A stretch of DNA of 64,000 nt, from the IMG/VR virus record IMGVR_UViG_3300002334_000124, positions 1 through 64,000 of that record. One strand, written 5' to 3'. The stretch comes from a virus. The position numbers and the translations under genes were made by a program. The stretch's first letter is position 1. Each line of letters begins with the position of its first letter. This document shows, one piece after another, positions 1 through 64,000 of this stretch. The notes beneath the pieces are model-generated. The model worked only from the letters and a program-made list of their open reading frames with translations, made no database searches and was not told where the DNA came from.

Positions 1-4
1 TTTT

Positions 5-68
5 CAAGCAGAAGACGGCATACGAGATCGTGATGTGACTGGAGTTCAGACGTGTGCTCTTCCGATCT
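5..68 (+). other. Illumina P7/index library primer (artefact)
   Basis: Bases 5-28 are the P7 flow-cell sequence, 29-34 are a six-base index (CGTGAT) and 35-68 are the read-2 primer ending in GCTCTTCCGATCT. This order is the standard indexed PCR primer. It is untrimmed sequencing adapter at the contig end, not biology. Phage sequence starts at about base 69. Confidence 0.98.
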
Positions 69-132
69 CCTCTATAGATTAGATGATGGATGTGCAAGTG
101 TTTACTCGTAATGGGGATCTGCAAGTGTTCGT

Positions 133-444
133 TTGCAGTGCAAGCTCGGCACCGAGGTTCTAACTCCAGATGTTCGGACCTCATTAATTTCCAATGAGGT
201 CCATTTGCCAAACTCATCGCCGGATGCTAACATGTTCGTGATGAGTCTGTCAAGTCACAAAATCCACTGCAGTCATTTCAACCAGATGCTCTTCACTAAC
301 AAGTATGCTTACTGCAAGCATTGTGAGATGCACTGGATTCGTGGTGAACGTGGTTGGATTCCAGACGATGACAGTCGAACCTACAGGGGTCCGAAGCAAA
401 AACACACCTATAAGAGCAAAAAGAATTGGAAGAGGAAAACATGA
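133..444 (+). CDS. Hypothetical protein, possible metal-binding
   Basis: Unrecognised protein of up to 103 residues. The C-terminal half has a CSH, then a CKHCE cluster that could bind zinc, followed by a very basic tail rich in Lys. The start is uncertain: the frame opens with a TTG at 133, and ATG codons at 232 and 241 are alternatives; none has a clear Shine-Dalgarno. It overlaps the next gene by an ATGA at 441-444, which supports it being translated. The gene lies right beside the adapter-bearing contig end, so upstream context is missing. Confidence 0.5.
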   Translation: MQCKLGTEVLTPDVRTSLISNEVHLPNSSPDANMFVMSLSSHKIHCSHFNQMLFTNKYAYCKHCEMHWIRGERGWIPDDDSRTYRGPKQKHTYKSKKNWKRKT

Positions 445-791
445 AAACGAAGCGAAGGGTGTTGCTAGTGGAGCTAGATGCGCCATTGAACCATCCCACT
501 AGACAGACCTGGTCGGCACGAGAGGTCGAGAAGGACCTTCAGGAGAAACTTGGGTCAGAGTATGGCGAGATCAAATTGTGGGGGTCTGTGGGTGGTATCG
601 ATGGGGCATATCGAAAACTCCGACAGTTGAGTGCCGAGACCGAAAAAGACAGAAGTAAGAATGATCGCGTTCATTCGGCTCACAAGGCGCTGTCGTTCTT
701 CCGAGATATGTTTCCTCAGAGATTCTGGGAAGAGAAGAGGATTGGTGGATCTCACCCTACTCGGGAAGAAAGACCAATAGCGGGGAGATAA
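441..791 (+). CDS. Hypothetical protein
   Basis: Protein of 116 residues, not recognised. The start at 441 is chosen because GGAAGAGG lies a few bases upstream and the ATG overlaps the stop of the preceding gene. It is charged throughout, with a Lys/Arg-rich N-terminus and a helical middle. It ends two bases before the GTG of the release-factor-like gene, so the two are probably cotranscribed and perhaps translationally coupled. Confidence 0.7.
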   Translation: MKTKRRVLLVELDAPLNHPTRQTWSAREVEKDLQEKLGSEYGEIKLWGSVGGIDGAYRKLRQLSAETEKDRSKNDRVHSAHKALSFFRDMFPQRFWEEKRIGGSHPTREERPIAGR

Positions 792-793
792 TT

Positions 794-1150
794 GTGGAAG
801 AACGTGAACTGATCGTCTCTGTGACCAGGAAGGATTGCGACCGTCAGACCTTTAGGGGGTCGGGTCCTGGTGGTCAGCACAGGAACAAGCGCGATACGGG
901 GGTTCGTTGGATCCATCGTGAATCAGGTGCCAGAGGCGAGGCTAGCGAGAAGAAGTCGCAACATCAGAACGAACGGGTCGCGTGGCGCCGTATGGCAGAG
1001 TCACCCAAGTTTCAGCTGTGGCTAAAGATGCAGGGAGGGATGGCAGCCGTAATTGACGCGAACGTAAAGACGGCTATGAGGCCCCGTAATCTTCTGGTTG
1101 AAGGGAAAGACGAAGATGGTCGCTGGTCAAGCGAGGCCGTGGATCGATAG
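794..1150 (+). CDS. Release-factor-like GGQ protein (RF-1/ArfB-type domain)
   Basis: This 118-residue protein is built around the peptidyl-tRNA hydrolysis domain of class I release factors. The catalytic GGQ is at residues 26-28 in SGPGGQHRNK, followed by the family's typical VRWIH and SQHQN segments. It lacks the codon-recognition domains of RF1/RF2, so it resembles ArfB/ICT1-type rescue factors that release stalled peptides on the ribosome. Unlike ArfB the C-terminus is not clearly a long basic tail. The start is GTG with GGGGAG upstream. The 3' end overlaps the convergent DUF192 gene by 24 bp. With the tmRNA further on it suggests dual ribosome rescue (inference). Confidence 0.85.
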   Translation: MEERELIVSVTRKDCDRQTFRGSGPGGQHRNKRDTGVRWIHRESGARGEASEKKSQHQNERVAWRRMAESPKFQLWLKMQGGMAAVIDANVKTAMRPRNLLVEGKDEDGRWSSEAVDR

Positions 1151-1513
1151 GTTGCCTTCTAACTTTAGATCTGCGTGCGTTTCTAGAACGTAGCGATACG
1201 AGACGGAAGGCTTGACTATCGTCGTTTGGGTGTCGGCATGGACGAGGGAGCCAGCCGAGTCGTAGAACCAGATTGTGATCGGGAACCGCATGTCTGTACG
1301 GTGATACGCTTTGTCGACGTCTGTGTCGTAGAGGAACAACATACCGTCTTGTGGCATTTCACTTCTTTCCGCAAGCCCAGCCATTCGTGTAGTCATACTA
1401 GAGGCCGCTTCGACTTCCAGTTCTGTGTCCCCGACAGAGATGTCCAGGATCCTTTCGTCTACGGAAGCAAGAACTAGGTCCTGCATTGCCTTTTCCCATG
1501 CTGCTGTTTCCAT
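1127..1513 (-). CDS. DUF192 family protein
   Basis: Protein of 128 residues with the DUF192 (COG1430) signature: a stretch containing AERSEM, GMLFLYD, then MRFPITIWFYDSAG and an aliphatic end. The molecular function of this family is not established. The start at 1513 is preceded by AAAAGG and overlaps the stop of the upstream minus-strand gene as TAATG, so the two form a two-gene operon that runs opposite to nearly all other genes here. No signal peptide is seen, although many relatives have one. Confidence 0.85.
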   Translation of the reverse strand: METAAWEKAMQDLVLASVDERILDISVGDTELEVEAASSMTTRMAGLAERSEMPQDGMLFLYDTDVDKAYHRTDMRFPITIWFYDSAGSLVHADTQTTIVKPSVSYRYVLETHADLKLEGNLSIHGLA

Positions 1514-1824
1514 TATGAACCTTTTAGGATGTTGTGAATGCTGTCTTCGGATCCGCGCTCGTCGATACCCATAGCGTAACCCCAATCTTCTTCTGCTTCT
1601 TCTATCGCATCGTGCAGTATGTACTCGAAGAGGATCTTCAGAACAGCGCGCAGTGCGATTTCGGCTTCTACGTCGAGGCTTCCGAGAATTCGGTATTCAT
1701 CGTCAAGCGACTTGCACTCGGCGTGTAGCATCTGACCGCCCTTGTGCCGTTTGGTTCGGTCCTCTATCGCTGCGATAGCGACTGCCTTTTGCTGTAGGCT
1801 CTCTAGTTCTGAATGCTTTCCCAT
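1513..1824 (-). CDS. Hypothetical protein
   Basis: Protein of 103 residues, unrecognised. It is acidic, probably all alpha-helical, with a hydrophobic helix near residues 55-75. It is the first gene of the short minus-strand operon with the DUF192 gene. Its start faces the start of the plus-strand helix-turn-helix gene across about 145 bp, so both promoters should lie in 1825-1969. Confidence 0.7.
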   Translation of the reverse strand: MGKHSELESLQQKAVAIAAIEDRTKRHKGGQMLHAECKSLDDEYRILGSLDVEAEIALRAVLKILFEYILHDAIEEAEEDWGYAMGIDERGSEDSIHNILKGS

Positions 1825-1969
1825 GATGTCTCCTTCGGTATGCCTGAGGGTAGGATACAGTTAAACTGACCTCCGGGTATGTCGATAGACAAACATCGGA
1901 TGTCCACCGGATTTCCCACCGCCCACCTCCGGTTGAGGTTATCATTCAATTGAGCCACCGAGGAGGGCT
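1825..1969. promoter_or_regulatory. Divergent intergenic region
   Basis: This 145-bp gap separates the only minus-strand operon from the plus-strand genes, so it must hold promoters for both directions. I see no convincing -35/-10 pair; the plus strand has TTGAGG near 1934 and an ideal AGGAGGG ribosome site at 1961-1967. The promoters are therefore inferred from layout only. Confidence 0.4.
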
Positions 1970-2221
1970 ATGGAATTACTTGAGGAGTTCGAGGAAGCTA
2001 CCATGGGGAAAGGGTCAAGGATCGATCAGATCGTTAACGGATTCGCTTTGCCATCTGAGGGATCTGAAGGGCTTTCCGAATCGGAACGCAAAGAGCTTCA
2101 TGCTCACGTTACGAATACCAAGTTTGGTACAGCGGCGATCGCGAAGGTACTTCGGAGGCGTGGCTACGAGATCGGCGAGAGCAGTGTTCGTCGCTATCGT
2201 CAGAAACATGACACCAGATAA
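1970..2221 (+). CDS. Small helix-turn-helix DNA-binding protein
   Basis: Protein of 83 residues whose C-terminal half reads as a helix-turn-helix: GTAAIAKVLRRRGYEIGESS followed by a basic recognition helix with VRRYRQKH. The start at 1970 has the ribosome site AGGAGGG at ideal spacing. It precedes the metallophosphoesterase by 22 bp. It could be a regulator for the divergent region; a small terminase role is less likely because the terminase is far away. Confidence 0.75.
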   Translation: MELLEEFEEATMGKGSRIDQIVNGFALPSEGSEGLSESERKELHAHVTNTKFGTAAIAKVLRRRGYEIGESSVRRYRQKHDTR

Positions 2222-2243
2222 CAACTACAAAGAGGTTTAACGT

Positions 2244-3494
2244 ATGACATTGTCTGATGAGATTGAAGAGCTACAGGTTGTCCAGGACGAAACCAAAGTG
2301 GTCGAACAGAAAAAGCGTGACACGAAAGAGCATGCGAAAGGCTGGGAGCGGGGAGTTGAGATTACAGATGGCGCGGGCTACATCTATAGTGGCCCTGTGG
2401 ACACTCCTCCCGGTGAGGGTGAGTGGGATGGAATTCTTGGCGAATTAGGTCTAGACCAAGAGAAGTACGAGATCAACCCCGACGCGGTTCTTGACATGCG
2501 TGTCTGGGATATGGCTGTGGGTTCGGGGATTGTGCAGCGAATGCATTATTACCGTGCGCCCGTTCATTTACGTGGTCGATACAAGTGGATGCCTGAGAAA
2601 GAGTTCACCGAGGGGTTGAAAGCGGTTAGACCCCCAACGAAGAAGATCATGGAGGCCAAGTATGCCGACCCCAATGGATTTGTGGTTTGCCTTGCAGACT
2701 GGCAGATTGGTAAAGCCGAATCTGATGGCACTGTGGGGATTCGTAACCGAATCATGGCGAGCGCTCACGCATCTCTTCACCGCCTGAAACAACTTCGCAG
2801 GATGGGCATCCAGATTGAGACTGTCTACATCGTTGGTATGGGTGACATGGTTGAGGCCTGTGATGGGCATTACGCCATGCAGACGTTCAAGACTGATCTA
2901 AATGAGCGCCAGCAATTCAGACTTGCGGCGCGTCTGTTTAGAAACATCATTGTGATGTTCGCTGCTGAATCCACCAGATTGGTGGTTGTTTCGGTGGGTG
3001 GTAATCATGGTGAGAATCGCAAGAACGGCAAGGCTTACACTGATACGGGAGACAACAAAGACACCCAGTTGTTGGAAGTGACTGCTGATCGTCTTGGTGA
3101 GAACGAAGAAGCTTTCGGCCATGTTCATTTTGTTCCACTGGAGAACAAGCTCTGGTGTACTCTTGACATCTACGGGACTTCTGTGGGATTTTCTCATGGT
3201 CATTTGCCTGGTGGCGGAGCGGCTGGCCAGCCCGAAGCCAAGCAGAAGAAGTGGATCTCAAGCCAGGCTTTGGCTAAGTCCGACATAGGCGACGTCGACC
3301 TCTTTGTCACTGGTCATTATCACAGTTTCCAGGTATCCGATTGGGGACCGCGAATGTGGATGCAGTGCCCTACGCAGGACGGTGGTAGTGAATGGTTTGA
3401 AAACATGACGGGGTCTAATTCCACAACAGGGACTCTTACGTTTGTGTGTGGTCCAGCATCGAAGACTCAAGCTGATTTCATAAGAGTTGTGTGA
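2244..3494 (+). CDS. Calcineurin-like metallophosphoesterase
   Basis: Protein of 416 residues. All metallophosphoesterase motifs are visible in order: LADWQIGK (residues 150-157, first metal ligand), GMGDMVEA (198-205), GGNHGE (252-257), SHGH (317-320) and TGHYHS (356-361). Together these bind a two-metal centre that hydrolyses phosphoesters. The N-terminal 140 residues are a less conserved acidic extension. Related phage enzymes are often annotated as SbcD/Mre11-like nucleases or general phosphoesterases; substrate cannot be told from sequence. AAAGAGG precedes the ATG. Confidence 0.9.
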   Translation: MTLSDEIEELQVVQDETKVVEQKKRDTKEHAKGWERGVEITDGAGYIYSGPVDTPPGEGEWDGILGELGLDQEKYEINPDAVLDMRVWDMAVGSGIVQRMHYYRAPVHLRGRYKWMPEKEFTEGLKAVRPPTKKIMEAKYADPNGFVVCLADWQIGKAESDGTVGIRNRIMASAHASLHRLKQLRRMGIQIETVYIVGMGDMVEACDGHYAMQTFKTDLNERQQFRLAARLFRNIIVMFAAESTRLVVVSVGGNHGENRKNGKAYTDTGDNKDTQLLEVTADRLGENEEAFGHVHFVPLENKLWCTLDIYGTSVGFSHGHLPGGGAAGQPEAKQKKWISSQALAKSDIGDVDLFVTGHYHSFQVSDWGPRMWMQCPTQDGGSEWFENMTGSNSTTGTLTFVCGPASKTQADFIRVV

Positions 3495-3637
3495 CAATCT
3501 CTTCTCTGTCTGTGCGATGTAGACAAGACCAGTAGATATATGGGCCAGAAGGCATTTTGACTGGTGTAGTTATTGCATCACATGGATCTCTCTACCGATG
3601 TATTATTAGAACTACAAATACACCGAGGAGAACCCCC

Positions 3638-5647
3638 GTGTCAGACTTTCTGAGCTTCCGCCTTCCGGATGAATTCCTGGAGGAGTTCAAGAGTCAAACA
3701 CCAGAGTGGGGATTCCCGATAGGTGGAGGAAACTCTCTAGCCGAACTAACTTTCATCACCAAGTATTCTCGTCTTAAAGACGATGGATCTAAAGAGCGGT
3801 GGTGGGAAGTTTGTCGTCGTTGCGTCGAGGGTTATTACTCCATTTTGAAGGATCACTGTCTGGCAAACCGAACCCCATGGAACGACCACAAGGCACAGCG
3901 TTCAGCGCGTGACGCCTATGAGCGAATGTTTGTTTTCAAGTGGATGCCCCCAGGTCGCGGTCTTTGGATGATGGGCACAAGTTTTGTGAACGAGCAAGGC
4001 AATTCAGCCTCTCTGCAGAACTGCAGTTTCATCAGCACAGAGAAGCTCAGCACTCATAGTTTTGAGGCAGCCACTCTTCCGTTCACTCGTCTGATGGAAA
4101 TGTCTATGCTTGGTGTAGGTGTGGGCTTCGACACTAGAGGTGTGGGCAAATTGACGTTCCATCAGCCTGAAGGTGACGCTGACACATTTGTCATTCCGGA
4201 TAGTCGCGAGGGTTGGTGTGATTCAGTTGGGGCTTTGTTGGCTTCATGGTTTTTCAAGGGTCGCAGACCAGTGGAGTTTGATTACAGTGAGGTTCGACCT
4301 GCGGGTGAGCCGATCAAGGGTTTCGGTGGCATAGCTGCTGGTCCTGATCCGTTAGAAGACTGTCACATCAAGCTGAACGAGATCTTCACGGAGAGGACAG
4401 GAGATTCAATATCGTCTACTGACATCACAGATATTTGCAACCTTATTGCCAAGTGTGTGGTTAGCGGTAACGTACGACGCTCTGCTTTGATAGCTCTCGG
4501 TGATTCAGAGGATGAGGACTATCTGAACCTCAAGAATTCCGAAGTAAATCCAGAACGGATGGGTCCTGATGGATGGGGCTGGACTTCCAACAACACAGTG
4601 TTTGCTAATGTTGACGGTGACTACGAACATCTCGTGAAACTGATTAGTGACAATGGTGAGCCTGGTTTGTTCTACATTGATCTGGCGCGCACTCACGGCC
4701 GTCTTGCGGATGTAGCGGACAATAAAGACACACGAATCAAAGGTTGCAATCCGTGCGGTGAGCAACCTTTGGAGCACATGGAATGTTGCACTCTCGTTGA
4801 GACTTTCCCTCATCACCACGAAAACGCGGAAGACTTCAGACAGACTCTGAAACATGCCTATCTGTACGGCAAAGCCGTCACTTTGTTGCCTACGCATTGG
4901 CCAGAAACTAATGAGGTAATGCAACGCAATCGTCGTATTGGTTGTTCTGTTTCGGGTCTCGCCCAGTTTGTCGAGGATCGTGGCTGGACTGAGCTTCGCA
5001 AGTGGCTCGACGAAGGGTACAAGGCAATCAAGTCACGCGACATCCAGTACAGTGAGTGGCTGGGAGTGCGAGAATCAATCAAAATGACGACGGTTAAGCC
5101 GTCAGGCACTGTCTCGCTTGTTGCAGGTGCCACTCCTGGCGTACATTGGCCTATAGCTTCAGAAACCTACATTCGTAGGATGCGTTTCTCTAACGTAGAC
5201 CCATTACTCGTCGCGATTGTAAAGGCTGGATACTTCACTGAACCCGACGTCATGAATCCGAAGACCACTACGGTTGTGGAATTTCCAACCACAGGGCCAA
5301 ACGTTCGGACTCAGGAAGATGTCAGTGTTTGGGAGAAAGCTGAACTTTCGGTACTGCTTCAGCGCTGGTGGTCCGACAATATGGTCTCCTGTACTCTTAG
5401 TTTCGCGGAGAGTGAGATAGGTCAACTTCCTGCGTTGGTAGCAGCCAAGGCTGGTCAGCTGAAGACAATGTCAATGCTTCCTATCGACACTGGTGCATAT
5501 GCCCAAATGCCGTATGAACGCATCGACGAGAAGGCGGCGGCTAAGCTTCAGAATGAGGTAAAGCCTTTGGATTGGGAGCTAATTTACAACTCCGCTCTTG
5601 AAGCTGAAGGAGAAAGGTATTGCACAACAGATACTTGTGAGGTATAG
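3638..5647 (+). CDS. Class II (adenosylcobalamin) ribonucleoside triphosphate reductase
   Basis: Protein of 669 residues that resembles the monomeric RtpR type. It makes deoxyribonucleotides from ribonucleotides by radical chemistry. Visible catalytic features: Cys in QNCSFIS (about residue 129), the NPCGE active-site motif (about 371-375, with Asn, radical Cys and Glu), the paired Cys in ECCTLVE (383-384) and a C-terminal redox pair C-x4-C (662 and 667). No partner small subunit is seen nearby, as expected for class II, which needs vitamin B12. The GTG at 3638 is chosen because GAGGAG lies 7 bases upstream; an upstream in-frame TTG at 3557 is unlikely. Confidence 0.93.
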   Translation: MSDFLSFRLPDEFLEEFKSQTPEWGFPIGGGNSLAELTFITKYSRLKDDGSKERWWEVCRRCVEGYYSILKDHCLANRTPWNDHKAQRSARDAYERMFVFKWMPPGRGLWMMGTSFVNEQGNSASLQNCSFISTEKLSTHSFEAATLPFTRLMEMSMLGVGVGFDTRGVGKLTFHQPEGDADTFVIPDSREGWCDSVGALLASWFFKGRRPVEFDYSEVRPAGEPIKGFGGIAAGPDPLEDCHIKLNEIFTERTGDSISSTDITDICNLIAKCVVSGNVRRSALIALGDSEDEDYLNLKNSEVNPERMGPDGWGWTSNNTVFANVDGDYEHLVKLISDNGEPGLFYIDLARTHGRLADVADNKDTRIKGCNPCGEQPLEHMECCTLVETFPHHHENAEDFRQTLKHAYLYGKAVTLLPTHWPETNEVMQRNRRIGCSVSGLAQFVEDRGWTELRKWLDEGYKAIKSRDIQYSEWLGVRESIKMTTVKPSGTVSLVAGATPGVHWPIASETYIRRMRFSNVDPLLVAIVKAGYFTEPDVMNPKTTTVVEFPTTGPNVRTQEDVSVWEKAELSVLLQRWWSDNMVSCTLSFAESEIGQLPALVAAKAGQLKTMSMLPIDTGAYAQMPYERIDEKAAAKLQNEVKPLDWELIYNSALEAEGERYCTTDTCEV

Positions 5648-5667
5648 TCTCACTGCGACACCTCTGT

Positions 5668-5715
5668 CCCGGCCGGGATCCGTGCAGCCCCCCTTCTGTC
5701 ACGGATCCCGGCCGG
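5668..5715 (+). terminator. Strong GC-rich hairpin after RNR
   Basis: Bases 5669-5684 and 5700-5715 form a perfect 16-bp stem (arm begins CCGGCCGGGATCCGTG) with a 15-nt C/T-rich loop. It begins about 20 bases after the reductase stop codon. There is no U-tract, as is common for actinobacterial terminators. Confidence 0.75.
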
Positions 5716-5720
5716 TGCCG

Positions 5721-5738
5721 TGTTACACTGCAATTGTG
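5721..5738 (+). promoter_or_regulatory. Extended -10 promoter of a leaderless GTG gene
   Basis: TG-T-TACACT (5721-5729) is an extended -10 element. The GTG start codon at 5736 lies six bases after it, so transcription should begin at or next to the start codon. No Shine-Dalgarno is present. The same spacing recurs at 9922 and 52712. Confidence 0.6.
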
Positions 5739-6125
5739 TTTGAGACTCAGATTGCACGCATCTCGGATTGGGTTGTCGGGAGATTCCCGACGTCGCCAGG
5801 CAATGGGATGATCTGGGGGTTCGTGGATAAGCACGGTAGAGTCGGCAAGCTCAAGATGGTCGAAGGGGGCAGAGCTTTAACTGTTACTACTGCCTCTGAT
5901 AGGGAATTGACCAGAATCCCTATCGGTAAGGTTCTGATTGCTCTTCCTTTCATTGGAGCAGAGCTGTTTGCCCGTTACGTGCTAAGTCGCATATGGCATG
6001 TGTTTGCAGCTAACAGTATGCGTCGTTATGACGACCGCCAGCCGATTGAACCTTTGAGTGGGCTGTGGAAGTACGGAGTCATTGTGACTGGAAGACCCTA
6101 TGTGAGAAAGGAAGAAGATGAGTGA
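5736..6125 (+). CDS. Hypothetical protein, leaderless start
   Basis: Protein of 129 residues, unrecognised. It has a beta-rich N-terminal half (motifs WGFVDKHGRVGKL) and a hydrophobic helix around residues 70-90, then a Lys/Glu-rich end. The start is placed at GTG 5736, after the hairpin terminator and six bases downstream of an extended -10 box; an upstream in-frame ATG at 5598 lies inside the reductase gene and is unlikely. It overlaps the next gene by eight bases. Confidence 0.65.
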   Translation: MFETQIARISDWVVGRFPTSPGNGMIWGFVDKHGRVGKLKMVEGGRALTVTTASDRELTRIPIGKVLIALPFIGAELFARYVLSRIWHVFAANSMRRYDDRQPIEPLSGLWKYGVIVTGRPYVRKEEDE

Positions 6126-6603
6126 CGGAAACGAGAGCCATACGACTTGGACGAGTGTCCCTAGACAATCTAGTCCTGTAGATTTGGATAAATCCGACCA
6201 ACGGGTGGCGCTAAGGTTTAATGACGACAAGTTACCTTTGCATTACTGGGATTTGTATCCGACATGCGCCAAGATGATCGCGTGGGTGCAGGCCCGTGGT
6301 GAGGACAAGTATGGCTACGGGAACTGGATGCTCGGTGGGAAGCCAGACCGCGAATATCGGGACTCAGCTAAACGACATCAGACGGAATTCAACGAGGGGG
6401 TTGATTACGACGAAGATACCGGTTCTTTTCATCCAGCTCAGGAGCTGTGGAATCTGATGAATCTGATCGAACGTAATTACAGTGACATTCCGCTCCGTGA
6501 TCCAGATTTCGACCTGGACGCTTACGTCGAGAAGTGGAGAGACTCTCCGAAGAACGAAATAGACCCTCGTGAGATTCGCAAAAGTCAACGAGGTCTCAGT
6601 TAG
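6118..6603 (+). CDS. DUF5664 family, predicted dATP/dGTP diphosphohydrolase
   Basis: Protein of 161 residues. The central region matches the DUF5664 pattern: LRFNDDKLPLHYWDLYP, then a GEDKYGYGNW block, Arg/Asp-rich RDSAKRHQTEF, and HPAQELWNLMNLIE. Family members are all-alpha and predicted to hydrolyse deoxynucleoside triphosphates. Placed near the reductase it fits control of the dNTP pool. It starts at ATG 6118, overlapping the upstream stop. Confidence 0.82.
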   Translation: MSDGNESHTTWTSVPRQSSPVDLDKSDQRVALRFNDDKLPLHYWDLYPTCAKMIAWVQARGEDKYGYGNWMLGGKPDREYRDSAKRHQTEFNEGVDYDEDTGSFHPAQELWNLMNLIERNYSDIPLRDPDFDLDAYVEKWRDSPKNEIDPREIRKSQRGLS

Positions 6604-6645
6604 AGAGTCCTTTGCGCCGATGTTCTTAGAGAACAGGAGGGCGTT

Positions 6646-6900
6646 ATGTTGCTCTGTAAAGTTTGTGATGACTCTAAGTGGGGGGTTTCGCAAGAAGCTG
6701 ACGGAGTTCATCTCACATGTTGTTCGATGAGATTGATGAAATACCGGATTGGTGAGGGTTTCGCAGCCGAATTGGACGATACTGAAGTGGTCATGAAGTT
6801 AAGGCAGTCGGCTGAGGAGCAGTTTGCTTTGGTTCGTTGTCGCTATACGATCGTTCTCCCCCACTGCACAGCGGTCGTCCCAACACAGGTGCTGAAATGA
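6646..6900 (+). CDS. Small cysteine-rich protein
   Basis: Protein of 84 residues. The N-terminus has CKVC and, 20 residues on, HLTCCS, which looks like a small zinc ribbon. Function is unknown. AGGAGG sits at ideal spacing upstream of ATG 6646, and the stop overlaps the next ATG as ATGA. Confidence 0.7.
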   Translation: MLLCKVCDDSKWGVSQEADGVHLTCCSMRLMKYRIGEGFAAELDDTEVVMKLRQSAEEQFALVRCRYTIVLPHCTAVVPTQVLK

Positions 6901-7208
6901 ACATTCAAGAACATGAAGGTAAGTTCCACGTGATGGAAGAGGACGACGTCCTTGGTGTGTTTCTTACTCGCCGTGGAGCGCTGGCCTTTGTAGCGACAGA
7001 GGAACAAGAGCCTGGTGTGGGTCCGTGGGCCGACGCCGCTAGACGTCAACAGGCTGCGCGAGAGGTACACGTCCACAATCCTATTGAGGAAGGTCTGAAG
7101 CAGCTAACCCACATTCACGAATTCGATAAAGTGAGTCACACACATCCTGGCTACGGTCCAGGTAGATTCCCAGACAATGACAATACAACTAGTACTAGCG
7201 GGAAATAG
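6897..7208 (+). CDS. Hypothetical protein
   Basis: Protein of 103 residues, unrecognised. It is acidic in the first half and carries several His residues (HVHNP, HIHEF, SHTHPGYGPG) toward the end, which could bind metal. The start is ATG 6897, coupled by ATGA to the previous gene. A longer frame from 6837 has no ribosome site. Confidence 0.65.
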   Translation: MNIQEHEGKFHVMEEDDVLGVFLTRRGALAFVATEEQEPGVGPWADAARRQQAAREVHVHNPIEEGLKQLTHIHEFDKVSHTHPGYGPGRFPDNDNTTSTSGK

Positions 7209-7560
7209 ACGAGAATACGAATCGTTCATCGTTTGGCAACGGCGAGCCAATCCTCTTGTGCATCCTGTATCCGCTAATATTGGGTATTGTTTTGTGAGCA
7301 AGTCATCCGACCTCGACGGGCGCTCTGAGACCGTGCTTCATTTGTACGGATCGGCTCGCTGGCGTCGTGACTACGACAACATACTTTCAGAAGCGAAGCT
7401 TCGTGGTATTCGTATCGTGGATTATTGGCACCCTCGTAGTACCATTACTATGCCCGCTATGGAGATCGCACATGATTACGCAGACAGATTGGGAATTAGC
7501 CCAGAATGGAGATTTGGAGGTTCGAAATCGAATCGTCTTGGAATTCCAGAATCTAGTTGA
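7177..7560 (+). CDS. Hypothetical protein
   Basis: Protein of 127 residues, not recognised. It overlaps the upstream gene by 32 bases and the sigma-factor gene by 89 bases in another frame. The ribosome site is weak (AGGTAG 11 bases upstream). The composition looks like a real small alpha/beta protein (IQLVLAGN, TVLHLYGSARWRRD, IRIVDYWHP). Confidence 0.55.
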   Translation: MTIQLVLAGNRREYESFIVWQRRANPLVHPVSANIGYCFVSKSSDLDGRSETVLHLYGSARWRRDYDNILSEAKLRGIRIVDYWHPRSTITMPAMEIAHDYADRLGISPEWRFGGSKSNRLGIPESS

Positions 7561-8200
7561 GTTCTGCGCCAACGCGATGAGCAAGGGAATGCCCTCTCAC
7601 ATCGACAAGAATGATCTCATTTCTTCAGGCCAGTTTGGCTTGATCGATGCGGTGTCTCGCTTTGATTATTCCAGGGGTTTGCGATTCGAGACCTTCGCTG
7701 TACGACGAATTAAGGGTGCGATCCTAGATGAGTTACGCTCTCAGGATTGGGTGCCTCGTTCTGTTCGTAGTCGTGAGCGTAGGCTGGCACAGGCTATAGA
7801 GTCGGATTCGAAATCGCCTTCTATGGCCGAGTTGATAGAGATGACAGATATGACCGAAGAAGAAATACTGAAGACTCGGTCGGGTTCTGAATTGTCTCAG
7901 ATCCATACGCTCGACATGCAATTGGAGTCTCGTCGTCCAAACGACTCTGGTTCTGTTTCGCTCGCCGATACCGTCACTCGTGATATTGGTGGATTGTCAG
8001 AGATGTTTGAGAATCTTGACCCGGAGGCAGTAGTAACGGCGATCGACGATCTTGGCAACCGCGAGGTGATGGTCATAACGATGCATTACTATCTAGGGAA
8101 ATCTTTGAAAGAGATCGGCCGTGAGTTTGGAGTCACAGAGAGCAGGGTCTGTCAGATTCACACCAAAGCCCTGAAGAAGATTCGTGAGGGATTGAAGTGA
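7472..8200 (+). CDS. RNA polymerase sigma factor, FliA/WhiG class
   Basis: Protein of 242 residues with complete sigma regions 2, 3 and 4 and no region 1.1. Region 2 contains DLISSGQFGLIDAVSRFDY and RFETFAVRRIKGAILDELR, the typical class-3 (sigma-28, WhiG, FliA, SigB-like) core-binding and -10 recognition segment. Region 3 follows (MAELIEMTDMTEEEI). Region 4 has SLKEIGREFGVTESRVCQIH, the -35 recognition helix-turn-helix. It should redirect host RNA polymerase to phage promoters. The start is ATG 7472, with GGAG seven bases upstream; a longer frame from 7367 would add an unrelated hydrophobic segment. It is coupled to the methyltransferase by GTGA. Confidence 0.92.
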   Translation: MITQTDWELAQNGDLEVRNRIVLEFQNLVEFCANAMSKGMPSHIDKNDLISSGQFGLIDAVSRFDYSRGLRFETFAVRRIKGAILDELRSQDWVPRSVRSRERRLAQAIESDSKSPSMAELIEMTDMTEEEILKTRSGSELSQIHTLDMQLESRRPNDSGSVSLADTVTRDIGGLSEMFENLDPEAVVTAIDDLGNREVMVITMHYYLGKSLKEIGREFGVTESRVCQIHTKALKKIREGLK

Positions 8201-8757
8201 ATTACTGGGATACTCAAGCATCGGATTTTGGGGTTTTGTCGCTCGGAGCTGACAATTGGGAGAGGGTCCACGACTATCAGGTACGGCTTCTACAAGAGAG
8301 ATTGCCCGACAAGCATGGTAGGGTGCTCGAAATTGGTGGCGGCGTGGGTCGACTGGGCATTCCTCTTGCTAAGGAAAATCCTGATCTCTTCTTCACGAAT
8401 TACGATACGTCTGAGGAGATGCTCAAGGAGTTCACTAAACGCAGTAAGGATGTTGAGAACATCGTGGGCTGTGACACTTTGACGACCGGGCTAAGGTTTG
8501 ATCTGGTTTTTTGTGTCCTAGTGATTCAGCACAACGACCTTGACAGTGTCAACAAGTTGATGTCTTTGATCGTTCTGGCATCCAGACCGTATGCACGGAT
8601 CCTTGTGCAGTTTGTCCGAGGCGACAAGTACACAGCTCATGGTCCGCGCTCATTCGATTATTCGATGGAGCAGATTGAGACCTTTTTGCCAGGGGCCAAG
8701 TTCTTCAAGGATGAGTCAGGTTATGCAGATTCTTGGTGGTGGGCAGAAATTCAATAG
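8197..8757 (+). CDS. Class I SAM-dependent methyltransferase
   Basis: Protein of 186 residues with a Rossmann methyltransferase fold. Motif I is VLEIGGGVGRLGIPLA (SAM-binding loop, about residues 42-57), followed by NYDTSEEML and a motif IV-like LVFCVLVIQHND. Such stand-alone enzymes act on small molecules, tRNA or proteins; the target is unknown. It starts at GTG 8197, overlapping the sigma stop. Confidence 0.83.
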   Translation: MNYWDTQASDFGVLSLGADNWERVHDYQVRLLQERLPDKHGRVLEIGGGVGRLGIPLAKENPDLFFTNYDTSEEMLKEFTKRSKDVENIVGCDTLTTGLRFDLVFCVLVIQHNDLDSVNKLMSLIVLASRPYARILVQFVRGDKYTAHGPRSFDYSMEQIETFLPGAKFFKDESGYADSWWWAEIQ

Positions 8758-8974
8758 GTTTGACTTGCATTGTTGTTAGACGTGGTGTAGTGTTCATCTC
8801 GTAGCTCGGAGCGCGACTTTCGGTCAGGGTGGTCGCTGCATACGAGCCGCAGAGGACTGGGTGTGGAAATTAGCAGCCCACCCAGTTCTCAGTTCTCAAG
8901 GAAGGAAAAGCTACAAGAGGTGGTTATACTGCCGAAGAAGCATGTAGCAGTCAAGTCGAGAGGAGGCTCCCGCA
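8758..8974. promoter_or_regulatory. Leader of the RNA region
   Basis: No gene is seen here apart from the start of the micro-gene that follows. TTGACT at 8760-8765 could be a -35 element, but no good -10 follows at 16-18 bases. Bases 8852-8863 and 8879-8890 form a 12-bp hairpin (one G-U) with a 15-nt loop, possibly a terminator or attenuator ahead of the tRNA array. Confidence 0.45.
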
Positions 8975-9103
8975 ATGTATGTGAAAGATTTTACAGAACA
9001 GAATCGGTTGAAGTCGACGACCAGTGTGGTCGATCCTCGGCATTCCCAGCGACCGGGTCGCGGGATCTGCGGTGGCACCACAGTCTGGGGCTGGCAAGCG
9101 TAA
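8975..9103 (+). CDS. 42-residue micro-protein
   Basis: A 42-residue open frame beginning MYVKDFTEQNRLK and ending GGTTVWGWQA. AGGAGG at 8961-8966 stands 8 bases before the ATG, one of the better ribosome sites in the region. It lies directly before the tRNA-Trp gene. Function unknown. A 95-residue frame overlapping it has no ribosome site and runs into the tRNA, so this shorter frame is preferred. Confidence 0.5.
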   Translation: MYVKDFTEQNRLKSTTSVVDPRHSQRPGRGICGGTTVWGWQA

Positions 9104-9126
9104 CACCTTCGGGTGGCCTCTATCTT

Positions 9127-9197
9127 AGGGGTGCTGATTGGTCAGACTGAGGTCTCCAAAACCTCAAGGCGGGGTTCGATCCCCCGTACCCCTGCCA
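9127..9197 (+). tRNA. tRNA-Trp (CCA)
   Basis: Acceptor AGGGGTG pairs with TACCCCT; anticodon stem GAGGT/ACCTC carries loop CTCCAAA. CCA is encoded. First tRNA of the array. Confidence 0.9.
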
Positions 9198-9202
9198 AAT
9201 AT

Positions 9203-9278
9203 GCCGGTCACGCAGGTGTGGACTTGCACTTCTCTTGTAAAGAAGACTGACGGGGTTCGACTCCCCGGTCCGGCTCCA
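9203..9278 (+). tRNA. tRNA-Thr (TGT)
   Basis: Anticodon stem CTTCT/AGAAG with loop CTTGTAA; T-arm CGGGG/CCCCG. The acceptor GCCGGTC/GTCCGGC has a T-T mismatch at position 6-67. CCA encoded. Confidence 0.88.
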
Positions 9279-9291
9279 AGTAAGTAAGTAT

Positions 9292-9366
9292 GCGACTATA
9301 GTGTAGTTGGTAACATCTCTGCCTTCCAAGCAGATGTCGTCGGTTCGAGTCCGTCTAGTCGCTCCA
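9292..9366 (+). tRNA. tRNA-Gly (TCC)
   Basis: Acceptor GCGACTA/TAGTCGC, anticodon stem TCTGC/GCAGA with loop CTTCCAA, encoded CCA. Confidence 0.92.
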
Positions 9367-9375
9367 ACTGAATAT

Positions 9376-9447
9376 TGCTCCCTAGCATAACGGTAGTGCT
9401 ACTGGTTCTGATCCAGTCAAGTCCGAGTTCGACTCTCGGGGGAGCAT
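9376..9447 (+). tRNA. tRNA-Gln (CTG)
   Basis: Acceptor TGCTCCC/GGGAGCA, anticodon stem ACTGG/CCAGT with loop TTCTGAT. CCA is not encoded. Confidence 0.9.
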
Positions 9448-9506
9448 CGAAAGGTCTACTAGCTGGTAGACAATTGAACATTGAGAACTGAATAGATCTG
9501 CCATAA

Positions 9507-9566
9507 TTAGTCAGTAGATCCCTACTTGCGCCCTGTATGGGTCTCAAGTGGTACTCTACTGACTAA
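9507..9566 (+). ncRNA. Leader hairpin before tRNA-Asp
   Basis: TTAGTCAGTAGA (9507-9518) pairs perfectly with 9555-9566; an inner CTACTTG/CAAGTGG pairing extends it. It ends exactly four bases before tRNA-Asp. One of a series of such hairpins in the array. Confidence 0.7.
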
Positions 9567-9570
9567 ATAA

Positions 9571-9641
9571 GGTCCTGTGGTGTAACGGTAACACGCCAGC
9601 TTGTCAAGCTGTAGTCGGGGGTTCAACTCCCCTCAGGACCG
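9571..9641 (+). tRNA. tRNA-Asp (GTC)
   Basis: Acceptor GGTCCTG/CAGGACC, anticodon loop TTGTCAA on stem CAGC/GCTG. CCA is not encoded. Confidence 0.92.
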
Positions 9642-9654
9642 CTAACGGGAAGTA

Positions 9655-9681
9655 CTGGGTTCGATTCCCAGCACGCGAGCC
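9655..9681 (+). pseudogene. tRNA 3' fragment (T-arm and acceptor half)
   Basis: A perfect T-arm CTGGG/CCCAG with loop TTCGATT is followed by CACGCGAG and CC, but only 13 bases separate it from tRNA-Asp, so no 5' half exists. A remnant of a lost tRNA or a tRNA-derived site. A 5'-half-like stretch lies at 9714-9755 but its acceptor does not match. Confidence 0.55.
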
Positions 9682-9755
9682 TCATAGTCTGCAGACTTTG
9701 GGGTGGTATCTATAGGTGCCTGCTGCGAGGTGTAATGGCTGCACGCCCGTGTTCT

Positions 9756-9828
9756 GCCCTGACCTGTGGATTCAGGCACCGAGATTACGAATCTTGGCTG
9801 CGGGGTTCAATTCCCCGTCGGGGCACCA
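9756..9828 (+). tRNA. tRNA-Arg (ACG)
   Basis: Acceptor GCCCTGA/TCGGGGC, anticodon stem CGAGA/TCTTG with loop TTACGAA, encoded CCA. ACG is expected to be edited to inosine by host TadA. Confidence 0.9.
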
Positions 9829-9835
9829 TACTACT

Positions 9836-9909
9836 GGGGCAGCATGTACCAAGGCTGGCGAGTCTCTCTTGCAAAGAGACTGTGAAGGGTTCGATTCCCT
9901 TCTGCTCCA
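9836..9909 (+). tRNA. tRNA-Ala (TGC)
   Basis: Acceptor GGGGCAG/CTGCTCC, anticodon stem TCTCT/AGAGA with loop CTTGCAA. The 3' end is A then CA, so CCA is incomplete. Confidence 0.92.
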
Positions 9910-9918
9910 CAACTTCTG

Positions 9919-9936
9919 TGTTACTATTCGGATGTG
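9919..9936 (+). promoter_or_regulatory. Extended -10 promoter of a leaderless HNH gene
   Basis: TG-T-TACTAT (9919-9927) is followed after six bases by the GTG start codon of the HNH gene. Same geometry as at 5721. Confidence 0.55.
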
Positions 9937-10320
9937 ATTTTCAGTCCGTATGACAAACATGGTTACACGCAGGGATCAGTGCAGGCAATCCTTGATCGGA
10001 AGCACGAAATGATGAGGGGTGGGCGCTCGAACAACATGAGCTACAAGATGGCTTACTGTGAGTGGCGAGACGGGTCGTTCTGCTACTGGTGCAATCGTGA
10101 ATTAGACATGTTGGATAAGAAGTCATTGATCCGCCCTACTCTCGACCATTTCCTCCCTGCCTGCCATGGCGGTCATAAGGTAGTCGAAAATCTTGTGCTC
10201 GCTTGCTACTACTGTAATCTCTACAGGGGTTCGACGCCTGCTTCGGCGACCTGCCTCTACTTGAAACATCGACAGGTGATCATGTGGATCATCCGAAGAA
10301 TGCGAAGACAGTTCAGATAA
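9934..10320 (+). CDS. HNH endonuclease
   Basis: Protein of 128 residues. The HNH core is complete: CYWCN zinc pair, TLDHFLPACHGG (catalytic DH and H), ENLVLACYYCN with the second zinc pair. Such free-standing HNH proteins in phage genomes act as homing nucleases or packaging nicking enzymes; its location inside a tRNA array favours the mobile kind. GTG 9934 is chosen as a leaderless start. Confidence 0.88.
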   Translation: MIFSPYDKHGYTQGSVQAILDRKHEMMRGGRSNNMSYKMAYCEWRDGSFCYWCNRELDMLDKKSLIRPTLDHFLPACHGGHKVVENLVLACYYCNLYRGSTPASATCLYLKHRQVIMWIIRRMRRQFR

Positions 10321-10330
10321 ATGTCCTTGC

Positions 10331-10434
10331 GCCAGGCAAGGTGAGCGTCCTGAGGTTCATGGCCTACAGGAAACTAAACGAGAGCACCGCATCGAGCCAC
10401 CCTTCGGGGCATGGGGACAAGGGACTCACCTGGC
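10331..10434 (+). ncRNA. Structured leader before tRNA-Glu
   Basis: GCCAGG (10331-10336) pairs with CCTGGC (10429-10434), closing a roughly 100-nt fold that contains more pairing (a GGTGAG/CTCACC alternative and a CCC-TTCG-GGG hairpin). It ends five bases before tRNA-Glu. Not a known RNA family to me. Confidence 0.5.
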
Positions 10435-10439
10435 AGTAA

Positions 10440-10511
10440 GCCCCCATGGTCTAATGGCGAAGACGTCAGATTCTCAGTCTGAAGATCCGGGTTCAACTCC
10501 CGGTGGGGGTA
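10440..10511 (+). tRNA. tRNA-Glu (CTC)
   Basis: Acceptor GCCCCCA/TGGGGGT, anticodon stem TCAGA/TCTGA with loop TTCTCAG, T-arm CCGGG/CCCGG. CCA not encoded. Confidence 0.9.
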
Positions 10512-10632
10512 CGCATATTAGCTAACGCTGGGGTTCCGCCCTAGTGCCACGGGATAACTTAATTTGCTGGCCTCGGCCCGCTGTTATCCGCGGCGGCAGT
10601 TCGACTCTGTGTGTGGATGCCGATAGATAGAT
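10512..10632. other. Unassigned structured stretch
   Basis: No gene is recognised. GGATAAC (about 10552) can pair with GTTATCC (about 10583), and two T-arm-like hairpins with TTCCG and TTCGACT loops occur, but I could not complete a cloverleaf. May hold a decayed tRNA. Confidence 0.35.
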
Positions 10633-11151
10633 ATGGCACGACCACTTTCCAGTAACGATGGACACATAGTCCGGTTGGCTCCTTCGTTGGTCCCGATCGG
10701 AGACGTAAAGGCTGCCCTCGGTGAAGAACCGACATGGGCCGACTATAAGACCTGGATTCTTACCGGTCCAGCTATCTGGTACGACAAGGACGTCGGCTAC
10801 GTCACGGTACCTTCGGGGTTCATGACAGACTTCGCTTCGATACCGTTCTTCTTCAGGTGGTGGCAAACAGGCGGAACTGGTCCTCAAAGGATCGCTTCCT
10901 ACTTCCATGACTACATGTATTCGGAGCAGCTTTTCTCCAAGAAGGATGCTGACCGGATATTTCGTGAGGTCATGCAGGCCGCTAGACCTAAGGGCGGCAG
11001 GATACGTCATTTCCGTTCGATGTTGCGCCGCAATGTTATGTGGTTGGCGCTGAGAGTCGGAGGTATCTTTGCTTGGCGTTCTAACGGCAAGAAGCTGGCT
11101 AGTCTAGGTACTGGTTGGCGAGTAGCTTCGGAGTGTGGCGCAGCTTGGTAG
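10633..11151 (+). CDS. DUF1353 family protein
   Basis: Protein of 172 residues. The DUF1353 signature is clear: VTVPSGFMTDFASIPFFFRWW, then ASYFHDYMYS and a KKDADRIFREVM block. The family is common in phages and of unknown role; the conserved Asp and His residues hint at hydrolase activity. The last 23 bases, including the stop codon, lie inside the tRNA-Pro gene, so mRNA and tRNA maturation compete. No strong ribosome site precedes ATG 10633. Confidence 0.85.
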   Translation: MARPLSSNDGHIVRLAPSLVPIGDVKAALGEEPTWADYKTWILTGPAIWYDKDVGYVTVPSGFMTDFASIPFFFRWWQTGGTGPQRIASYFHDYMYSEQLFSKKDADRIFREVMQAARPKGGRIRHFRSMLRRNVMWLALRVGGIFAWRSNGKKLASLGTGWRVASECGAAW

Positions 11152-11205
11152 CGCACTTGATTTGGGATCAAGGGGCCGAGAGTTCGAATCTCTCCACTCC
11201 GACCA
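11129..11205 (+). tRNA. tRNA-Pro (TGG)
   Basis: Textbook tRNA-Pro: acceptor CGGAGTG/CACTCCG, anticodon stem CTTGA/TCAAG with loop TTTGGGA, encoded CCA. Overlaps the end of the DUF1353 gene. Confidence 0.95.
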
Positions 11206-11237
11206 TTTAAGACCTACGGTTATTCAGAGGACCCACC

Positions 11238-11315
11238 ATGAGTCTCCACCTAGGTGAGACAAGGAAATGTGGAAAAGGCTTTGAACGTTCCAGGACTATC
11301 TACATGAACGCATAA
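11238..11315 (+). CDS. Possible 25-residue peptide
   Basis: Short frame beginning MSLHLGETRKCGKGFERS, with AGAGGA six bases before the ATG. It lies in a 197-base gap between two tRNA genes. Nothing else supports it. Confidence 0.3.
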   Translation: MSLHLGETRKCGKGFERSRTIYMNA

Positions 11316-11346
11316 ACTGTGGTGGTGCAGTGGGAACTCTCGTGAG

Positions 11347-11360
11347 GTCACCGCGGTGAC
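11347..11360. repeat. Perfect 14-bp palindrome
   Basis: GTCACCGCGGTGAC is fully self-complementary. In a gap between tRNA genes, it could be an operator or simply a hairpin. Confidence 0.6.
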
Positions 11361-11369
11361 AACTCCTTC

Positions 11370-11398
11370 TCGGCAGTGAGGCTTGAGGTAGCTGCTGA
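11370..11398 (+). ncRNA. Leader hairpin before second tRNA-Pro
   Basis: TCGGCAG pairs with CTGCTGA (one G-U) across a 15-nt loop. It ends four bases before the tRNA. Confidence 0.55.
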
Positions 11399-11402
11399 AC
11401 AA

Positions 11403-11480
11403 CTGGATGAGGACCATGAGGAAGGTCACCTGGTTTGGAGCCAGGATATCGTGTGGGTTCGAATCCCACCATCCAGACCA
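11403..11480 (+). tRNA. tRNA with anticodon TGG (Pro by anticodon)
   Basis: Acceptor CTGGATG/CATCCAG, D-stem GACC/GGTC, anticodon stem CCTGG/CCAGG with loop TTTGGAG, encoded CCA. It has the same anticodon as the tRNA-Pro at 11129 but a very different body, so the amino acid identity is less certain. Confidence 0.8.
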
Positions 11481-11496
11481 AACACAAAGGAGAAAT

Positions 11497-11646
11497 ATGT
11501 TAGGTCGGCTAATCAAGACCATCACAAAGACTGCGACGAAAACAATAACGGAGCTTCCAACTACCGTGATCGGAGTCGTTGAAGGAACTATCGAAGGAGT
11601 CGAAGAGGGTTTGAAGACTCTCGGCGACAAGATCGAAGGTAAGTAG
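11497..11646 (+). CDS. 49-residue amphipathic small protein
   Basis: Protein of 49 residues beginning MLGRLIKTITKTATKTI and made of an amphipathic or weakly hydrophobic helix with regular Thr/Lys and Gly/Glu spacing. AAAGGAG lies at ideal distance before ATG 11497. Function unknown; small membrane-active proteins of this look occur in phages. Confidence 0.6.
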   Translation: MLGRLIKTITKTATKTITELPTTVIGVVEGTIEGVEEGLKTLGDKIEGK

Positions 11647-11734
11647 AGTCTCCCGCCAGGGGGAGGGTTTGAACCAAATCCTGGCAGCATGCAAAACTCA
11701 CGTCGGAGTAACTGCCCGACATCATGTGAGACTC
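11646..11734. ncRNA. Cloverleaf-like structured element
   Basis: GAGTCTC (11646-11652) pairs with GAGACTC (11728-11734). Inside are a GCCAGG/CCTGGC arm and a GTCGG/CCGAC arm nested in CTCAC/GTGAG. On the minus strand it contains a GGTTCAA T-loop-like motif, but neither strand gives a convincing tRNA. Confidence 0.45.
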
Positions 11735-11780
11735 TTCCCATTCTTTGCCGATTAGTAACCGTCGAATGAATGGGCTATAC

Positions 11781-11827
11781 GCACCCGTGCCTCGCTGGGG
11801 TCCTTTGGCTCCTGAGGTTGCGGGTGC
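11781..11827 (+). ncRNA. Leader hairpin before tRNA-Asn
   Basis: GCACCCG (11781-11787) pairs with CGGGTGC (11821-11827), followed inward by GCCTC/GAGGT. It ends exactly four bases before tRNA-Asn. Confidence 0.7.
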
Positions 11828-11831
11828 ACTT

Positions 11832-11905
11832 TGTAACCGGGCCCTCTGGGCGGGGGCGCGTGACTGTTAATCACGATGCGCTGGGTTCGAATCCCAGGGT
11901 TACAG
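11832..11905 (+). tRNA. tRNA-Asn (GTT)
   Basis: Acceptor TGTAACC/GGTTACA, anticodon stem CGTGA/TCACG with loop CTGTTAA, T-arm CTGGG/CCCAG. CCA not encoded. Confidence 0.92.
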
Positions 11906-11907
11906 CT

Positions 11908-11957
11908 TTGGTAGTCGGTGGACTTGGACAACAGTATGTCATTCTGTCGATTACCAA
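11908..11957 (+). ncRNA. Leader hairpin before tRNA-His
   Basis: TTGGTA-g-TCG at 11908 pairs with CGA-t-TACCAA ending at 11957, exactly four bases before tRNA-His. Inner pairing is weaker. Confidence 0.6.
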
Positions 11958-11961
11958 TCAT

Positions 11962-12038
11962 GGGGCGAAAGGCAAAGTCGGTGCGCCGCCAGGATGTGGC
12001 CCTGGTGCAAGCGGGTTCAACCCCCGCTCGTCCCTCCA
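11962..12038 (+). tRNA. tRNA-His (GTG)
   Basis: Acceptor GGGGCGA/TCGTCCC, anticodon stem CCAGG/CCTGG with loop ATGTGGC, encoded CCA. The discriminator is T and position -1 is T, so the usual G(-1):C73 identity pair of tRNA-His is absent. Confidence 0.82.
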
Positions 12039-12042
12039 ATTT

Positions 12043-12118
12043 GCCCCGGTGCTGTGCTGGTTCGGCAATCAGGTTTTCAACCTGGTGAACGCGGGTTCGA
12101 TTCCCGTCCGGGGTTCCA
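12043..12118 (+). tRNA. tRNA-Glu (TTC)
   Basis: Acceptor GCCCCGG/CCGGGGT, anticodon stem TCAGG/CCTGG with loop TTTTCAA, encoded CCA. Confidence 0.88.
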
Positions 12119-12348
12119 AACGAATAGCTGAGACTATGCGAATAGGCCTAGCTTGGATAGGCATTCCTTACCAAAGGTGCTATATTCACAGCTGTTGTAA
12201 ATAACGGTGTTCTGGTAAATCTAGCGCAGTCTGGAATATGGCTGTCTCTCTTCCCTTCGGGAGAGCTTATATCATAGGGCCGGGGTGGTTACCCGTGTGC
12301 CCAACGTTTGAGGCTGTATGCGTTTCACCAACGAACACGAAGGGACAT
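12119..12348. other. 230-bp gap with structured RNA before tRNA-Val
   Basis: No gene seen. TGC-TATATT at 12178-12186 could be an extended -10 promoter. TCCCTTCG (12252-12259) can pair with CGAAGGGA (12338-12345), ending three bases before tRNA-Val, or form a local CTCTTCCC-TTCG-GGGAGAG hairpin. A second hairpin of GGGC/GCCC type lies near 12278-12301. Confidence 0.4.
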
Positions 12349-12425
12349 GATCGTATAGCTCAGATGGCTAGAGCGCTTCCTTGACGTGGAAGAGGCCGCA
12401 GGTTCAAGTCCTGCTATGATCACCA
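12349..12425 (+). tRNA. tRNA-Val (GAC)
   Basis: Acceptor GATCGTA/TATGATC, anticodon stem CTTCC/GGAAG with loop TTGACGT, encoded CCA. Confidence 0.93.
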
Positions 12426-12430
12426 AATAT

Positions 12431-12507
12431 GGGCGTGTAGTTTAGTTGGCTAAAATACCTCTTTTACAAGGAGAAGATCGTGGGTTCGAGTCCCACTTCG
12501 CCCACCA
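12431..12507 (+). tRNA. tRNA-Val (TAC)
   Basis: Acceptor GGGCGTG/TTCGCCC with one mismatch, anticodon loop TTTACAA, T-arm GTGGG/CCCAC, encoded CCA. Confidence 0.88.
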
Positions 12508-12519
12508 ATTTAAGTTCGA

Positions 12520-12593
12520 TGCGCGGTAGTCTAACGGTACGACGGGGGACTCATAATCCTCAGATCCGGGTTCAATTCCCGGCTGCGCCACCA
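12520..12593 (+). tRNA. tRNA-Met (CAT), unpaired 1-72
   Basis: Anticodon stem GGGGA/TCCTC with loop CTCATAA, T-arm CCGGG/CCCGG, encoded CCA. Counting back from the T-arm, position 1 is T and 72 is C, a mismatch as in bacterial initiators, but the anticodon stem lacks the three G-C pairs of initiators. It could be initiator, elongator or Ile2. Confidence 0.85.
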
Positions 12594-12635
12594 TCTAGTA
12601 GCGGTGTTTTCCTAGTGACACGCACCGCTACTAGA
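12594..12635 (+). ncRNA. Leader hairpin, perfect 13-bp stem
   Basis: TCTAGTAGCGGTG (12594-12606) pairs perfectly with 12623-12635. It starts directly after the CCA of tRNA-Met and ends four bases before the next tRNA. Confidence 0.8.
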
Positions 12636-12639
12636 ACTT

Positions 12640-12712
12640 TGTGCCATCGTCCAATTGGCTAGGACGCTTCATTCATACCGAAGAAATTCGGGTTCAATTC
12701 CCGGTGGCACGA
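12640..12712 (+). tRNA. tRNA with anticodon CAT (Met or Ile2)
   Basis: Acceptor TGTGCCA/TGGCACG, anticodon stem CTTC/GAAG with an A-C mismatch at 31-39 and loop TTCATAC, T-arm TCGGG/CCCGG. CCA is not encoded. Second CAT tRNA; lysidine modification to read ATA is possible but a tRNA-Ile(TAT) also exists here. Confidence 0.82.
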
Positions 12713-12722
12713 CAACAAATCT

Positions 12723-12769
12723 GGGGCTGGTCACAGCATCGTCCACGTCAATGTGGCTCGGCCAGCTCC
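12723..12769 (+). ncRNA. Leader hairpin before tRNA-Gly
   Basis: GGGGCTGG (12723-12730) pairs with CCAGCTCC (12762-12769), with an inner CCAC/GTGG hairpin. It ends exactly four bases before tRNA-Gly. Confidence 0.7.
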
Positions 12770-12773
12770 TCTT

Positions 12774-12849
12774 GTGCGTATAGTGTTAGCGGCAAGCACA
12801 TGACCTTGCCAAGGTCAAAGGATGGGTTCAAATCCCATTACGCGCTCCA
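12774..12849 (+). tRNA. tRNA-Gly (GCC)
   Basis: Acceptor GTGCGTA/TACGCGC, anticodon stem TGACC/GGTCA with loop TTGCCAA, encoded CCA. Confidence 0.92.
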
Positions 12850-12850
12850 C

Positions 12851-12933
12851 GGGTCGACTGGGCATTGGAGAGCCCACCTGGCTGTAAACCAGACGTTTCG
12901 ACTGTGGCGGTTCAACTCCGTCTCGACCCACCA
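12851..12933 (+). tRNA. tRNA-Tyr (GTA)
   Basis: Acceptor GGGTCGA/TCGACCC, anticodon loop CTGTAAA on stem CTGG/CCAG, long variable arm as expected for Tyr, encoded CCA. Confidence 0.92.
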
Positions 12934-12998
12934 GAAGTCAATCAGGGAGACGCGGTTCGTTGCTCCGCTCCTTGCAACGAGAGGCCCTGGTTGACTTC
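12934..12998 (+). ncRNA. Long hairpin between tRNA-Tyr and tRNA-Gln
   Basis: GAAGTCAATCAGGG (12934-12947) pairs with 12985-12998 over 14 bp with one G-U. It starts directly after the CCA of tRNA-Tyr and ends eight bases before tRNA-Gln. Confidence 0.7.
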
Positions 12999-13006
12999 GT
13001 TCACGA

Positions 13007-13081
13007 TCCTCTATAGTGTAATGGCCAGCACCCGAGTTTTTGGCGCTCGTAGTTTGGGTTCGAATCCCAATGGAGGTACCA
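13007..13081 (+). tRNA. tRNA-Gln (TTG), 3' end carries a ribosome site
   Basis: Anticodon stem CGAGT/GCTCG with loop TTTTGGC, T-arm TTGGG/CCCAA, acceptor TCCTCTA/TGGAGGT with T-T at 1-72. The acceptor strand GGAGGT plus CCA is followed at once by an ATG, so it doubles as the Shine-Dalgarno of the next gene. Confidence 0.88.
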
Positions 13082-13243
13082 ATGGCACCACAAGATAGAA
13101 TTCTCATCTGCAAAGAATGTCTGCCCATGTTCGATCTTCGCCCTATGGAGCGTGTCGATCTGGGCATATGTGTCGAATGCGACTTGAAAGAAGTCGGCTA
13201 CATGTACGAATCGGCCCTCGTCAAGAAAAGGGGAACCGAGTGA
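13082..13243 (+). CDS. Small zinc-ribbon-like protein
   Basis: Protein of 53 residues with two Cys pairs, CKEC and CVEC, spaced 20 apart, the layout of a small zinc ribbon. ATG 13082 follows the CCA of tRNA-Gln with no gap, and its ribosome site GGAGG lies inside the tRNA acceptor stem. Translation would therefore need the unprocessed transcript. The stop overlaps the next GTG as GTGA. Confidence 0.7.
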   Translation: MAPQDRILICKECLPMFDLRPMERVDLGICVECDLKEVGYMYESALVKKRGTE

Positions 13244-13344
13244 TAGTTCTACCTAACGCCATTATCGGGATCATCATTGGAATAGTGGCTGCCTTTTCTC
13301 TCTCTAGGATTATCCGATCTCGTTCATCTGATAGTGAAGACTAG
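13240..13344 (+). CDS. 34-residue single-pass membrane peptide
   Basis: Begins with GTG 13240 (GGGGAA upstream, GTGA overlap) and reads VLPNAIIGIIIGIVAAFSLS, a membrane helix, followed by a basic then acidic tail (RIIRSRSSDSED). The last base of its stop codon is the first base of tRNA-Leu. Confidence 0.6.
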   Translation: MIVLPNAIIGIIIGIVAAFSLSRIIRSRSSDSED

Positions 13345-13420
13345 CCTGCGTAGCCTAACTGGTAAAGGCGATGGATTTAAGATCCATTATTTGTGGGTTC
13401 GATCCCCACCGTGGGCTCCA
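13344..13420 (+). tRNA. tRNA-Leu (TAA), short variable loop
   Basis: Acceptor GCCTGCG/CGTGGGC, anticodon stem ATGGA/TCCAT with loop TTTAAGA, T-arm GTGGG/CCCAC, encoded CCA. Only five bases (TATTT) separate the anticodon and T arms, whereas bacterial tRNA-Leu normally has a long variable arm. Confidence 0.87.
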
Positions 13421-13437
13421 ATCAACAAAAGGAAATC

Positions 13438-13719
13438 ATGAAAACAGTAGATCAATTTAAGTCACTAATACTGACGAATCACCCGGACTGTCCTTACACC
13501 AGAGTACGCAATCATGTGTTTTGCGACCCGAAGGGTGAGAGGATTCTGCGACAGTATCTTTTGGACCTTAATGACGAGGGTGAGTATCCAGACTTGGAGT
13601 TCTCCAACGCAGATGACGAGCTGTACGTTGTCACTCGGCATGGTGGCGAGATTCATTTCTTCGATGTTGTGGCTGGCGTTGAAGTAGATCGCAATTCAAG
13701 ACAGAAGAATCAAGATTAG
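13438..13719 (+). CDS. Hypothetical protein
   Basis: Protein of 93 residues, unrecognised. It begins MKTVDQFKSLILTNHPDCPY and contains CDPKGERILRQYLLDL and an acidic segment. AAAGGA precedes ATG 13438 by six bases. It fills the space between two tRNA-Leu genes, the second of which begins right after its stop codon. Confidence 0.7.
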   Translation: MKTVDQFKSLILTNHPDCPYTRVRNHVFCDPKGERILRQYLLDLNDEGEYPDLEFSNADDELYVVTRHGGEIHFFDVVAGVEVDRNSRQKNQD

Positions 13720-13795
13720 GCCTCCGTATCCCAACGGTAGAGGAAACTGGCTTAGACCCAGTTCAGTGTGAGTTCGACTCTCACCGGGGGCTCCA
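13720..13795 (+). tRNA. tRNA-Leu (TAG), short variable loop
   Basis: Acceptor GCCTCCG/CGGGGGC, anticodon stem ACTGG/CCAGT with loop CTTAGAC, T-arm GTGAG/CTCAC, encoded CCA. The variable loop is five bases (TCAGT), atypical for Leu. Confidence 0.87.
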
Positions 13796-13799
13796 AAAT

Positions 13800-13885
13800 G
13801 GTAGGTTGACAGAGCCAGGTAATGTCCCTGGTTGCTAACCAGAGCGAGCCGAAAGGTTGCGGGGGTTCGAATCCCTCACCTACCG
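13800..13885 (+). tRNA. tRNA-Ser (GCT)
   Basis: Acceptor GGTAGGT/ACCTACC, anticodon loop TTGCTAA, long variable arm (GCGAGCC...GGTTGCG). CCA not encoded. Confidence 0.92.
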
Positions 13886-13919
13886 CGGATGGTGCTGCGA
13901 AACCCGCACCTCAGGCTGT

Positions 13920-13949
13920 TCGACAGGGCCGATGTAAATTGACTGTCGA
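13920..13949 (+). ncRNA. Leader hairpin before tRNA-Ser
   Basis: TCGACAG (13920-13926) pairs with CTGTCGA (13943-13949); it ends three bases before tRNA-Ser(TGA). Confidence 0.55.
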
Positions 13950-13952
13950 CAA

Positions 13953-14037
13953 GGTGGGTGGACTGGCGACGGGCCAGCCCTGTTTTGAACGCAGGTACTG
14001 TGAAAGCAGACGAGTTCGATTCTTGCACCCACCGCCA
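13953..14037 (+). tRNA. tRNA-Ser (TGA)
   Basis: Acceptor GGTGGGT/ACCCACC, anticodon stem CCTGT/GCAGG with loop TTTGAAC, long variable arm, encoded CCA. Confidence 0.92.
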
Positions 14038-14217
14038 ATCTAGGTTGTCCACGTCCTAGCAGCTGCGCCTAACGCGGGATTAAACCGTTAGGCGCCAGGT
14101 ACCAAAATCGTGGAAGAGCGTTGGTTCCCCAGGATGATTGACATGGGAACATCTGGCCCGGTATTGCGTGGAGTCCTCCCTAGCCGGGGAATAAATGAGG
14201 ACCTAGATCATCCACTT
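14038..14217 (+). ncRNA. 180-bp structured region
   Basis: No gene seen. A perfect 10-bp hairpin GCGCCTAACG/CGTTAGGCGC sits at 14065-14095. Then GGATGAT (14132-14138) pairs with ATCATCC (14207-14213), enclosing GTTCCC/GGGAAC and GTCCTC/GAGGAC hairpins, and ends four bases before the tRNA-like RNA. Confidence 0.55.
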
Positions 14218-14303
14218 GCGTCTTGCACGTCGTAGTGCTATTAGTCTGAGGGCCATGGCTACCAAAGATGAAAAGCAGGGTTAGAGTCCCTGAGGGCGCT
14301 CCA
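14218..14303 (+). tRNA. tRNA-like RNA, anticodon unresolved
   Basis: Acceptor GCGTCTT/AGGGCGC, T-arm CAGGG/CCCTG and encoded CCA are present, but the T-loop is TTAGAGT rather than TTC-type, and neither a normal D-arm nor anticodon arm can be drawn. It may be a decayed or highly divergent class II tRNA. Confidence 0.5.
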
Positions 14304-14304
14304 T

Positions 14305-14380
14305 GCTGACGAACCGAATTGGCTAGGAACCGGATTGCAACTCCGGTATTATGGGGGTTCGAGTCCCTCCGTCAGCTCCA
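14305..14380 (+). tRNA. tRNA-Cys (GCA)
   Basis: Acceptor GCTGACG/CGTCAGC, anticodon stem CCGGA/TCCGG with loop TTGCAAC, encoded CCA. Confidence 0.94.
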
Positions 14381-14381
14381 T

Positions 14382-14459
14382 GGGTGTGTAGCAAAAGTTG
14401 GTTTTTGCAGCGGCCTTTTAAGCCGACAAACGCGGGTTCGATTCCTGTCACGCCCACCA
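14382..14459 (+). tRNA. tRNA-Lys (TTT)
   Basis: Acceptor GGGTGTG/CACGCCC, anticodon loop CTTTTAA on stem CGGC/GCCG, encoded CCA. Confidence 0.9.
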
Positions 14460-14460
14460 T

Positions 14461-14532
14461 GGGTCACTATGTTAAATGGAAAACGGCAAGACTCTTAATC
14501 TTGAATTCGGGGTTCGATCCCCCGGTGACCTA
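14461..14532 (+). tRNA. tRNA-Lys (CTT)
   Basis: Acceptor GGGTCAC/GTGACCT, anticodon stem CAAGA/TCTTG with loop CTCTTAA, T-arm CGGGG/CCCCG. CCA not encoded. Confidence 0.9.
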
Positions 14533-14545
14533 CGAAATACAACTA

Positions 14546-14933
14546 GGGGCTGAATAGGCTTTCGACGTTGGTGAATAGATTGTTGACCGCAATCGGAGTT
14601 GCTCAGACTCTTGAAACAGGGCACCAAAATACACGGCGAACCAACATTCACCGTTGCTACCAGCGAGGACATCTGGTCTGCTTTCGAGCAGACTGAGCTT
14701 GTCTCTGTCTAGTAGCAGAGGGCTCAGCTGGCCCTTAGAACCCAACAGCTTGACTTCTAGCAAAGACTAGGTGGAGCACTGGACATACCATTGCAAGACT
14801 GTCAGGAGAGACTGACTGGTGGACGGCATAGACGGGTAACCGACTAGCCCCATAGTGGCCACTCACAGTGGCATGATTGTATCGGTCATCATGATGCATG
14901 CAACGGACGGGGGTTCGACTCCCCCCAGCTCCA
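14546..14933 (+). ncRNA. ssrA: tmRNA (transfer-messenger RNA)
   Basis: The 5' end GGGGCTGAATAGGCTTTCGA and 3' end GGGGGTTCGACTCCCCC-CAGCTCC-A are the conserved tmRNA ends; they pair as acceptor GGGGCTG/CAGCTCC. Length is 388 bases with pseudoknot-like repeats between. The tag frame that ends in tandem TAG TAG runs to 14709; reading from GGC 14635 gives 25 codons, or from GCT 14656 18 codons, ending in FEQTELVSV. Bacterial tags end in ALAA-like residues, so this tag is unusual. tmRNA frees stalled ribosomes by adding the tag. The full CCA is not encoded. Confidence 0.92.
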
Positions 14934-14943
14934 CAATTTATTT

Positions 14944-15029
14944 ACTCCCGTGGCGGAATGGTAGACGCGCTAGGTTGAGGGCCTAGTGACCGCAAGGTCG
15001 TGTGGGTTCGACTCTCACCGGGAGTACCA
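14944..15029 (+). tRNA. tRNA-Leu (GAG)
   Basis: Acceptor ACTCCCG/CGGGAGT, anticodon stem CTAGG/CCTAG with loop TTGAGGG, normal long variable arm (TGACCGCAAGGTCG), encoded CCA. A canonical Leu tRNA, unlike the other three. Confidence 0.95.
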
Positions 15030-15032
15030 CGT

Positions 15033-15109
15033 GGGCGTGTAGCATAACGGGTAAATGCACCCAGCTTATATCTGGGAGACAATGGGTTCAAGCCCCATTT
15101 CGCCTACCA
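15033..15109 (+). tRNA. tRNA-Ile (TAT)
   Basis: Anticodon stem CCCAG/CTGGG with loop CTTATAT, T-arm ATGGG/CCCAT, encoded CCA; the acceptor GGGCGTG/TTCGCCT has one mismatch. TAT is rare in bacteria, which normally use lysidine-modified CAT. Confidence 0.87.
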
Positions 15110-15110
15110 A

Positions 15111-15183
15111 CGGCATAGACGGGCTGGTTGCCCTGGTGATTCTGATAAGATTACTGCGCTCGGTTCGATTCCTAGTATGCCGA
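15111..15183 (+). tRNA. tRNA-Ile (GAT)
   Basis: Acceptor CGGCATA/TATGCCG, anticodon stem TGATT/GATTA with loop CTGATAA. CCA not encoded. Confidence 0.9.
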
Positions 15184-15189
15184 CAACAT

Positions 15190-15265
15190 GGGTCTTTGGT
15201 GTAGTTGGATGTCACATGAGTTTGAAAAGCTTAAGGCCGGGGTTCGAGTCCCCGAGGACCCACCA
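15190..15265 (+). tRNA. tRNA-Phe (GAA)
   Basis: Acceptor GGGTCTT/AGGACCC, anticodon stem TGAGT/GCTTA with loop TTGAAAA, encoded CCA. Confidence 0.92.
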
Positions 15266-15280
15266 ATCGAAAGGGAAGAC

Positions 15281-16384
15281 ATGACAGAAGATATTGATAT
15301 CGGCAAGTTGCTGGTTGAGGCCAACGAATGTGAGGATGATTTCCGTAGATGTTTTTCCCTCGACACTGACTACGCCTTTTCTCTGATTTCCCAGAACCAG
15401 ACGTATTTCTGGGAGTACGGTCTGAAACATCGCATCAAGTCTTCGTTCAAGGGTGTCCCTAGTTTCAATCTCGATTCCTTCATGAAGCTTCACGATCTGG
15501 AACTAACTTGTTCCTACATGTTGAAGACCGCGTCGGACTATCTAGTTCTTGCAAAAGATCGAACATGGTGTGCTAACGTCGATGTTCGTGGTGATGAGAT
15601 ACAGGTTACTCTTGATGCTGTAACAGCAGAGCGTGCTGTCGACCTTATGGTGGCCTGCGATTTCAGTTCCTATATTTCCCCCGTTAAAGACAATCACACC
15701 TCCATGCGGTTCTGGATGATGGGGCAACACGGCATGGAGCTTCACTCTAGAGATCTAGACTTTCCCATTTTCGAGGACATCGTCAAAAGTTACCCGACTG
15801 GAGTACGCAATGCCCTCAATGAGTTGGTCAACACTCCTTTCGGAGAGTCTGGCAACATCATTCTCTTTCACGGTCCTCCAGGCACAGGCAAGACTACGGC
15901 TATTCGCGCTCTTGCTAGACACTGGAGTAAAAACATGGTCTTCAATGTGATCATCGAACCTGATGTCGTCTTCGGTTCCTATTCCAACATCTACCAAATG
16001 AAGAATGGTGACTCTGATGACGAGGACAAGAAACTGATGTTCGTAATTGAGGACAGCGACGAACTAATCAGCGAGGACAGCAAGGCGCGTACTGGTCAAG
16101 CTTTAGCGAAATTGCTCAACATGACTGATGGCTTGATTGGACAGGGAGTGAGTTTCAATGTTATCATCACCACCAATGAACCGATCGACAAGCTACACCC
16201 TGCGCTTATCCGTCCAGGTCGTTGTTTGGCTGATATCCATTTCCCTCCTCTCACAAGAGAAGAGGCTGAGGAGCGATTCCCGGATAAGGAATTCAAAACC
16301 AAGGAAGTAACCTTGGCCGAAGCCTTTGCTCCACCACCAATTCGTTCAGAGAAGAAGGACCACCGTACTGGAACCTACCTCTAG
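15281..16384 (+). CDS. AAA+ ATPase
   Basis: Protein of 367 residues with one C-terminal AAA+ module: Walker A HGPPGTGKTT (197-206), Walker B LMFVIEDSDE (252-261), sensor 1 VIITTNEP (294-301) and arginine finger region PALIRPGRC. The N-terminal 180 residues are a phage-specific domain of unknown fold. Such single-module ATPases remodel proteins or nucleoprotein complexes; partners are unknown. It lies inside the tRNA array with tRNA-Phe just upstream. ATG 15281 has AAAGGGAAG upstream; a longer frame from 15188 would run through the tRNA and is rejected. Confidence 0.93.
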   Translation: MTEDIDIGKLLVEANECEDDFRRCFSLDTDYAFSLISQNQTYFWEYGLKHRIKSSFKGVPSFNLDSFMKLHDLELTCSYMLKTASDYLVLAKDRTWCANVDVRGDEIQVTLDAVTAERAVDLMVACDFSSYISPVKDNHTSMRFWMMGQHGMELHSRDLDFPIFEDIVKSYPTGVRNALNELVNTPFGESGNIILFHGPPGTGKTTAIRALARHWSKNMVFNVIIEPDVVFGSYSNIYQMKNGDSDDEDKKLMFVIEDSDELISEDSKARTGQALAKLLNMTDGLIGQGVSFNVIITTNEPIDKLHPALIRPGRCLADIHFPPLTREEAEERFPDKEFKTKEVTLAEAFAPPPIRSEKKDHRTGTYL

Positions 16385-16389
16385 GACAG

Positions 16390-16461
16390 GCCTCCGCTAG
16401 CGGATCTAGACTCGACCTTCCGAAGGTTGATGAAGGAGTTCAATTCTCCTCGGGGGCTCCA
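16390..16461 (+). tRNA. tRNA-Arg (CCG)
   Basis: Acceptor GCCTCCG/CGGGGGC, anticodon stem CGACC/GGTTG with loop TTCCGAA, encoded CCA. Confidence 0.9.
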
Positions 16462-16467
16462 AGATTT

Positions 16468-16541
16468 GCCCTCGCCAGTGGATTCTGGCCGCGAGATTCC
16501 TAATTTTGCTGGTTCGGGTTCGATTCCCGACGAGGGTACCA
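16468..16541 (+). tRNA. tRNA-Arg (CCT)
   Basis: Acceptor GCCCTCG/CGAGGGT, anticodon stem CGAGA/TTTTG with loop TTCCTAA, encoded CCA. Confidence 0.9.
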
Positions 16542-16542
16542 G

Positions 16543-16615
16543 GCCCTGCGCACTGGATGTGCAGTCGATGCTTCTAACTTCGACGTGTCAGGTTCGATTC
16601 CTGGGTGGGGCACCA
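16543..16615 (+). tRNA. tRNA-Arg (TCT)
   Basis: Acceptor GCCCTGC/GTGGGGC, anticodon loop CTTCTAA on a stem with one T-T mismatch, encoded CCA. Third of a tandem Arg trio. Confidence 0.88.
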
Positions 16616-16663
16616 CAAGGCAGATCTATTCAGTATGCTCACTCACAGAAAAGGGAGGGAACC

Positions 16664-17173
16664 ATGATGACTACCGGAGTTCTGGTCCTCAACGCCACAT
16701 TTGAACCGATCAACGTCATTCACCTTCATCGCGCTGTATGTCTCGTCGTACAGGAAAAGGCTGACGTGATTGAGTCTGTGGACGGTAAGACTTTCCGTTC
16801 GGCTAACACCGAGATTCCTTGCCCTTCTGTTGTGAAGCTTCGTTACTTTGTGAAGATTCCGTGGAAGCGAAGGCGTCCTGCAGTCACGAATCGTAACGTT
16901 CTTGGTCGTGACAATGATACGTGTGGCTACTGCGGTGGTGAGGCGTCTACCATTGACCACATTCACCCTCGCGCCCATGGTGGTACGAACGACTGGATGA
17001 ACGTGATTGCTGCTTGTTCGCCCTGCAATAGCACGAAGAGCGACCTAACCCTTGAACAGCTTGGTTGGGAACTACTCTTCAAGCCGACTATCCCAGCTGA
17101 TAAGACATGGCTGGTGGTGGGTTGGGCTGAGCGCGAACAACAGGCTAAGTATTTGCAGCACGCGACCATATAG
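16664..17173 (+). CDS. HNH endonuclease
   Basis: Protein of 169 residues. The N-terminal part (VLVLNATFEPINVIHLHRAV) is the typical opening of the actinobacterial and phage HNH family. The core has CGYCG, TIDHIHPRAHGG and NVIAACSPCNSTKSD, with both zinc pairs and the catalytic His. It sits between tRNA genes, fitting a homing or mobile role. AGGGAGG precedes ATG 16664. Confidence 0.92.
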   Translation: MMTTGVLVLNATFEPINVIHLHRAVCLVVQEKADVIESVDGKTFRSANTEIPCPSVVKLRYFVKIPWKRRRPAVTNRNVLGRDNDTCGYCGGEASTIDHIHPRAHGGTNDWMNVIAACSPCNSTKSDLTLEQLGWELLFKPTIPADKTWLVVGWAEREQQAKYLQHATI

Positions 17174-17179
17174 AGGCCT

Positions 17180-17254
17180 GCTCCTGTACCCCAATTGGTA
17201 GAGGGACCGCATTCAAAACGCGGCAACGTGAGGGTTCGACTCCCTCCAGGGGCA
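17180..17254 (+). tRNA. tRNA-Leu (CAA), short variable loop
   Basis: Acceptor GCTCCTG/CAGGGGC, anticodon stem CCGC/GCGG with loop TTCAAAA, T-arm GAGGG/CCCTC. Only six bases (CAACGT) form the variable loop. CCA not encoded. Confidence 0.85.
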
Positions 17255-17259
17255 CTGCT

Positions 17260-17332
17260 GCCTGTGTAACTCAGTTGGTAGAGTACTTCCATGGTAAGGA
17301 AGAAGTCCGGGGTTCGACTCCCCGCCCAGGCC
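17260..17332 (+). tRNA. tRNA-Thr (GGT)
   Basis: Acceptor GCCTGTG/CCCAGGC with one mismatch, anticodon stem CTTCC/GGAAG with loop ATGGTAA. Last tRNA of the array. Confidence 0.9.
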
Positions 17333-17356
17333 CTCAGAAAAACAAATGACAATTAG

Positions 17357-17397
17357 TTGAATAAAACGTATATCCATCCGATACTGTTCTGGATGGA
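17357..17397 (+). promoter_or_regulatory. Promoter with operator-like inverted repeat
   Basis: TTGAAT (17357-17362), a 17-base spacer, then GATACT (17380-17385). The inverted repeat TCCATCC (17373-17379) / GGATGGA (17391-17397) flanks the -10 box and would suit a repressor. The CCGATAC in the -10 also resembles sigma-28-type boxes. GGAGG follows, so the gene is leadered. Confidence 0.6.
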
Positions 17398-17405
17398 GGT
17401 ACGTT

Positions 17406-18956
17406 GTGGCTGTTCCAACTGATGAGATTACGGTAATAGGTCCTGCTGGTGGCGTGTTTGTCGTGCTGACGACAGACGAGCAGGAGTATTTCGAGAATCT
17501 TTGCGATCGATACACTAGAGACTATGCGTTCCAGAACGTTTCAGATCTTGCTGACTTAGAGCGTGTGATTCAGAACGAAGTTCTTTCACAGCGGTTTAAC
17601 CGTTTTCTGGGTACGGGCTTTGATTACTGGGGTGATCCGGTCTCGACTAAAGAGTTTACGGATGCAGTCAAAGGCCTGTCTCTCGAATTGCGCGGACTCA
17701 AGAAGGCTCTTGGAATTGATCGCATATCTCGCAAGCATGATTCGTCAGAATCCGTGTCGGATTATGTAACCAAGCTATTAGAGCGTGCTCGTGAATTTTC
17801 CGTAATGCGAAACGAGCAGACCACTAAAGTGTTAACGGTCTTCATGGAGTTACGCGCATTGGTTACCTTGCATGATAACTGCTTGAGTGGAGATACAGAA
17901 GTTTTGACTAGCAATGGTGTGGTTCCTATTGCTACGTTGGCCGACCTCAAGGCTACCGTTCTGAGTAAATCTGGATCCGGTAGGTGGGTTGAAGCCGAAT
18001 TCAAAAGCTTTGGAATGCAGCCTCTTATGGAAATTGTCTTAAAGAGAAATGGTGCAACGAAATTAGTGCGAGCCACGCCTGGGCATCGTTGGTATGTTAA
18101 CGGTCGAATCGTACGCACTGATGAACTGGATCCGGGCATGCGTTTAGATTCTTGTTGGGGTTCGCGTAAATCTGTGAGACCTTCACCACAGGGCGTGCAG
18201 GCGGGGATCGTGTATGGGGATGGGAGTTTAGACAAAAGACAAAAGTCAGGTTCGTTTGTAGTTCTCTGTGGTCTCAAGAATGAAGAACTTCTGAAGTGGT
18301 TCCCCAACAATGAAGTCAAACAAACTAAGGTGGGATTGAAGATCTGTGATCTTCCGCGTTCGTTTAAGTCTCGACCCTCTCTTGATGAATCGAGATCGTA
18401 TCTGTATGGGTGGCTCGCTGGATATTTTGCAGCTGACGGAACTGTGGACCGTAATGGATCACCTTCACTGTCTTCGACATCCTTTGAGTCATTGAAGATT
18501 GCCAGAAATGTTTGCTATCTGCTTTCGATCCCAACTTTGGGTATCTCGTCTGTTGATCGGATTAGCAACCTCACTGGCGAATCTTCAATACTTCACAGGC
18601 TTTCATTCCCAAAAGGTGCACTCGATCGAGAGTTCTTCTTGATTGAAGAACACAGGAATCGGTGGTCAGCCAGGACTCGGCTGGTCAAATCCTATGTTCC
18701 CGATTATGAAGTCGTCACGGTGCTTCCAACTGGTGAGGTGGAAGAGGTTTTCTGTGCCGTTGTTCCTGAATTCCAGAACTTCACTTTGGCTGACAATCTG
18801 CTTTCTGGTAACTGCACGGAGGAAGAACGTCGTACCCAAGGGGCCGAGATAGACGACATCTTGCAATGGCTTCGTGATTACGCATTTCCAGAGTTTGACA
18901 CCATAGACGCTGAGTTCATTAACTCCAGTCAGCGTTATTGGGTCCAGGAAATGTAA
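17406..18956 (+). CDS. Intein-containing protein before the terminase
   Basis: A 516-residue precursor. Residues 159-469 are an intein: it opens with CLSGDTEVLT, has LAGLIDADG-type homing endonuclease motifs (AGIVYGDGS near 262 and LAGYFAADGTV near 337), and ends VPEFQNFTLADNLLSGN before Cys 470. After splicing the host protein would be 205 residues, helical, joining ...VTLHDN to CTEEERR.... I do not recognise it; its position at the head of the packaging genes suggests a virion or packaging role. The start is GTG 17406 with GGAGG upstream and a promoter at 17357. Confidence 0.9.
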   Translation: MAVPTDEITVIGPAGGVFVVLTTDEQEYFENLCDRYTRDYAFQNVSDLADLERVIQNEVLSQRFNRFLGTGFDYWGDPVSTKEFTDAVKGLSLELRGLKKALGIDRISRKHDSSESVSDYVTKLLERAREFSVMRNEQTTKVLTVFMELRALVTLHDNCLSGDTEVLTSNGVVPIATLADLKATVLSKSGSGRWVEAEFKSFGMQPLMEIVLKRNGATKLVRATPGHRWYVNGRIVRTDELDPGMRLDSCWGSRKSVRPSPQGVQAGIVYGDGSLDKRQKSGSFVVLCGLKNEELLKWFPNNEVKQTKVGLKICDLPRSFKSRPSLDESRSYLYGWLAGYFAADGTVDRNGSPSLSSTSFESLKIARNVCYLLSIPTLGISSVDRISNLTGESSILHRLSFPKGALDREFFLIEEHRNRWSARTRLVKSYVPDYEVVTVLPTGEVEEVFCAVVPEFQNFTLADNLLSGNCTEEERRTQGAEIDDILQWLRDYAFPEFDTIDAEFINSSQRYWVQEM

Positions 18957-19487
18957 ATGAGTCGTCGAACGAAAGAATGGCAGGACACTCTTGATCGAAT
19001 TGAACGAGACGTTCCTGGAACCAAAGAAGTTGATTGGGCTGCCTTGTTTAGTGCCGATCGTTGGATTCTTGGTGATCTAATCAATGACGTTATCAAGATC
19101 AACATCTCTGAGAAGGGCAGGCCTGGTAAGCGTTCAGCTCAAAATGTCGGTGATATCGAAGCTGATCTAAAGAAACTGACCGGTGAAGACTACGCAGTGA
19201 GACCGTTCCCTGATGCCCTCCGAGAGGCCATGGGTGGTAGGTCTATTAGACGCGTGGCGTCTCAGTCCTACCTGGACAAGATGACTGTACATAGGCTCTT
19301 AAACGGCAAGGGCGCCCCCGCTACGGCAGAACAGATGGAATGGTTGGCGATAGCAGTACGAAAAGACCCAAGCTTCTTCATGGAGTATCGGGTTCTTTAC
19401 GTGTGCTCTGTGATCTATCAGATGATGATGTCGTCTTCTGAGGCTGCCACCATACAGTTCAACAAACTAAGGAAGGTAACGAAATGA
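18957..19487 (+). CDS. Helix-turn-helix protein, possible small terminase
   Basis: Protein of 176 residues. Residues 95-145 read as an XRE-like helix-turn-helix (SIRRVASQSYLDKMTVHRLL, then a second helix pair). It is three genes upstream of the large terminase, where small terminase subunits often sit, so DNA recognition for packaging is a fair guess; a regulator is the alternative. It starts right after the intein gene. Confidence 0.7.
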   Translation: MSRRTKEWQDTLDRIERDVPGTKEVDWAALFSADRWILGDLINDVIKINISEKGRPGKRSAQNVGDIEADLKKLTGEDYAVRPFPDALREAMGGRSIRRVASQSYLDKMTVHRLLNGKGAPATAEQMEWLAIAVRKDPSFFMEYRVLYVCSVIYQMMMSSSEAATIQFNKLRKVTK

Positions 19488-19732
19488 TGAAGTGGTTCAA
19501 GAAACAACAGATGATTCGGAAGTCTCGCATCATCTCTGCGATCCGTCCAAAAGTGACCGAGGCTATAAGTATTACTAAAGACGAAATTGGAATAAGCCGG
19601 AAAGACAGAGCTGGGATTTCGGCGTCGGATGACGATAGCTCCATTTTTCGTTTCGGCTCACTCGATCAACGTCAAAAGGCACGCCAAAGGATTACGTCGC
19701 AAGGTTCAACTCAAGAAGGAGAAGGTAAATGA
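19484..19732 (+). CDS. Hypothetical basic protein
   Basis: Protein of 82 residues, very rich in Lys, Arg and Ile in the first half. Unrecognised. Tandem ATGs at 19484 and 19487; GGAAGG is upstream. Overlaps its neighbours by four bases on each side. Confidence 0.65.
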   Translation: MMKWFKKQQMIRKSRIISAIRPKVTEAISITKDEIGISRKDRAGISASDDDSSIFRFGSLDQRQKARQRITSQGSTQEGEGK

Positions 19733-19995
19733 TTATCCTCAAGAAGCGTCGCACTCGTAAGTTGATAGCAGCCAAGAAAGAGCTTGGCTTACTTCCAAAA
19801 GTGTCTGAGATCGGACTTGCTTGTCGTGATGTCGATTTAGTTGAACTTCTCGAACGGATTCCGGGGGCTGAGGATTATTTAGAGTCTACAAAAACGCCGG
19901 GTATTTGGCAGGAGGAATTCAAGAAGGGGTGGGGGCCGTGGTCGTCCGGATCATGGGAAGAAATGAATAAGATCTCACACTCACAGGTTGGATAG
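19729..19995 (+). CDS. Hypothetical protein
   Basis: Protein of 88 residues starting MIILKKRRTRKLI, with an acidic and Trp-rich C-terminus (KKGWGPWSSGSWEE). Unrecognised. Good ribosome site (GGAGAAGG). Its stop shares a base with the GTG of the terminase, so translation is probably coupled. Confidence 0.65.
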   Translation: MIILKKRRTRKLIAAKKELGLLPKVSEIGLACRDVDLVELLERIPGAEDYLESTKTPGIWQEEFKKGWGPWSSGSWEEMNKISHSQVG

Positions 19996-21623
19996 TGGCG
20001 GTACTTGAGAAGCTCTCCGAGGAAGAGATGGCCCTTGTTGCCATCCTTACCGACGAGAGCGGCCTAGATCAGGCAGAGTTTTTGTGGTACGAGCCCGACC
20101 ATGAGGAGACCTTTGGGTGTTTTCGTGCATGGCCGTTTCAGCATGCGTGGTGGAGGTGCAGCGACAAACAGCAAATCGATCAAGCTGCTAGGTCGGTTGG
20201 TAAGACTTTATCTCTGCAGATCAGGGCCTGTGCTTTCCCTACCCTGTTCCCGGCTCAGGAAATGCTTCTGACTGCTCCCGAAGAAAAGCACCTCAAGGTC
20301 TTCACTGACAAGATTGTTGGACGTCTTAAGAGTGTCCGGTTTTACCGAGAGATGCTTGTCAGTGGCACCAGTCGAGGGGTGACGCAGCGCCCATTTTCGA
20401 TCAAGTTCCGTAATCGTGCTGAAATTCTTGGGCGCATTCCTAAACGTGATGGCTCGGGCGTGAAGGGCATGCACCCTCTTTGGTTGGAGATGGACGAAGC
20501 TCAGGACTACCCATCTCCAGGTTGGACTGAACTGTTTGAAACTCTCAAGAGCGGCAAGAGAGGCGCCTGTTGGCGAAGCCATGGGGTAACTCGTGGTGTA
20601 CGCGACGAGTTCTATCGTTTCACTCAGGATGAATCTGACTGGACAGTGCATCGCATCACGGCAATGCATCGTCCTACCTGGACCCCGCAACAACGTGTTG
20701 AAGCGGTCAATAAATACACCAGCGCTAATCATCCCGACTATCGACGTAACATTCTTGGTCAGCATGGTGACATGACGAATCCCTTGTTCGTGCTGCACCG
20801 TCTGCTTCGTTGTGTTGATATGGAATCGGAGAGCAATTACAACGTCAATGAGTACTACCGCATAGATATCACCGATGAGTGGATTCAGGATATCGGTGGC
20901 AATGTTTTGAATCTGCTTGATCCTCCGACGGCACACAAGAAGTACAAGACTGTATGGATAGGAATGGATGTTGGTCTCACTAATCATCCTTCAGAGATAC
21001 TGGTGTTCGCTGAAGAGAAGGTCAAAGGTGAGGAGGACACGTGTCTTAAACTGTTAGCTCGATATCACCTGGATCGAGTGTCTGCTCCTGATCAAACGAA
21101 GATCGTATTGTGGCTGATCGACTTTTACAACACCAGGGCTTTCGCCATGGACAAGACGGGTCTCGGACTGCCTATCTTTCAGGAACTCCAGGCTCAGGCT
21201 GCTGAACTAGGTATCAAGAACGTTCTCGATAAGATCAAGGGTTACAACTTCGGCGAAAAGCTGCTTGTTGATTTCGACGAGACAATCGACGTGGAGGAGT
21301 TCGGTGGTGACGAGATAGAGGATCGTGCCATCTACAAGAAGGCTCTGGAGTACTCCTCAGACAAGCTTCGTGAATTGGTTGACGATCATCGTCTGTTGCT
21401 TCCTGACGACGACATAGTGAAAGAATTTCAGGGGCAGACGTGGACGATCGACAAGAGTGGTATGAACATGTACGGGAAGAAAACCTATTCTCGCGGTTCG
21501 TTTCACGCCTTGGATGCCGCACGTATGGCTGCTTGTGCTTGGGCACAGTACAAGATAGAAGCCCTCTTGCGCGAGCATCGTAAGGTAGATAAGCAAGAGC
21601 CTGTGTACGACGTGTTCTTTTAA
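19995..21623 (+). CDS. Terminase large subunit
   Basis: Protein of 542 residues. The ATPase half has Walker A ARSVGKTLS (65-73) and Walker B PLWLEMDEAQD (161-171) with the coupling region after it. The nuclease half has the RNase H-like acidic triad: Asp in IGMDVGLTN (325), Asp in FAMDKTGLG (386) and Asp in FHALDAARM (507). It pumps DNA into the prohead and cuts the concatemer. GTG 19995 overlaps the upstream stop by one base. Confidence 0.95.
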   Translation: MAVLEKLSEEEMALVAILTDESGLDQAEFLWYEPDHEETFGCFRAWPFQHAWWRCSDKQQIDQAARSVGKTLSLQIRACAFPTLFPAQEMLLTAPEEKHLKVFTDKIVGRLKSVRFYREMLVSGTSRGVTQRPFSIKFRNRAEILGRIPKRDGSGVKGMHPLWLEMDEAQDYPSPGWTELFETLKSGKRGACWRSHGVTRGVRDEFYRFTQDESDWTVHRITAMHRPTWTPQQRVEAVNKYTSANHPDYRRNILGQHGDMTNPLFVLHRLLRCVDMESESNYNVNEYYRIDITDEWIQDIGGNVLNLLDPPTAHKKYKTVWIGMDVGLTNHPSEILVFAEEKVKGEEDTCLKLLARYHLDRVSAPDQTKIVLWLIDFYNTRAFAMDKTGLGLPIFQELQAQAAELGIKNVLDKIKGYNFGEKLLVDFDETIDVEEFGGDEIEDRAIYKKALEYSSDKLRELVDDHRLLLPDDDIVKEFQGQTWTIDKSGMNMYGKKTYSRGSFHALDAARMAACAWAQYKIEALLREHRKVDKQEPVYDVFF

Positions 21624-21672
21624 TAGGTCAAATTAGCCTTGGCGTAGCTCGAATTAGGTCTTGGAGATGCCG

Positions 21673-22020
21673 ATGAAGATAACAACCATACCGGAGACTC
21701 CGGTGCGTTCAGCCCCTCAACCAACAACCGTGAGGACTAAGTTGACTGAGTTTGAAGATGAGATCGACAATTATTACGATGTCATGGTCGAATTCAAGAA
21801 CATGGACAGCTCTGAGATCCTTGAGTCCCTGTCGGCGTTCACTGCCAGGGCAAGTCAAATCAGAGCAAATCTGATTCGTCAAGACAACAGGTCTGTCCAG
21901 GCTTTCAGAACCAAACAGCTTGATCCTTTCATAGCCGAATGTGAGCGTCAATTCAAAGTTTGGTCCAGAGTCATTTCAGTTCGTCAGTTCGAGTGGGAAT
22001 CTAGCAGAGGTCAGAGATAA
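21673..22020 (+). CDS. Hypothetical protein between terminase and portal
   Basis: Protein of 115 residues, helical (SSEILESLSAFTARASQIRANL) with charged ends. Unrecognised. ATG 21673 has GGAG six bases upstream; in-frame TTG 21661 and ATG 21667 are less well placed. It ends right at the portal start. Confidence 0.7.
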   Translation: MKITTIPETPVRSAPQPTTVRTKLTEFEDEIDNYYDVMVEFKNMDSSEILESLSAFTARASQIRANLIRQDNRSVQAFRTKQLDPFIAECERQFKVWSRVISVRQFEWESSRGQR

Positions 22021-23700
22021 ATGTCAAGCGAAGAGTGGCACAATACAGACGGGTATAGCGTAACGGTTGTTAAAGATCGAGATGTCGAAGTCTCCGATGA
22101 AGATCTTCATGCAGCTTTTGCAGGTTCGGCCGAACTTCAAACTATGACTGACTGGATCAAAAGCATCCGCCCAGACACAGCAGCGATGGACCCTGAACGT
22201 CGGAATCGTGCGGGTCGTTCTGGTGGGATCTTCGAACGTGATCGCTACGCAACGCCTACGGGGATATTTTCTCAATTCAAAGTGGCGAAAGACGCATCCG
22301 AGAACGACGACATAGTGTCAAATGTTCTCGAAACGACCGAGGCGTTGGTCTTCAATAAGGTGCGTGTTGAGTGTGGTGATGATGACGAAGAGAATATTTG
22401 GGACCAAATCCTTTCAGATATGGAACTGGATCTTCGTTTGCGCGAGATGTGGCGTGACCTGTTTGTGTTCAGCCAGTACTATGTGACCTCATTTTGGGAA
22501 CGGCAAACATACCAGATAGAAGGTAAACGCAGGTCTCGTCGTGCTCGCAAGAAGTTTGATCTCATTGTGCCAACTTCGTTGTCCATGTTGGACCCTATGA
22601 AGATCCTTCCCGTCGGAGACTTTCTTTTCGATAAAGAGAAACTGGTTCTTATTGCTAACGCTGGGACCGAAGCCCAAACAATTGATGATGTGGTTGCTGG
22701 CAAGAACACCACTGATTTAGTAATTCGCGAAATGGTTGTTGGTGCTTACGAACCGACCCCTACTGAAGAGTCTTTGCTTAGCGATCTAACTGGTGGTCGC
22801 GGCGTTGGTCGTAACAATCTGTTCGAGTTAGAGCCTAAACGTGTTTGGCGTCATACGTCGACGCGTCCTACGTATGAACGTTTTGCTCCTGTTCGAATGA
22901 AGTCGATCTTTGAATTGTTAGATCTCAAACATCAGTTACGTCAGATGGATCGCGCTCATCTTTTAGGCGCAACTAACTTCATAGTCTTGGTTCGAAAGGG
23001 GTCGGACAAAAAGCCTGCAACTACGGGTGAACTGGCCAGCCTTTCTGCTTCTGTTCGAACAGTAGCACGTACTCCGCTGATCGTTGGTGATCATCGTTTG
23101 ACCGTCGATATCGTTACTCCGAAGATGGATGCCGTGTTGGATCCCAAGCGTTACAACAACATCGACAGTCGAATTACTGCTCGTCTGTATCAGATCTTTC
23201 ACTTGGGTGGATTTTCAGCAGGCGCCAGTGGTGACGACAGTCTCAAATTAGCCAGGGTGATCGCTCGGGGTCTAGAGTCACGTCGTACGGCCATAGCTCG
23301 TAACCTTGAGAAGAATCTCATCTTGCCTATATGGCGTGAGAACAAGTCGTTGACTCGTCGACCTAAGTTGGTCTTCACCCCTCGTCAAGTGGCTCTCGAT
23401 TTCGATCCCAACTTTGTGAATCTGATGCGCGACCTCTTCTTGCATGGAGATATCAGCCGAGAGACCATGTTGGGGGTTGTGGACATAGAACAAGAAGATG
23501 AAGCTCATCGCCGAGAAGTTGAGAAGGATGTGTACGACAAGTTGTTTCCTGAACGTGAAACGAACAAGGGTCAGAAGGGTCGCGTCCAGGGAGGTAATCG
23601 TGGTGGGGGTGGAGAAAATCCTGATTCTAGAGTTCCGAATCCTGGGGATCGACGTCCTGATTCCGACATTCCGGAGGACGAGCTTAGGGACCGCACCTGA
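22021..23700 (+). CDS. Portal protein
   Basis: Protein of 559 residues in the position and of the size of a siphovirus portal. It shows an alpha/beta core with a long helical region (MKSIFELLDLKHQLRQMDRAHLLG) and a loop-rich middle (KMDAVLDPKRYNNIDSRI), and an acidic, Pro/Gly-rich disordered tail. It forms the dodecameric ring for DNA passage. No separate catalytic residues are expected. Confidence 0.92.
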   Translation: MSSEEWHNTDGYSVTVVKDRDVEVSDEDLHAAFAGSAELQTMTDWIKSIRPDTAAMDPERRNRAGRSGGIFERDRYATPTGIFSQFKVAKDASENDDIVSNVLETTEALVFNKVRVECGDDDEENIWDQILSDMELDLRLREMWRDLFVFSQYYVTSFWERQTYQIEGKRRSRRARKKFDLIVPTSLSMLDPMKILPVGDFLFDKEKLVLIANAGTEAQTIDDVVAGKNTTDLVIREMVVGAYEPTPTEESLLSDLTGGRGVGRNNLFELEPKRVWRHTSTRPTYERFAPVRMKSIFELLDLKHQLRQMDRAHLLGATNFIVLVRKGSDKKPATTGELASLSASVRTVARTPLIVGDHRLTVDIVTPKMDAVLDPKRYNNIDSRITARLYQIFHLGGFSAGASGDDSLKLARVIARGLESRRTAIARNLEKNLILPIWRENKSLTRRPKLVFTPRQVALDFDPNFVNLMRDLFLHGDISRETMLGVVDIEQEDEAHRREVEKDVYDKLFPERETNKGQKGRVQGGNRGGGGENPDSRVPNPGDRRPDSDIPEDELRDRT

Positions 23701-23731
23701 ATAAGAGCTGCGCTTTGACCGAAAGAACATC

Positions 23732-24511
23732 ATGACCGCGATAACCTCAACTCCAACGCACATCATGATGACTGATGCTTGCACTTTGCTTCCACAAGAC
23801 CGTGACATTGCCGGGCATTGGGCGCAGGATTTGGTATCTGGCAATCCTGCGTTTCGGTATATTGTTGGGAAGTACATTGAAGCAGACAATCCGAACCGCA
23901 ACATGCAGCAGTGGGTGTTGGCCGATCTTCCGGAAGCTCAGGGAAGCATCAAGAACTCCCCATTGAATGTGCTCCATCGTCAACAGCACATAGTTGGTTC
24001 TTTCTTGGGAAGTGAGTTGCTCTATCCCAAGGGTGGCGATTCCGCGGACGAAATCAATCCTTTCATTGAGGCTCTATCTGCATTCTGGGCTGCCTGTTTT
24101 CCTGATGAGATGAAAGTCGTCGAGAAGGCTCACAATCAGGGCAGTCTTTTCTACTCGATGGAGTGCATCGGTGAGAGCATGACTTTCATCCGCCCTGATG
24201 GCACCCGCTCAAAAGAGATGCCCTACGTTGGCGCGCATAGCGACAAGTACGGCGAAGACGGAGCAAACCCGGAGAACATTCGGCAGATCAACAAGCCTCT
24301 GTTTCTTGGTGGTGCCCTCATATTCCCACCTAAACGACCTGGGTGGAAAGATGCCAAGATCTACCAGGTGGCGGACCTAGTTGAAGCTAATCAACAGGAA
24401 GCAGAAGACCTGTACATCACGTTCGAAGCGGGTTCCCCACACCTTGATTCGGACGTTTGGGAGTCGATGATGCTTGAGGTGTTGACTTCAGCTAAGGGCA
24501 TTGAAGGTTAA
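23732..24511 (+). CDS. Putative capsid maturation protease
   Basis: Protein of 259 residues between portal and scaffold, the usual place for the prohead protease. LHRQQHIVGSFLG (His 82 and 86) and NQGSLFYSMEC (Ser 138 or 142) look like the His and Ser of herpesvirus-assemblin-type phage proteases. The family match is by context and these motifs only. Confidence 0.7.
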   Translation: MTAITSTPTHIMMTDACTLLPQDRDIAGHWAQDLVSGNPAFRYIVGKYIEADNPNRNMQQWVLADLPEAQGSIKNSPLNVLHRQQHIVGSFLGSELLYPKGGDSADEINPFIEALSAFWAACFPDEMKVVEKAHNQGSLFYSMECIGESMTFIRPDGTRSKEMPYVGAHSDKYGEDGANPENIRQINKPLFLGGALIFPPKRPGWKDAKIYQVADLVEANQQEAEDLYITFEAGSPHLDSDVWESMMLEVLTSAKGIEG

Positions 24512-24550
24512 ATACTACAATACATCGAAACACTGCCGAAGATTACAAGC

Positions 24551-25303
24551 ATGAGTTCCATTACAGCAGATGTTAAGAAGAAGCACGACCTTCTTCTGGA
24601 ACACAAGCCGTCCGATGCGTCACATGATGCTTCGACTTGTCCAGTGTGTGAGTTGGGAGACGGACCCCTTTCTCTTGCACACGATGACTCTCCACAAGGA
24701 GGTGCAGTACAAATGAGCGAATATACAGAAGAGCAGGTTCAGGCCCGTGTAGCCGAAGCGATCGCACCAATTCAAGCAAAGTTGGATGAAGTCGTTGCGT
24801 CTCAGGACCAAGCCTCAAACGACGCTCGTATCGCAGAGCTGGTCGAAGCCCATGAAGCGGCAGTAGCCGAACTTCAGGCCGAGGTCGATGCTGCTACCGC
24901 TGCTGCTGGATCTGCATCGAAGGCGTACGAGGATCTCGTTGCCTACCTTACAGAAGAGCAGGAGAAGGCAGACGCAAGCGCTGCGTTCGAAGTTCGGAAG
25001 ACTGAGGTTGCTGAGGTTATCGGCGATCGATTCTCTGATGAATACGTCGAAGCAAATGTTAGTCGCTGGGCTTCTCTTGAAGCCGAAGCGTTCGAAGCCC
25101 TTATTGCCGACTGGGAAGCAGCATCAGTTGCATCCAAGGCAGCAGCAAAGGCAAAGTCAGCCACTTCAGCGTCCGCCCCAGTTACTGCCATGACGGCAGG
25201 AGCTGCGTCGAACGATGACGAGGCTCAAGATGTTGCTTCAATCCGCAAGGGATTGCAACTTAACCGCCAGGCAGTACGTGCTGTCGGCGCTCGCACATAC
25301 TAG
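24551..25303 (+). CDS. Scaffolding-like protein with internal start
   Basis: Protein of 250 residues, Ala/Glu-rich and mostly coiled coil (residues 55-215), the character of a scaffold. The N-terminus has CPVC, which may bind metal. An in-frame ATG at 24713 is preceded by GGAGGTG 11 bases upstream, so a shorter 196-residue form starting MSEYTEEQVQ is likely made too. The C-terminal end carries basic residues that could contact the capsid. Confidence 0.75.
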   Translation: MSSITADVKKKHDLLLEHKPSDASHDASTCPVCELGDGPLSLAHDDSPQGGAVQMSEYTEEQVQARVAEAIAPIQAKLDEVVASQDQASNDARIAELVEAHEAAVAELQAEVDAATAAAGSASKAYEDLVAYLTEEQEKADASAAFEVRKTEVAEVIGDRFSDEYVEANVSRWASLEAEAFEALIADWEAASVASKAAAKAKSATSASAPVTAMTAGAASNDDEAQDVASIRKGLQLNRQAVRAVGARTY

Positions 25304-25315
25304 GAGGTATGACAC

Positions 25316-25891
25316 GTGAGTAACTATGGACGCAATTTCGTCCTCACTGTGCCACCTCATGGTCGCGATCGGAAGGGCCGTTTCTATAACGCACAAGGCG
25401 CAGCGATTCCGATCGGTGTTCCAGTTGTAGCAACTGACGGAACGCCAAACGCGTTGGGCCTAGAGCCTGTCACGTTGGCGACTCTGCCTCAGGCTCCTCC
25501 TCTCGCAGGTCGTGGTGGTATCGCAGTCTACGAGTACGGTCCCAACGCATTCGAGGGTACCGATCCGGCCTTAACGGTCGGTAGTGATTTGGACACTGTT
25601 CCAGATACTAACGCAGTTCAGGTTGTTAGTGGGGCCTATATCAAGGTTCTTCTCATCAACACTGCAGCATCATCTCTCTTCCTCAACACACGGACTTACA
25701 CAGGCCGCGTGATGGTAGCAGGGTTGAATGGTGCAACTAGCTCGATTGCAGTAGGGGATTACCTTACTCCGGGCTCAGGAAACGACACCGACGGATACTG
25801 GAATGAAACCACAACTGCTTCTGAAGCATGGATGGTTGTCACGAAGGTAGACGCTGATCGAGATGAGCTTGAAGCTCAGCTCACTTTCTAA
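25316..25891 (+). CDS. Head decoration protein
   Basis: Protein of 191 residues, beta-rich, with Gly/Thr/Val repeats, directly before the major capsid gene as decoration proteins usually are. It starts with GTG 25316, AGGAGG upstream. The stop is close to the ribosome site of the capsid gene. Confidence 0.78.
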   Translation: MSNYGRNFVLTVPPHGRDRKGRFYNAQGAAIPIGVPVVATDGTPNALGLEPVTLATLPQAPPLAGRGGIAVYEYGPNAFEGTDPALTVGSDLDTVPDTNAVQVVSGAYIKVLLINTAASSLFLNTRTYTGRVMVAGLNGATSSIAVGDYLTPGSGNDTDGYWNETTTASEAWMVVTKVDADRDELEAQLTF

Positions 25892-25907
25892 GGAGGAGGT
25901 GAACAAA

Positions 25908-26864
25908 ATGGGAACATCCACATACATCGATAACCTCGGTCGCAACAGCGAAGAGCGTGCAAAGATTCAGGCAGAGATCGCAATGGTCAACGCCGATGCA
26001 GAAGAGAACTGGGACGATCCTGCATGGCGTAAGACCATGGCTCAGGAAATGTCAGAGACAATTCTGCAAGGATTCGAGCACGAAAACCTCCTCCAGATTA
26101 TGAGCCAGGTTGAGAATGCACCGTTCAACGGTCGGATTCTGATTAAGGAAGTCCGTGGTCTCCGCGCTCATTGGGTTGCGCGTGGCGGTTACATCGAAGT
26201 TAGCACGTTGCGTTCAAACGTAATGGAGCTTCCTCGGGACACCATCGGATTCCACGTGATGGACTTCGAAGACAAGATTCGGACTAACTTCGCTGAGACT
26301 CAGAGTGACTTGATTACTCTTGGTCAGGAGCGAATGGATGCTGAGGTAAACCTCCGGGTTCTAGCTCTCTTCCAGTCTGCAATCGGTACTGGTTCTGACT
26401 TCTACGTCAGCGGCGCAGGTCTTAGCCTGTCTGCATTGAACACAGCACTTCGTGAGGTTCGTGACGAAAGCAAGGTCAACGAAGTTGTCATTGTTGGTCG
26501 GTCGACTATGACCGATCAGATTATGGACAACCTCCTCGGCGGCTCTTTCAATGGTTCTGGCTTCCTGCCAGAAACTAACGAACAGCTTGTCAAGCGTGGT
26601 GTCTTGGGCGTTTATCGTAACGCTAGGATCCTCACTCTTGTCAACCACAAGGATGACGCTGACATCAGCTTCTTCCCTGCAAACGAACTTTATGTCGTCG
26701 CTCGCGATGCCAGCAAGTTTGCTTTCTGGGGCGGTCTGATGTTCAAGGAGTACAGCGAACTCGACGCTTGGTACTGGCACTACATTGCCCGCCGTGATTT
26801 CGGTGGCGTAGTTCATCGTCCTGAGCGTATGCGCCGGATGGTCGACACTAGCATCTCAGCTTAG
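25908..26864 (+). CDS. Major capsid protein
   Basis: Protein of 318 residues. Location after scaffold and decoration genes, length, and features of the HK97 fold support it: an N-terminal helical arm, a long spine helix region, and a C-terminal segment (DAWYWHYIARRDFGGVVHRPE) typical of phage capsids. The ATG at 25908 has AGGAGGAGG upstream, the strongest ribosome site seen, as expected for an abundant protein. A longer frame from 25863 is rejected. Confidence 0.92.
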   Translation: MGTSTYIDNLGRNSEERAKIQAEIAMVNADAEENWDDPAWRKTMAQEMSETILQGFEHENLLQIMSQVENAPFNGRILIKEVRGLRAHWVARGGYIEVSTLRSNVMELPRDTIGFHVMDFEDKIRTNFAETQSDLITLGQERMDAEVNLRVLALFQSAIGTGSDFYVSGAGLSLSALNTALREVRDESKVNEVVIVGRSTMTDQIMDNLLGGSFNGSGFLPETNEQLVKRGVLGVYRNARILTLVNHKDDADISFFPANELYVVARDASKFAFWGGLMFKEYSELDAWYWHYIARRDFGGVVHRPERMRRMVDTSISA

Positions 26865-26896
26865 TCGATTGATCTAGCGAAATAGCGCTAAAAGGG

Positions 26897-26922
26897 CCCT
26901 CGGTTTCGACCGGGGGTTCTTT
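26897..26922 (+). terminator. Intrinsic terminator with TTCG tetraloop
   Basis: CCCTCGGT-TTCG-ACCGGGGG (26897-26916) forms an 8-bp stem with a UUCG tetraloop, followed by TTCTTT. It follows the major capsid gene by 32 bases. Confidence 0.85.
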
Positions 26923-27021
26923 CGTCGTGCCCCGAACTTTATTCGAATTGCCATGTATTGTCTGGTTAAGCAAGCTACAGTACTGTTTGCATGCAATCTA
27001 CGTAGATCAGGAGAGAGCAGT

Positions 27022-27582
27022 ATGGCAAGCCAATCGAAAGAACAGTGGAAGAATGTGAGCCGTGGCATCGCATTGGTTAACGTGTACGACTCCACCGGGA
27101 ATCGCGTCGACCAGGAAATAGTCCGCTCCGGTCGCACTGTTGTCTTGTCACCCGAAGAGCGACGTCTTCTCAACCAGGATCGCACAGCTAGTGATTCTTT
27201 GGATATTTTCTCTAATGGGGTTTTGAGGCCTCTGTCTTTGGCAGACGACAGCGAAGACCTTTCTGAGAATCCAAATCACATGACCGAGGGTGACATGCGA
27301 GACATTTTCAGCCTCCGTAACCATCTCAAATTTAAGTCTGCTCTGTCTGAAATAGAGTCGGTACCCGTCCTGCAGCGGCTTTTGTTTCTTGTGGATAACG
27401 ACGACGACGAGGGTGATGAGAGTCTAAACCCGACAGTGAAGCAACGTGAGAGCATCGTCACTCGTCTTGACAAACTTCAGGTTCGTGCTGTGGATGTAGT
27501 CGAGGTCACCAATGTTGGCCATGTGAGTGGGAGCTTCGGCGAAGACGAACGCAGTCAGGTGCAACCTTTCCGCTCCGAATAG
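27022..27582 (+). CDS. Hypothetical structural-region protein
   Basis: Protein of 186 residues, unrecognised. The first 60 residues may form a beta domain (GIALVNVYDSTGNRV, SGRTVVLSPEERRLL), followed by acidic stretches (DNDDDEGDE) and a basic end. AGGAGAG precedes ATG 27022. It lies between two terminators and so is its own transcription unit; TTGTCT at about 26968 with TACTGT 17 bases on is a possible promoter. Confidence 0.72.
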   Translation: MASQSKEQWKNVSRGIALVNVYDSTGNRVDQEIVRSGRTVVLSPEERRLLNQDRTASDSLDIFSNGVLRPLSLADDSEDLSENPNHMTEGDMRDIFSLRNHLKFKSALSEIESVPVLQRLLFLVDNDDDEGDESLNPTVKQRESIVTRLDKLQVRAVDVVEVTNVGHVSGSFGEDERSQVQPFRSE

Positions 27583-27623
27583 GACGCTGACAGTAATAGA
27601 TCAAATACCTGTGCGGTAGTTGA

Positions 27624-27654
27624 CGAAGGACGCCCCTCAAAGAGGGGCTCTTTC
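27624..27654 (+). terminator. Intrinsic terminator
   Basis: GCCCCTC-AAA-GAGGGGC (27632-27648) followed by TCTTT, with flanking CGAA/TTCG able to lengthen the stem. Confidence 0.85.
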
Positions 27655-27671
27655 GCGTCGATAAGAGGTAG

Positions 27672-30600
27672 ATGAATACTGATATTCCACCAGTACTTAA
27701 AGAGATCACTATCTACGAAGCGGCCACTTACTTTAAGGAGTTTGCTGTCGTTGACGTCGACGGCGCCGTCGTAGACATTTCAGGCTGGACAGGTGAAGCT
27801 CTTGCCGTCACTGCTATAGGTGGAGTCCTTCAGGGTACTTTCGAAGTCCACATCGTTGATGGATCAGCTGGCACCTTCTCTTTGTACATGAGCGAGTCAC
27901 AGACAGCTAACATGTCTGTGGGTGTTTACGACGTCATCTTGACCAGCGATGAAGCTACACCTGGTTTGTACGCTGTCAGGCACGGTCCTCTTGATTTCGT
28001 GAGAGAGGCATCCTATAGCAGCGTTGTTGAGGGTGTCCCTCTCCCCGACGTGGAGAGCCTCAACGATCTCACAGACGTAGTACTCGTCACTCCTCTTAGC
28101 GGGCAGGTGTTGTCGTACAATGGCACCACGTGGGTCAATTCTGCAGCCTCAGGCTTGGGTGACATGCTGGCGTCCACTTACGACCCAGCGACAATTGCGG
28201 AGCAACTGGTTGGTCTCACGGCGACTCAGACGTTAACCAACAAGACGCTGACTGCGCCTGTCATCTCCGGGAACCTGACTACTGACGGTCTGATTGACGG
28301 CGTCGATGTCGCTACAGATGTGGCAGCCAACACCGCGAAGGTGACTTACCCTTCAGCTGATAGCACCAAGCTAGCTGGCATCGAAACAGCCGCCGACGTG
28401 ACGGACGAAACTAATGTGGCAGCGACGGCATCAGTCATAGCTAATACCGCGAAAGTCACGAATGCCAATCACACAGGTGAAGTTACTGGTAGTACCGCTC
28501 TGACGGTTGACAAGACGGTTATCTCGGGACAGACTTTGGTCACGGCTGTAGGAGCTGACCATGTACTCATCGGCGACGCATCTAATGCAGACAATCTGAA
28601 GAGGGCACTTGTTTCTGATTTGACTGGTGGTGGTATCGCCAACATTGTCGAGGACGCAACGCCTCAGCTTGGCGGCAACTTGGATGTCAACGGCTTCACT
28701 GTGGACGGCCGCGATCCATCAGTCGACGGAACCAAGCTCGACGCCATTGAAGACAACGCAACAATAGACCAGACGAATGCTGAGATTCGTACCGCCGTAG
28801 AGGCGGCTACAGACAGCAATGTTTTCACCGATAACGACCACACGAAACTGAACGCGATTGAAGCGCTAGCTGATGTAACTGATGTCGCAAACGTCGGAAC
28901 AGCTGGTGCGCCGATAATTTCAGCTGGCGCTGGTGCGCCCTCGTCCACACCCACTAAAGTCGGCGACGTATACGTTGATACGACTGGTGACAACGTATAT
29001 GCGGCAGCTGGTACTGCGTCCTCAGCCGATTGGAAGCAAGCCACTGGAGCGGGCGGTGGAGACTTGCTCGCTGCAAACAACCTGTCCGACGTTGCTAGCG
29101 CTCCGACGTCACGGACCAACCTAGGTTTGGCAATCGGATCTGACGTACAAGCTCACGACGCCGTGCTTGACGCTACGACAGCGTCGTTCCTTATCGCTGA
29201 CGAGACCAAGCTAGATGCCATCGAAGCTCTGGCGGACGTCACGGATACAACCAACGTCACTGCTGCTGGCGCACTGATGGATTCAGAAGTTGATGCTGAC
29301 ATAAAGACTCTGGCATTGCCAGCCAACACAACAATTACCGCTGCTGCTGCCACCGTTCTGGACGATGCCACTACGGGGGCCATGCTGACTACCTTGGGTG
29401 GTGCCACAGCAGCTCAGGGCACTACGGCCGATTCGGCGATGCAGGACCTGGTTGATGACGTCACTCCGCAATTGGGTGGCGCTCTAGATGTCAGCGGACA
29501 GTCCATTGTGTCTGTGTCGGCTGGTGACATACCACTAACGCCCGACACTACTGGCAATGTAATCATCGACGGAGTCAAGCATCCACAAGCGGACGGATCA
29601 GCAAATCAGTTGATGAAGACTGATGGCGCAGCACAGCTTGCGTTTGCTGACGTCAACAGTCTTCCGGTTTCCCGTATCTCCGGTAGCACATACAGCACGA
29701 TTCAGCACCTCCAAGACATTTTCCATTCTGTAGGTCTTACTTCAGGTGGTGTGATCACCGACGACGGCGACGGGACCATTACTGTAGCTACTGGTACTGG
29801 AGTAATCAGGGCGACTAACTCAGCTGTAGCGGAAATCCTCTTCTTTGACTGGGCAGCCGAGTCGGGTGTGGCTGTCGCTGTAACTGATAATGCGATGAAC
29901 TACGTTTACGCCGAGTACAACTCGGGGTCTCCACAGGCTGTAGCTACGATCTCAAAGCGCACCGATTTGATGACCAACGTTCTTCTCGGTACTGTTTACC
30001 GAGAGGGCACCGACCTTCATATCACTCTGTCTACAGCTCCTGGGGTAGGCAACCATGCCGCTCAGATGGTACAGAGAATGCACGAGACGTTGCCATTCGC
30101 TCGGGCCTCTGGTGGTGTGCTATCTGAAATTGGCACCCGCAACATTGCGATTTCTGCCGGGTCTTGGTGGGATGGATTAACGAACTTTGCAACCAGCGCT
30201 CTAGACACGAGTGTTGCCGGAACATTCAGATATTTCTACTCTGATGGCTCTGGCGGGTTCACTGAGATCACTGCTCAAACGCAGATCAACAACACTCAGT
30301 ATGATGATGGCTCAGGCAGCTTGGCTACGCTTTCAAATAACAGGTATGGGGCTCACTGGGTCTACGTTTCACAGAATGATGCCTATCTGGTAGTGTTCGG
30401 AACCGTTGATGGGACGCTGTCTGTTGCCGAAGATGCCCCTGAACCTTCGTCATTGCCTCCATTCTTTGCAGAAACACATGCTCGTCTCATTGGCAAGATT
30501 ATCATCCTGAAATCAGCGTCAACGTTCCACTCTACACAGTCGGCGTTTGACCTAACATTCAGCCTACAGACAGCCTCAGATCATGGGGGCCTTGTCGGGC

Positions 30601-32648
30601 TCGGTGATGATGATCATTCACAATACATTCTGGTTGATGGTACTCGTGCACTAACAGGCGACCTCGCTACGTCGGGGACGTTCGATGGTCGCGATGTGGC
30701 GGCTGACGGATCAAAGCTAGACGGCATCGAGACCTCTGCGACTGCCGATCAGACAAATGCTGAGATTCGTACGGCGGTGGAAGCCGCTACTGACAGCAAC
30801 ATCTTCACCGATGCTGAGAATACGAAACTCGGTGCCATCGAAGCTAGCGCTGATGTAACGGATGCTACTAATGTAGCGGCAGCTGGTGCTCCGATTATCA
30901 CAGCCCAGGCAGGAGCGCCTTCGTCGACCCCAGCTACTGAGGGTGATATCAACATAGACACCACAGGTGACCGGGTATACATCGCGACTGGCACCGTGTC
31001 ATCTGCAGATTGGGACCTAGTCCCTATCACTGGTGCGCAGATAAAGGCTCTGTACGAAGCTGAATCTAACGCATTTACGGATACTAAGAACACCAAGCTG
31101 GCAGGTATCGAGACGGCTGCAGACGTAACCGACGAAACCAACGTTGCGGCCACTGCATCGGTAATAGCTAACTCGGCAAAGGTGACCAACGCCAATCATA
31201 CGGGTGACGTCACGGGTTCCACAGCTTTGACTGTTGACAAGACTGCCATTTCTGGGCAGGTTCTTGTTACTGCAGTTGGCACAGACCACGTACTGATTGG
31301 AGATGCGTCTGATACAGATAATCTGAAGAAAGCCTTGGTGTCTGATCTAACGGGTAGTGGTATCGCTAACGTCGTAGAAGACACTTCACCTCAGCTTGGT
31401 GGTCATCTTGACGTTAACGGTCAGGTGATTGGTGACGGTACCCGCGAACTTCTGACTTTCGTCGAAGATGGTTCCGCCGTCAATCACGTGGAGATTGAGA
31501 ATCAAGCAACGGGTAGCGGTCCTATCGTCAGAGCTACGGGTGACGATGCCAATGTCGATCTTCATTTGGACACAAAGGGTACAGGCAACATCAAAGCCGA
31601 CGACGACCTTGATGTCACTGGCAACGTTACGGTCACCGGCACCGTCGATGCACGTGATATCGCGACCGACGGATCAAAGCTAGATGGCATCGAGACTTCG
31701 GCAACGGCCGATCAAACTGACGCCGAAATTCGTACCGCGGTTGAAGCAGCAACTGATAGCAACGTCTTCACAGACAACGACCATACGAAACTGAACGCCG
31801 TAGAAGCGTTAGCGGACGTCACTGACACAACTAACGTGACCTCTGCAGGCGCTCTGATGGATTCTGAAGTCGACGTCGACATCAAGACCCTTGTGCTGCC
31901 AGCGAGTACAACAATTACGGCTGCAGCGGCTACCGTCCTAGACGACGCAACAGTAGCGGCAATGGTTGACACCCTTGGCGGGGCGAGCAGCGGAGGCACA
32001 GGAGGCCTCGCACGTCTTGTGTCTCCGAGCTTCACCACACCGGCCTTGGGGACCCCCAGTGCTGCTGTGTTGACGAACGCAACTGGCACAGCCGCTAGTC
32101 TAACAGTAGGAGCCACTACAGGGGTCGAAGCCGGTGCGGATGTAACAGATACAACCAATGTGACTGCAGCAGGCGCTCTGATGGATTCAGAGGTTGATGC
32201 TGATATCAAGACTTTGGCACTTCCGGCTAATACGACCATCTCGACATTTGGCGCGACGGTAATTGATGACGCCAGTGCCGCAGCAGCTCGCGTGACGCTA
32301 GGTACTGATATCACCTCGGCTAGCGATGTTGATGATCTAACCAAGATCGCTGCTGTCAACTACACCGGCACTACCGACACTCTGGCGCTCACTGACGCTT
32401 TTGCGCTGCTGTACTACAGCAACGCTTCGCAGGTGACGGTCACGATACCAACCAATGCTTCGGTAGCGTTCGCTGTGGGTACCAGGATTTGCTTGATGTC
32501 CACAGGAGCGGGTGGAATCACGCTAACAACTACATCTTTGACTCTGTTGGGATCTTCTCCGAACAAGACAGTCGTTCAGAATGAAGCGTTCTACATTGAG
32601 AAGGTCGCTACGGATACCTGGGCGATCATCGGAGGCACAGCAGCATGA
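27672..32648 (+). CDS. Large repetitive fibre-like virion protein
   Basis: Protein of 1658 residues. The first 150 residues look like an attachment domain. The rest is made of recurring Ala/Asp/Thr/Val-rich units such as KLDAIEALADVTDTTNV, GALMDSEVDADIKTLALPA, TNAEIRTAVEAATDSNVFT and NHTGEVTGSTALTVDKT, typical of long trimeric beta-structured phage fibres. A roughly 100-residue block occurs twice (near residues 240-345 and 1150-1255) with almost the same protein but different codons. Its place between the capsid and connector genes suggests a head or neck fibre. Confidence 0.82.
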   Translation: MNTDIPPVLKEITIYEAATYFKEFAVVDVDGAVVDISGWTGEALAVTAIGGVLQGTFEVHIVDGSAGTFSLYMSESQTANMSVGVYDVILTSDEATPGLYAVRHGPLDFVREASYSSVVEGVPLPDVESLNDLTDVVLVTPLSGQVLSYNGTTWVNSAASGLGDMLASTYDPATIAEQLVGLTATQTLTNKTLTAPVISGNLTTDGLIDGVDVATDVAANTAKVTYPSADSTKLAGIETAADVTDETNVAATASVIANTAKVTNANHTGEVTGSTALTVDKTVISGQTLVTAVGADHVLIGDASNADNLKRALVSDLTGGGIANIVEDATPQLGGNLDVNGFTVDGRDPSVDGTKLDAIEDNATIDQTNAEIRTAVEAATDSNVFTDNDHTKLNAIEALADVTDVANVGTAGAPIISAGAGAPSSTPTKVGDVYVDTTGDNVYAAAGTASSADWKQATGAGGGDLLAANNLSDVASAPTSRTNLGLAIGSDVQAHDAVLDATTASFLIADETKLDAIEALADVTDTTNVTAAGALMDSEVDADIKTLALPANTTITAAAATVLDDATTGAMLTTLGGATAAQGTTADSAMQDLVDDVTPQLGGALDVSGQSIVSVSAGDIPLTPDTTGNVIIDGVKHPQADGSANQLMKTDGAAQLAFADVNSLPVSRISGSTYSTIQHLQDIFHSVGLTSGGVITDDGDGTITVATGTGVIRATNSAVAEILFFDWAAESGVAVAVTDNAMNYVYAEYNSGSPQAVATISKRTDLMTNVLLGTVYREGTDLHITLSTAPGVGNHAAQMVQRMHETLPFARASGGVLSEIGTRNIAISAGSWWDGLTNFATSALDTSVAGTFRYFYSDGSGGFTEITAQTQINNTQYDDGSGSLATLSNNRYGAHWVYVSQNDAYLVVFGTVDGTLSVAEDAPEPSSLPPFFAETHARLIGKIIILKSASTFHSTQSAFDLTFSLQTASDHGGLVGLGDDDHSQYILVDGTRALTGDLATSGTFDGRDVAADGSKLDGIETSATADQTNAEIRTAVEAATDSNIFTDAENTKLGAIEASADVTDATNVAAAGAPIITAQAGAPSSTPATEGDINIDTTGDRVYIATGTVSSADWDLVPITGAQIKALYEAESNAFTDTKNTKLAGIETAADVTDETNVAATASVIANSAKVTNANHTGDVTGSTALTVDKTAISGQVLVTAVGTDHVLIGDASDTDNLKKALVSDLTGSGIANVVEDTSPQLGGHLDVNGQVIGDGTRELLTFVEDGSAVNHVEIENQATGSGPIVRATGDDANVDLHLDTKGTGNIKADDDLDVTGNVTVTGTVDARDIATDGSKLDGIETSATADQTDAEIRTAVEAATDSNVFTDNDHTKLNAVEALADVTDTTNVTSAGALMDSEVDVDIKTLVLPASTTITAAAATVLDDATVAAMVDTLGGASSGGTGGLARLVSPSFTTPALGTPSAAVLTNATGTAASLTVGATTGVEAGADVTDTTNVTAAGALMDSEVDADIKTLALPANTTISTFGATVIDDASAAAARVTLGTDITSASDVDDLTKIAAVNYTGTTDTLALTDAFALLYYSNASQVTVTIPTNASVAFAVGTRICLMSTGAGGITLTTTSLTLLGSSPNKTVVQNEAFYIEKVATDTWAIIGGTAA

Positions 32649-33322
32649 CTCTACTGATCCCTCTTGGAGGGATACTCCAACAGCAGGGCGCCGCTGAGGC
32701 GGACCCACCTGACTTTCGATCTGTTGCAACAGCACAGATTGACAACTCGGAGACCATTACGATCGGGAAACCCGCAGGCACAGTTCAGAATGACGTTATG
32801 ATTTGCCTCATTGGGACTTCATCTGTTACAGCGACACAGCCGACCCTGGCAGGCTGGACTGAAGTGGGCTCGGGTCTATCGGGTTCTAGTATGTCAGGAG
32901 CTTCTTGGTGCTACTATAGAGTAGCGGGTGCGTCTGAGGGCTCTGATTACACATTTGACGGTTTGAGGTCCACCGACGATTCGTCAGGGTTTATCGCTTC
33001 TCTCACGGGTATAGATACCAGTACTCCGTTTGACGCATTTGGCGCCAGTCAGGGGGGTTCCCCAAACACCACCTCTGTCACTACTGTTGTGAATAACGCC
33101 TATATTGTTGGTCTTACGCATTCAGATAGTTCGGGTGCCCAGTCGTATTCTTCTAGTAGTTTCGATGCCGAACGCCTAGATTTTCGCTTCACGAACAAGG
33201 ATCACATAATGGCTATGTACACGGAAGACGATGCAGGAGCGGCCGGGCTAAAGAACCGGACTGTTGCCTTTACAGGGGGTGGGGCCGGACTTTGGGTGGT
33301 TAGTTTCCAGCCAGCATCATGA
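32645..33322 (+). CDS. Virion-associated beta-sandwich protein
   Basis: Protein of 225 residues starting four bases before the fibre stop. Patterns such as AGWTEVGSG, WCYYRVAGASEGSDYTF, LTGIDTSTPFD and a final VVSFQPAS match a common phage jelly-roll domain found in tail and fibre proteins. The same layout is seen in the protein at 47719. Probably a fibre or neck accessory. Confidence 0.72.
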   Translation: MTLLIPLGGILQQQGAAEADPPDFRSVATAQIDNSETITIGKPAGTVQNDVMICLIGTSSVTATQPTLAGWTEVGSGLSGSSMSGASWCYYRVAGASEGSDYTFDGLRSTDDSSGFIASLTGIDTSTPFDAFGASQGGSPNTTSVTTVVNNAYIVGLTHSDSSGAQSYSSSSFDAERLDFRFTNKDHIMAMYTEDDAGAAGLKNRTVAFTGGGAGLWVVSFQPAS

Positions 33323-33708
33323 GTTACGCATTTAGTCTCGATGGAACTACGATCGACAAGGTCTCTGACTCTTTGCCTAGAGAGACCTGGGTGGATACCA
33401 CTACTCCTGGCGGGGTTTCCAAAGGAACCTTTGTTGATCTCACGGAAGCGAACAAGAACAGTTACAACTGGTACTTCTTTGACGATACCGTTGTTCAACC
33501 ATCTCTAGATCATGTGTCCAGAGGTGCGGAACGCGTGGGCAATGAGTTCTCTATTGTTTGGGTGTTTGACCAAGGACTGCAAGACAATCGTTTAGCGAAT
33601 GAGGCGAGGAATACTAAACGACTGTCTGACATATCAGACCTTAGAGCGGGAAGGACAAGTGCTGCCGATTTGAGAGATCTAATGGCGGAGATTCTAGAGG
33701 AACTATGA
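33319..33708 (+). CDS. Hypothetical protein, possible fibre chaperone
   Basis: Protein of 129 residues coupled by ATGA to the preceding gene. The C-terminus has helices (NEARNTKRLSDISDLRAGR, LRDLMAEILEEL). Small helical proteins after fibre genes are often assembly factors, but I see no specific match. Confidence 0.68.
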   Translation: MSYAFSLDGTTIDKVSDSLPRETWVDTTTPGGVSKGTFVDLTEANKNSYNWYFFDDTVVQPSLDHVSRGAERVGNEFSIVWVFDQGLQDNRLANEARNTKRLSDISDLRAGRTSAADLRDLMAEILEEL

Positions 33709-33763
33709 GCTACCTCTGTTTGATTTATGCTTCCTGATTGCCGATCTAATAACAGGAGGAATA

Positions 33764-34276
33764 ATGACTGTCTTTCTTTCGGATCTGGTGTCGTCTCTAA
33801 AACGTGAAGTTCAATCGCCGGGAACAAACACGTATCCGTTAGCCACGGTTGAGGATTGGCAGGGCTATCTGGCCGATGCATTTTGGGAAGTAGCCCTCCT
33901 GGGAATAATCAACATTACCGTCTTCACTGAAGCTGATTACGAGGTCTCCCCTGTTACTAGTGGTGGCGCAGATTTGGGTCGTGACTATCAACAGCTTCTC
34001 GTTCTTTGGGCGGGCGCTAGAGTGGTGTCTGCGAAGATCCTGGAGTACAACTCGACTTTCCGTGCCGTAGCTGGCCCAGTGGAGTTTGAACAGCAGAAGG
34101 CCGCGTCGGTCATGACGGCCGTCCTTGAAGGCATCCAAAAGCGTCTTGCTGCTGTTCTAGAACATCTACCCAACAGCGTGAACACTAATACGATCCAGTA
34201 TTTTGATGTAATCACAGAGCGCACGCTCTACAACCATTCTCCGGCTGACTTTTATAACGGCTTTGTGGGGTACTAG
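33764..34276 (+). CDS. Head-tail connector (adaptor) protein
   Basis: Protein of 170 residues. Mostly helical, with an N-terminal VEDWQGYLADAFWEV and a long helix ending QKRLAAVLEHL, as in phage adaptor proteins. Position before the stopper and terminator genes supports it. AGGAGG precedes ATG 33764; GCCGATCT lies just upstream (33741), a possible sigma-28-like -10 box. Confidence 0.75.
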   Translation: MTVFLSDLVSSLKREVQSPGTNTYPLATVEDWQGYLADAFWEVALLGIINITVFTEADYEVSPVTSGGADLGRDYQQLLVLWAGARVVSAKILEYNSTFRAVAGPVEFEQQKAASVMTAVLEGIQKRLAAVLEHLPNSVNTNTIQYFDVITERTLYNHSPADFYNGFVGY

Positions 34277-34279
34277 GTC

Positions 34280-34762
34280 ATGGAGACTGGCAACCCCCTA
34301 CAAGATGGCTTCGATCCTACCGAGTTTCGCACCGCGATCGAATTTGCCATGGCTATGGGTCTTCCTGGAACTCAGAGTGAACGGATCACTTTTCAGTGGG
34401 ATGATGAGAAAACTTTCGCTGACGCTGATGAACGTGGTAGTCCGTATACCTGGACAGATTCCCCAACATCTACTGTTTCGGCGGTTGATATTCCGTCATC
34501 TTTGACTGTGCCTTGTGCTGTCGAGTTCTCGGCTCGTCGCTCGTCTTCGGGTGATACGATCATAGGTTCTTTTGACGCTTCGGCTATCACCCTCACCCTT
34601 CTGGATACTCAGTATGCGTTGATACGGGACGTTAATCTGCAGCTTCCTAACAAGGTCATTGTGGATGGCAATACTTACGACATCAGTTTCTGGGGTCCTC
34701 CTGTTGGTCTCTTCACTGTGACTGTATATCAGGCTCACGCGCAGGCGCGCGACGAGTCTTAG
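34280..34762 (+). CDS. Putative head closure (stopper) protein
   Basis: Protein of 160 residues, beta-rich in its second half (VDGNTYDISFWGPPVGLFTVTVYQA), three bases after the adaptor gene. Order and size fit a head-closure protein; no diagnostic motif. Confidence 0.68.
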   Translation: METGNPLQDGFDPTEFRTAIEFAMAMGLPGTQSERITFQWDDEKTFADADERGSPYTWTDSPTSTVSAVDIPSSLTVPCAVEFSARRSSSGDTIIGSFDASAITLTLLDTQYALIRDVNLQLPNKVIVDGNTYDISFWGPPVGLFTVTVYQAHAQARDES

Positions 34763-34770
34763 GAGTAAGG

Positions 34771-35298
34771 ATGACTATTGTAGGCGGTCTTAGGACCAGA
34801 CTTCTTTTCGACTCGTTGTACAACGAGATAGAGAGAGCGTTGACAGCCCTCGGATGGTTCGACTCTGGTCGTCAGCATCTTCCAATCAATTTCATCAACG
34901 AACCGGTGGATGAGAAAGAAGAAGTTGCTTTTAACACGCTTGTTCTTTATGCGGAAGATGGAGACACCCGCCAGGAAGAGATGGGTAGCGACCTGTCCGA
35001 GCACAGACGTACGTTCTACTTAGACTTCTACGCCGAGAACATCTCGGTGGGGGAGCATTTGATCTTTGATTGTCAGGCGATTCTCGAAGGTCGTATGAGT
35101 TCGGTCGGTCGTTCCTCTCATTTCTTTGACATCTTCGATTATCAGCAGGCTACACCTCCTGTAATCGCTAGTGCAGAGATTGGCGAGGACGTAATCATCG
35201 ATCGAGCCATCACGTACAGTTTTCCGTGGCAGAAGCATTGGTATAGCTGCCAGTTCACTGTTTCGGATTTCTATGGAACGGAAGACGATGACGCATAG
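34771..35298 (+). CDS. Putative tail terminator protein
   Basis: Protein of 175 residues. It opens with a long helix (RLLFDSLYNEIERALTALGW) and continues with beta strands, the alpha/beta layout of tail terminators. Position after the stopper gene supports it. Confidence 0.72.
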   Translation: MTIVGGLRTRLLFDSLYNEIERALTALGWFDSGRQHLPINFINEPVDEKEEVAFNTLVLYAEDGDTRQEEMGSDLSEHRRTFYLDFYAENISVGEHLIFDCQAILEGRMSSVGRSSHFFDIFDYQQATPPVIASAEIGEDVIIDRAITYSFPWQKHWYSCQFTVSDFYGTEDDDA

Positions 35299-35309
35299 GA
35301 GCGTGGGTA

Positions 35310-35597
35310 ATGCAGGATGCTGTGAGGGACTTAATCCAGAGCAGATGTAAGAGGACTTGTCGGATCATTTTGGATGCCAAGGAGGAGTTATGTGATGTAC
35401 ACATGAGTCCCGAAGCCTCTGATCGGTTCAGGGAAGTGGTGTTGGATCAGATCAACGACTTCAAGAGTCTGTTTCTGACTTTGCTGGAATCGCTTGACGG
35501 GAGCGACATTCAGCTCAACCAGTTGTGGTTGGATCGTCTTGAGGAAATGTATGAGGTGATTCAATCCATTGCCCCGGATGACGACATTACTGTATGA
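35310..35597 (+). CDS. Hypothetical helical protein
   Basis: Protein of 95 residues, all helical, with four Cys in the first 30 residues. Unrecognised. Stop overlaps the next ATG. Confidence 0.7.
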   Translation: MQDAVRDLIQSRCKRTCRIILDAKEELCDVHMSPEASDRFREVVLDQINDFKSLFLTLLESLDGSDIQLNQLWLDRLEEMYEVIQSIAPDDDITV

Positions 35598-36691
35598 GCA
35601 GTCTTGACGCCATAGCTAGGGGCCATGTCACCCGTCGTGCTGGTTTCGCGCATACGAATCGCGTTATGGCGAAGCTGTATGAGGATGCCGTTGAGGGTTT
35701 GGGTTTCTCTAGCACGTTGTTTGCTAGGGACATCATCAACCAGGCAACTGAAAAGATTACCAGCGAACTAGCTGAAGAGATGCAGCTGTTTGCTATTGCC
35801 ATGTCAGATAGGTCAGCTCGTAACCGTGATGGTCGCGTTACTAGGATCCATCAATTAGCTGGTGAGCGAGCAGTAGAGGCGACCGTACGGTCATACAATC
35901 GCACTAGGGCCAAGAGACGTAAGACTGCTGCCTCGTTCGAGGTTGGATTCATTCGTGATGATGGAGAGGTCGGGGTTCGCAAGGCTAGAGAGTCTATTGG
36001 TGCTTCGGTTAGACGCAAGGATCGTTTTGCCAATGGAAAATTACTTCGTGCTTTAGCCAGTCCTCAGATGTTTGATGCTCGTTGGGACGGCGTGAGCTTC
36101 ATCAACAAGGCATGGTTGGATCGTAATGCGGCCCAATGGTATCGGTTGGCTTTCGGAGCTGGGCCGCGTGGTGCTGGCACTCCTTTACACAAGAATCACA
36201 GTATCCAGTTCTTTGGTCAGACCGCATTCTCGATGAGTTTGCAAGGCTTCGGTCCGTCAGCTGGTTTCTCTATGCCTGCCGGTCTTTGGTTTGGATTTGG
36301 TGGCTCTAATCTTTCTCCTGCCGACAATGACGGACAGTCAGTCAATTACGCACGCGGTGGTGCCCCCAATCCGGCACGTCGTGGTCTTGACCAGTTCATC
36401 CCAGGAGCCGGATCCTTTGCAGGGAGATCATTTCGTGGCCGTCGCACTAAAGGTATCAAGGGTACGGCGTATCTTGATGCTGGTGTATTTGCCCTTACTC
36501 GTGAGTTGGGGCGTGGTTGGTCTGTGATTATGACGGAATGGTTCGAAGAGGCGGCTACTCAGGATACGGGTCCGATTGCTACGATCGGTGTTTCGCCTGA
36601 AGCAGCTGCCACCTCATCGGCGAAACTCAAGAGTGAGCTAGCTTCGATGAAAATTGTCGCGGCTCGATACAGGTCTTCGTTAGCTCTGTAA
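35594..36691 (+). CDS. Hypothetical virion-region protein
   Basis: Protein of 365 residues. Helical N-terminal 180 residues with basic patches, then a Gly-rich beta segment (GFGPSAGFSMPAGLWFGFGG) and RSFRGRRTKGIKGTAYLDA. Unrecognised; location between the tail terminator and the major tail protein suggests a tail-completion or structural role. Confidence 0.72.
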   Translation: MSSLDAIARGHVTRRAGFAHTNRVMAKLYEDAVEGLGFSSTLFARDIINQATEKITSELAEEMQLFAIAMSDRSARNRDGRVTRIHQLAGERAVEATVRSYNRTRAKRRKTAASFEVGFIRDDGEVGVRKARESIGASVRRKDRFANGKLLRALASPQMFDARWDGVSFINKAWLDRNAAQWYRLAFGAGPRGAGTPLHKNHSIQFFGQTAFSMSLQGFGPSAGFSMPAGLWFGFGGSNLSPADNDGQSVNYARGGAPNPARRGLDQFIPGAGSFAGRSFRGRRTKGIKGTAYLDAGVFALTRELGRGWSVIMTEWFEEAATQDTGPIATIGVSPEAAATSSAKLKSELASMKIVAARYRSSLAL

Positions 36692-36818
36692 CGCTAAAAG
36701 AACCAGGCGTGTTGACCGATAGTCCTGATACGTAGATCTTGAAGTTTGTGACGTACCCGATAATACACGTTCGGGCAGAAACGGGCTTTATTTGAAGTAT
36801 TCCTAACAGGAGGCAATA
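36692..36818 (+). promoter_or_regulatory. Upstream region of the major tail gene
   Basis: TTGAAG (36739-36744), a 16-base spacer and TAATAC (36761-36766) form a plausible promoter about 53 bases before the ATG. The overlapping CCCGATAA (36756-36763) resembles a sigma-28-class -10 box and may serve the phage sigma factor. Confidence 0.5.
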
Positions 36819-38027
36819 ATGGCCATTAAGGCAGGGCAAATCCTTCACGACGTGAATGGTTATGTCATCAACCGTATCCAGTCTGCTGGTCCGGGCAACG
36901 TCAACGTCCCCGAAGAGAAGGTATTCGAGCTTGGTAACTTCGAGTCTGTATGTACGATTCGTGACATCCCCGACCTGAGTTTCGACATGGAGTCTCTCTC
37001 TACCTCAACCGAGGTGGAAGCTCTGCTAACTAACTTGGATCCGGAATTGACTCTCGACGGTCAGGAGTTCGATCTTTCGGATTCTCAGCCCATCGATGTT
37101 CTCTCGCCGTTCAAGTCTGCGACCAATCAGTTCGACATTGTTAACGGCATCATCGTTCCGCACCTCACTCTTGAGCGTGCGAGCTACAGGTTCGGCCTGC
37201 GTCAGAACGCTACGCAGCAATTCACGTTGCGCGGCGATTCGATCTACTACGTTCCGGGAACTCCGTATAAGGAAACTCACGCCCACATCGGCGCGACGAC
37301 TTACACGTTCTCGACTCTACCTACGATCACCTACAGCGAGGCTGGCGATACGTTCTTCGCTTACAACATTACGTTGAAGAGCGGTGCTACGAACCTATTC
37401 AAGCGTCTCTTCCTTGGTACCGACTACACCAACACTTCCACAGGTTTCACTCTGTTGGCTGACGAGTCGGGCACCTACGATCAGATCCACGTGGTTTACG
37501 GTTCGACTACCCCTACGACATATCCTTCTTCAGTCCACAAGGATGCCACTGTGCAGCCTTGTGCCATTCGTGGTAAGGACATTGACGTGTATGTCGGCGA
37601 CGGTGCCGCTACTCAGCTCTTGGTTCGCTGGACAGGCGTTCAGAGTTTCGAGACCACATGGTCAGTGACTTTGGAAAACGATGAGGAATTCGGCAACAGC
37701 AAGCTTGTGTCTACCGACTTCGATGTCCCTGAAGTAACGGGCTCTCTTGGTCTTAAGCCACTTGATGCTGCTGAGCTGTTCACACGTATCGCAAACATCG
37801 CTGGTGTTGCCACCAACGTAACTGCGGGCGCTCTAACCACAGACCCTCTCCCAGTAGAGGTTCGCTTGAGCGATCCGGATACCGGTTCCGTTGTGAAGAC
37901 CTTCTACATCTCGGATGCCCGTTTCACCGTTCCTTCAATCTCAGGTCGGATCCAGACGAAGTTGGAGACAACATTCAACTTCACTTCGGATTCGGGCTCT
38001 CTGAAGATTTACCAGGGTAGCCGATAG
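36819..38027 (+). CDS. Major tail tube protein
   Basis: Protein of 402 residues, beta-rich, immediately before the tail chaperones and tape measure, with AGGAGG before the ATG and its own promoter and terminator, as expected for a highly expressed tube subunit. The C-terminal half (VRLSDPDTGSVVKTFYIS...) may form an added Ig-like or surface domain, since simple tube proteins are about 200 residues. Confidence 0.9.
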   Translation: MAIKAGQILHDVNGYVINRIQSAGPGNVNVPEEKVFELGNFESVCTIRDIPDLSFDMESLSTSTEVEALLTNLDPELTLDGQEFDLSDSQPIDVLSPFKSATNQFDIVNGIIVPHLTLERASYRFGLRQNATQQFTLRGDSIYYVPGTPYKETHAHIGATTYTFSTLPTITYSEAGDTFFAYNITLKSGATNLFKRLFLGTDYTNTSTGFTLLADESGTYDQIHVVYGSTTPTTYPSSVHKDATVQPCAIRGKDIDVYVGDGAATQLLVRWTGVQSFETTWSVTLENDEEFGNSKLVSTDFDVPEVTGSLGLKPLDAAELFTRIANIAGVATNVTAGALTTDPLPVEVRLSDPDTGSVVKTFYISDARFTVPSISGRIQTKLETTFNFTSDSGSLKIYQGSR

Positions 38028-38040
38028 TAAGTTCTGATAG

Positions 38041-38064
38041 GAGAGGGGCCTTTGGGTCCCTCTC
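38041..38064 (+). terminator. Hairpin after the major tail gene
   Basis: GAGAGGG/CCCTCTC with a 10-nt loop, 13 bases after the stop codon. No T-run; probably a partial terminator that reduces downstream expression. Confidence 0.65.
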
Positions 38065-38143
38065 TGGATCGCCCTCTAAGGCATGAGGCGATATGGTAAG
38101 GTAGTGTCATACAAAGCAGTACAGGCAAAGAGGAGAAAGAAGA

Positions 38144-38953
38144 ATGAGTTTCGCACGTGCTCTATTGCAGGATCTCTACATCAAGGAAGCCCTTGTTGAG
38201 ATCCCTAGACCCGCAGAACCCGAACTGGACGAAGAGGGTAGTCCGGTTTTGGATGACGACGGTAATGCCGTCATGGTCGACCAGGACCCGATTGTCTTCT
38301 ATGCACGGAAGATGAACCCTCTCCAGCAGGAGTCTGCTGCACGTAGGGCGTCAGCGGCTCAGATTCATATGCGTCGTCTTGTTTTTCGTCCTGATGATCC
38401 CGATTATTCAATCATGGAATCGGCCGTCGACGAAATCGAAGATCTGTCAATGTTTGTTGCCAGAGTCGAAAGCAATAACGACACCGACAAGATGCAACAA
38501 GAGCTCTCGGAAGAAGACGAATGGGCGAAAGACAACTACTACCAGTCGTTGATTGATGCGTGGACTCCCAAGATGAAGAGGGACTGGACCGAAAATACCG
38601 AAGAGGAACGTGATCCAGAGTCGAAAAGGATCTGGGCCGAGCTGAAGCGTTTCGATGACATTCTAGAAGACAAGATGAAGTCGCGTCGTACGAATCGTGC
38701 AGCTGAAGTTGAAGCTAAGCCCGAAGAAGAGCAACGAAAATTGGTCTTCAAGATCCTCTTGGAACAGCAATGCAACGGGGAGTGGATGCGTGTATTCAAT
38801 CTGTGGCGTCAGATTTATGGCATCGTGGACAAGAACAAGGATCGGGTCTTCGAGGATGAAGACGATGCTATGTCGTCACCAATTGAAGCTCAACGGATCT
38901 TCCGCCAGGCCCTTGACCGCATCACCCTTAGCGTCACAGATGTAAAATCCTAG
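38144..38953 (+). CDS. Tail assembly chaperone (upstream frame)
   Basis: Protein of 269 residues, helical and highly acidic, located between tube and tape measure genes where the lambda gpG homologue sits. GAGGAGAAAG precedes the ATG. Near its end the codons GTA AAA TCC TAG carry an AAAA run where a -1 ribosomal slip can join it to the next frame. Confidence 0.88.
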   Translation: MSFARALLQDLYIKEALVEIPRPAEPELDEEGSPVLDDDGNAVMVDQDPIVFYARKMNPLQQESAARRASAAQIHMRRLVFRPDDPDYSIMESAVDEIEDLSMFVARVESNNDTDKMQQELSEEDEWAKDNYYQSLIDAWTPKMKRDWTENTEEERDPESKRIWAELKRFDDILEDKMKSRRTNRAAEVEAKPEEEQRKLVFKILLEQQCNGEWMRVFNLWRQIYGIVDKNKDRVFEDEDDAMSSPIEAQRIFRQALDRITLSVTDVKS

Positions 38954-39282
38954 CGGGTAGCGCCTCTTTCCTTAGCATGGCTAGGGCTGCTCGCGACACT
39001 GGCCATGGGGCCATGCTTTTCCCTGCTGGAATAGATTCAGTGGAAGATATCCATTGGGATCTTGCCTTTGCGATTGAACACGCTAACACGGTAATCAGTT
39101 GGCAACGGAACCTGTCTAAGAAAGAGATGCCTCCACGTTGGATGTGGCCTTTCCCCGACGAGCTAGAGATCTGGTTTGAAGAAGTTGAGATGATCCGCGA
39201 CAAGGAGAGTGGCGGAAGCTCAGATGACGAGTCTATGGATTCGAATGTTTTGGCTAAAGAGGGAGTGAGACAGCAGCTCTAG
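38932..39282 (+). CDS. Tail assembly chaperone, -1 frameshift extension
   Basis: The -1 frame is open from 38932 to 39282, overlapping the end of the upstream chaperone gene. An ATG at 38977 has no ribosome site, so expression by frameshifting (slip at AAAA, 38944-38947) is likelier than a separate start. It contains KEMPPRWMWPFPDELEIWF, a hallmark of the second chaperone part in actinobacteriophages. The fused protein would carry this about 110-residue extension and assist tube and tape measure assembly. Confidence 0.82.
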   Translation, partial: RHRCKILAGSASFLSMARAARDTGHGAMLFPAGIDSVEDIHWDLAFAIEHANTVISWQRNLSKKEMPPRWMWPFPDELEIWFEEVEMIRDKESGGSSDDESMDSNVLAKEGVRQQL

Positions 39283-39338
39283 CTTGAACAAATGGTCATA
39301 GATCCCGATGATTTAGAGAGGATGAGGAGGGAAAAGAA

Positions 39339-42300
39339 ATGGTAGCAGGCACACAACAGTTTGTACTTCAGTTCACAGCTGATACTACGGGAATGCAAAC
39401 TTCTCTGCGCGGGTTTGCAGGCACGGCCAAGACTTTGCTTGCCGAGATCCAGACTATTGCCTCTCGTCCTATTAAGCCTGGCGGTATTTCTCCTGCTGCC
39501 AGTGCTGGCCTGGGAGACATTGGTCCTTTGGCGGGGGTCTCAGCTCCTCTGCTCGGTGGTTTCCAACAGGACATCACTAGTCAGGCCAGGGCTGGTGGCG
39601 CATCTTCGATTGGGGCACGTAGGGCTGGTCAGGAAGCACTTCGTCAAGCTGAAATAGCATTGGCACAGCAGTACAATCTGACTAAATCTGAACAGATCCT
39701 CCTGTCTCGTTCTATTGAGAGGCACATCGGCGCCGAAAACAATGCTGTACGAGCAACCGAGACTCGCGCGCTTCGTGAATTTCAGGCTGCGGAATCTCTT
39801 CGTGGAGATACAGCTCGTGAGCGTGTTGCTTCAGAGAGCGCACTACGCGCCAAGGCTCAGCGTATCGTTGCCGAGCAGCAGGAAGCTGAGGTTCTTCGAC
39901 GTCTGACTCGACAAGAGGCTCGTCTTGCTGGCCTCCGTGGAGCAGAGGCTCGTGCTGCCATATCTCGTGCTTCGCAGTCGGGTGCTGCTGGTGCTGTTGG
40001 TCAACGTCCAGGCGAGTTCTTGGGAGGCGGCTTCAGACAAACGCTTCGTTTTGCTATCCCTTCTGCTTTGTTGTTCGGTGCTGCTGCTGGCATTCGGTCG
40101 ATCGTCCAGGAAGCCGAAGAACTGGAACAGATCAATGTTCGTCTCACTTCACAATTTGAGAACCTTGGTAGTCTAAATGTCTTCGATGACCTGATCAAAT
40201 CTTTCGGCCAGATCCCGGATGAAGCAAATCGTGCTGCTGTCGCCACTGAAGAGCTTAACTCTTTCCGCGAAGCCACTGCTGGAATTGCTCTTGATACGGG
40301 CGTTGCCGCTGATCAGGTGCTGGCTCTCGGTAGTTCATTTGTCGGTTTGTTCGCTTCGTTCGATGGTTCTGACGACAACTTCCGTCGACTGGCTCAAGAG
40401 GCCACAAAGATAACTTCAGAGTTCAGCGTCATTACTGGTCTGAATCCTGAAGAAGCCTTCAATGATCTGGTAGGTGCTGTTCGTACCTTTGCAAATGAAG
40501 CTCCAGATGTCAACGTATTGCTGAAGAATCTGTCTGACGACTTGGTGTCGGTGGCAGACGTTTCTGGTGTTGCTGCTGAAGAGCTTGCTGATTTCGTTGG
40601 CCGTATAGCACCTGTTTCCGAGACAGCTGGGTTCCTCATTGAGGAAGTCGCGGCTATCGGTGGTGCTTTGCTCCAGGCTTCTGGTCTCGGTGGTGCTGTA
40701 CTTGCCGAGCAGTTTGGTCGTATTGTTTCTACCTTCGGTGACGGACTTGACGAAGAGCTTGCCGACCTGGCCATTAACGTCCCTGAAATTGGTCTGAACC
40801 TTGAAGACATCTTCTCGGGCAACACTAAAGATGTCCTCTTTCAGCTGATTGAGGGCTTTGAAGGACTATCCGAGGCACAACAGCGTCAGATCATTTCCAG
40901 TGTAGGTAGTCGTCGTGAAGGTAACACCCTTGCTACTTTGCTTCAGAACAACACTGCGGTCTTCACGGCTTTAGCAGCCCAGCAAGACAATGCGGGCGCA
41001 GCTACGGAACGTTTTGGAAAGATATCCGAAACTCTGACTGTTAGCTTCAATCAGCTCAAGGTCGAACTCGAACTGCTTGGTCAGGAATTGTTGCAAGGTG
41101 GACTTGGCGACATCCTTCAAGATCTCATCGCTGTTGCTAGTACTTTCGCCGACATCCTTGACAAAGGTCTCGGCCCCGCGATTGCCGGGATTTCCAGTAT
41201 TGTTGGAGTCTTCCCTCCTGAACTTCTGGCTCTCAGTGTCGCCATGGCTCTTGGCTCTCGTTCGGCTATAGCTTTGGGTAAGGGCCTCCTTTCTGCACGT
41301 AGTGCAACTACCGGTATCACTACTGAGTTCAGCAAACTTGGAGGATCTGCAGCGGGAGCCTCAACCGCGACAAGTGGTCTAAGAACTGCTGCCCGTGGGC
41401 TCACAGGTGCCCTTGCGGCGGCAATTATCGTTTCTGCCGCATGGAGTGCGGGTTCTGCTCTGTACTCCGCCAATACCGAGAGGGCAAAACGTCAGACAGA
41501 AGAGTTCACGTCTGTTCTTCGTGATTCTGGTTCAGAATTTGTGGCTATCGCTGATCGTGCCCGTGAATTGAATGTAGAACTGGAAGAGACTATTCGTCTC
41601 GAAGGGGCCGCTTCGGCAGGAAGAGGAGGAGGAGGCTCTGTTGATCCAACTGGGTTTGGAGCAGGTCTTGTTAGTTTGGCTCGTGGACGTGATGATCTCG
41701 AAGATATCAACAAGCTTCTTGATTTTGCTGGATTAAACGCTAGTCAATTAGTTGCTGAGTTGATCAAAGTTGAACAAGAGACAGGTCGCCTAAATTCACC
41801 ACAGGTTGCGTCTGTACTCACTAGCGAGAGCGGAAGTTTTGAGCAACTTCTCGGGGACGAACCGTCAAAGAGCCGCGTTGCATTAGTGAATGCTCTTGAT
41901 CGTCTGGCTAAAGATGAAGGTCTGTCACAGGGTCAGATCATTGATGTATTCGACACTCTGTTTGACGCTACCGATGCTGCTGAAGGCACCGCAGCGGCGC
42001 AAGCTGATGCCGTTTCTGATTTCTTAGACACATTACAATCTGCCAACTCACAGAATGATGACATTCGTGCCCAGATTAGTGAACTGAAGTCGATTCGTGA
42101 TGACACTACTGAAGGTGAAATTGATTTTGTAATTGCCGCTGCTCTTGCTTTTCCTGATCTTGCGGAAGCTGCCAATAAAGCTGCTGCTGAAGTACAAGGT
42201 ATTCGTAATGAGATAAATCAAGGTGCTACTGACCTTGCTGTGGTTCGCGCCCAGCTTGAAGCTGGGCTCGCCACACAGCAAGAATTTGCTTCCGCCGCAG

Positions 42301-44516
42301 GTGAACAGGTTGAGAATTTACGTACACAACTTCAGGCTGCGGCGGCGGTGGGCAGTCAAGAACAGGTTCTCCGAATCATTGAGAGTATGACAGCTATCGA
42401 ACAAGAGGTCGCAAAGTTTGCTTTGGACCGCTTTGAGAAGGACCAAAGAATCCTTGCCCTTCTCGGTCAGCCAACCGACGATATCGCTGATCTGCAGGCA
42501 CTCGCTTTAGATCCAGCTATTCAGAAAGATGCTGAGAGATTTCTTGATACTGTCGAGAAATTGGTTGAGGCTGAAAAAGCATTGGTATTTGAAGCAGCCG
42601 AGCGTGTCGGTTCAGCAGAAGAAGCTCGTGTGATCCTCGATGGATTTTCTTTATCCATAGAGACTGGGGATTTATTTGTTGAGGCTCAATTGGGTGCTGA
42701 ATCGGCTTTCCTTGAGGATCTCCTGTCTTTGCAAGGGGCAAGCGAAGAAGAGATTGAGAGCACTTTTGCATTCATCGCGGAACAAATCAATTTAGGACGA
42801 GATCTCGAAAACATCCTGTTCCAGCTTCTGACACAACAAATTGCTGATCTGGAAGTCGTTCTTTCTGAAGGTTCTGAATTTGGTCATATTGTCCAGGATA
42901 TTAGTGCACAAATTGCGGCTATCAAGTCGACGCGAGGATCGTTAGAAACGGCTGACCTTCCTAGCATTGCGCCTGGTTCTGAGGTTGGTCTTGACACCGA
43001 CAAGGTCGCCGATGCAGTTGAAAATCTGAATGATCAGTACGAGCGTGTTCTTGAGGGAATCGAACGTGACTCCAAGATTCTTCGTGCGTTCGGGATTGAC
43101 AACACTCCAGAACAGTTGGCCGACGAAGCTGCTCAGCTCGCCACAATTCTGTCTGACCCAAACTTCACAGATTCCGATGCCCGTTTCGAAGCAGCTGTTC
43201 AACTTGCTGGTGTGTTGCAAGCGATAGCGCTACTTGAGGGTGCAGAACTTATTGCGGCTAGTCAGGCTTTAGAATTGCTGACAAATGCAGCAGACTTGGA
43301 GCAACTGGTTACGGCTGAAGCTGTGTTCGCATCTATTAGCGCTGCTGGTAGTGCGTTTCAGAATTTCCTAAACCAGTATTTAGATGTTGGCGAGGAGACC
43401 CTCAATGCCTTGCTCCGTTCAATCGCCGAGTTTGTGGCTGCGGGTGCAAGTTCAGCGGAGGCCCTGGCCAAGGCTTCTAGCATTGTGTTTGGCGCACAGA
43501 TTGACAGCCTTAGAGGAAACGCGCGACTCCTAAACGAATTGGGTCTCAGTTCAACCATAATTGACAACCAGATCAGTGAACTTTCCACACAGAGCCAGGC
43601 TCTTAATGCCAACTCTGCTGATATTCCGAAGATCAACATTGGTGGAGTCGACATTGCAGATATTGGACCTATTGGGGGGGGTAGTGGAGGAGGAGGCGGA
43701 AAGGATGTTGAAGACGTTGCTTCGGCATTGGCCCAGGCCCGATTCGAAAGACTTCGTGCCCGGTTTGCTCTGGATCCCGTACGTCTAGCTCGTATCGCCC
43801 AGAGAGAAGCTGACCAGGCTCTGGCGGACGCGAAGAATAAGGCCGAACGGATTAGCGCGAAGGCACAGCGGTTGAACGCCGATCGTGAATTCGCGACAGC
43901 TATCCGGGATGTATTCGACGCTCAAACTGAACTTGCTATCTCTCTTGCAGAGATCGCTGGTGACACAGAAGAGGCTCTCTCACTCGGAGTCCAGCAGGCT
44001 ATAGATGCATTGGCGTTCTTGAGGTCTCAAGGGGCAGGTGACGCTTCTGTCGCGAATGCAAAGCAGCAACTGGCCGAAGCACAGGAAAGAGAATTCGAGG
44101 GTCTGATCCAGGATCAGCTGGGAGACCTTGACTTCTTGTTCAATCTGGGAGACCTGACTTCGCAGCAGTACGTAGCTCAGCTGCAGACCGTTCTTGCTGG
44201 TTTGGATCCTATAGCTGACGAGGATCTGTTCAGAGATTTGACTCTACAGATTAAGGATTTGCGTGGACGCACGAACGACCTCTCATCCAATCTAGGTGAC
44301 TTTGACTTCCCTAGCTTGTTCGAGGTTCGACGTCTAGCCCAGACAGGTTTCGGTGGTACCCCAGATCAGGCGGGTCCGGGTGGACGAGTAGACAATAGGC
44401 AGATCAGTGTGGTCTTCAATATTTCTGATGGTGTGAGTTGGGAAGACGCGGTTGACGTGATCAATGACGCTATAGGAACGGACACGCCCGTATCGTTCGA
44501 GACTAGGATTTACTAG
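39339..44516 (+). CDS. Tape measure protein
   Basis: Protein of 1725 residues, the longest gene here, after the chaperones. It is Ala/Leu/Gln/Glu-rich and mostly helical coiled coil, with hydrophobic segments near residues 230-250 and 620-720 (ALLALSVAMALGSRSA) that may insert in the membrane. At about 1.5 Angstrom per residue a tail of roughly 260 nm is expected. A Gly-rich linker (GGGSGGGGGKD) lies near residue 1450. GAGGAGGG precedes the ATG. Confidence 0.97.
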   Translation: MVAGTQQFVLQFTADTTGMQTSLRGFAGTAKTLLAEIQTIASRPIKPGGISPAASAGLGDIGPLAGVSAPLLGGFQQDITSQARAGGASSIGARRAGQEALRQAEIALAQQYNLTKSEQILLSRSIERHIGAENNAVRATETRALREFQAAESLRGDTARERVASESALRAKAQRIVAEQQEAEVLRRLTRQEARLAGLRGAEARAAISRASQSGAAGAVGQRPGEFLGGGFRQTLRFAIPSALLFGAAAGIRSIVQEAEELEQINVRLTSQFENLGSLNVFDDLIKSFGQIPDEANRAAVATEELNSFREATAGIALDTGVAADQVLALGSSFVGLFASFDGSDDNFRRLAQEATKITSEFSVITGLNPEEAFNDLVGAVRTFANEAPDVNVLLKNLSDDLVSVADVSGVAAEELADFVGRIAPVSETAGFLIEEVAAIGGALLQASGLGGAVLAEQFGRIVSTFGDGLDEELADLAINVPEIGLNLEDIFSGNTKDVLFQLIEGFEGLSEAQQRQIISSVGSRREGNTLATLLQNNTAVFTALAAQQDNAGAATERFGKISETLTVSFNQLKVELELLGQELLQGGLGDILQDLIAVASTFADILDKGLGPAIAGISSIVGVFPPELLALSVAMALGSRSAIALGKGLLSARSATTGITTEFSKLGGSAAGASTATSGLRTAARGLTGALAAAIIVSAAWSAGSALYSANTERAKRQTEEFTSVLRDSGSEFVAIADRARELNVELEETIRLEGAASAGRGGGGSVDPTGFGAGLVSLARGRDDLEDINKLLDFAGLNASQLVAELIKVEQETGRLNSPQVASVLTSESGSFEQLLGDEPSKSRVALVNALDRLAKDEGLSQGQIIDVFDTLFDATDAAEGTAAAQADAVSDFLDTLQSANSQNDDIRAQISELKSIRDDTTEGEIDFVIAAALAFPDLAEAANKAAAEVQGIRNEINQGATDLAVVRAQLEAGLATQQEFASAAGEQVENLRTQLQAAAAVGSQEQVLRIIESMTAIEQEVAKFALDRFEKDQRILALLGQPTDDIADLQALALDPAIQKDAERFLDTVEKLVEAEKALVFEAAERVGSAEEARVILDGFSLSIETGDLFVEAQLGAESAFLEDLLSLQGASEEEIESTFAFIAEQINLGRDLENILFQLLTQQIADLEVVLSEGSEFGHIVQDISAQIAAIKSTRGSLETADLPSIAPGSEVGLDTDKVADAVENLNDQYERVLEGIERDSKILRAFGIDNTPEQLADEAAQLATILSDPNFTDSDARFEAAVQLAGVLQAIALLEGAELIAASQALELLTNAADLEQLVTAEAVFASISAAGSAFQNFLNQYLDVGEETLNALLRSIAEFVAAGASSAEALAKASSIVFGAQIDSLRGNARLLNELGLSSTIIDNQISELSTQSQALNANSADIPKINIGGVDIADIGPIGGGSGGGGGKDVEDVASALAQARFERLRARFALDPVRLARIAQREADQALADAKNKAERISAKAQRLNADREFATAIRDVFDAQTELAISLAEIAGDTEEALSLGVQQAIDALAFLRSQGAGDASVANAKQQLAEAQEREFEGLIQDQLGDLDFLFNLGDLTSQQYVAQLQTVLAGLDPIADEDLFRDLTLQIKDLRGRTNDLSSNLGDFDFPSLFEVRRLAQTGFGGTPDQAGPGGRVDNRQISVVFNISDGVSWEDAVDVINDAIGTDTPVSFETRIY

Positions 44517-44525
44517 GAGGTAATC

Positions 44526-44915
44526 ATGCCAGTAGGAGTAACCCGATGGACGTTCTTCGACCCGACTGACAGCAGCACGTATGAGTTTGCTATCAACCCT
44601 AACGAAGGCGGTTCCCCTGACTACAGGAAGAACATCACTTACACAAACACGGCGGGCCAGAACGGAAACGTACTAGCTTTCGAGGGTAGGGACGCGCCGA
44701 AACAACATACAATCTCGGGAACTATCTTGACTCAGGTGCATTTGGAAGCGTTTGTCACGTGGTTTGAGAAACGTCATGCCATCACGGTTACTGACGACCT
44801 TCTGCGTACCTTTTCGATATACATTACAGGCTTTGCGCCCCGACGTCAGCGTTCTGCCCTGCATCCGTACAAGCATACATATACGATGACATACGTCGAA
44901 CTAGACTGGCCATAA
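44526..44915 (+). CDS. Small minor tail protein
   Basis: Protein of 129 residues directly after the tape measure, AGGAGG upstream. Segments TYEFAINPNEGG and KQHTISGTILTQVHLEAFVTWFEKR resemble distal tail (Dit-like) or tail-hub proteins. Role by position and weak similarity. Confidence 0.72.
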   Translation: MPVGVTRWTFFDPTDSSTYEFAINPNEGGSPDYRKNITYTNTAGQNGNVLAFEGRDAPKQHTISGTILTQVHLEAFVTWFEKRHAITVTDDLLRTFSIYITGFAPRRQRSALHPYKHTYTMTYVELDWP

Positions 44916-44927
44916 GGATTTGGAACT

Positions 44928-47213
44928 GTGAGAACGCTCACTACTATTCGAGGACTCTGGGAGTCCAACGACGGAAAAATGATCGGCGACAAGCGACCTC
45001 ATTGTCGCGTCACGGTAGAGGCCAACTGGCAACTGAATCTAACAGGGGCCAGCTACGGGACCTCTGAGAAAGGTCCGTTCCGTTACTGGTTCTTTGCAGA
45101 CCAATCACAGGTTGAGACAGAGGTTCCCCACATCAGGAATGTGGTCATGAACAGCGGTCTTGACAAGGACACGGCAGACTGCACGATCACTATCTTCAAC
45201 ACCTCTCATGAAGACAATGCCAATGCAGAAAATGAACAGCCTGGCGTGCTTGGAAACCCTGGTTATCTCGGTTTCAATTACGGGCAGAGCGACGAGGCCG
45301 CGGCAATATACGGTCAGACAGCTAATTCTTGGGCAGGCGTGCTTGTCCCCAATGCCTTAATTCGTACCTATCAGGGCTACGGTGGTTTTGAGGCTGATGG
45401 TGTCACTCCGAAGTCTATTGTTGATGCGGTGGCTGATGGCAATCTTGCTATTACTGGCACTTGGATGATCGACACGGCGAGGACTGGCACGAGTGGATTA
45501 ATGACCCTCAAATGCAGAGACATGGGTAAGCTGCTCATCGATCAATCCGTTTACCTGCCTCTTGTTCCTGACCGCTATTACCCTCTCAGATATTGTCGTT
45601 TCCTTTACGAACTTGTTCCTGGCTCACCAGCCGTAGATCCGGTTCCGGGGACTCAGAACTCTACGAATACGGAACCGGTGACCCTCACCCATTTCGACAG
45701 CAACGTACAAAGATGGTATCCAAGTCTGGCCGACAATGATCTATATCACGGCCGCAGGGTCAACGCGTGGGTTGATGGTGACAGGAAGACCGAGACGTGG
45801 TCCGTTGGTACTGTCCATCCTTCACGTATCTTCTCTCGCGTTTGGTGGGAAGCAAGAGCACATGGAGCTAGTGTCAGTGAAGTTTACATCAAATCAAGTT
45901 ACAATTCGTTTGGTACCACCTGGATCTCGATCAGAGAAGGTGGTGTTTGGCAAGGGGCTCGGGTTATCCCGTGGGATGACGCAAATGGGGACGGTAAATC
46001 CGACTCGCTCAATGCTTCTCAGAACACAGCAGTAGAAGACACAGACATCAATTACGTGAGACGCGCCTCCGTGTCAAATGCGGGCAGGTGGTACAAGTTG
46101 GATCGGACTTACACGGCGCAGCGGATTCGAATCACCACAATTGAGAATTGGATTTCTCCGATTGGTCCATTCTTCTATCGTGCGGTCCTAAGAGAAGTGC
46201 AGGCTCGCCATGTCAGCGAAAGCATAGATGGTACTCCTGGCACTCCGGGCGTGGATGAGATCCCAGATTCCACGTTGCGTACGGATGGAAACATTCAGGA
46301 CTGGACCGATCCCGTGAAAGACATCTTGTTGTGGTCTGGATTCTTGTTTTATGAAGGAGTTGCTCCTGCTGGAGGGGCTGAGGTGCATGGCCTGATTGAA
46401 ACTGCTGGCAATGCACCTACTGAATGCATGGAAGAAGACTTCTTTGACAAGAAAAGTCCGATGGAGGTCATTACAGCCGTCAAGGAAATATTGGGCTACA
46501 TCTTCTTCATTGATGAACAGGGTGCCGTCAGGTTTCATTCTCCTAACTGGTGGTCGGCAGGCAACACCACTGAACTAGGAGAGCGCACCTCATACATTCC
46601 CGAGTTGTTAGACAGTCAAGTTATTGTTGATTACACATCTGAGCATTCCGACAAGTCTATGCGTTCGGAGATCATTGTAGGGTCAAATGTTCCTAGCGAA
46701 ACAGATGATCGCACACAGTTTGTGCGTCATATTCCTGAGCAGGTGTCTCTACTGAGAGGCATGGTGAAGCCAGCCATGTTGATCAACGAGATATATCAGC
46801 TTGAGATAGAGCAGAGATTGACTGCCGCTCTGATTGGATTGCACATTATGTTCCAGTCGCGGAGTGGTCGCGTGACTATTCTTGCTAATCCAGAGATCCA
46901 GATCAACGACCAGATTCGCATTACAGAACGTAATACTTCTGAGTCTTACATTCACTATGTTCGCAGTATCTCTTCGAACCACAATTTGGACACTAACGAG
47001 TGGACCATGACTCTCGAAACGAACTGGCTAGGAGAAGAAGACGACTGGGTTTTCAATCGTGATTTCTTCATCAGTACGTATTTCCCTGATACTGAGATTC
47101 CACCTCTAGATGGCTTCGATAGCGGAATTCAGAATGTACTACTGGACATCAACACTCCCATCCCAATCGCTTTTGTTCCGGATCCAGGCGGAGACGGAGC
47201 AGGGTCAATCTAA
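44928..47213 (+). CDS. Minor tail protein (tail hub/Tal-like)
   Basis: Protein of 761 residues, start GTG 44928. A beta-rich N-terminus (RVTVEANWQLNL), a middle domain with galactose-binding-like features (TETWSVGTVHPSRIFSRVWWE) and a C-terminal hub-like part (NPEIQINDQIRITERNTSE). Such proteins close the tail tip and start infection. The exact hub subtype is not determined. Confidence 0.8.
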   Translation: MRTLTTIRGLWESNDGKMIGDKRPHCRVTVEANWQLNLTGASYGTSEKGPFRYWFFADQSQVETEVPHIRNVVMNSGLDKDTADCTITIFNTSHEDNANAENEQPGVLGNPGYLGFNYGQSDEAAAIYGQTANSWAGVLVPNALIRTYQGYGGFEADGVTPKSIVDAVADGNLAITGTWMIDTARTGTSGLMTLKCRDMGKLLIDQSVYLPLVPDRYYPLRYCRFLYELVPGSPAVDPVPGTQNSTNTEPVTLTHFDSNVQRWYPSLADNDLYHGRRVNAWVDGDRKTETWSVGTVHPSRIFSRVWWEARAHGASVSEVYIKSSYNSFGTTWISIREGGVWQGARVIPWDDANGDGKSDSLNASQNTAVEDTDINYVRRASVSNAGRWYKLDRTYTAQRIRITTIENWISPIGPFFYRAVLREVQARHVSESIDGTPGTPGVDEIPDSTLRTDGNIQDWTDPVKDILLWSGFLFYEGVAPAGGAEVHGLIETAGNAPTECMEEDFFDKKSPMEVITAVKEILGYIFFIDEQGAVRFHSPNWWSAGNTTELGERTSYIPELLDSQVIVDYTSEHSDKSMRSEIIVGSNVPSETDDRTQFVRHIPEQVSLLRGMVKPAMLINEIYQLEIEQRLTAALIGLHIMFQSRSGRVTILANPEIQINDQIRITERNTSESYIHYVRSISSNHNLDTNEWTMTLETNWLGEEDDWVFNRDFFISTYFPDTEIPPLDGFDSGIQNVLLDINTPIPIAFVPDPGGDGAGSI

Positions 47214-47716
47214 TGCCTAGCATTCCCACATTTCCAGGTCCTAGAGACGGATCTGTTGGTAGTAGCACCTCACGTGCTCGTGCGACATCTCTGCCTGCTG
47301 CTACTGCTAGGGGCAAGCAGAACCTACAACGCAATCGTGATGTTCTTCCTGCCGAATACGTTATCAAGGGCAGAACAAGAGTTCTTGGCTTGGGAGAGGC
47401 CACAGTCGATATTAGGTTCCCTGTCATATACATTGAGCCTCCGATCTTCCAATTTGGTGGAGAACTAGCTGAGGGCTCGTCGTTGGTTCAGGGTACGTTT
47501 CCCACAATCAGCGCTATTGTCTCACAGTGGGAGATAGACGAGCCAGACCTTGATTTGTTTGGTCAGTCTCTGCGTATCTGGTATAGGGGTGCAACTCTTG
47601 CAATAGTGACCACAGGCCCACCAGATACAGATGTGTATTTGCATTGGACCTTTACGGGGAGGGCCGTCTCTAATCCAGTGGCAGGGTCGGAGACTGTCCC
47701 GCCGATCACTATCTAA
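47213..47716 (+). CDS. Minor tail protein
   Basis: Protein of 167 residues, with a Ser/Arg-rich start and beta strands later (FPVIYIEPPIFQFGG). Overlaps the upstream stop. Unrecognised beyond tail-tip context. Confidence 0.7.
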   Translation: MPSIPTFPGPRDGSVGSSTSRARATSLPAATARGKQNLQRNRDVLPAEYVIKGRTRVLGLGEATVDIRFPVIYIEPPIFQFGGELAEGSSLVQGTFPTISAIVSQWEIDEPDLDLFGQSLRIWYRGATLAIVTTGPPDTDVYLHWTFTGRAVSNPVAGSETVPPITI

Positions 47717-47718
47717 TC

Positions 47719-48513
47719 ATGCCGAGCCGACTTGTATACGTACGCAATCGAAACACCGAAACGGTTTCGGCGAATCGTCGTGTCGTCGCGGCTGGAGATA
47801 CCGACCTTTACAGTGCCGTTTTTACGGAAGTAACTGGATCGATTCTTGCTTACAACTCTGACGGAGTGTCTACAGACACCCAGACTTTTACCGTCCCGAC
47901 AGACTTGGAAGACGGGGACTTTTGTTACCACCTGAATCACAAGACAGACAACCTTGACATCCTCTACGCTCGCACAGGTTGGACTGAACATCGTTCGACA
48001 TCTGGATCTGGCGGTTCCCCTGATCGTGGCATCTCGACCCGTTACATGACAGTTACGGATGCAGCTGCAGAGATAGCGGGTGGCACATGGGAGTTTACTA
48101 CGCCTGGTGCAGACGTGAACGTAGGGTTTGTTTGGATAATTAAAGGGGTCAGAGCTACCGGCAACCCCATAGATTCGTCGTTCCTCATCAATACCAGTTT
48201 CAAGAGGAACCCCTTCAGGACTCGGTCTAACACGGTCATCAATGACAATACGATCCTTCTTAGCGCTTCTACGGCAGGTGGCCTGGTTGCGAACACGCCC
48301 GGTGTGAGGACAACTGCACCTCCACCACATGTGTCTGTAGGTAACTATCTTGACAGTCCTGCTGTTGATGGGATCAGCGAAAGGGCTTGGGGGGCGGCAG
48401 TGTTCTGGACTCAAGACTTGAGTGGTGCATCGACACAAGATGACTACACTATGGCAAACACTGGTGTGGACTGGGGCGTCGGCGAATTCACCGTGGCATT
48501 GAGGAAAGCATAA
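47719..48513 (+). CDS. Minor tail protein, jelly-roll domain
   Basis: Protein of 264 residues. The N-terminus reads VYVRNRNTETVSANRRVV, similar to openings of the genes at 48846 and 50303. The rest shows the phage beta-sandwich layout (TGWTE, ITR-like strands, IKGVRATGNPIDSS) ending FTVALRKA, as at 32645. Probably a tip or fibre component. Confidence 0.72.
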   Translation: MPSRLVYVRNRNTETVSANRRVVAAGDTDLYSAVFTEVTGSILAYNSDGVSTDTQTFTVPTDLEDGDFCYHLNHKTDNLDILYARTGWTEHRSTSGSGGSPDRGISTRYMTVTDAAAEIAGGTWEFTTPGADVNVGFVWIIKGVRATGNPIDSSFLINTSFKRNPFRTRSNTVINDNTILLSASTAGGLVANTPGVRTTAPPPHVSVGNYLDSPAVDGISERAWGAAVFWTQDLSGASTQDDYTMANTGVDWGVGEFTVALRKA

Positions 48514-48830
48514 TGGCTCTAGTAAGTCGCACCATCACTCTCCAGGAACAAAGCACCATCTTGCTCGTGGGATATGCAAACAACACAACATCTACTTCGC
48601 TCACCTTTGTCATCAATGGAGTGGAGGCGTCCTTGGGTCCTGTCGTTACTTCTCCATCGGGCGCTACGGGTGCGGAACCCGTCATCTTTGGTGTCACTAC
48701 TCTTGCTGCAGGCTGCCACGAAATCGTTATGAGTAGCATCAATGATGACTTGGTAAGTGGATGGCTGTGGGTCGTGGTGGGCCAGGACACCGACAACACC
48801 GATGACAACACTACGTTGAGTTTCCCTTAG
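48513..48830 (+). CDS. Minor tail protein, small beta domain
   Basis: Protein of 105 residues, predicted beta sandwich (TITLQEQSTILLVGYANNT). ATG overlaps the upstream stop by one base. Unrecognised. Confidence 0.68.
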   Translation: MALVSRTITLQEQSTILLVGYANNTTSTSLTFVINGVEASLGPVVTSPSGATGAEPVIFGVTTLAAGCHEIVMSSINDDLVSGWLWVVVGQDTDNTDDNTTLSFP

Positions 48831-48845
48831 TAGAATCGATGAATC

Positions 48846-50306
48846 ATGCCTAACGTTATTCGCAACAGAGACGGAGAAGCCGCTCCTTCCGGAAGTCATG
48901 CTTCCGAGGCTGGTGGGGCCATATATGCCATCACGGGTTTGATAAGGGACGGCACGGTCTGGAGGAGCGATCCTGTTAACATCTTTGTGTCTGACGATGC
49001 TGACCTAACTGCTACTGTTTTCATGGTCGCATGCATCACGCCCGAGGTCGATTCGGGTACGCCGGTGAATGCCTACACGCTCTATTTCAATATGGATGGC
49101 GTTCGTTTGACGGACTTTCCACACAGCGGCATTGGCGTTACAGAGAGAATAGGCACGCGTCACGTAACAGGGATGAGGATTCCGGGTGCTGGTTCTCATA
49201 CGATATATGCCGAACTGGATGATCCAGGGTCAGAAATCACTACGTTTCACGGAGAATGGTCAGGGTTCCTCATGTTGGGGACAGACGGAACGTTCATCCC
49301 GGAAGATTGCCCAACTCCGATAGTTTTGCACGACCCAACTTTCTCTACTGACTTCACTATTGGTGGCTCCGTCGGCCTAAGTAGCACTGGCGACCTATTG
49401 AGCTATTCCCGGTCTCTCAGTTCGACTACGAAAGAGCTACGCACACTAGATCTGGTTTCTGGAGTGGATTCTTTGATCGCTTCGATCGGATTTACCAACC
49501 CATTCAACGGCGCTAATAGCGCTGGGATGACCCATGATGGAGTCCCGTACTGGGTAATAGATGGTCATTGGGATGGCAATAGCTCCAACTCGGAATGGGG
49601 TTACGGTTTAGGGGCCTCACCGATAGCAACGTTTGACAGCAACACCTATGGCACTGGACCCGAAATAATGTGGGACGCAACACAGGGTCACTGGTGGGTT
49701 GGGACGTGGGGAGACACAAACAACACCACATGGGGAGATGATGCAACTGCCAGAAACGAAGGCGCGCTGTGGTCGATGACTCTCGGTGGTTCAGCATCGG
49801 AACTCTTCTCGGAGGCAAGTCATGGTGACGAATCATCACCAGCAGCGTGCTTCCTGTCTATGAAACCCGTTGCTCCTGACGGGCAAGGCGGCGTTTATTT
49901 CTCGGTCGGGCATCTCCATCTTAACGAAGTGAGTGGGTCATTCATTTCGTGGGATCATGACCTCAGACACTATTCGCCCACTGATGGCATTACGACTGGC
50001 CTGGGCCACGGTGTTGGCTTCAGATTTAACAACATCCCATTGCTTGTCACCCCTGCAGGCGGTCTCTATGTTTGGAGTGAGACACATCAATGTGTCGCTT
50101 TCATTTCTCCATCACCAGATCTTGTGACCACTATTGTTAAGTGCCTAGGACCAGAGACTTCACCAATCGGCAACAACCAGAACAACAATGCGACTGGGTT
50201 TGCTTTTACTGACACGAGCGGAGAGACATCGATCGCTGCCTTTCCTCAGAGTGACTCAGATCGTGGACCTTGGGGTGTTGAGTCTAGGGTGGAGGTTTCA
50301 ACGTGA
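48846..50306 (+). CDS. Minor tail protein with propeller-like repeats
   Basis: Protein of 486 residues. N-terminal IRNRDGEAAPSGSHAS anchor-like segment and a beta domain to about 150, then repeating Gly/Trp/Asp-rich blades (YWVIDGHWDGN, HWWVGTWGDTNN, GGLYVWSE) that suggest a beta propeller. Likely part of the receptor-binding apparatus. Confidence 0.72.
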   Translation: MPNVIRNRDGEAAPSGSHASEAGGAIYAITGLIRDGTVWRSDPVNIFVSDDADLTATVFMVACITPEVDSGTPVNAYTLYFNMDGVRLTDFPHSGIGVTERIGTRHVTGMRIPGAGSHTIYAELDDPGSEITTFHGEWSGFLMLGTDGTFIPEDCPTPIVLHDPTFSTDFTIGGSVGLSSTGDLLSYSRSLSSTTKELRTLDLVSGVDSLIASIGFTNPFNGANSAGMTHDGVPYWVIDGHWDGNSSNSEWGYGLGASPIATFDSNTYGTGPEIMWDATQGHWWVGTWGDTNNTTWGDDATARNEGALWSMTLGGSASELFSEASHGDESSPAACFLSMKPVAPDGQGGVYFSVGHLHLNEVSGSFISWDHDLRHYSPTDGITTGLGHGVGFRFNNIPLLVTPAGGLYVWSETHQCVAFISPSPDLVTTIVKCLGPETSPIGNNQNNNATGFAFTDTSGETSIAAFPQSDSDRGPWGVESRVEVST

Positions 50307-50803
50307 GAGACATAGTCGTTCTTCGTACCCGTCAAACTGAAGGGGTGTCCTCTGCACGTGCTATAGGTGGTGGCACTCCCATCATCAGGGGTTTCTTCAC
50401 GGACATCTCGGGAGATCCTTCTGAAGATACTCTCATTGGGGAGGACGTAGAAATAGTCCTTGAGAATTCTGCTTCTGTAGTCCTCATTTTCCATGGACAG
50501 CTAACACACAGTGGCGGCTCGGGGAGCGTCTTTACCGCCCAGGCTTATTTCGTAGTGAATGGTACGACCTATTGGGGAGGGCCTGTGGGAGGTCAGAAGT
50601 ACGACGCTTCCGGCGCTGATCATTTCAATCTAGACATGACCGCGACACACTCATTGGGCGCAGGCACTCACACCTTCAACGTCTGGGTACAGACCGACAG
50701 GACCAACTGGACTGCTTCGTATTTGTCGTTTCTTGTCGTTGAAGGTGGGTTTACGGGAACATCAAGTCTAATCACCGGTAGCTCAGCCTTGATATCGGAA
50801 TGA
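50303..50803 (+). CDS. Minor tail protein
   Basis: Protein of 166 residues starting with GTG in a GTGA overlap. N-terminus VVLRTRQTEGVSSARAI repeats the anchor pattern of the two neighbours; the rest is beta-rich (SVVLIFHGQLTHSGG, HTFNVWVQTDR). Confidence 0.7.
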   Translation: MRDIVVLRTRQTEGVSSARAIGGGTPIIRGFFTDISGDPSEDTLIGEDVEIVLENSASVVLIFHGQLTHSGGSGSVFTAQAYFVVNGTTYWGGPVGGQKYDASGADHFNLDMTATHSLGAGTHTFNVWVQTDRTNWTASYLSFLVVEGGFTGTSSLITGSSALISE

Positions 50804-50842
50804 TATGGACCGACATAGTTAGAAGGACCAGAGGATAGGAAG

Positions 50843-52240
50843 ATGGCTTCAAAAACACTGAACTACGGACTCACTAAGCTCGCTCCTGGTGACAGCCTAA
50901 GCGCGAACGGATACGCATTTGTTGACAGCGATCGTGATCGTATCGATGGATTGCTTGCTCTTGGTAGGGAACACGAGCATACGGGCTCCGCTGTAAGTAT
51001 CGCCGATCCGACATTGGCGCCTACGCTTGTCCTCGACACGGCTTCAGGTGCGTTGACTGCTGGTCAAACCTGGCGATACAGATACAGCTATGTAGACCAG
51101 TTCGGGTCTGAGACGACCGCCTCTCCTGAGGCCACCCTTGCCACAGCTGCTCCTGTAGTGTCTCCTGGTGGCGTTTCGTTGTCATCTGTCACTACAGGGG
51201 GTTCTCTGGCTGGTGGCCTCTACAACTACGCCCTGACGGCTTACGTGGACACTTCGTCTAGGGAGACGCGTCGCGGTACGGTTACGGCTATTTCTATGGC
51301 CTTTGCGACAATCACCAACATAATAACACTCGCTCTACCGTCGTTGCCTTCTGGTGCGACCGGTTTCAACGTCTACCGCAGGGCTCCTGGAGAGGCGAAC
51401 TACAACTTCCTCGCTTCCGTCGACATGTCGGTTGCGACTCCTCCAACCGAATACATTGATAATGGAACGATCAATCCAAACTGTGATCGTCATCCACCGA
51501 TCAGCAACAGCACGAACTCTCAGAACAATATCACCGTCACCCTCCCAGGTGCCACTCCAGTAGTGCCAGCAGGAGCTACGTGGAGGATCTATCGTTCGAA
51601 AACTGCTGGTGTTTGGGAAGCCACCGATCTGGTATCAGTCACCGAAACGGTATCAGACCTGGATCCGACAGTAGTTACCTCATACATCGACGTTGGCACT
51701 CCGACAGGATTCAAAACAGCCCCTGAGGTATCTCAGATCGTTGGACAGCCAGACAAGATAACTCTCACCAATGCTGCGAACGTCGACGGGTACCTCCCTC
51801 CCGGTTTGCTCACGATTCCTTACACCATCACGTGGCAGCAGAAAGGGACCGTGATCATCGATCAGGCTCTTGACATGTGGCGTTGCCCATTTGACAATGC
51901 AGAGATTCAGGAGATAGCAATCACTCTCGGAGATCCGAGCTACGCAGCGGCTAGTCAGTACATCATCACAGATGTGAACTACTACAGCACCAATCAGGCC
52001 ACCCCCGGCTGGACTACGGTGTTCACGACGCAAGCTAATCGTCCTGAGATTCCTATCACGGAGTGGTTCGGATTGGTGACAACGCCTGACGTTATTGCTC
52101 TCACAAAGGGTGACTTGCTCAATTGGGACATAGATCAGGACGGTGGTGGTGCGACTCCAACCGACTTTGATTTGACCATCACGATTTTGCTGCATGTAAA
52201 ACAGGGTTCCGAAACAGTGACCAATGACCTAACAGATTGA
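50843..52240 (+). CDS. Tail fibre protein with Fn3-like domains
   Basis: Protein of 465 residues. Opening NYGLTKLAPGDSL is typical of phage fibre N-termini. Two or more fibronectin-like repeats follow: WRYRYSYVDQFGSETTASP, NYALTAYVDTSSRETR, GFNVYRRAPGE and WRIYRSKTAG. A distinct C-terminal beta domain (residues 320-465) may bind the receptor. Confidence 0.78.
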   Translation: MASKTLNYGLTKLAPGDSLSANGYAFVDSDRDRIDGLLALGREHEHTGSAVSIADPTLAPTLVLDTASGALTAGQTWRYRYSYVDQFGSETTASPEATLATAAPVVSPGGVSLSSVTTGGSLAGGLYNYALTAYVDTSSRETRRGTVTAISMAFATITNIITLALPSLPSGATGFNVYRRAPGEANYNFLASVDMSVATPPTEYIDNGTINPNCDRHPPISNSTNSQNNITVTLPGATPVVPAGATWRIYRSKTAGVWEATDLVSVTETVSDLDPTVVTSYIDVGTPTGFKTAPEVSQIVGQPDKITLTNAANVDGYLPPGLLTIPYTITWQQKGTVIIDQALDMWRCPFDNAEIQEIAITLGDPSYAAASQYIITDVNYYSTNQATPGWTTVFTTQANRPEIPITEWFGLVTTPDVIALTKGDLLNWDIDQDGGGATPTDFDLTITILLHVKQGSETVTNDLTD

Positions 52241-52345
52241 TCTCTTGGGTCGCAATGCCGATGATGAGGTGTGGATAAATCAGCGGATGTCTTGTCAGCC
52301 TCTCTACCAGAGAGTGCTGTCCACGACTTATTTGAGGGGGAACAA

Positions 52346-52672
52346 GTGATTCCATTTCTAGCTTTGATGAAGATCACTGCATTCCAGAAAGTCATTGCTT
52401 ATGGAATGTATATTTGGGGGATGATGGTGGGGGGTTTGTACACGCTTGCCTCCTCTAACGACCTAGACGCAGTCTTCCTGGGGATGATCGGTGCTGTCGC
52501 TGTGTCGGTCATGTTCGCATTGCGTCGGTTGGTTCTACTGTTGATTCAAATCGGTGAGGCGGCAGCAGAGAAGAAGTTGCGCGACTTCGCAGTCAAGACA
52601 GGCCTGACTGAAGAAGAGATTCATAACATCGTTGCTACGAAGATAGAGGATTACAAATCTGAACTGGACTGA
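52346..52672 (+). CDS. Holin-like membrane protein
   Basis: Protein of 108 residues with two membrane helices (VIAYGMYIWGMMVGGLYTLA and AVFLGMIGAVAVSVMFALRR) and a charged C-terminal helix. GTG 52346 has GAGGGGG five bases upstream; a GTG at 52271 is in frame but badly spaced. Topology and place after the tail genes fit a holin, but no endolysin is seen in this window. Confidence 0.62.
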   Translation: MIPFLALMKITAFQKVIAYGMYIWGMMVGGLYTLASSNDLDAVFLGMIGAVAVSVMFALRRLVLLLIQIGEAAAEKKLRDFAVKTGLTEEEIHNIVATKIEDYKSELD

Positions 52673-52711
52673 TAGTCGCAGTTTGCCTCGCATCATGTAG
52701 TCCGTCTGGCC

Positions 52712-52726
52712 TATACTCTGGCCGTG
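52712..52726 (+). promoter_or_regulatory. -10 box of a leaderless GTG gene
   Basis: TATACT (52712-52717), six bases, then GTG at 52724. No Shine-Dalgarno and no clear -35. Confidence 0.6.
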
Positions 52727-53281
52727 GACATAGACAAGGTTCTAAACCTAGCCCAAAGCATCCATAAGCGTCGAGTATTTGTAGCCCCTGAGGCTCCTCG
52801 TTCTCTGTCGACAGCTGAAGCTGTGATGGACAGCATGTATGGTCTGGAGCTGGATCTGGATAGCTACGACGACAGGATGGTGCTGAATGTGCGGGATGAG
52901 CGCAACCGTAAGGTGTGTGTTGTCGCGTACAAACGCCCTCCGTTCAGAGTGGATCCTCTGTACGAACAGGATTACGATGTCATTGTCTTCGTTGAGGGTG
53001 ACAGTCTCGATGAAGTAGACATCTTGGGATGGCTTCCTGCAAGCAGGCTTCTTGGTGCCCCTCGGCATCCAATCACTGCGATACAATGGGAATTCGAAGT
53101 TGATCCGGACTTCTTGTTTCCTATGCCTGAGACCTTCGACTTCGGCGAACCTCCTATTGATGAGATTCCTCGTTTGTGGGACTACGATAAGGGTGGGTGG
53201 TGGACTCCGATGGGGTTCTACGTTTATGACGCCGCCGCAATGCTCGAAGTCGCGAGGCTAGACGATGAACTTGCTAGGTGA
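52724..53281 (+). CDS. Hypothetical protein, leaderless start
   Basis: Protein of 185 residues. Segments RKVCVVAYKRPP, YDVIVFVEGDSLDEVDILGW and LPASRLLG look like the phage or restriction-type domain often seen with nuclease folds, but no catalytic set is certain. First gene after the late region, transcribed from its own -10 box. Overlaps the next gene by 17 bases. Confidence 0.7.
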   Translation: MDIDKVLNLAQSIHKRRVFVAPEAPRSLSTAEAVMDSMYGLELDLDSYDDRMVLNVRDERNRKVCVVAYKRPPFRVDPLYEQDYDVIVFVEGDSLDEVDILGWLPASRLLGAPRHPITAIQWEFEVDPDFLFPMPETFDFGEPPIDEIPRLWDYDKGGWWTPMGFYVYDAAAMLEVARLDDELAR

Positions 53282-53504
53282 GACGATTAGATACCACCGA
53301 CAGTTAATGGGCATGTCGGCTGCTGCTCTGTCACGTGAGGTCGACATGTCGTCCAGTTACGTGGCCAAGGTCGAGTCAGGGAAGATTGATCCTTCGGTAA
53401 AGGCTTTCTCTAAGATCGCTTTGGTTCTGGGGTTGAAAGATATTGAGATTGCATGGCTGGTCAGAGCGATCGCCGTGGAGAAGGAGACCGATGCAGTATC
53501 GTAA
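53265..53504 (+). CDS. XRE-family helix-turn-helix regulator
   Basis: Protein of 79 residues, nearly all one Cro/CI-type domain: LGETIRYHRQLMGMSAAALS, VDMSSSYVAKVESGKIDPSV and LGLKDIEIAWL. A small DNA-binding regulator at the junction of late and replication genes. Not enough to call it a lysogeny repressor. Confidence 0.85.
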   Translation: MNLLGETIRYHRQLMGMSAAALSREVDMSSSYVAKVESGKIDPSVKAFSKIALVLGLKDIEIAWLVRAIAVEKETDAVS

Positions 53505-53781
53505 GAAGCCATTACCAGTGGATGCCTGGCGTGTGAGCGAATTGAATTATGCAGCAGAACATGATTGGCTTGCGCTTCCGAAAGCAGTCAGGGATGCCTA
53601 CGAAAAAGGGGGCTGGGTTTTTGGTGCGCTCAAAGATGACAATACTCGGAGCATCTTCTTACCCACTCTTGAGGGCACTATGGAGGCCAGACACAATGAC
53701 TGGATCATCAAGGGTCTGGTGGGTGAGTTCTACCCATGCAAACCTGATGCATTCGCGGCCGGATTTGAGGCAGTGGTGTGA
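53491..53781 (+). CDS. Small phage protein, PGDWIIKG-type domain
   Basis: Protein of 96 residues. NDWIIKGLVGEFYPCKPDAF is the characteristic end of a small domain found in many phages (function unknown). GAGAAGGAGA precedes ATG 53491. Confidence 0.78.
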   Translation: MQYRKKPLPVDAWRVSELNYAAEHDWLALPKAVRDAYEKGGWVFGALKDDNTRSIFLPTLEGTMEARHNDWIIKGLVGEFYPCKPDAFAAGFEAVV

Positions 53782-54611
53782 AATTCTCAGCCAGCATGAT
53801 CAAGAACTGGATGGCCTGCCCTTTGCAGAGCCACTTCAAGGATGTCCTCAAGATTGACGAACCGGTTCACGCGAAGACGGTGTTTGGTTCTTGCATTCAC
53901 GAAGCTCTAGAGCTGTACAATATCACGGGTGACATCAAAGAAGCTAAGGAACATTTCCGTGAGGTTTGGGTAAACCCAAGCAAGCTCAAGCATCCTGCTG
54001 AGATTGGGATGTGGCCACCCAAGATGTCTTGGGGTGAACTAGAAGTCAAAGGCTATGAGTTCCTAGAGAAGTTTCATGAGGAGTGTCGTTGGGAGAAGCG
54101 AAAGATCGTCGCAGCAGAGCACCGTTTCGTCGTTCCTTTCGGCGAACATATCCTAAAGGGCTTCGTGGACTGCATAGAGATCGTCGGCTCGGGTTCAAAC
54201 AAAGAGCTGAGAATAATTGACTACAAGACCTCAAGCTACAGACCCACACATCTTGAGCTTCGTTTTGATATGCAGTTCACTGTTTACCTGTATGCGTCTA
54301 TGCAGCCTGAGTTCTGGGATTCGTTCCCCAATGGTGAAGAGCTGTACGAGCGTTTCAAGAATTACAAACGTCGTGGTGTGTGGCATGCGATTTGGCACAA
54401 CAAGACTTTAGATGTTGGCCCTCGTGAAGAGTTAGACTTCATGCGTATGGCGCGTGTGATCAAAGAGATCGCTCACGCTGAAGAGATGGACGTGCACGTT
54501 CCTGACATCTCTGGGAAATCTTGTATTTGGTGTTCATACACCGATTTGTGTGCAACTACACTACCACTAGAGCATGTAGTTCTTGAGGCCAGGGCTGAGA
54601 GAATCAGATGA
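53778..54611 (+). CDS. Cas4/RecB-like PD-(D/E)XK nuclease with Fe-S cluster motif
   Basis: Protein of 277 residues. PD-(D/E)XK nuclease motifs: His in GSCIHEALE (41), Asp in KGFVDCIEI (131), DYKTSS (148-153) and the QFTVYLY helix (166-172). Four Cys (14, 249, 252, 258; ACPLQ and CIWCSYTDLC) match the 4Fe-4S arrangement of Cas4/AddB-type exonucleases. It probably resects DNA ends for recombination together with the neighbouring ATPase. GTG start in GTGA overlap. Confidence 0.88.
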   Translation: MKFSASMIKNWMACPLQSHFKDVLKIDEPVHAKTVFGSCIHEALELYNITGDIKEAKEHFREVWVNPSKLKHPAEIGMWPPKMSWGELEVKGYEFLEKFHEECRWEKRKIVAAEHRFVVPFGEHILKGFVDCIEIVGSGSNKELRIIDYKTSSYRPTHLELRFDMQFTVYLYASMQPEFWDSFPNGEELYERFKNYKRRGVWHAIWHNKTLDVGPREELDFMRMARVIKEIAHAEEMDVHVPDISGKSCIWCSYTDLCATTLPLEHVVLEARAERIR

Positions 54612-54853
54612 TCGATGAAGGTCAGATTCTTGAAGAGGGGATTGCCTTAGCCAAGGCGTGTGCTTCTGCAATAATGATGGGCGACCCTAACGTGGTTTAC
54701 GATTTGCTTGACGCTGTTGATGAACCGGAGGTTCTGCATACCGCCTTCATATATTCGGTCACGCAGTGGTCACACGCACTGGAAGTATTCATGGAAGAAG
54801 GAGAGTGGGCACAATGGCTACTAAGCAAGGAGCTGGAAGATGATCAGAGTTAG
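54608..54853 (+). CDS. Hypothetical acidic helical protein
   Basis: Protein of 81 residues, all helical and acidic, overlapping both neighbours. Unrecognised; placed between nuclease and ATPase, so it may be a recombination accessory. Confidence 0.68.
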   Translation: MIDEGQILEEGIALAKACASAIMMGDPNVVYDLLDAVDEPEVLHTAFIYSVTQWSHALEVFMEEGEWAQWLLSKELEDDQS

Positions 54854-56267
54854 CAGAACCGGGTCCGTTGATTATGGGCCTTGGTGGAATTTCTTGCTTT
54901 CGGGTAGGCCAGGTGTCGGAAAGACTCCTTTTGCTACTACGGCTCCGAATCCGTTGTTGTTGAATGTGGATGCCGGTCTCACATCTATTGCAGACAGGGG
55001 GATACTCGTCTATCCCGCACGTGATGACGATCCAGAGACGCCCAATCGTATCGAGAATTCTGATCAGCTCGAAGAGATTGTCGCGTTCTTATCCAATGGT
55101 CCTGAATTCGTGGAGGAACAGTTCGGTACGCCAGTCAACACCATCATTGTTGACACAATCGATGAAGTGGCGCGGATCCTACAGAATGAGCGCAAGGAAT
55201 CAAAACGCCGTGATGAGATGCAGGCTGGCGACTGGGATTGGCTGGCTACTCAACTCAATGTTTTCACTCGTGCTCTGTGCTCTATGGACTACAACGTCAT
55301 ATTCATCAGTCACATTAAGGATGTTCATGATGGCGAAACAGGAGCGACCAGCTACAAGCTAGACATTTCTGGTGCAGGGGCTCATCAGATACCACAGGCC
55401 GTTGACGTCGCCCTGTTCATGGATGACAGGTCCATAGCTCTGGTGGAGCACCGCGACGAGGACGAAGAGGCCGAATACGAGAAGATCTCTAACGTCTACA
55501 CCCAGAAGCTCGACAAGTTTGAGTGGATCAAGGACCGTACTGAGACTTTGCCAGCATTGATTGAATGCGATTTCGAGACTGGGTTCGTCGACATCATCGT
55601 TCGCATCAATGAACGCATTTCTGAGATGGAAGAGCGAGAAATTATCGATGTAGACTTCGAAGCTGAGGCACCCACGGCTCCACCTCTAGAGCCAACCACT
55701 CAGAGAAGGTCTAAGCCTGAGACAAGCATCCCGACCGTTGAGGATGTCGTAGAGAAAACCGCCGCCGCCGCCGCCAGACTGGCTGCCGCGAAACAGGCTG
55801 CGCTGGAACGTGCGAAAAAGGATGCTCCCACTCCAGCGCCTGCAGCTAAACCCAAACCGGGCGACACTGTGGAACGTGCCACAGTAGTCACAGAAGACGA
55901 CCCTTCTCGATCTTCAGATCAGGCTAAGGTTGATTTAGAGACGCTTAACGATGGTGCGTCTGTCACTGTTGATGAGGGCATGGGTTTCCAATTCTCGAAG
56001 GCCGGTGTTGTCATGCAAATAATGGGTATGCGTTACGTATATGAGGTGGATGGCACCAAGATCCTTAGTAGAGTTAAGCTCCCTGATAGAAGTGTCCGAC
56101 CCATACCAAATGAGTCTATGGATACTGGACTATTCTGTCAAGTCACAGGTGTGGAGATCACACCTAGAGAAGCAAACTTGTCTAGATTGAGGGTACGCAA
56201 GTTCCTCTGTGAAGACGAGTACACCAAAGAAATCAGCCAAGCCAAGAAAAACATGAGTAGGACATAA
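54840..56267 (+). CDS. Sak4-like RecA-fold ATPase
   Basis: Protein of 475 residues. Walker A SGRPGVGKTPF (21-31) and Walker B TIIVDTID (101-108), then a sensor-like FISHIKD, match phage RecA-like single-strand annealing/Sak4 proteins. A Pro/Ala/Lys-rich linker (about residues 270-340) leads to a C-terminal OB-like domain (FQFSKAGVVMQIMGMRYVYEV). Next to the Cas4-like nuclease it forms a recombination module. Confidence 0.82.
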   Translation: MIRVSRTGSVDYGPWWNFLLSGRPGVGKTPFATTAPNPLLLNVDAGLTSIADRGILVYPARDDDPETPNRIENSDQLEEIVAFLSNGPEFVEEQFGTPVNTIIVDTIDEVARILQNERKESKRRDEMQAGDWDWLATQLNVFTRALCSMDYNVIFISHIKDVHDGETGATSYKLDISGAGAHQIPQAVDVALFMDDRSIALVEHRDEDEEAEYEKISNVYTQKLDKFEWIKDRTETLPALIECDFETGFVDIIVRINERISEMEEREIIDVDFEAEAPTAPPLEPTTQRRSKPETSIPTVEDVVEKTAAAAARLAAAKQAALERAKKDAPTPAPAAKPKPGDTVERATVVTEDDPSRSSDQAKVDLETLNDGASVTVDEGMGFQFSKAGVVMQIMGMRYVYEVDGTKILSRVKLPDRSVRPIPNESMDTGLFCQVTGVEITPREANLSRLRVRKFLCEDEYTKEISQAKKNMSRT

Positions 56268-56268
56268 C

Positions 56269-56838
56269 ATGACAGTCATAAAACTGAAGAGTGGAAATAA
56301 CGACGACGATGATCGTACGCAGATCTCGGAAGAGTCTGTATTTGAAGTGACGGTTCTCGACGTCGCTGAACGAGAGACTCAATGGTACGCCACCGATCGT
56401 GACACCCAGAAACAGCTCCTGAATGCCGACGGTAATCCCTACAAGAATCGCGAATTCAATTTCAAGTTCAAGATCATTGACCCCGACGGACCATACAACA
56501 ACAGATTTGTGTGGGGGACTACAGGCCTGCTGTTGGGAACGTGGCCGACCTGCAAGCTGTCGAACTGGATCAGGGCGATCCTGGACGAACCGGTACTGCC
56601 TGAAGGCTTCGCAATCGACCTCGACGGTTCGGAGAACGATGACAAAGTTGGTGGCCTTGACGGTCTTCGATGCCGTGTTGTCGTGAAGGCCAAGAAACGC
56701 GACAATGGATCCTTCAGCAACTGGGTTTCTGATGTCTATCCCGCCAAAGCCGACCAGACAGTTCAGGAACGAGTTCAGGAACATCTCGCTCCGAACGAGA
56801 ATGCTGGATACGACCCCAACGAAGAGCCTTTTGGCTAG
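56269..56838 (+). CDS. Putative ssDNA-binding protein
   Basis: Protein of 189 residues. Beta-rich core (FEVTVLDVAERETQWYA, EFNFKFKIIDPDGP, CRVVVKAKKRDNG) with an acidic C-terminal tail (DPNEEPFG), the style of phage OB-fold ssDNA-binding proteins. Position between the ATPase and primase-helicase supports that, but no definite match. Confidence 0.6.
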   Translation: MTVIKLKSGNNDDDDRTQISEESVFEVTVLDVAERETQWYATDRDTQKQLLNADGNPYKNREFNFKFKIIDPDGPYNNRFVWGTTGLLLGTWPTCKLSNWIRAILDEPVLPEGFAIDLDGSENDDKVGGLDGLRCRVVVKAKKRDNGSFSNWVSDVYPAKADQTVQERVQEHLAPNENAGYDPNEEPFG

Positions 56839-56852
56839 ACCCTTTGAGGCCC

Positions 56853-56886
56853 AAGAGGGGTGAGTTAGACCACCCCTCTTCTTTGT
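56853..56886 (+). terminator. Intrinsic terminator
   Basis: AAGAGGGGTG (56853-56862) pairs perfectly with CACCCCTCTT (56871-56880) around an 8-nt loop, followed by CTTTGTT. Confidence 0.9.
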
Positions 56887-56920
56887 TGACCTGTCAAGAC
56901 GTTTCGGATATACTAGGACC
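56886..56920 (+). promoter_or_regulatory. Sigma-70-type promoter, near-leaderless
   Basis: TTGACC (56886-56891), exactly 17 bases, TATACT (56909-56914). The ATG is at 56923, so the mRNA leader is only a few bases. This is the best consensus promoter in the window. Confidence 0.85.
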
Positions 56921-56922
56921 TA

Positions 56923-58914
56923 ATGAGCAACGTAGTCTCATACCTTGAATCTAAAAACATCGAACTTCATCCAGCTTCGAACGGCAATGTTCGGACTCTG
57001 TGTTGGTTCCATGGTGAAGATGGCGAGGCTAAAACTGGACGGCTATACATCCAGGCCGACTCAGAACACCCCCACTTCGGGCAGTTCTTCTGTCACAGGT
57101 GTGACGAGCGCGGCACGTTCAACAAGATCCGCCATCATTTTGGTGACGCCCCAGACGGTGAAGTCACTCCTGTAGAGAAGTCCAAACGTCTACAGATACT
57201 GTCTCAGGCTGCTCAATACTACCATGAACGTCTGATCTACGGAGAAGGCACTGAGAGTGACCCTCAGCCGAACCTGGAAGCCTTAGAGTACCTGCAGCAA
57301 GAGCGCGGTCTGTCTATGGACGTGATCTTGCGTTTCAAACTGGGCGTGGCAGATGGTCAGCTTGGCGATTACTTATTGATGAACGGGCATCAAAGAGACC
57401 ACATAAGTAGTACTGGTTTGGTGTGGGATACGGGCAAGGACTTCTTCACGCCCGGCATGATCATGATTCCGTACTTCGTGCAGGGTACGTGTGCTCAGAT
57501 CCGCGGTCGAGACCTCGGTGCAGTCAAGAACAAGTACAAGACCCCTCCTGGTCAGCTACCTATTCCTTTCAATATCGACATAGTGCTCGAAGAAAACTCT
57601 TTCATAGTCTTCACTGAAGGTGAGTTTGATGCCATCTTGCTTGAAGATCTGGGCTACTCAGCGATAGGTATACCCGGAGCTAGAAGTTTCCAAGAAGAAT
57701 GGCTGCGTTCGTTCGCCGATGTGCGAAAGGTCTTCATCTGTTTCGACAACGATGAGCCTGGATGTGAGGGGGCAGAGAAGATTGCTGGTTGGCTTGGTGG
57801 TAAATCTCGCATCGTGGAGATGCCCACCCCTCCACTCGGGGAGAAGAAGATAGATGTCACAGACTATTTCATCAAGTACGGCTACAAAGTCGAAGATTTC
57901 GATCAACTCCTCCGACGCGCTTCTTCTGGACAGCTCGTGTCCGTTATGGACGCATTCGAAATGTGGAGAGAGCGAGAAGGAAATCCAACACTCACAGGTG
58001 TTGAGTTGGGCTTTGACCTCCTTGACACTGCCATTCGTCCGGGGCTCTTGCCAGGACAGGTGATGGTAATGCTTGCCCGCACAGGGACAGGAAAGACGAT
58101 AGCTGCGATTAACGTCATACAGCGCCAGGTGAAGATGTACCCCGACCGCACCAAGATTCTGTTTGTGTCTCTGGAGCAGACTCAGAATGAATGGTTCGAG
58201 CGTGCGCGTCGTATCCACGGATTCTACAATCCTCATCTCATTCCGAGTGCGGCAATCGAAGGTGAAGCAAAGGGGAAAACCCTGGAGGATTCAACTGTAG
58301 ATTTCTATCGCAACAACTTCATGATGATCGACAAGAATCGGTTGTCTCCTGATGATCTGCGCACCAATATTCGTCAGGCCGAAGATGAATTGCAAGGCGA
58401 CATCACTATGGTGGTCGTCGATTATCTTGGATACTGGGCACGTGCTTTTAAGGGCGAGCCGTATGTTCGTACATCTGAGGCAATCATGGCCATGAAGGAG
58501 ATTGCCAAGGACATGCAGGTCCCGATCTACGCTCCTCATCAGGTGAATCGCGGATCAGAACCTGGGAAGCCAATCAAGTTGAACGACGCTCGTGAGTCAG
58601 GCGTGATCGAAGAAACAGCAGACTTTGTGATCTCCTTGATGAACGACATGAACGATCCAGGAGTTGGTCCTGCTGAAACTAACGGTTCTTGGGAGATAGA
58701 GTATTTGAAATCTCGTCACGGTGGAGTTGGGGTGAGTGCTGCACTGCGATTCGCTCCGGTTTCCCTTGCGCTTGTGCCGTTGCATGATACTGTGTATGGC
58801 GACGACGATCTTCGAAGGGCCAAAGATGAGTTGCACTTGTGGAAGAAGAGTCATTTTGACTACACGGAAGTCCTGCGTAGGCACAGAGAAGGCGATAGGA
58901 GTTTTGTGCGATGA
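56923..58914 (+). CDS. Primase-helicase (T7 gp4-like)
   Basis: Protein of 663 residues. Zinc-binding primase head (Cys 27, His 30, Cys 57, Cys 60), TOPRIM catalytic motifs FTEGEFDA (230-237) and CFDNDEPG (273-280), then a DnaB-type helicase with Walker A ARTGTGKTI (385-393), LFVSLEQTQNEW and Walker B MVVVDYLGYW (496-505). It should prime and unwind the fork. Start ATG 56923 is only about 8 bases beyond the -10 box, so it is near-leaderless. Stop overlaps the deaminase start. Confidence 0.93.
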   Translation: MSNVVSYLESKNIELHPASNGNVRTLCWFHGEDGEAKTGRLYIQADSEHPHFGQFFCHRCDERGTFNKIRHHFGDAPDGEVTPVEKSKRLQILSQAAQYYHERLIYGEGTESDPQPNLEALEYLQQERGLSMDVILRFKLGVADGQLGDYLLMNGHQRDHISSTGLVWDTGKDFFTPGMIMIPYFVQGTCAQIRGRDLGAVKNKYKTPPGQLPIPFNIDIVLEENSFIVFTEGEFDAILLEDLGYSAIGIPGARSFQEEWLRSFADVRKVFICFDNDEPGCEGAEKIAGWLGGKSRIVEMPTPPLGEKKIDVTDYFIKYGYKVEDFDQLLRRASSGQLVSVMDAFEMWREREGNPTLTGVELGFDLLDTAIRPGLLPGQVMVMLARTGTGKTIAAINVIQRQVKMYPDRTKILFVSLEQTQNEWFERARRIHGFYNPHLIPSAAIEGEAKGKTLEDSTVDFYRNNFMMIDKNRLSPDDLRTNIRQAEDELQGDITMVVVDYLGYWARAFKGEPYVRTSEAIMAMKEIAKDMQVPIYAPHQVNRGSEPGKPIKLNDARESGVIEETADFVISLMNDMNDPGVGPAETNGSWEIEYLKSRHGGVGVSAALRFAPVSLALVPLHDTVYGDDDLRRAKDELHLWKKSHFDYTEVLRRHREGDRSFVR

Positions 58915-59426
58915 ATGTAGATGAAGCGATGAGATTGGCGTACATGCAGGCTCGGATGTCTCCCGATCCGTCGACCCAAACGGGAGCAGTGATCCTCAGT
59001 GCTTACGGTCATCTAATCTCAGCATGTCGAAATGATTACCCATGGGGGGTTCGTCAAAGTCCGGAACGTCTGATTCGTCCGCTTAAGTATCAGGTGATCG
59101 AACACGCTGAACGCAATGCCGTGTACAGTGCAGGAGTTAGCGGAGCTTCGTGTGCAGAAGGGACTATGGTTGCCTTGTGGGCAGCTTGCCCTGACTGTGC
59201 ACGCGCTATTATCCAGTCGGGTATCGCCCGTCTTGTTTCCCATTCGTATTACCGTACAGTTGATCTTGATCAGTCAGAAAGCAATCGTCGTAACTGGGCC
59301 GAGTCGATCGACATCGCCTTCATGATGCTCGAAGAGTCTGGCGTGCAAGTCGAATTCACTGATACCCAAGTCATGGGGGAAGACGACCCTCCGCTTCTTT
59401 TCAATGGCGAGTACGTAAGATTTTGA
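58911..59426 (+). CDS. Deoxycytidylate deaminase
   Basis: Protein of 171 residues. Zinc and catalytic motifs HAERNA (65-70, His and Glu) and AACPDCAR (91-98, Cys 93 and 96). It converts dCMP to dUMP for dTTP synthesis. It fits the nucleotide module with the class II reductase. Confidence 0.92.
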   Translation: MNVDEAMRLAYMQARMSPDPSTQTGAVILSAYGHLISACRNDYPWGVRQSPERLIRPLKYQVIEHAERNAVYSAGVSGASCAEGTMVALWAACPDCARAIIQSGIARLVSHSYYRTVDLDQSESNRRNWAESIDIAFMMLEESGVQVEFTDTQVMGEDDPPLLFNGEYVRF

Positions 59427-59427
59427 C

Positions 59428-60108
59428 GTGCCGCGCCTAAACAACAACAGGCAGAAATTTATCAAGATGATAACACCAGAGGACGTTGTAGATCTCAATT
59501 CGTGGGCTGATTACGCCCATCAGAAGTTAGGCGTCGCTCATCCGACAGCGAAGCTACTTCCAGCTTTGCATAAGATCGCCAATGGTTTCTTTGAAGAATA
59601 CCCTGATGCCACATGGTTAGCTCTGGTTGATGTGGTCAGGTGGGCCAAGCACACTCGTAAGGTGAAGCATTTCGATATTGAGAAGCTGTTGGGTTCCTGG
59701 AAGTATGCCCATCAGGATGGGTACATGAGGATCCTCGCTAGGTTAGGCACCAACGATGAAGAAACCTTACGAGAAATGCTGAAGTCGGTGCATGACAACC
59801 ACTATGCAGATAGGATGAAGATAGCACGGACCGCAACTGAACGCGATGAGGTTTATCAGGAATACCTGACTGCCACGGACGGTGGTGATCTCCCAACGTA
59901 TGAGGATACATCTCCGGTGTTCACCTCTCCCTTGTTGCGAGGCGGGATGGTTGTTCGGTATCGATTGACCGTTGCTGACTATCCAAGAATGGGAACCCTC
60001 TTGCGCCAGGACAATGAGAAGCTGGTGATCTATACTGGTGACAGAGAGGTCGCGCTAGAGGTTAAGCTGCTTCAGGTCAAGATTGATGGGAGTTGGGAAC
60101 CGCTATGA
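59428..60108 (+). CDS. Hypothetical protein
   Basis: Protein of 226 residues. Helical N-terminal 150 residues, then a beta-rich C-terminal domain (GGMVVRYRLTVADYPRMG). Starts with GTG 59428, two bases after the deaminase stop. Unrecognised. Confidence 0.7.
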   Translation: MPRLNNNRQKFIKMITPEDVVDLNSWADYAHQKLGVAHPTAKLLPALHKIANGFFEEYPDATWLALVDVVRWAKHTRKVKHFDIEKLLGSWKYAHQDGYMRILARLGTNDEETLREMLKSVHDNHYADRMKIARTATERDEVYQEYLTATDGGDLPTYEDTSPVFTSPLLRGGMVVRYRLTVADYPRMGTLLRQDNEKLVIYTGDREVALEVKLLQVKIDGSWEPL

Positions 60109-60443
60109 CAGTCATGTTCGGGCCTTTTGAGCCTTTTGAACCAGAGCTGGGACCACCTATGCCGCTCTGTCCTGTTGGTCCGATCGGGCATAACTGGATA
60201 CTTACGATCGAAGAGGGCCAGGTCCAGTTAGATCCGGACTGCGAACGTTGTCGTGATGAGGTTTTATCCCCGGTTGGCGGAGAAGATATCTTCATGGATA
60301 TTGAAGTTAGAGGTAAGCTTGAGTCTCATCTTGAGACTTATGGGTGGGAAACCCCTGAGTACGACCATTGGTGGAAATTCCAACCAGAGAGTATCAAAGG
60401 ACTAGATCACGAACAGGAGAAGGAGCTAGATAATGGATGCTAA
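60105..60443 (+). CDS. Hypothetical protein
   Basis: Protein of 112 residues starting in an ATGA overlap. Pro-rich N-terminus (FGPFEPFEPELGPPMPL) and Cys pair CERCRDE that could bind zinc. Unrecognised. Confidence 0.65.
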   Translation: MTVMFGPFEPFEPELGPPMPLCPVGPIGHNWILTIEEGQVQLDPDCERCRDEVLSPVGGEDIFMDIEVRGKLESHLETYGWETPEYDHWWKFQPESIKGLDHEQEKELDNGC

Positions 60444-60567
60444 TCAGGATATCCGAATGAGAGCAGTGGAACAGGCCGTTCAGAGTTTCATAGGGAGGGA
60501 GGAGGACAGGTCAAACGAGGATCTCGTTCGTAGGGCAGCCGCACTGGCGCAGTTCGTTATGGGATGA
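60433..60567 (+). CDS. 44-residue small protein
   Basis: Open frame beginning MDANQDIRMRAVEQAVQSF and ending RAAALAQFVMG; helical. It overlaps the upstream gene by 11 bases and the next by four, with AGGAG before its ATG. Unknown role. Confidence 0.6.
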   Translation: MDANQDIRMRAVEQAVQSFIGREEDRSNEDLVRRAAALAQFVMG

Positions 60568-61178
60568 CCTCTAAGCCAGTGATGGCTATATCCGAGGCTA
60601 AGAACAACGCACAGCTGATAGCTCAGTGTGCACAGCTCGGGTATCTTCGAAAGAACTGGACGATTCTGGACCCTACGTATGGCAAGGGCAGGTTCTGGAA
60701 CGATTGGCAACCGAACCGTCTTGTGATTTCTGATCTGGATCCCAATAGCGATGCCACGATCCATCACGATTTCACTGCCTTGCCACATATGGATAGGGTC
60801 TTTGACGCGGTGGTGTTCGATCCTCCCTACAAGCTAAACGGCACCCCGACTAGCAAAGGTCCTGCTTCTGGAGACGAGAGCTACGGTGTCAATAAATACG
60901 TGCCGATTGACGAACGTCATCAACTGATATACGATGGCCTCGACGAGTGTCTACGTGTCCTGAAACCTAAGGGCATGCTGCTCGCCAAGTGTCAGGATCA
61001 GGTGTCTTCTGGTCGAGTTCATTGGCAGACGATGTTGATTACACAACATCTAGCTGATGATGCGACTCTAGTTGATATGCTGCACCTACCTGGCTACAGA
61101 CGTCAGCCTCTGGGTCGTCGACAGATTCATGCTAGACGCAACTACTCGACTCTCTTGATCTTTAGGAAGGACAGATGA
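60564..61178 (+). CDS. DNA methyltransferase (DPPY type)
   Basis: Protein of 204 residues. SAM-binding motif LDPTYGKGRF (36-44), catalytic DPPY (86-89) in VVFDPPYKLNG, typical of N6-adenine or N4-cytosine methylases. It has a target-loop segment (TPTSKGPASGDESYG). May protect phage DNA against restriction. No partner nuclease is adjacent. Confidence 0.85.
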   Translation: MTSKPVMAISEAKNNAQLIAQCAQLGYLRKNWTILDPTYGKGRFWNDWQPNRLVISDLDPNSDATIHHDFTALPHMDRVFDAVVFDPPYKLNGTPTSKGPASGDESYGVNKYVPIDERHQLIYDGLDECLRVLKPKGMLLAKCQDQVSSGRVHWQTMLITQHLADDATLVDMLHLPGYRRQPLGRRQIHARRNYSTLLIFRKDR

Positions 61179-61345
61179 AATACTTAGCACGGGTTTGGAT
61201 GACCGTCTTGGTCTTGATAATTTTGTCGACTATCGCTATTGGTCTGGGCGCAGATTCTTTTGAATCATTCGCACTTTTTGTGGCTGCAGAGGTAGCCGTA
61301 TGTGCTGTGGCGGGGATTACGGTATGGGCTTTGGAGGCGATGTGA
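61175..61345 (+). CDS. Small two-helix membrane protein
   Basis: Protein of 56 residues beginning MKYLARVWMTVLVLIILSTI, with a second hydrophobic stretch ALFVAAEVAVCAVAGITVW. ATGA overlap upstream and ATGTGA overlap downstream. Unknown role. Confidence 0.68.
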   Translation: MKYLARVWMTVLVLIILSTIAIGLGADSFESFALFVAAEVAVCAVAGITVWALEAM

Positions 61346-62019
61346 TAGGAACCCCCGTACTCGAAGGCATTGTCGGTTCGACCGCGTATGGCCTTGCAAC
61401 ACCTGAGTCTGACATTGATAAGTTGGGGGTCTTTGCTGCCCCCCTCGACACGCTGTTGGGGATGCCGTTCTTCAAGGCGTCCGTGTCTTGTAACGACCCA
61501 GACGTGACGTATCACGAACTCAAGAAGTACATGTACCTCGCAGGAAGAAGTAACCCAGCGGTGTTGGAGTTGTTGTACCTCAACGACTACACGGTCGCGA
61601 CCGATGATATTGGTAAGGTGCTGGTCGAGAATCGTGACATGTTCATCTCTCAGAGGATCCGTGACTCTTATGGAGGCTACGCCCTGCAACAGGTGAGACG
61701 TCTAGAACGTAGAGGTGACGGTTCGTTCAAGTCTAAGCTGCGCAAACGTAAGAATAAACACAAACGCCACATCGCACGATTGGTGGTCCAGTGTGAGCAA
61801 GCCCTAGACGAAGGTTTTCTGCAAGTGCGACTCACTCCCAGTCAGATCGAAGAGGTGCGATTCGTAGAGCAAATGGACGATGATCAACTTTCGATTTGGT
61901 TTGAAATGAAGCTTGTCCGCATCGACAGTACGCCCTCAGGCCTACCAGAAAGCGCAGACTGGGATAAGATCAACGATCTACTTCTTGAATTCAGGAGAAC
62001 ACAATGGCAATCCCAGTAA
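61342..62019 (+). CDS. Nucleotidyltransferase superfamily protein
   Basis: Protein of 225 residues. GIVGSTAYGLATPESDIDKL (residues 9-28) is the pol-beta-type nucleotidyltransferase loop with the two catalytic Asp. GTG 61342 has GGAGG four bases upstream; an earlier frame start at 61300 overlaps the membrane gene and is rejected. The rest is helical. Substrate unknown; such proteins are common in large phages. Confidence 0.86.
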   Translation: MIGTPVLEGIVGSTAYGLATPESDIDKLGVFAAPLDTLLGMPFFKASVSCNDPDVTYHELKKYMYLAGRSNPAVLELLYLNDYTVATDDIGKVLVENRDMFISQRIRDSYGGYALQQVRRLERRGDGSFKSKLRKRKNKHKRHIARLVVQCEQALDEGFLQVRLTPSQIEEVRFVEQMDDDQLSIWFEMKLVRIDSTPSGLPESADWDKINDLLLEFRRTQWQSQ

Positions 62020-62465
62020 ATATCACCATAGTTGCCAAAGTAGGTGCCGCGTCGTTCGAGATTAATTCGGTGGAAGGTGACGTTTTGCATCACATCACTG
62101 GTCCTGACTTTATGAAGCAGCTCATGGACCTTGCTGGTTTTGTGGCTGCTCCTGATGCAGAGGTCGAACCGCCGAATGCACATAAAGTGACCGAACTGAA
62201 CTCTGCCGCGGTCACAGGAGGTGGGGTTGAGGATGACTCAGCGAGTATGGGTAGTGTTGAAAGTTTCACCCAGCGAGGAGTCCGCACGACTCCACTTGAC
62301 GGAGATGGGGTAATGGAAGAGGAACCAATCTTCTCTCCTGGCTCAAGTAATGCTGAGAAGCCGTTGAAAACATTCGGTGCTGATTACGACAACACCGAAG
62401 AGGGTCGAAAAAAGAGAGAGGCGATGGCAAGCATTCGAGATGAAGGAGGATGGACCAAGACATGA
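62004..62465 (+). CDS. Hypothetical protein
   Basis: Protein of 153 residues; short beta N-terminus, then a long low-complexity, acidic and Ser/Gly-rich disordered region. Overlaps both neighbours. Unrecognised. Confidence 0.65.
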   Translation: MAIPVNITIVAKVGAASFEINSVEGDVLHHITGPDFMKQLMDLAGFVAAPDAEVEPPNAHKVTELNSAAVTGGGVEDDSASMGSVESFTQRGVRTTPLDGDGVMEEEPIFSPGSSNAEKPLKTFGADYDNTEEGRKKREAMASIRDEGGWTKT

Positions 62466-62764
62466 GCATCCTTGGAGACTACATCATCACCAACATATCG
62501 TTTGGGAAGGAAGGTATACGGATCGATTACATGGAGCAGCGCTTCCAGACTGACGGCGCAGGTCTTGAATCCGGATTGACTTTGGTTGACCTGGATGACA
62601 CTAAGACTGCTGTGATTGTTGAGATCCAAGCAGTCTTGAGTGATTTCATTGACGAGTACAAAGAGAACCTTCCCGACCGTAACCGTCCAGATACTCTTCC
62701 TGATAATCGTTTCCAAAGAATTCGAAAGGGTGATGATGGGAACAAAACCGTTGATGAGGCCTGA
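62462..62764 (+). CDS. Hypothetical protein
   Basis: Protein of 100 residues from ATG 62462 (ATGA overlap, GGAGG upstream). Mixed beta then helical end. An earlier in-frame ATG at 62450 lacks spacing. Unrecognised. Confidence 0.65.
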   Translation: MSILGDYIITNISFGKEGIRIDYMEQRFQTDGAGLESGLTLVDLDDTKTAVIVEIQAVLSDFIDEYKENLPDRNRPDTLPDNRFQRIRKGDDGNKTVDEA

Positions 62765-62912
62765 CTGTCAGAATTGTAAGATTCCTACCGTTCATCATTG
62801 TCCTGAGACTCAGATCTGTGACTGGTGGAAGTGCCCTAGGTGTAATTCGTTCGGCAATCTGAAATGCTGGTACGACACCCAGTCTAAGAAACTAATCAAT
62901 GACCCGGCGTAG
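62733..62912 (+). CDS. Small zinc-finger-like protein
   Basis: Protein of about 59 residues. Two zinc-type sites: CQNC with HHC, and CPRCNSFGNLKC. Tandem ATGs at 62733 and 62736 with AAAGGG upstream. Unknown role. Confidence 0.68.
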   Translation: MMGTKPLMRPDCQNCKIPTVHHCPETQICDWWKCPRCNSFGNLKCWYDTQSKKLINDPA

Positions 62913-63342
62913 GTGTAGTGGATGTCGAGATTATTTCGAGGAGATGTGGCATGTGTCAACCATTGAGGCATTCTGTTCCGAACGTTGCGCGTTGGCGAAG
63001 AGTGATCAGCGTAGGAAAGTTCTTCATGCGCCGAATAAGGACGACATTCCACAGGATGTGCGCGCCGCGGTTCTAAAGCGGGACTCTGTTTGTCAGATGT
63101 GTGAGGAGACATCGAAACTGAATGTTCATCACATATTCTTTCGTAGTGAAGCCCCGATCGAGTGGCGTCACGACCCGTCCAACCTGATTGTTCTATGCAG
63201 GGGGGATCATGATTTGGTTCATTCTGACAAAGAGAAATATCAACGTGTATTGCTAGACAAGATGACTCGTTTGGGTTATGCTGTCGATTACGACACGGCC
63301 ATCGATAATGGTTGCCCCATGCCAGTAGGAGTAAGCTCTTGA
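62899..63342 (+). CDS. HNH endonuclease
   Basis: Protein of 147 residues. An N-terminal zinc motif (CSGC, CSERC), then a classic HNH: CQMCEE, LNVHHIFFRSEAP and DPSNLIVLCRGDHDLVH. It may be a free-standing homing nuclease or a DNA-processing enzyme. Its stop overlaps the next TTG start. Confidence 0.88.
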   Translation: MTRRRCSGCRDYFEEMWHVSTIEAFCSERCALAKSDQRRKVLHAPNKDDIPQDVRAAVLKRDSVCQMCEETSKLNVHHIFFRSEAPIEWRHDPSNLIVLCRGDHDLVHSDKEKYQRVLLDKMTRLGYAVDYDTAIDNGCPMPVGVSS

Positions 63343-63755
63343 AGATACGACTAAGCAATCCCGACAATCTCTATGCCTCCACTCTGTACACTGAGGGATG
63401 CGATGTAGAGATCACCGAAGCTTTCATAGGACCGATGCTGACTACCGTGGACGGTGAGAAGATTGGCATCTCGATGCGTGATTCGGGTTTTGAGGTGTGC
63501 TACACCTCACATGATGGAGCGGAACCTCAATGGTTCTCGTTTCAAGGTGGGGCTGTCAAACCCAATCCCAAGAACTACGGAAATGATGATGCAATGATGG
63601 CTGCTTGGCTGTTGATTGCCAACGCATGGGGTGGGAACTGGGACGCTGCTCCTAACGAGTGGAGTGACGCCGCTACCAGATGGCGCGACGAACATCTCAA
63701 TTCGTATTTGGCAGCAACAAAAGAACAACGTCCGATGGAAGATGAAATCAAATGA
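63339..63755 (+). CDS. Hypothetical protein, TTG start
   Basis: Protein of 138 residues. Start TTG 63339 overlaps the HNH stop and has AGGAG at good distance. Begins LKIRLSNPDNLYAST. Trp-rich C-terminal half (AAWLLIANAWGGNWD). Unrecognised. Confidence 0.65.
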   Translation: MKIRLSNPDNLYASTLYTEGCDVEITEAFIGPMLTTVDGEKIGISMRDSGFEVCYTSHDGAEPQWFSFQGGAVKPNPKNYGNDDAMMAAWLLIANAWGGNWDAAPNEWSDAATRWRDEHLNSYLAATKEQRPMEDEIK

Positions 63756-64000
63756 AGACACATATAATCAGTCATGGCGGCTGTCCCGACGGATTCACTA
63801 GCGCATGGCTACTGAATCGACATTACGAAGGCCAAGACGTTGTTCATCATTTTGCATACGACCGTCTGAATTCGCCCAAAGAAATTGAGCCAGGAGATCG
63901 GGTTCTCATCGCGGACTGGAGTTACCCACGCCAGGTACTTCTTGATCTGTCTGAGACGACCTATGTGACTTTGCTTGATCATCACAAAACGGCTGAAGCA
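63752..64000 (+). CDS. DHH-family phosphoesterase (partial, cut by window end)
   Basis: N-terminal 83 residues only. ISHGGCPDGFTSAWLL and VLIADWSYPR are the first DHH motifs, and LLDHHKTAEA is the DHH signature itself. Members cleave short oligonucleotides or pyrophosphate-type bonds. ATGA overlap with the preceding gene. The rest lies beyond the window. Confidence 0.88.
   Translation, partial: MKTHIISHGGCPDGFTSAWLLNRHYEGQDVVHHFAYDRLNSPKEIEPGDRVLIADWSYPRQVLLDLSETTYVTLLDHHKTAEA

Follow-up and report, generated by a model that had tools for sequence, protein, structure and literature searches.

A Shine-Dalgarno sequence probably located in the acceptor stem of a phage tRNA-Gln, directly before a 53-codon frame

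The window (the whole 64,000-nucleotide stretch analyzed) came from an 84.8-kb virus record in which ARAGORN detected 33 tRNAs and a tmRNA. Within the tRNA array, tRNA-Gln(UUG) and tRNA-Leu(UAA) flank a putative two-gene cassette, encoding a 53-aa zinc-ribbon-like protein and a 34-aa membrane protein, that leaves no spacer on either side. The features of the locus were as follows:

13007–13081, + strand: tRNA-Gln(UUG) with an encoded CCA (ARAGORN; Rfam RF00005, 53 bits)
13072–13077, + strand: GGAGGU, 3' strand of the acceptor stem, putative Shine-Dalgarno (SD) sequence of the 53-codon frame (from sequence; duplex energy -10.7 kcal/mol)
13082–13243, + strand: 53-aa open reading frame (ORF) whose first base lies right after the CCA; zinc-ribbon-like, with a pair of CxxC motifs and no matching family
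13228–13233, + strand: AAGGGG within the 53-aa ORF, likely SD of the 34-aa frame (SD energy -8.8)
13240–13344, + strand: 34-aa ORF with a GTG start and a single hydrophobic segment that probably spans the membrane (coding score +0.15 per codon)
13344–13420, + strand: tRNA-Leu(UAA), the downstream edge of the cassette (ARAGORN)

ARAGORN placed tRNA-Gln(UUG) at 13007–13081 and Rfam at 13007–13078 (53 bits). Its acceptor stem (UCCUCUA / UGGAGGU) comprised six pairs and a U1·U72 mismatch, and the rest of the cloverleaf was intact. Read on the + strand, GGAGGT (13072–13077) was followed by ACCA (13078–13081) and at once by ATG (13082–13084), just as a preliminary description of this DNA had placed the start of a 53-residue gene. 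ARAGORN, Rfam and the sequence itself agreed that a complete tRNA-Gln with its CCA end stands directly before start codon 13082. U72, considered as a mark of selection for the SD at the expense of the tRNA, was rejected as such; the U1·U72 mismatch was present in 12 of the 53 tRNA-Gln genes in the loci fetched.

The 53-aa ORF product (MAPQDRILICKECLPMFDLRPMERVDLGICVECDLKEVGYMYESALVKKRGTE; stop TGA at 13241–13243) contained two CxxC pairs, CKEC and CVEC. Its TGA overlapped the GTG of the 34-aa ORF by four bases (GTGA), and tRNA-Leu began on the last base of the TAG stop of the 34-aa ORF (13344). Together, the two frames thus occupy the 262 bases between the tRNAs exactly. Weak matches of the 34-aa ORF were phrog_15309 (0.0018) and DUF2613 (0.0067). 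Tight packing is usual in the array, since a 93-aa ORF downstream of the cassette has its last base immediately before tRNA-Leu(UAG). Several other elements of the array were observed. Strong hairpins filled the inter-tRNA gaps at 12935–12998 (GAAGTCAATCAGGG...CCCTGGTTGACTTC) and 12597–12636 (CTAGTAGCGGTG...CACCGCTACTAG), and no Rfam family was found at either at gathering thresholds. A tRNA at 14305–14377 was detected by Rfam (41.7 bits) and missed by ARAGORN; TTGCAA in its anticodon region suggests tRNA-Cys(GCA). Two HNH endonuclease genes (9934–10320 and 16427–17173), with weak matches to IscB/Cas9d HNH domains, also lay within the array.

The 53-aa protein had no match in Pfam, PHROG or NCBIfam, and a HypA zinc-domain-like alignment was weak (E=0.51). 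A structure model was set aside as too low in confidence for use (pLDDT 52). Searches of phages and viral_contigs returned no homolog of this protein except one 100% identical copy, the 93-aa protein had no homolog in viral_contigs, and none of the 53-, 34- and 93-aa proteins had a homolog in the loci fetched. Among related phages the arrangement was seen only in the identical copy; the next nearest relative (85% terminase) ends short of the region. In composition-matched shuffles, an ATG headed a frame this long 7% of the time (2.3% with a coupled downstream start), so length alone is weak evidence for a gene. Codon usage of the frame scored above about 95% of off-frame segments and below 99% of the large genes of the phage, and ranked second of the six frames. 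The case for a gene draws on the CxxC...CxxC pattern, the four bases (GTGA) shared with the next frame and the way the frames fit exactly between two tRNAs, and a real gene at this position is quite likely.

The SD/anti-SD energy at ATG 13082 was -10.7 kcal/mol, a value equalled or bettered by 2% of random positions and, among the long ORFs of the window, by 9% of first starts. The other starts tested in this frame reached -3.6 (ATG 13070), -1.8 (TTG 13040), -1.4 and -0.5 kcal/mol. A start elsewhere in the frame, the outcome that would have counted against the preliminary description, thus had energies of only -0.5 to -3.6 kcal/mol, and its statement that GGAGG is well placed as an SD agrees with 13082 being by far the best start tested. 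The SD core lies in the acceptor 3' strand at a working spacing. Since the ATG adjoins tRNA-Gln, its ribosome-binding site must be the acceptor 3' strand, which reads GGAGGU; an SD located inside the acceptor stem is probably the right reading. The phage uses SD sequences in general (energies of -6 or better at 48% of the first starts of long ORFs vs 22% of random positions), and a 516-aa frame at 17406 was likewise preceded by GGAGGT.

An internal promoter could provide a transcript that lacks the 5' acceptor strand. The promoter scan of 12900–13450 yielded no site on the forward strand. Two candidates were discarded: a TTGACT...TATAGT pair with only 15 bases between the hexamers, and TATAGTGTAAT, which is ordinary tRNA-Gln sequence. 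Deleting the 5' half of tRNA-Gln in silico did not free the SD.

Freeing GGAGGU in its tRNA context had a predicted cost of 3.8 kcal/mol, compared with -10.7 kcal/mol for SD pairing. Opening the interval from -15 to +15 at 13082 was predicted to cost 11.1 kcal/mol, and 17 other starts of the window spanned 3.0–22.8 kcal/mol; by secondary-structure prediction this start was thus no less accessible than is usual for the genome. The predicted costs offer no evidence that it is unusually closed, and the proposal that folding of the tRNA should turn the gene off was not supported as stated. These values describe secondary structure and omit tRNA tertiary contacts, modification and co-transcriptional folding, and therefore leave room for sequestration.

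Processing weighs more than folding for the 53-aa start. RNase P cuts the 5' side of a tRNA, which leaves SD and AUG connected; 3' maturation parts them. In E. coli the tRNA 3' end is cut a few bases downstream and trimmed back to the CCA (PMC4681348); maturation of this type would destroy the start at 13082. An encoded CCA is cut between its two Cs in Streptomyces (S. coelicolor) and in P. acnes (PMC4681348, PMC3848588); P. acnes also has many leaderless mRNAs. Actinobacterial cleavage of this kind within the CCA could leave a near-leaderless mRNA beginning 5'-CA-AUG and a tRNA that is repairable. The preliminary description held tRNA processing and translation to be mutually exclusive; this would hold under E. 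coli-type 3' trimming and might fail under cleavage within the CCA. Exclusivity thus hinges on how the host matures tRNA 3' ends, and is no more than a possibility.

Recurrence was surveyed using two scans. The first required GGAGG in the exact register of tRNA-Gln followed by CCA-ATG. In viral_contigs it returned 18 contigs, in which every other true tRNA had an ORF of at most 15 aa; the non-tRNA matches belonged to a family of 317-aa genes in which AGGAGGTACCA-ATG serves as a normal ribosome-binding site. In genome_contigs there were 36 matches, and one was a complete tRNA with a plausible gene behind it. This cellular counterpart, in an Erysipelotrichaceae genome, is a 111-aa ORF (L097, ATG 2416) directly behind a tRNA-Cys with AGGAGG in its acceptor.

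The wider scan accepted GGAG anywhere in the acceptor of a complete viral tRNA with an abutting ATG, and used CTCC, of the same composition, as the control. Among the matches listed there were 48 GGAG and 70 CTCC true tRNAs, which formed 44 and 63 clusters. An ORF of 60 aa or more that overlapped no other tRNA stood behind 8 of the 44 GGAG and 3 of the 63 CTCC clusters listed (p=0.03). Genes judged real by manual calls numbered 8 in 43 GGAG clusters (window excluded) vs 1 in 63 CTCC clusters among the matches listed (p=0.003); two control ORFs were discounted by judgement, L325, where the opposite strand scores better, and L233, the first part of which is unlike protein. Also among the matches listed, ORFs of at least 50 aa gave p=0.015 with no filter, and a strict automatic "longest overlapping frame" filter gave p=0.10. 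That filter was rejected as too strict; it threw out the window ORF along with others. Besides the 53-aa ORF of the window, the ORFs headed by an ATG abutting a GGAG-acceptor tRNA included ones of 195, 194, 130, 116, 91, 75, 66 and 65 aa among the matches listed. No real gene lay behind 35 of the 44 GGAG clusters with an abutting ATG among these matches, and the same was true in nearly all cellular cases. Genes directly behind tRNAs without an SD also occurred (L302; the second gene on L060). The excess of GGAG acceptors before genes suggests that the acceptor strand serves ribosomes as an SD. In the open-access papers searched, no account was found of an SD inside a tRNA or of a phage gene whose start overlaps one.

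The layout was shared by several phages unrelated to one another. The best single cases included Raoultella phage Ro1 (NC_048682.1; loci L184 and L348), for which RefSeq gives a tRNA-Thr at 81806–81880 and an HNH endonuclease CDS at 81881–82273. The acceptor 3' strand of this tRNA-Thr, GGGAG, was the only SD within reach of the HNH start. In phages 4MG, GAP31, K54lambda1.1.1 and PVP-SE1 the matching tRNA-Thr ended in TGGGAGCACCA, followed by AACAAT and no HNH gene. Four relatives thus have the tRNA end and lack the gene; the SD-like acceptor is therefore older than the gene, which points to opportunistic sharing and against a dedicated switch.

On the reverse strand of L178, ATG 1603 adjoins a tRNA-Arg and heads an NT5C-like 5'-nucleotidase (PF06941, E 4e-4; phrog_420, E 2e-9). 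The frame offered no start farther upstream, and the first one downstream lay past the catalytic FDLDGT motif. With no other usable canonical start, the ATG at tRNA-Arg is the start, and any SD therefore lies within the tRNA. A second tRNA-Arg on this contig ends in GGAGGTGCCA, and a 181-aa ORF begins three bases later. Zero-spacer tRNA-gene-tRNA packing, as in the window, was seen on L186, and the ORFs on L166, L177 and L216 had ATGA overlaps at their ends. Separately, a 382-aa ORF on the reverse strand of L107 (ATG 3489) resembled, by eye, a tRNA 2-thiouridylase; GGTTCGACCCGTTCCGGAGGCTCCA upstream of it resembles a tRNA 3' end, and no tRNA was detected there.

Overall, the best reading of the locus, at a probability of roughly 0.56, is SD sharing by tight packing, with ordinary SD initiation on the uncut precursor and no dedicated switch. 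The 53-aa protein would be made by SD initiation on precursors in which the 3' end of tRNA-Gln is still uncut, and ribosomes would compete with the folding and processing of the tRNA. Such sharing may arise as genes settle right behind tRNAs that already have an SD-like acceptor. Compact packing with opportunistic sharing is better supported than a switch, which is unproven. That the folding and processing of tRNA-Gln serve to shut the 53-aa gene off, linking its output to tRNA supply or processing capacity, is very unlikely: pairing of the SD in the cloverleaf and the loss of the start region under E. coli-type 3' maturation fit such a switch, but the predicted accessibility of the start falls inside the range of the other starts of the phage, conservation was not seen beyond one identical copy in viral_contigs, and tRNA-Gln often carries U72, the base that lengthens the SD.

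Two further explanations concern the frame and its start. The ATG exactly adjoins the CCA, and 3' processing at or within the CCA, as between the Cs in S. coelicolor and P. acnes (PMC4681348, PMC3848588), the latter rich in leaderless mRNAs, could free an mRNA starting with AUG or CA-AUG, so that both products would be made and the SD would be incidental. Such a leaderless route is unlikely; it would not lead one to expect either the excess of GGAG over CTCC before real genes among the matches listed or so strong an SD at the 53-aa ORF. It is quite unlikely that the frame is untranslated or started elsewhere and that the pairing of GGAGG with ATG is chance. The frequency of such frames after an ATG in shuffles (7%), the ambiguous codon usage, the lack of a homolog in phages and viral_contigs, and the other true viral tRNAs with same-register GGAGG-CCA-ATG and no ORF above 15 aa are what chance would predict; the two CxxC motifs, the GTGA overlap with a second plausible gene, the exact inter-tRNA fit and an SD at 13082 far stronger than those of the alternative starts in the frame are not.

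If the translation is real, the same six bases both help to form the tRNA and bind the ribosome, and ribosome and tRNA nucleases have to share one RNA. More speculatively, transcripts with a gene directly behind an SD-bearing phage tRNA may be a class of their own, bifunctional as tRNA and mRNA, whose precursors would each yield either tRNA or protein (both where the host cuts within the CCA) and protein output would report phage tRNA processing. Isolates such as Raoultella phage Ro1 offer simple test cases for initiation on an intact tRNA-mRNA precursor. For annotators, a gene start on the base right after a tRNA can be legitimate.

The Ro1 HNH gene resembles the 53-aa gene of the window in that its first base directly follows the tRNA CCA and its SD lies in the acceptor 3' strand, and differs in its known HNH family, its known host (Raoultella), another tRNA and another SD register. 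Compact phage genomes have overlapping gene starts with ribosome-binding sites within the upstream gene. The window shares with them the site inside the upstream gene, the close packing and a coupling-type 4-base overlap downstream; their upstream gene is a coding frame, whereas here it is a structured, processed tRNA. In RNA thermometers and riboswitch-type leaders, cis-acting structures sequester the SD, and the SD of the window is likewise paired in a stable structure. Here, however, the pairing belongs to a working tRNA that processing takes away, and any sensing step would be hypothetical. In tRNA-mRNA operons, e.g., E. coli tRNA-tufB, the protein gene has a separate leader and its own ribosome-binding site after the tRNA. 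The window shares with tRNA-tufB a tRNA and a protein gene on one transcript, but has no separate leader, and its ribosome-binding site would lie in the tRNA itself.

Follow-up and report, generated by a model that had tools for sequence, protein, structure and literature searches.

Host tmRNA tags end mostly in ALAA, and a phage tmRNA whose tag has a different end raises the question of what becomes of the ribosomes and proteins on which it acts. We addressed this question for a tmRNA gene found in IMG/VR record IMGVR_UViG_3300002334_000124 (84,764 bases), the first 64 kb of which were analysed as one stretch of 64,000 nt that we call the window. An earlier note based on the bare sequence had recognised the two ends of a tmRNA and, between them, a frame closed by tandem TAG TAG codons whose peptide of about 18-25 residues ends in FEQTELVSV. 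Phage tmRNAs have been counted before (402 in 18,146 genomes; PMC9004378), and we found no paper testing the function of a phage tmRNA tag in a literature search outside of which most subscription journals lay.

A one-piece tmRNA gene

The window contains a complete one-piece tmRNA, called by ARAGORN at 14546-14934 on the plus strand and matched by the Rfam model RF00023 at 14546-14936 from end to end (model positions 1-374; 83.7 bits, E 5.5e-31, curated cut-off 47 bits), which bears out both the ends and the coordinates given in the earlier note. Its fold energy is lower than that of all 100 of 100 shuffles (z -2.83). The parts of the gene are as follows, with the basis of each assignment in brackets.

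14546..14934, plus strand: tmRNA gene (ssrA), one-piece (ARAGORN; full-length RF00023 match; fold against shuffles)
14546..14552, plus strand: 5' half of the acceptor stem (GGGGCUG), whose G3 belongs to the alanine identity pair G3.U70 (sequence; RF00023 alignment)
14582..14594, plus strand: 5' strand of P2, GUUGACCGCAAUC (pairs with 14875-14887)
14595..14623, plus strand: PK1 pseudoknot (sequence complementarity; also in the related locus L184)
14630..14634, plus strand: UACAC adjoining the resume codon on its 5' side, positions -5 and -4 being U and A (sequence)
14635..14715, plus strand: tag reading frame GEPTFTVATSEDIWSAFEQTELVSV, then UAG UAG (ARAGORN; frame conservation against L184)
14875..14887, plus strand: 3' strand of P2, GAUUGUAUCGGUC (pairs with 14582-14594)
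14909..14933, plus strand: T arm, 3' acceptor strand CAGCUCC and discriminator A (sequence; RF00023 alignment)

The acceptor stem pairs 14546-14552 with 14926-14932 and includes G3.U70, the long P2 helix is present, the T loop reads UUCGA, the discriminator is A14933, and an anticodon arm is absent. No CCA tail is encoded, and the discriminator position is followed by CAA. PK1 consists of S1 (14595-14599/14607-14611, GGAGU/ACUCU) and S2 (14600-14604/14619-14623, UGCUC/GGGCA). The hallmarks of a one-piece tmRNA that can be read from the sequence are all present, i.e., the covariance match, a tRNA-like domain, PK1 together with A at -4, and a tag frame terminated by a stop.

Resume codon and tag

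Translation resumes at GGC (14635) according to ARAGORN, 11 nt after the end of PK1, and the frame runs through 25 codons (14635-14709) to tandem UAG UAG at 14710-14715. The five bases 5' of GGC are U-A-C-A-C, with A at -4 and U at -5. In E. coli tmRNA, the resume frame is set chiefly by the equivalent A86 (-4) and to a lesser degree by U85 (-5) (PMC2481249), and both are kept in the window tmRNA. The tag called by ARAGORN, GEPTFTVATSEDIWSAFEQTELVSV followed by two stops, is in the frame that the earlier note had picked by its tandem TAG TAG and FEQTELVSV end, and its 25 residues fall within the length proposed there. The tag ends in LVSV and not, as also noted earlier, in ALAA. A covariance model that would place the resume codon in another frame with an ALAA-like end was the point on which the earlier reading hinged; the two other frames from the same point terminate in ...TSSKD and ...CFRAD, so that none of the three frames has an ALAA end. 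The canonical ssrA degron of ClpXP is LAA or a close variant at the very end, in place of which the window tag has LVSV. The window tag is acidic as well as V-ended.

tmRNAs of related phages

A search with the large terminase (TerL) returned 52 viral loci, and 31 records (30 from this search and one from a tmRNA pattern search) were scanned with RF00023, of which three gave a match over the cut-off. The first is a second contig of the same phage (L009/L062) with an identical tmRNA gene, which is not independent because the two contigs are 100% identical over 21.6 kb. The second, G022, is the uncultured phage contig IMGVR_UViG_3300002231_000766, with a TerL 59% identical to that of the window phage and a tmRNA of 448 nt (locus L184; RF00023, 61.6 bits) that ARAGORN does not call. 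By our own reading from the base after CAAAC, its tag is DETNTFIGVPSADIWDAFYNEASVSPVERVLASV followed by a stop. The two tmRNAs of this phage group have the same PK1, in which direct reading shows a U-A pair of S1 replaced by A-U in L184, and their tags share TF, DIWxAF and the end L-x-S-V. They differ in that the tag of G022 has 34 residues, a GAC resume codon and a single UGA stop, and ends literally in ASV where the window tag has VSV.

The alignment score of the two tags was reached by 30 of 20,000 shuffles. Compared between window and L184, the tag frame scores a z of 4.2 against shuffles and is the best conserved; the two other frames, at 2.3 and 1.7, also receive weak support from nucleotide conservation. 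This tag family comprises two independent sequences. The tag frame from GGC is supported by the spacing from PK1, the A at -4 and this conservation in a relative.

The third match, in the related 147.7-kb phage contig G012 (terminase 49%), is an 82-nt tmRNA reduced to the tRNA-like domain (TLD-only; L185:1501-1582, plus strand, 55.6 bits) that keeps G3.U70; when the 301-base stretch was scanned alone, it stayed below the cut-off. It resembles the TLD-only tmRNA of mycobacteriophage DS6A (PMC4131195), a form whose expression in E. coli inhibits tmRNA (PMC11915505). The window gene differs from this type by its full mRNA-like part.

Pattern searches of viral contigs added little to this group. 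The pattern AAACAGGGCACCAAAA found G022, the phage copy and otherwise chance hits, the other seven of which were null with Rfam, and AGCCCCATAG..ATGATTGTA gave one extra match, L210, that is not a tmRNA; back-translated TEADFAEIEA had no match in viral contigs. A phage contig of 164.8 kb contains a permuted (two-piece) tmRNA (L061:1303-1575, plus strand; RF04321, 82.7 bits) with the tag ANIAQNDEVFALVA before its stop. In G022 (L207), the match of the ribonucleotide reductase gene to the window protein is split into three blocks lying apart, which suggests an interruption by introns or inteins.

There is no near match to the window phage in the phage collection searched. Its TerL matches, among cultured phages, only GX15bay (46%) and, weakly, a Microcystis phage, and a TerL search of genome contigs returned no relatives. 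An actinobacterial host is plausible.

Tags of bacteria and other phages

We compared the tag with those of 119 genome loci chosen by an actinobacterial-type tmRNA 5' end, 107 of which (mostly actinobacterial) had readable tags; 91 of these end in ALAA and 71 are 12 aa long. Canonical actinobacterial ssrA (e.g., ADSHQRDYALAA) shares the RF00023 fold, the alanine identity pair and the resume rule with the window tmRNA, but its tag is mostly 12 aa with an ALAA end, unlike the 25-aa tag with LVSV. Among viral contigs selected by the tmRNA 3' end, a sample biased by its 3' pattern, there were 43 distinct tags; the last residue is A in 36 of them (AA in 27) and V in none. ARAGORN gives the tags APVPLMGL or APVSLMGL, also different from LAA, for the viral contigs L082, L105 and L109. 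One contig filed under Candidatus Omnitrophota (L288) has a 24-aa tmRNA tag ending in APALV, so that phages may not be the only carriers of long V-ended tags.

Tags more similar in build are found in cultured actinophages. A query with the tmRNA of a C2 phage returned 194 Mycobacterium records, and long V-ended tags (…AAALV, …SVLV) are known from about 190 records of Mycobacterium phages as well as from Gordonia phages. The odd tags that the earlier note ascribed to some mycobacteriophage tmRNAs are real: several C1 records list the tag ATDTDATVTDAEIEAFFAEEAAALV and Phabba (C2) has ANDNDATVTEADFAEIEAFANDSVLV, ending in ...ANDSVLV; Bxz1 is listed with ssrA as well (PMC4131195). Like the window gene, the tmRNAs of these Bixzunavirus/Ceeclamvirinae phages (C1, C2: Shifa, Phabba) are one-piece and lie in a large tRNA array, and their tags of 25-26 aa are acidic with a valine end instead of ALAA. 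However, they end in LV and the window tag in SV, and the C1/C2 phages are a group unrelated to the window phage. The Gordonia phages Forza/Boopy, Sixama, GMA2 and GodonK likewise have long acidic V-ended tags in tRNA arrays, with different sequence and an LV end where the window tag has SV. Forza-type phages carry EEANAPVVTEADFAEIEAFANSEAAALV, and the tags of GMA2, Sixama and GodonK, where ARAGORN calls none, end in ALV by our own reading of the sequence. In Sixama EAFANS is duplicated with the C-terminal end unchanged. A Ro-like protein adjoins the tmRNA in Boopy and Sixama and was not seen beside that of the window. The tRNA arrays of two tmRNA-bearing cultured actinophages also contain a GOLLD RNA (PegLeg, L205:2303-2716) and a Pistol ribozyme (GMA2, L197:3378-3434).

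Homology of the window tag with those of C1, C2 and Gordonia phages, tempting by eye (ADF..EIEAF versus DIWxAF), was not borne out by shuffling, in which the similarity of the window tag to cultured actinophage tags was not significant (p 0.33; p 0.05 for the tag of L184). The window tag is of the same build as these V-ended tags, with homology not demonstrable. Long V-ended actinophage tags are already in GenBank notes; non-ALAA, V-ended phage tags are on record in many actinobacterial phages, and the window tag is a further example. It adds an independent phage group in which LAA has been lost from the tag and a small hydrophobic end retained.

Possible function of the tag

The explanation that we favour, and hold to be somewhat more probable than improbable, is a working tmRNA that is charged by the host, rescues ribosomes with host SmpB and carries a slowed degron that lowers the destruction of tagged proteins. 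The host alanyl-tRNA synthetase would charge the window tmRNA, given its G3.U70 pair, and host SmpB, required since no phage SmpB was found, would deliver it, in the infected cell, to ribosomes that have stalled on broken mRNA. These would restart at GGC and stop at UAG UAG, adding an alanine and the 25-residue acidic tag with its LVSV end. The chief benefit would be the return of ribosomes to use, and with release as the first gain to the phage the end of the tag would be free to change. In plating of a lambda-P22 hybrid phage, active tmRNA and ribosome release are required and tag function is dispensable (PMC2481249). The tag would have lost the LAA by which ClpXP captures proteins rapidly and kept a small hydrophobic SV end, such that tagged (largely phage) proteins are degraded slowly, their destruction being lowered and probably not abolished.

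For the last step, the synthetic ssrA variants AAV and ASV offer C-termini of the same kind (SV-COOH). In E. coli, GFP tagged with either is more stable than with LAA or LVA (PMC9097571), and in Bacillus thuringiensis both are brighter than LAA, with a half-life near 15 min for AAV versus more than 7 h for the untagged protein (PMC5732988). Because AAV and ASV slow Clp-dependent degradation without abolishing it, LVSV should be a weak degron and not a null one, which fits better than no degron at all. This weak-degron reading leans on variants engineered on short host tags and assayed in E. coli and B. thuringiensis, which are unrelated hosts, and the window tag ends in VSV. That cultured actinophages keep long V-ended tags would count for the favoured explanation. 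Selection on release alone could also leave the tag neutral, or a different protease could recognise it.

This last idea can be taken further, to a full but different degron whose helix-like acidic part with DIWxAF and LxSV end are recognised by some other protease or adaptor of the host for fast destruction. Conservation of the peptide in L184 does exceed chance, and small hydrophobic ends are generally retained in phage tags, but with just two sequences, no known adaptor and no significant similarity to cultured actinophage tags (p 0.33) we consider it unlikely. If instead release is all that is needed, the tag sequence would be nearly irrelevant and drift, with weak selection to keep the frame open and ended by a stop. 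Phage growth assays in E. coli hinge on release and not on tag function (PMC2481249), and tag length varies between window and L184 (25 versus 34 aa) as well as between Forza and Sixama (28 versus 34 aa, by internal duplication). Yet TF, DIWxAF and LxSV are common to the window and L184, and Sixama kept its AAALV end while the middle of the tag was duplicated, which makes near-irrelevance quite unlikely in our judgement. The LxSV end and DIWxAF core might be a selected non-degron that protects nearly finished phage proteins or passes them on to other machinery, e.g., the phage AAA ATPase at 15188-16384, a decidedly doubtful proposal. No ClpP, no ClpX/ClpA-type AAA_2 unfoldase and no SmpB were found in the phage record, an absence that is not final because the record is a fragment, so that no phage-encoded path for sparing, hiding or re-routing tagged peptides is visible.

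Two further alternatives concern the RNA itself. As a decoy, it would mainly compete with host tmRNA for SmpB and disturb host quality control as TLD-only forms do, and a phage with related terminase (G012, 49%) has such an 82-nt element, like the inhibitory one of DS6A (PMC4131195, PMC11915505); the window gene has nevertheless kept features that a decoy would not need (PK1, resume codon, undamaged tag, tandem stops), and we regard this role as very unlikely. That the sequence is a functionless, decayed or accidental likeness of a tmRNA is scarcely credible. Its unencoded CCA and a score over the cut-off yet below some phage tmRNAs (Kumao, 118 bits) could be read this way, but similar scores are found for phage tmRNAs that look functional (Shifa 74.3, Boopy 80.2), and decay is at odds with the full-length match, a fold energy below all shuffles, the compensated PK1, the open tag frame and a location inside an intact tRNA array. 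If such tags do spare proteins, phages have uncoupled ribosome rescue from protein destruction.

Neighbouring translation genes

The tmRNA is accompanied in the window by further genes related to translation.

794..1150, plus strand: stand-alone GGQ protein of 118 aa with an RF-1 domain and GSGPGGQ (PF00472, 52.7 bits; sequence)
9127..17333, plus strand: tRNA array with 33 ARAGORN tRNAs and the tmRNA inside (ARAGORN, Rfam)
61300..62019, plus strand: RlaP-type RNA-repair nucleotidyltransferase (PF10127, 68 bits)

The GGQ protein, for which the nearest NCBIfam model is PrfH (53.4 bits, under its cut-off), lacks an obviously basic tail of the ArfB type and was not found in the 43-kb G022 fragment. 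It is possibly a second ribosome-rescue factor of the window phage, and the RlaP-type enzyme may belong to the same translation-maintenance set. Earlier work has remarked on genes for release factors and tmRNA within tRNA arrays of mycobacteria and their phages (PMC5966550). Taken together, tmRNA, GGQ factor and RlaP would serve the upkeep of translation under RNA damage, and this set along with the 33 tRNAs suggests a wider strategy in which translation is sustained while host RNA is broken.

Within the array, a tRNA at 14305-14377 (plus strand; Rfam, 41.7 bits) with an anticodon loop that fits Cys(gca) was missed by ARAGORN, which calls a tRNA-Cys with the odd anticodon aca at 12431-12507. 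Directly beyond the stretch of the array that holds the tmRNA, at 15188-16384 on the plus strand, lies the AAA ATPase, which is of the classical (CDC48/PAN-like) clade and probably has a later true start because the listed ATG precedes a tRNA-Phe; as a co-conserved partner of the tmRNA it was rejected, having no match in the G022 stretches searched. Just 5' of the terminase, a 516-aa ORF (17406-18956, plus strand) contains an intein-like insert with a LAGLIDADG_3 domain that runs from CLSGDTEVLT... to ...LSGN, followed by C, and relatives pass directly from residue 159 to 466.
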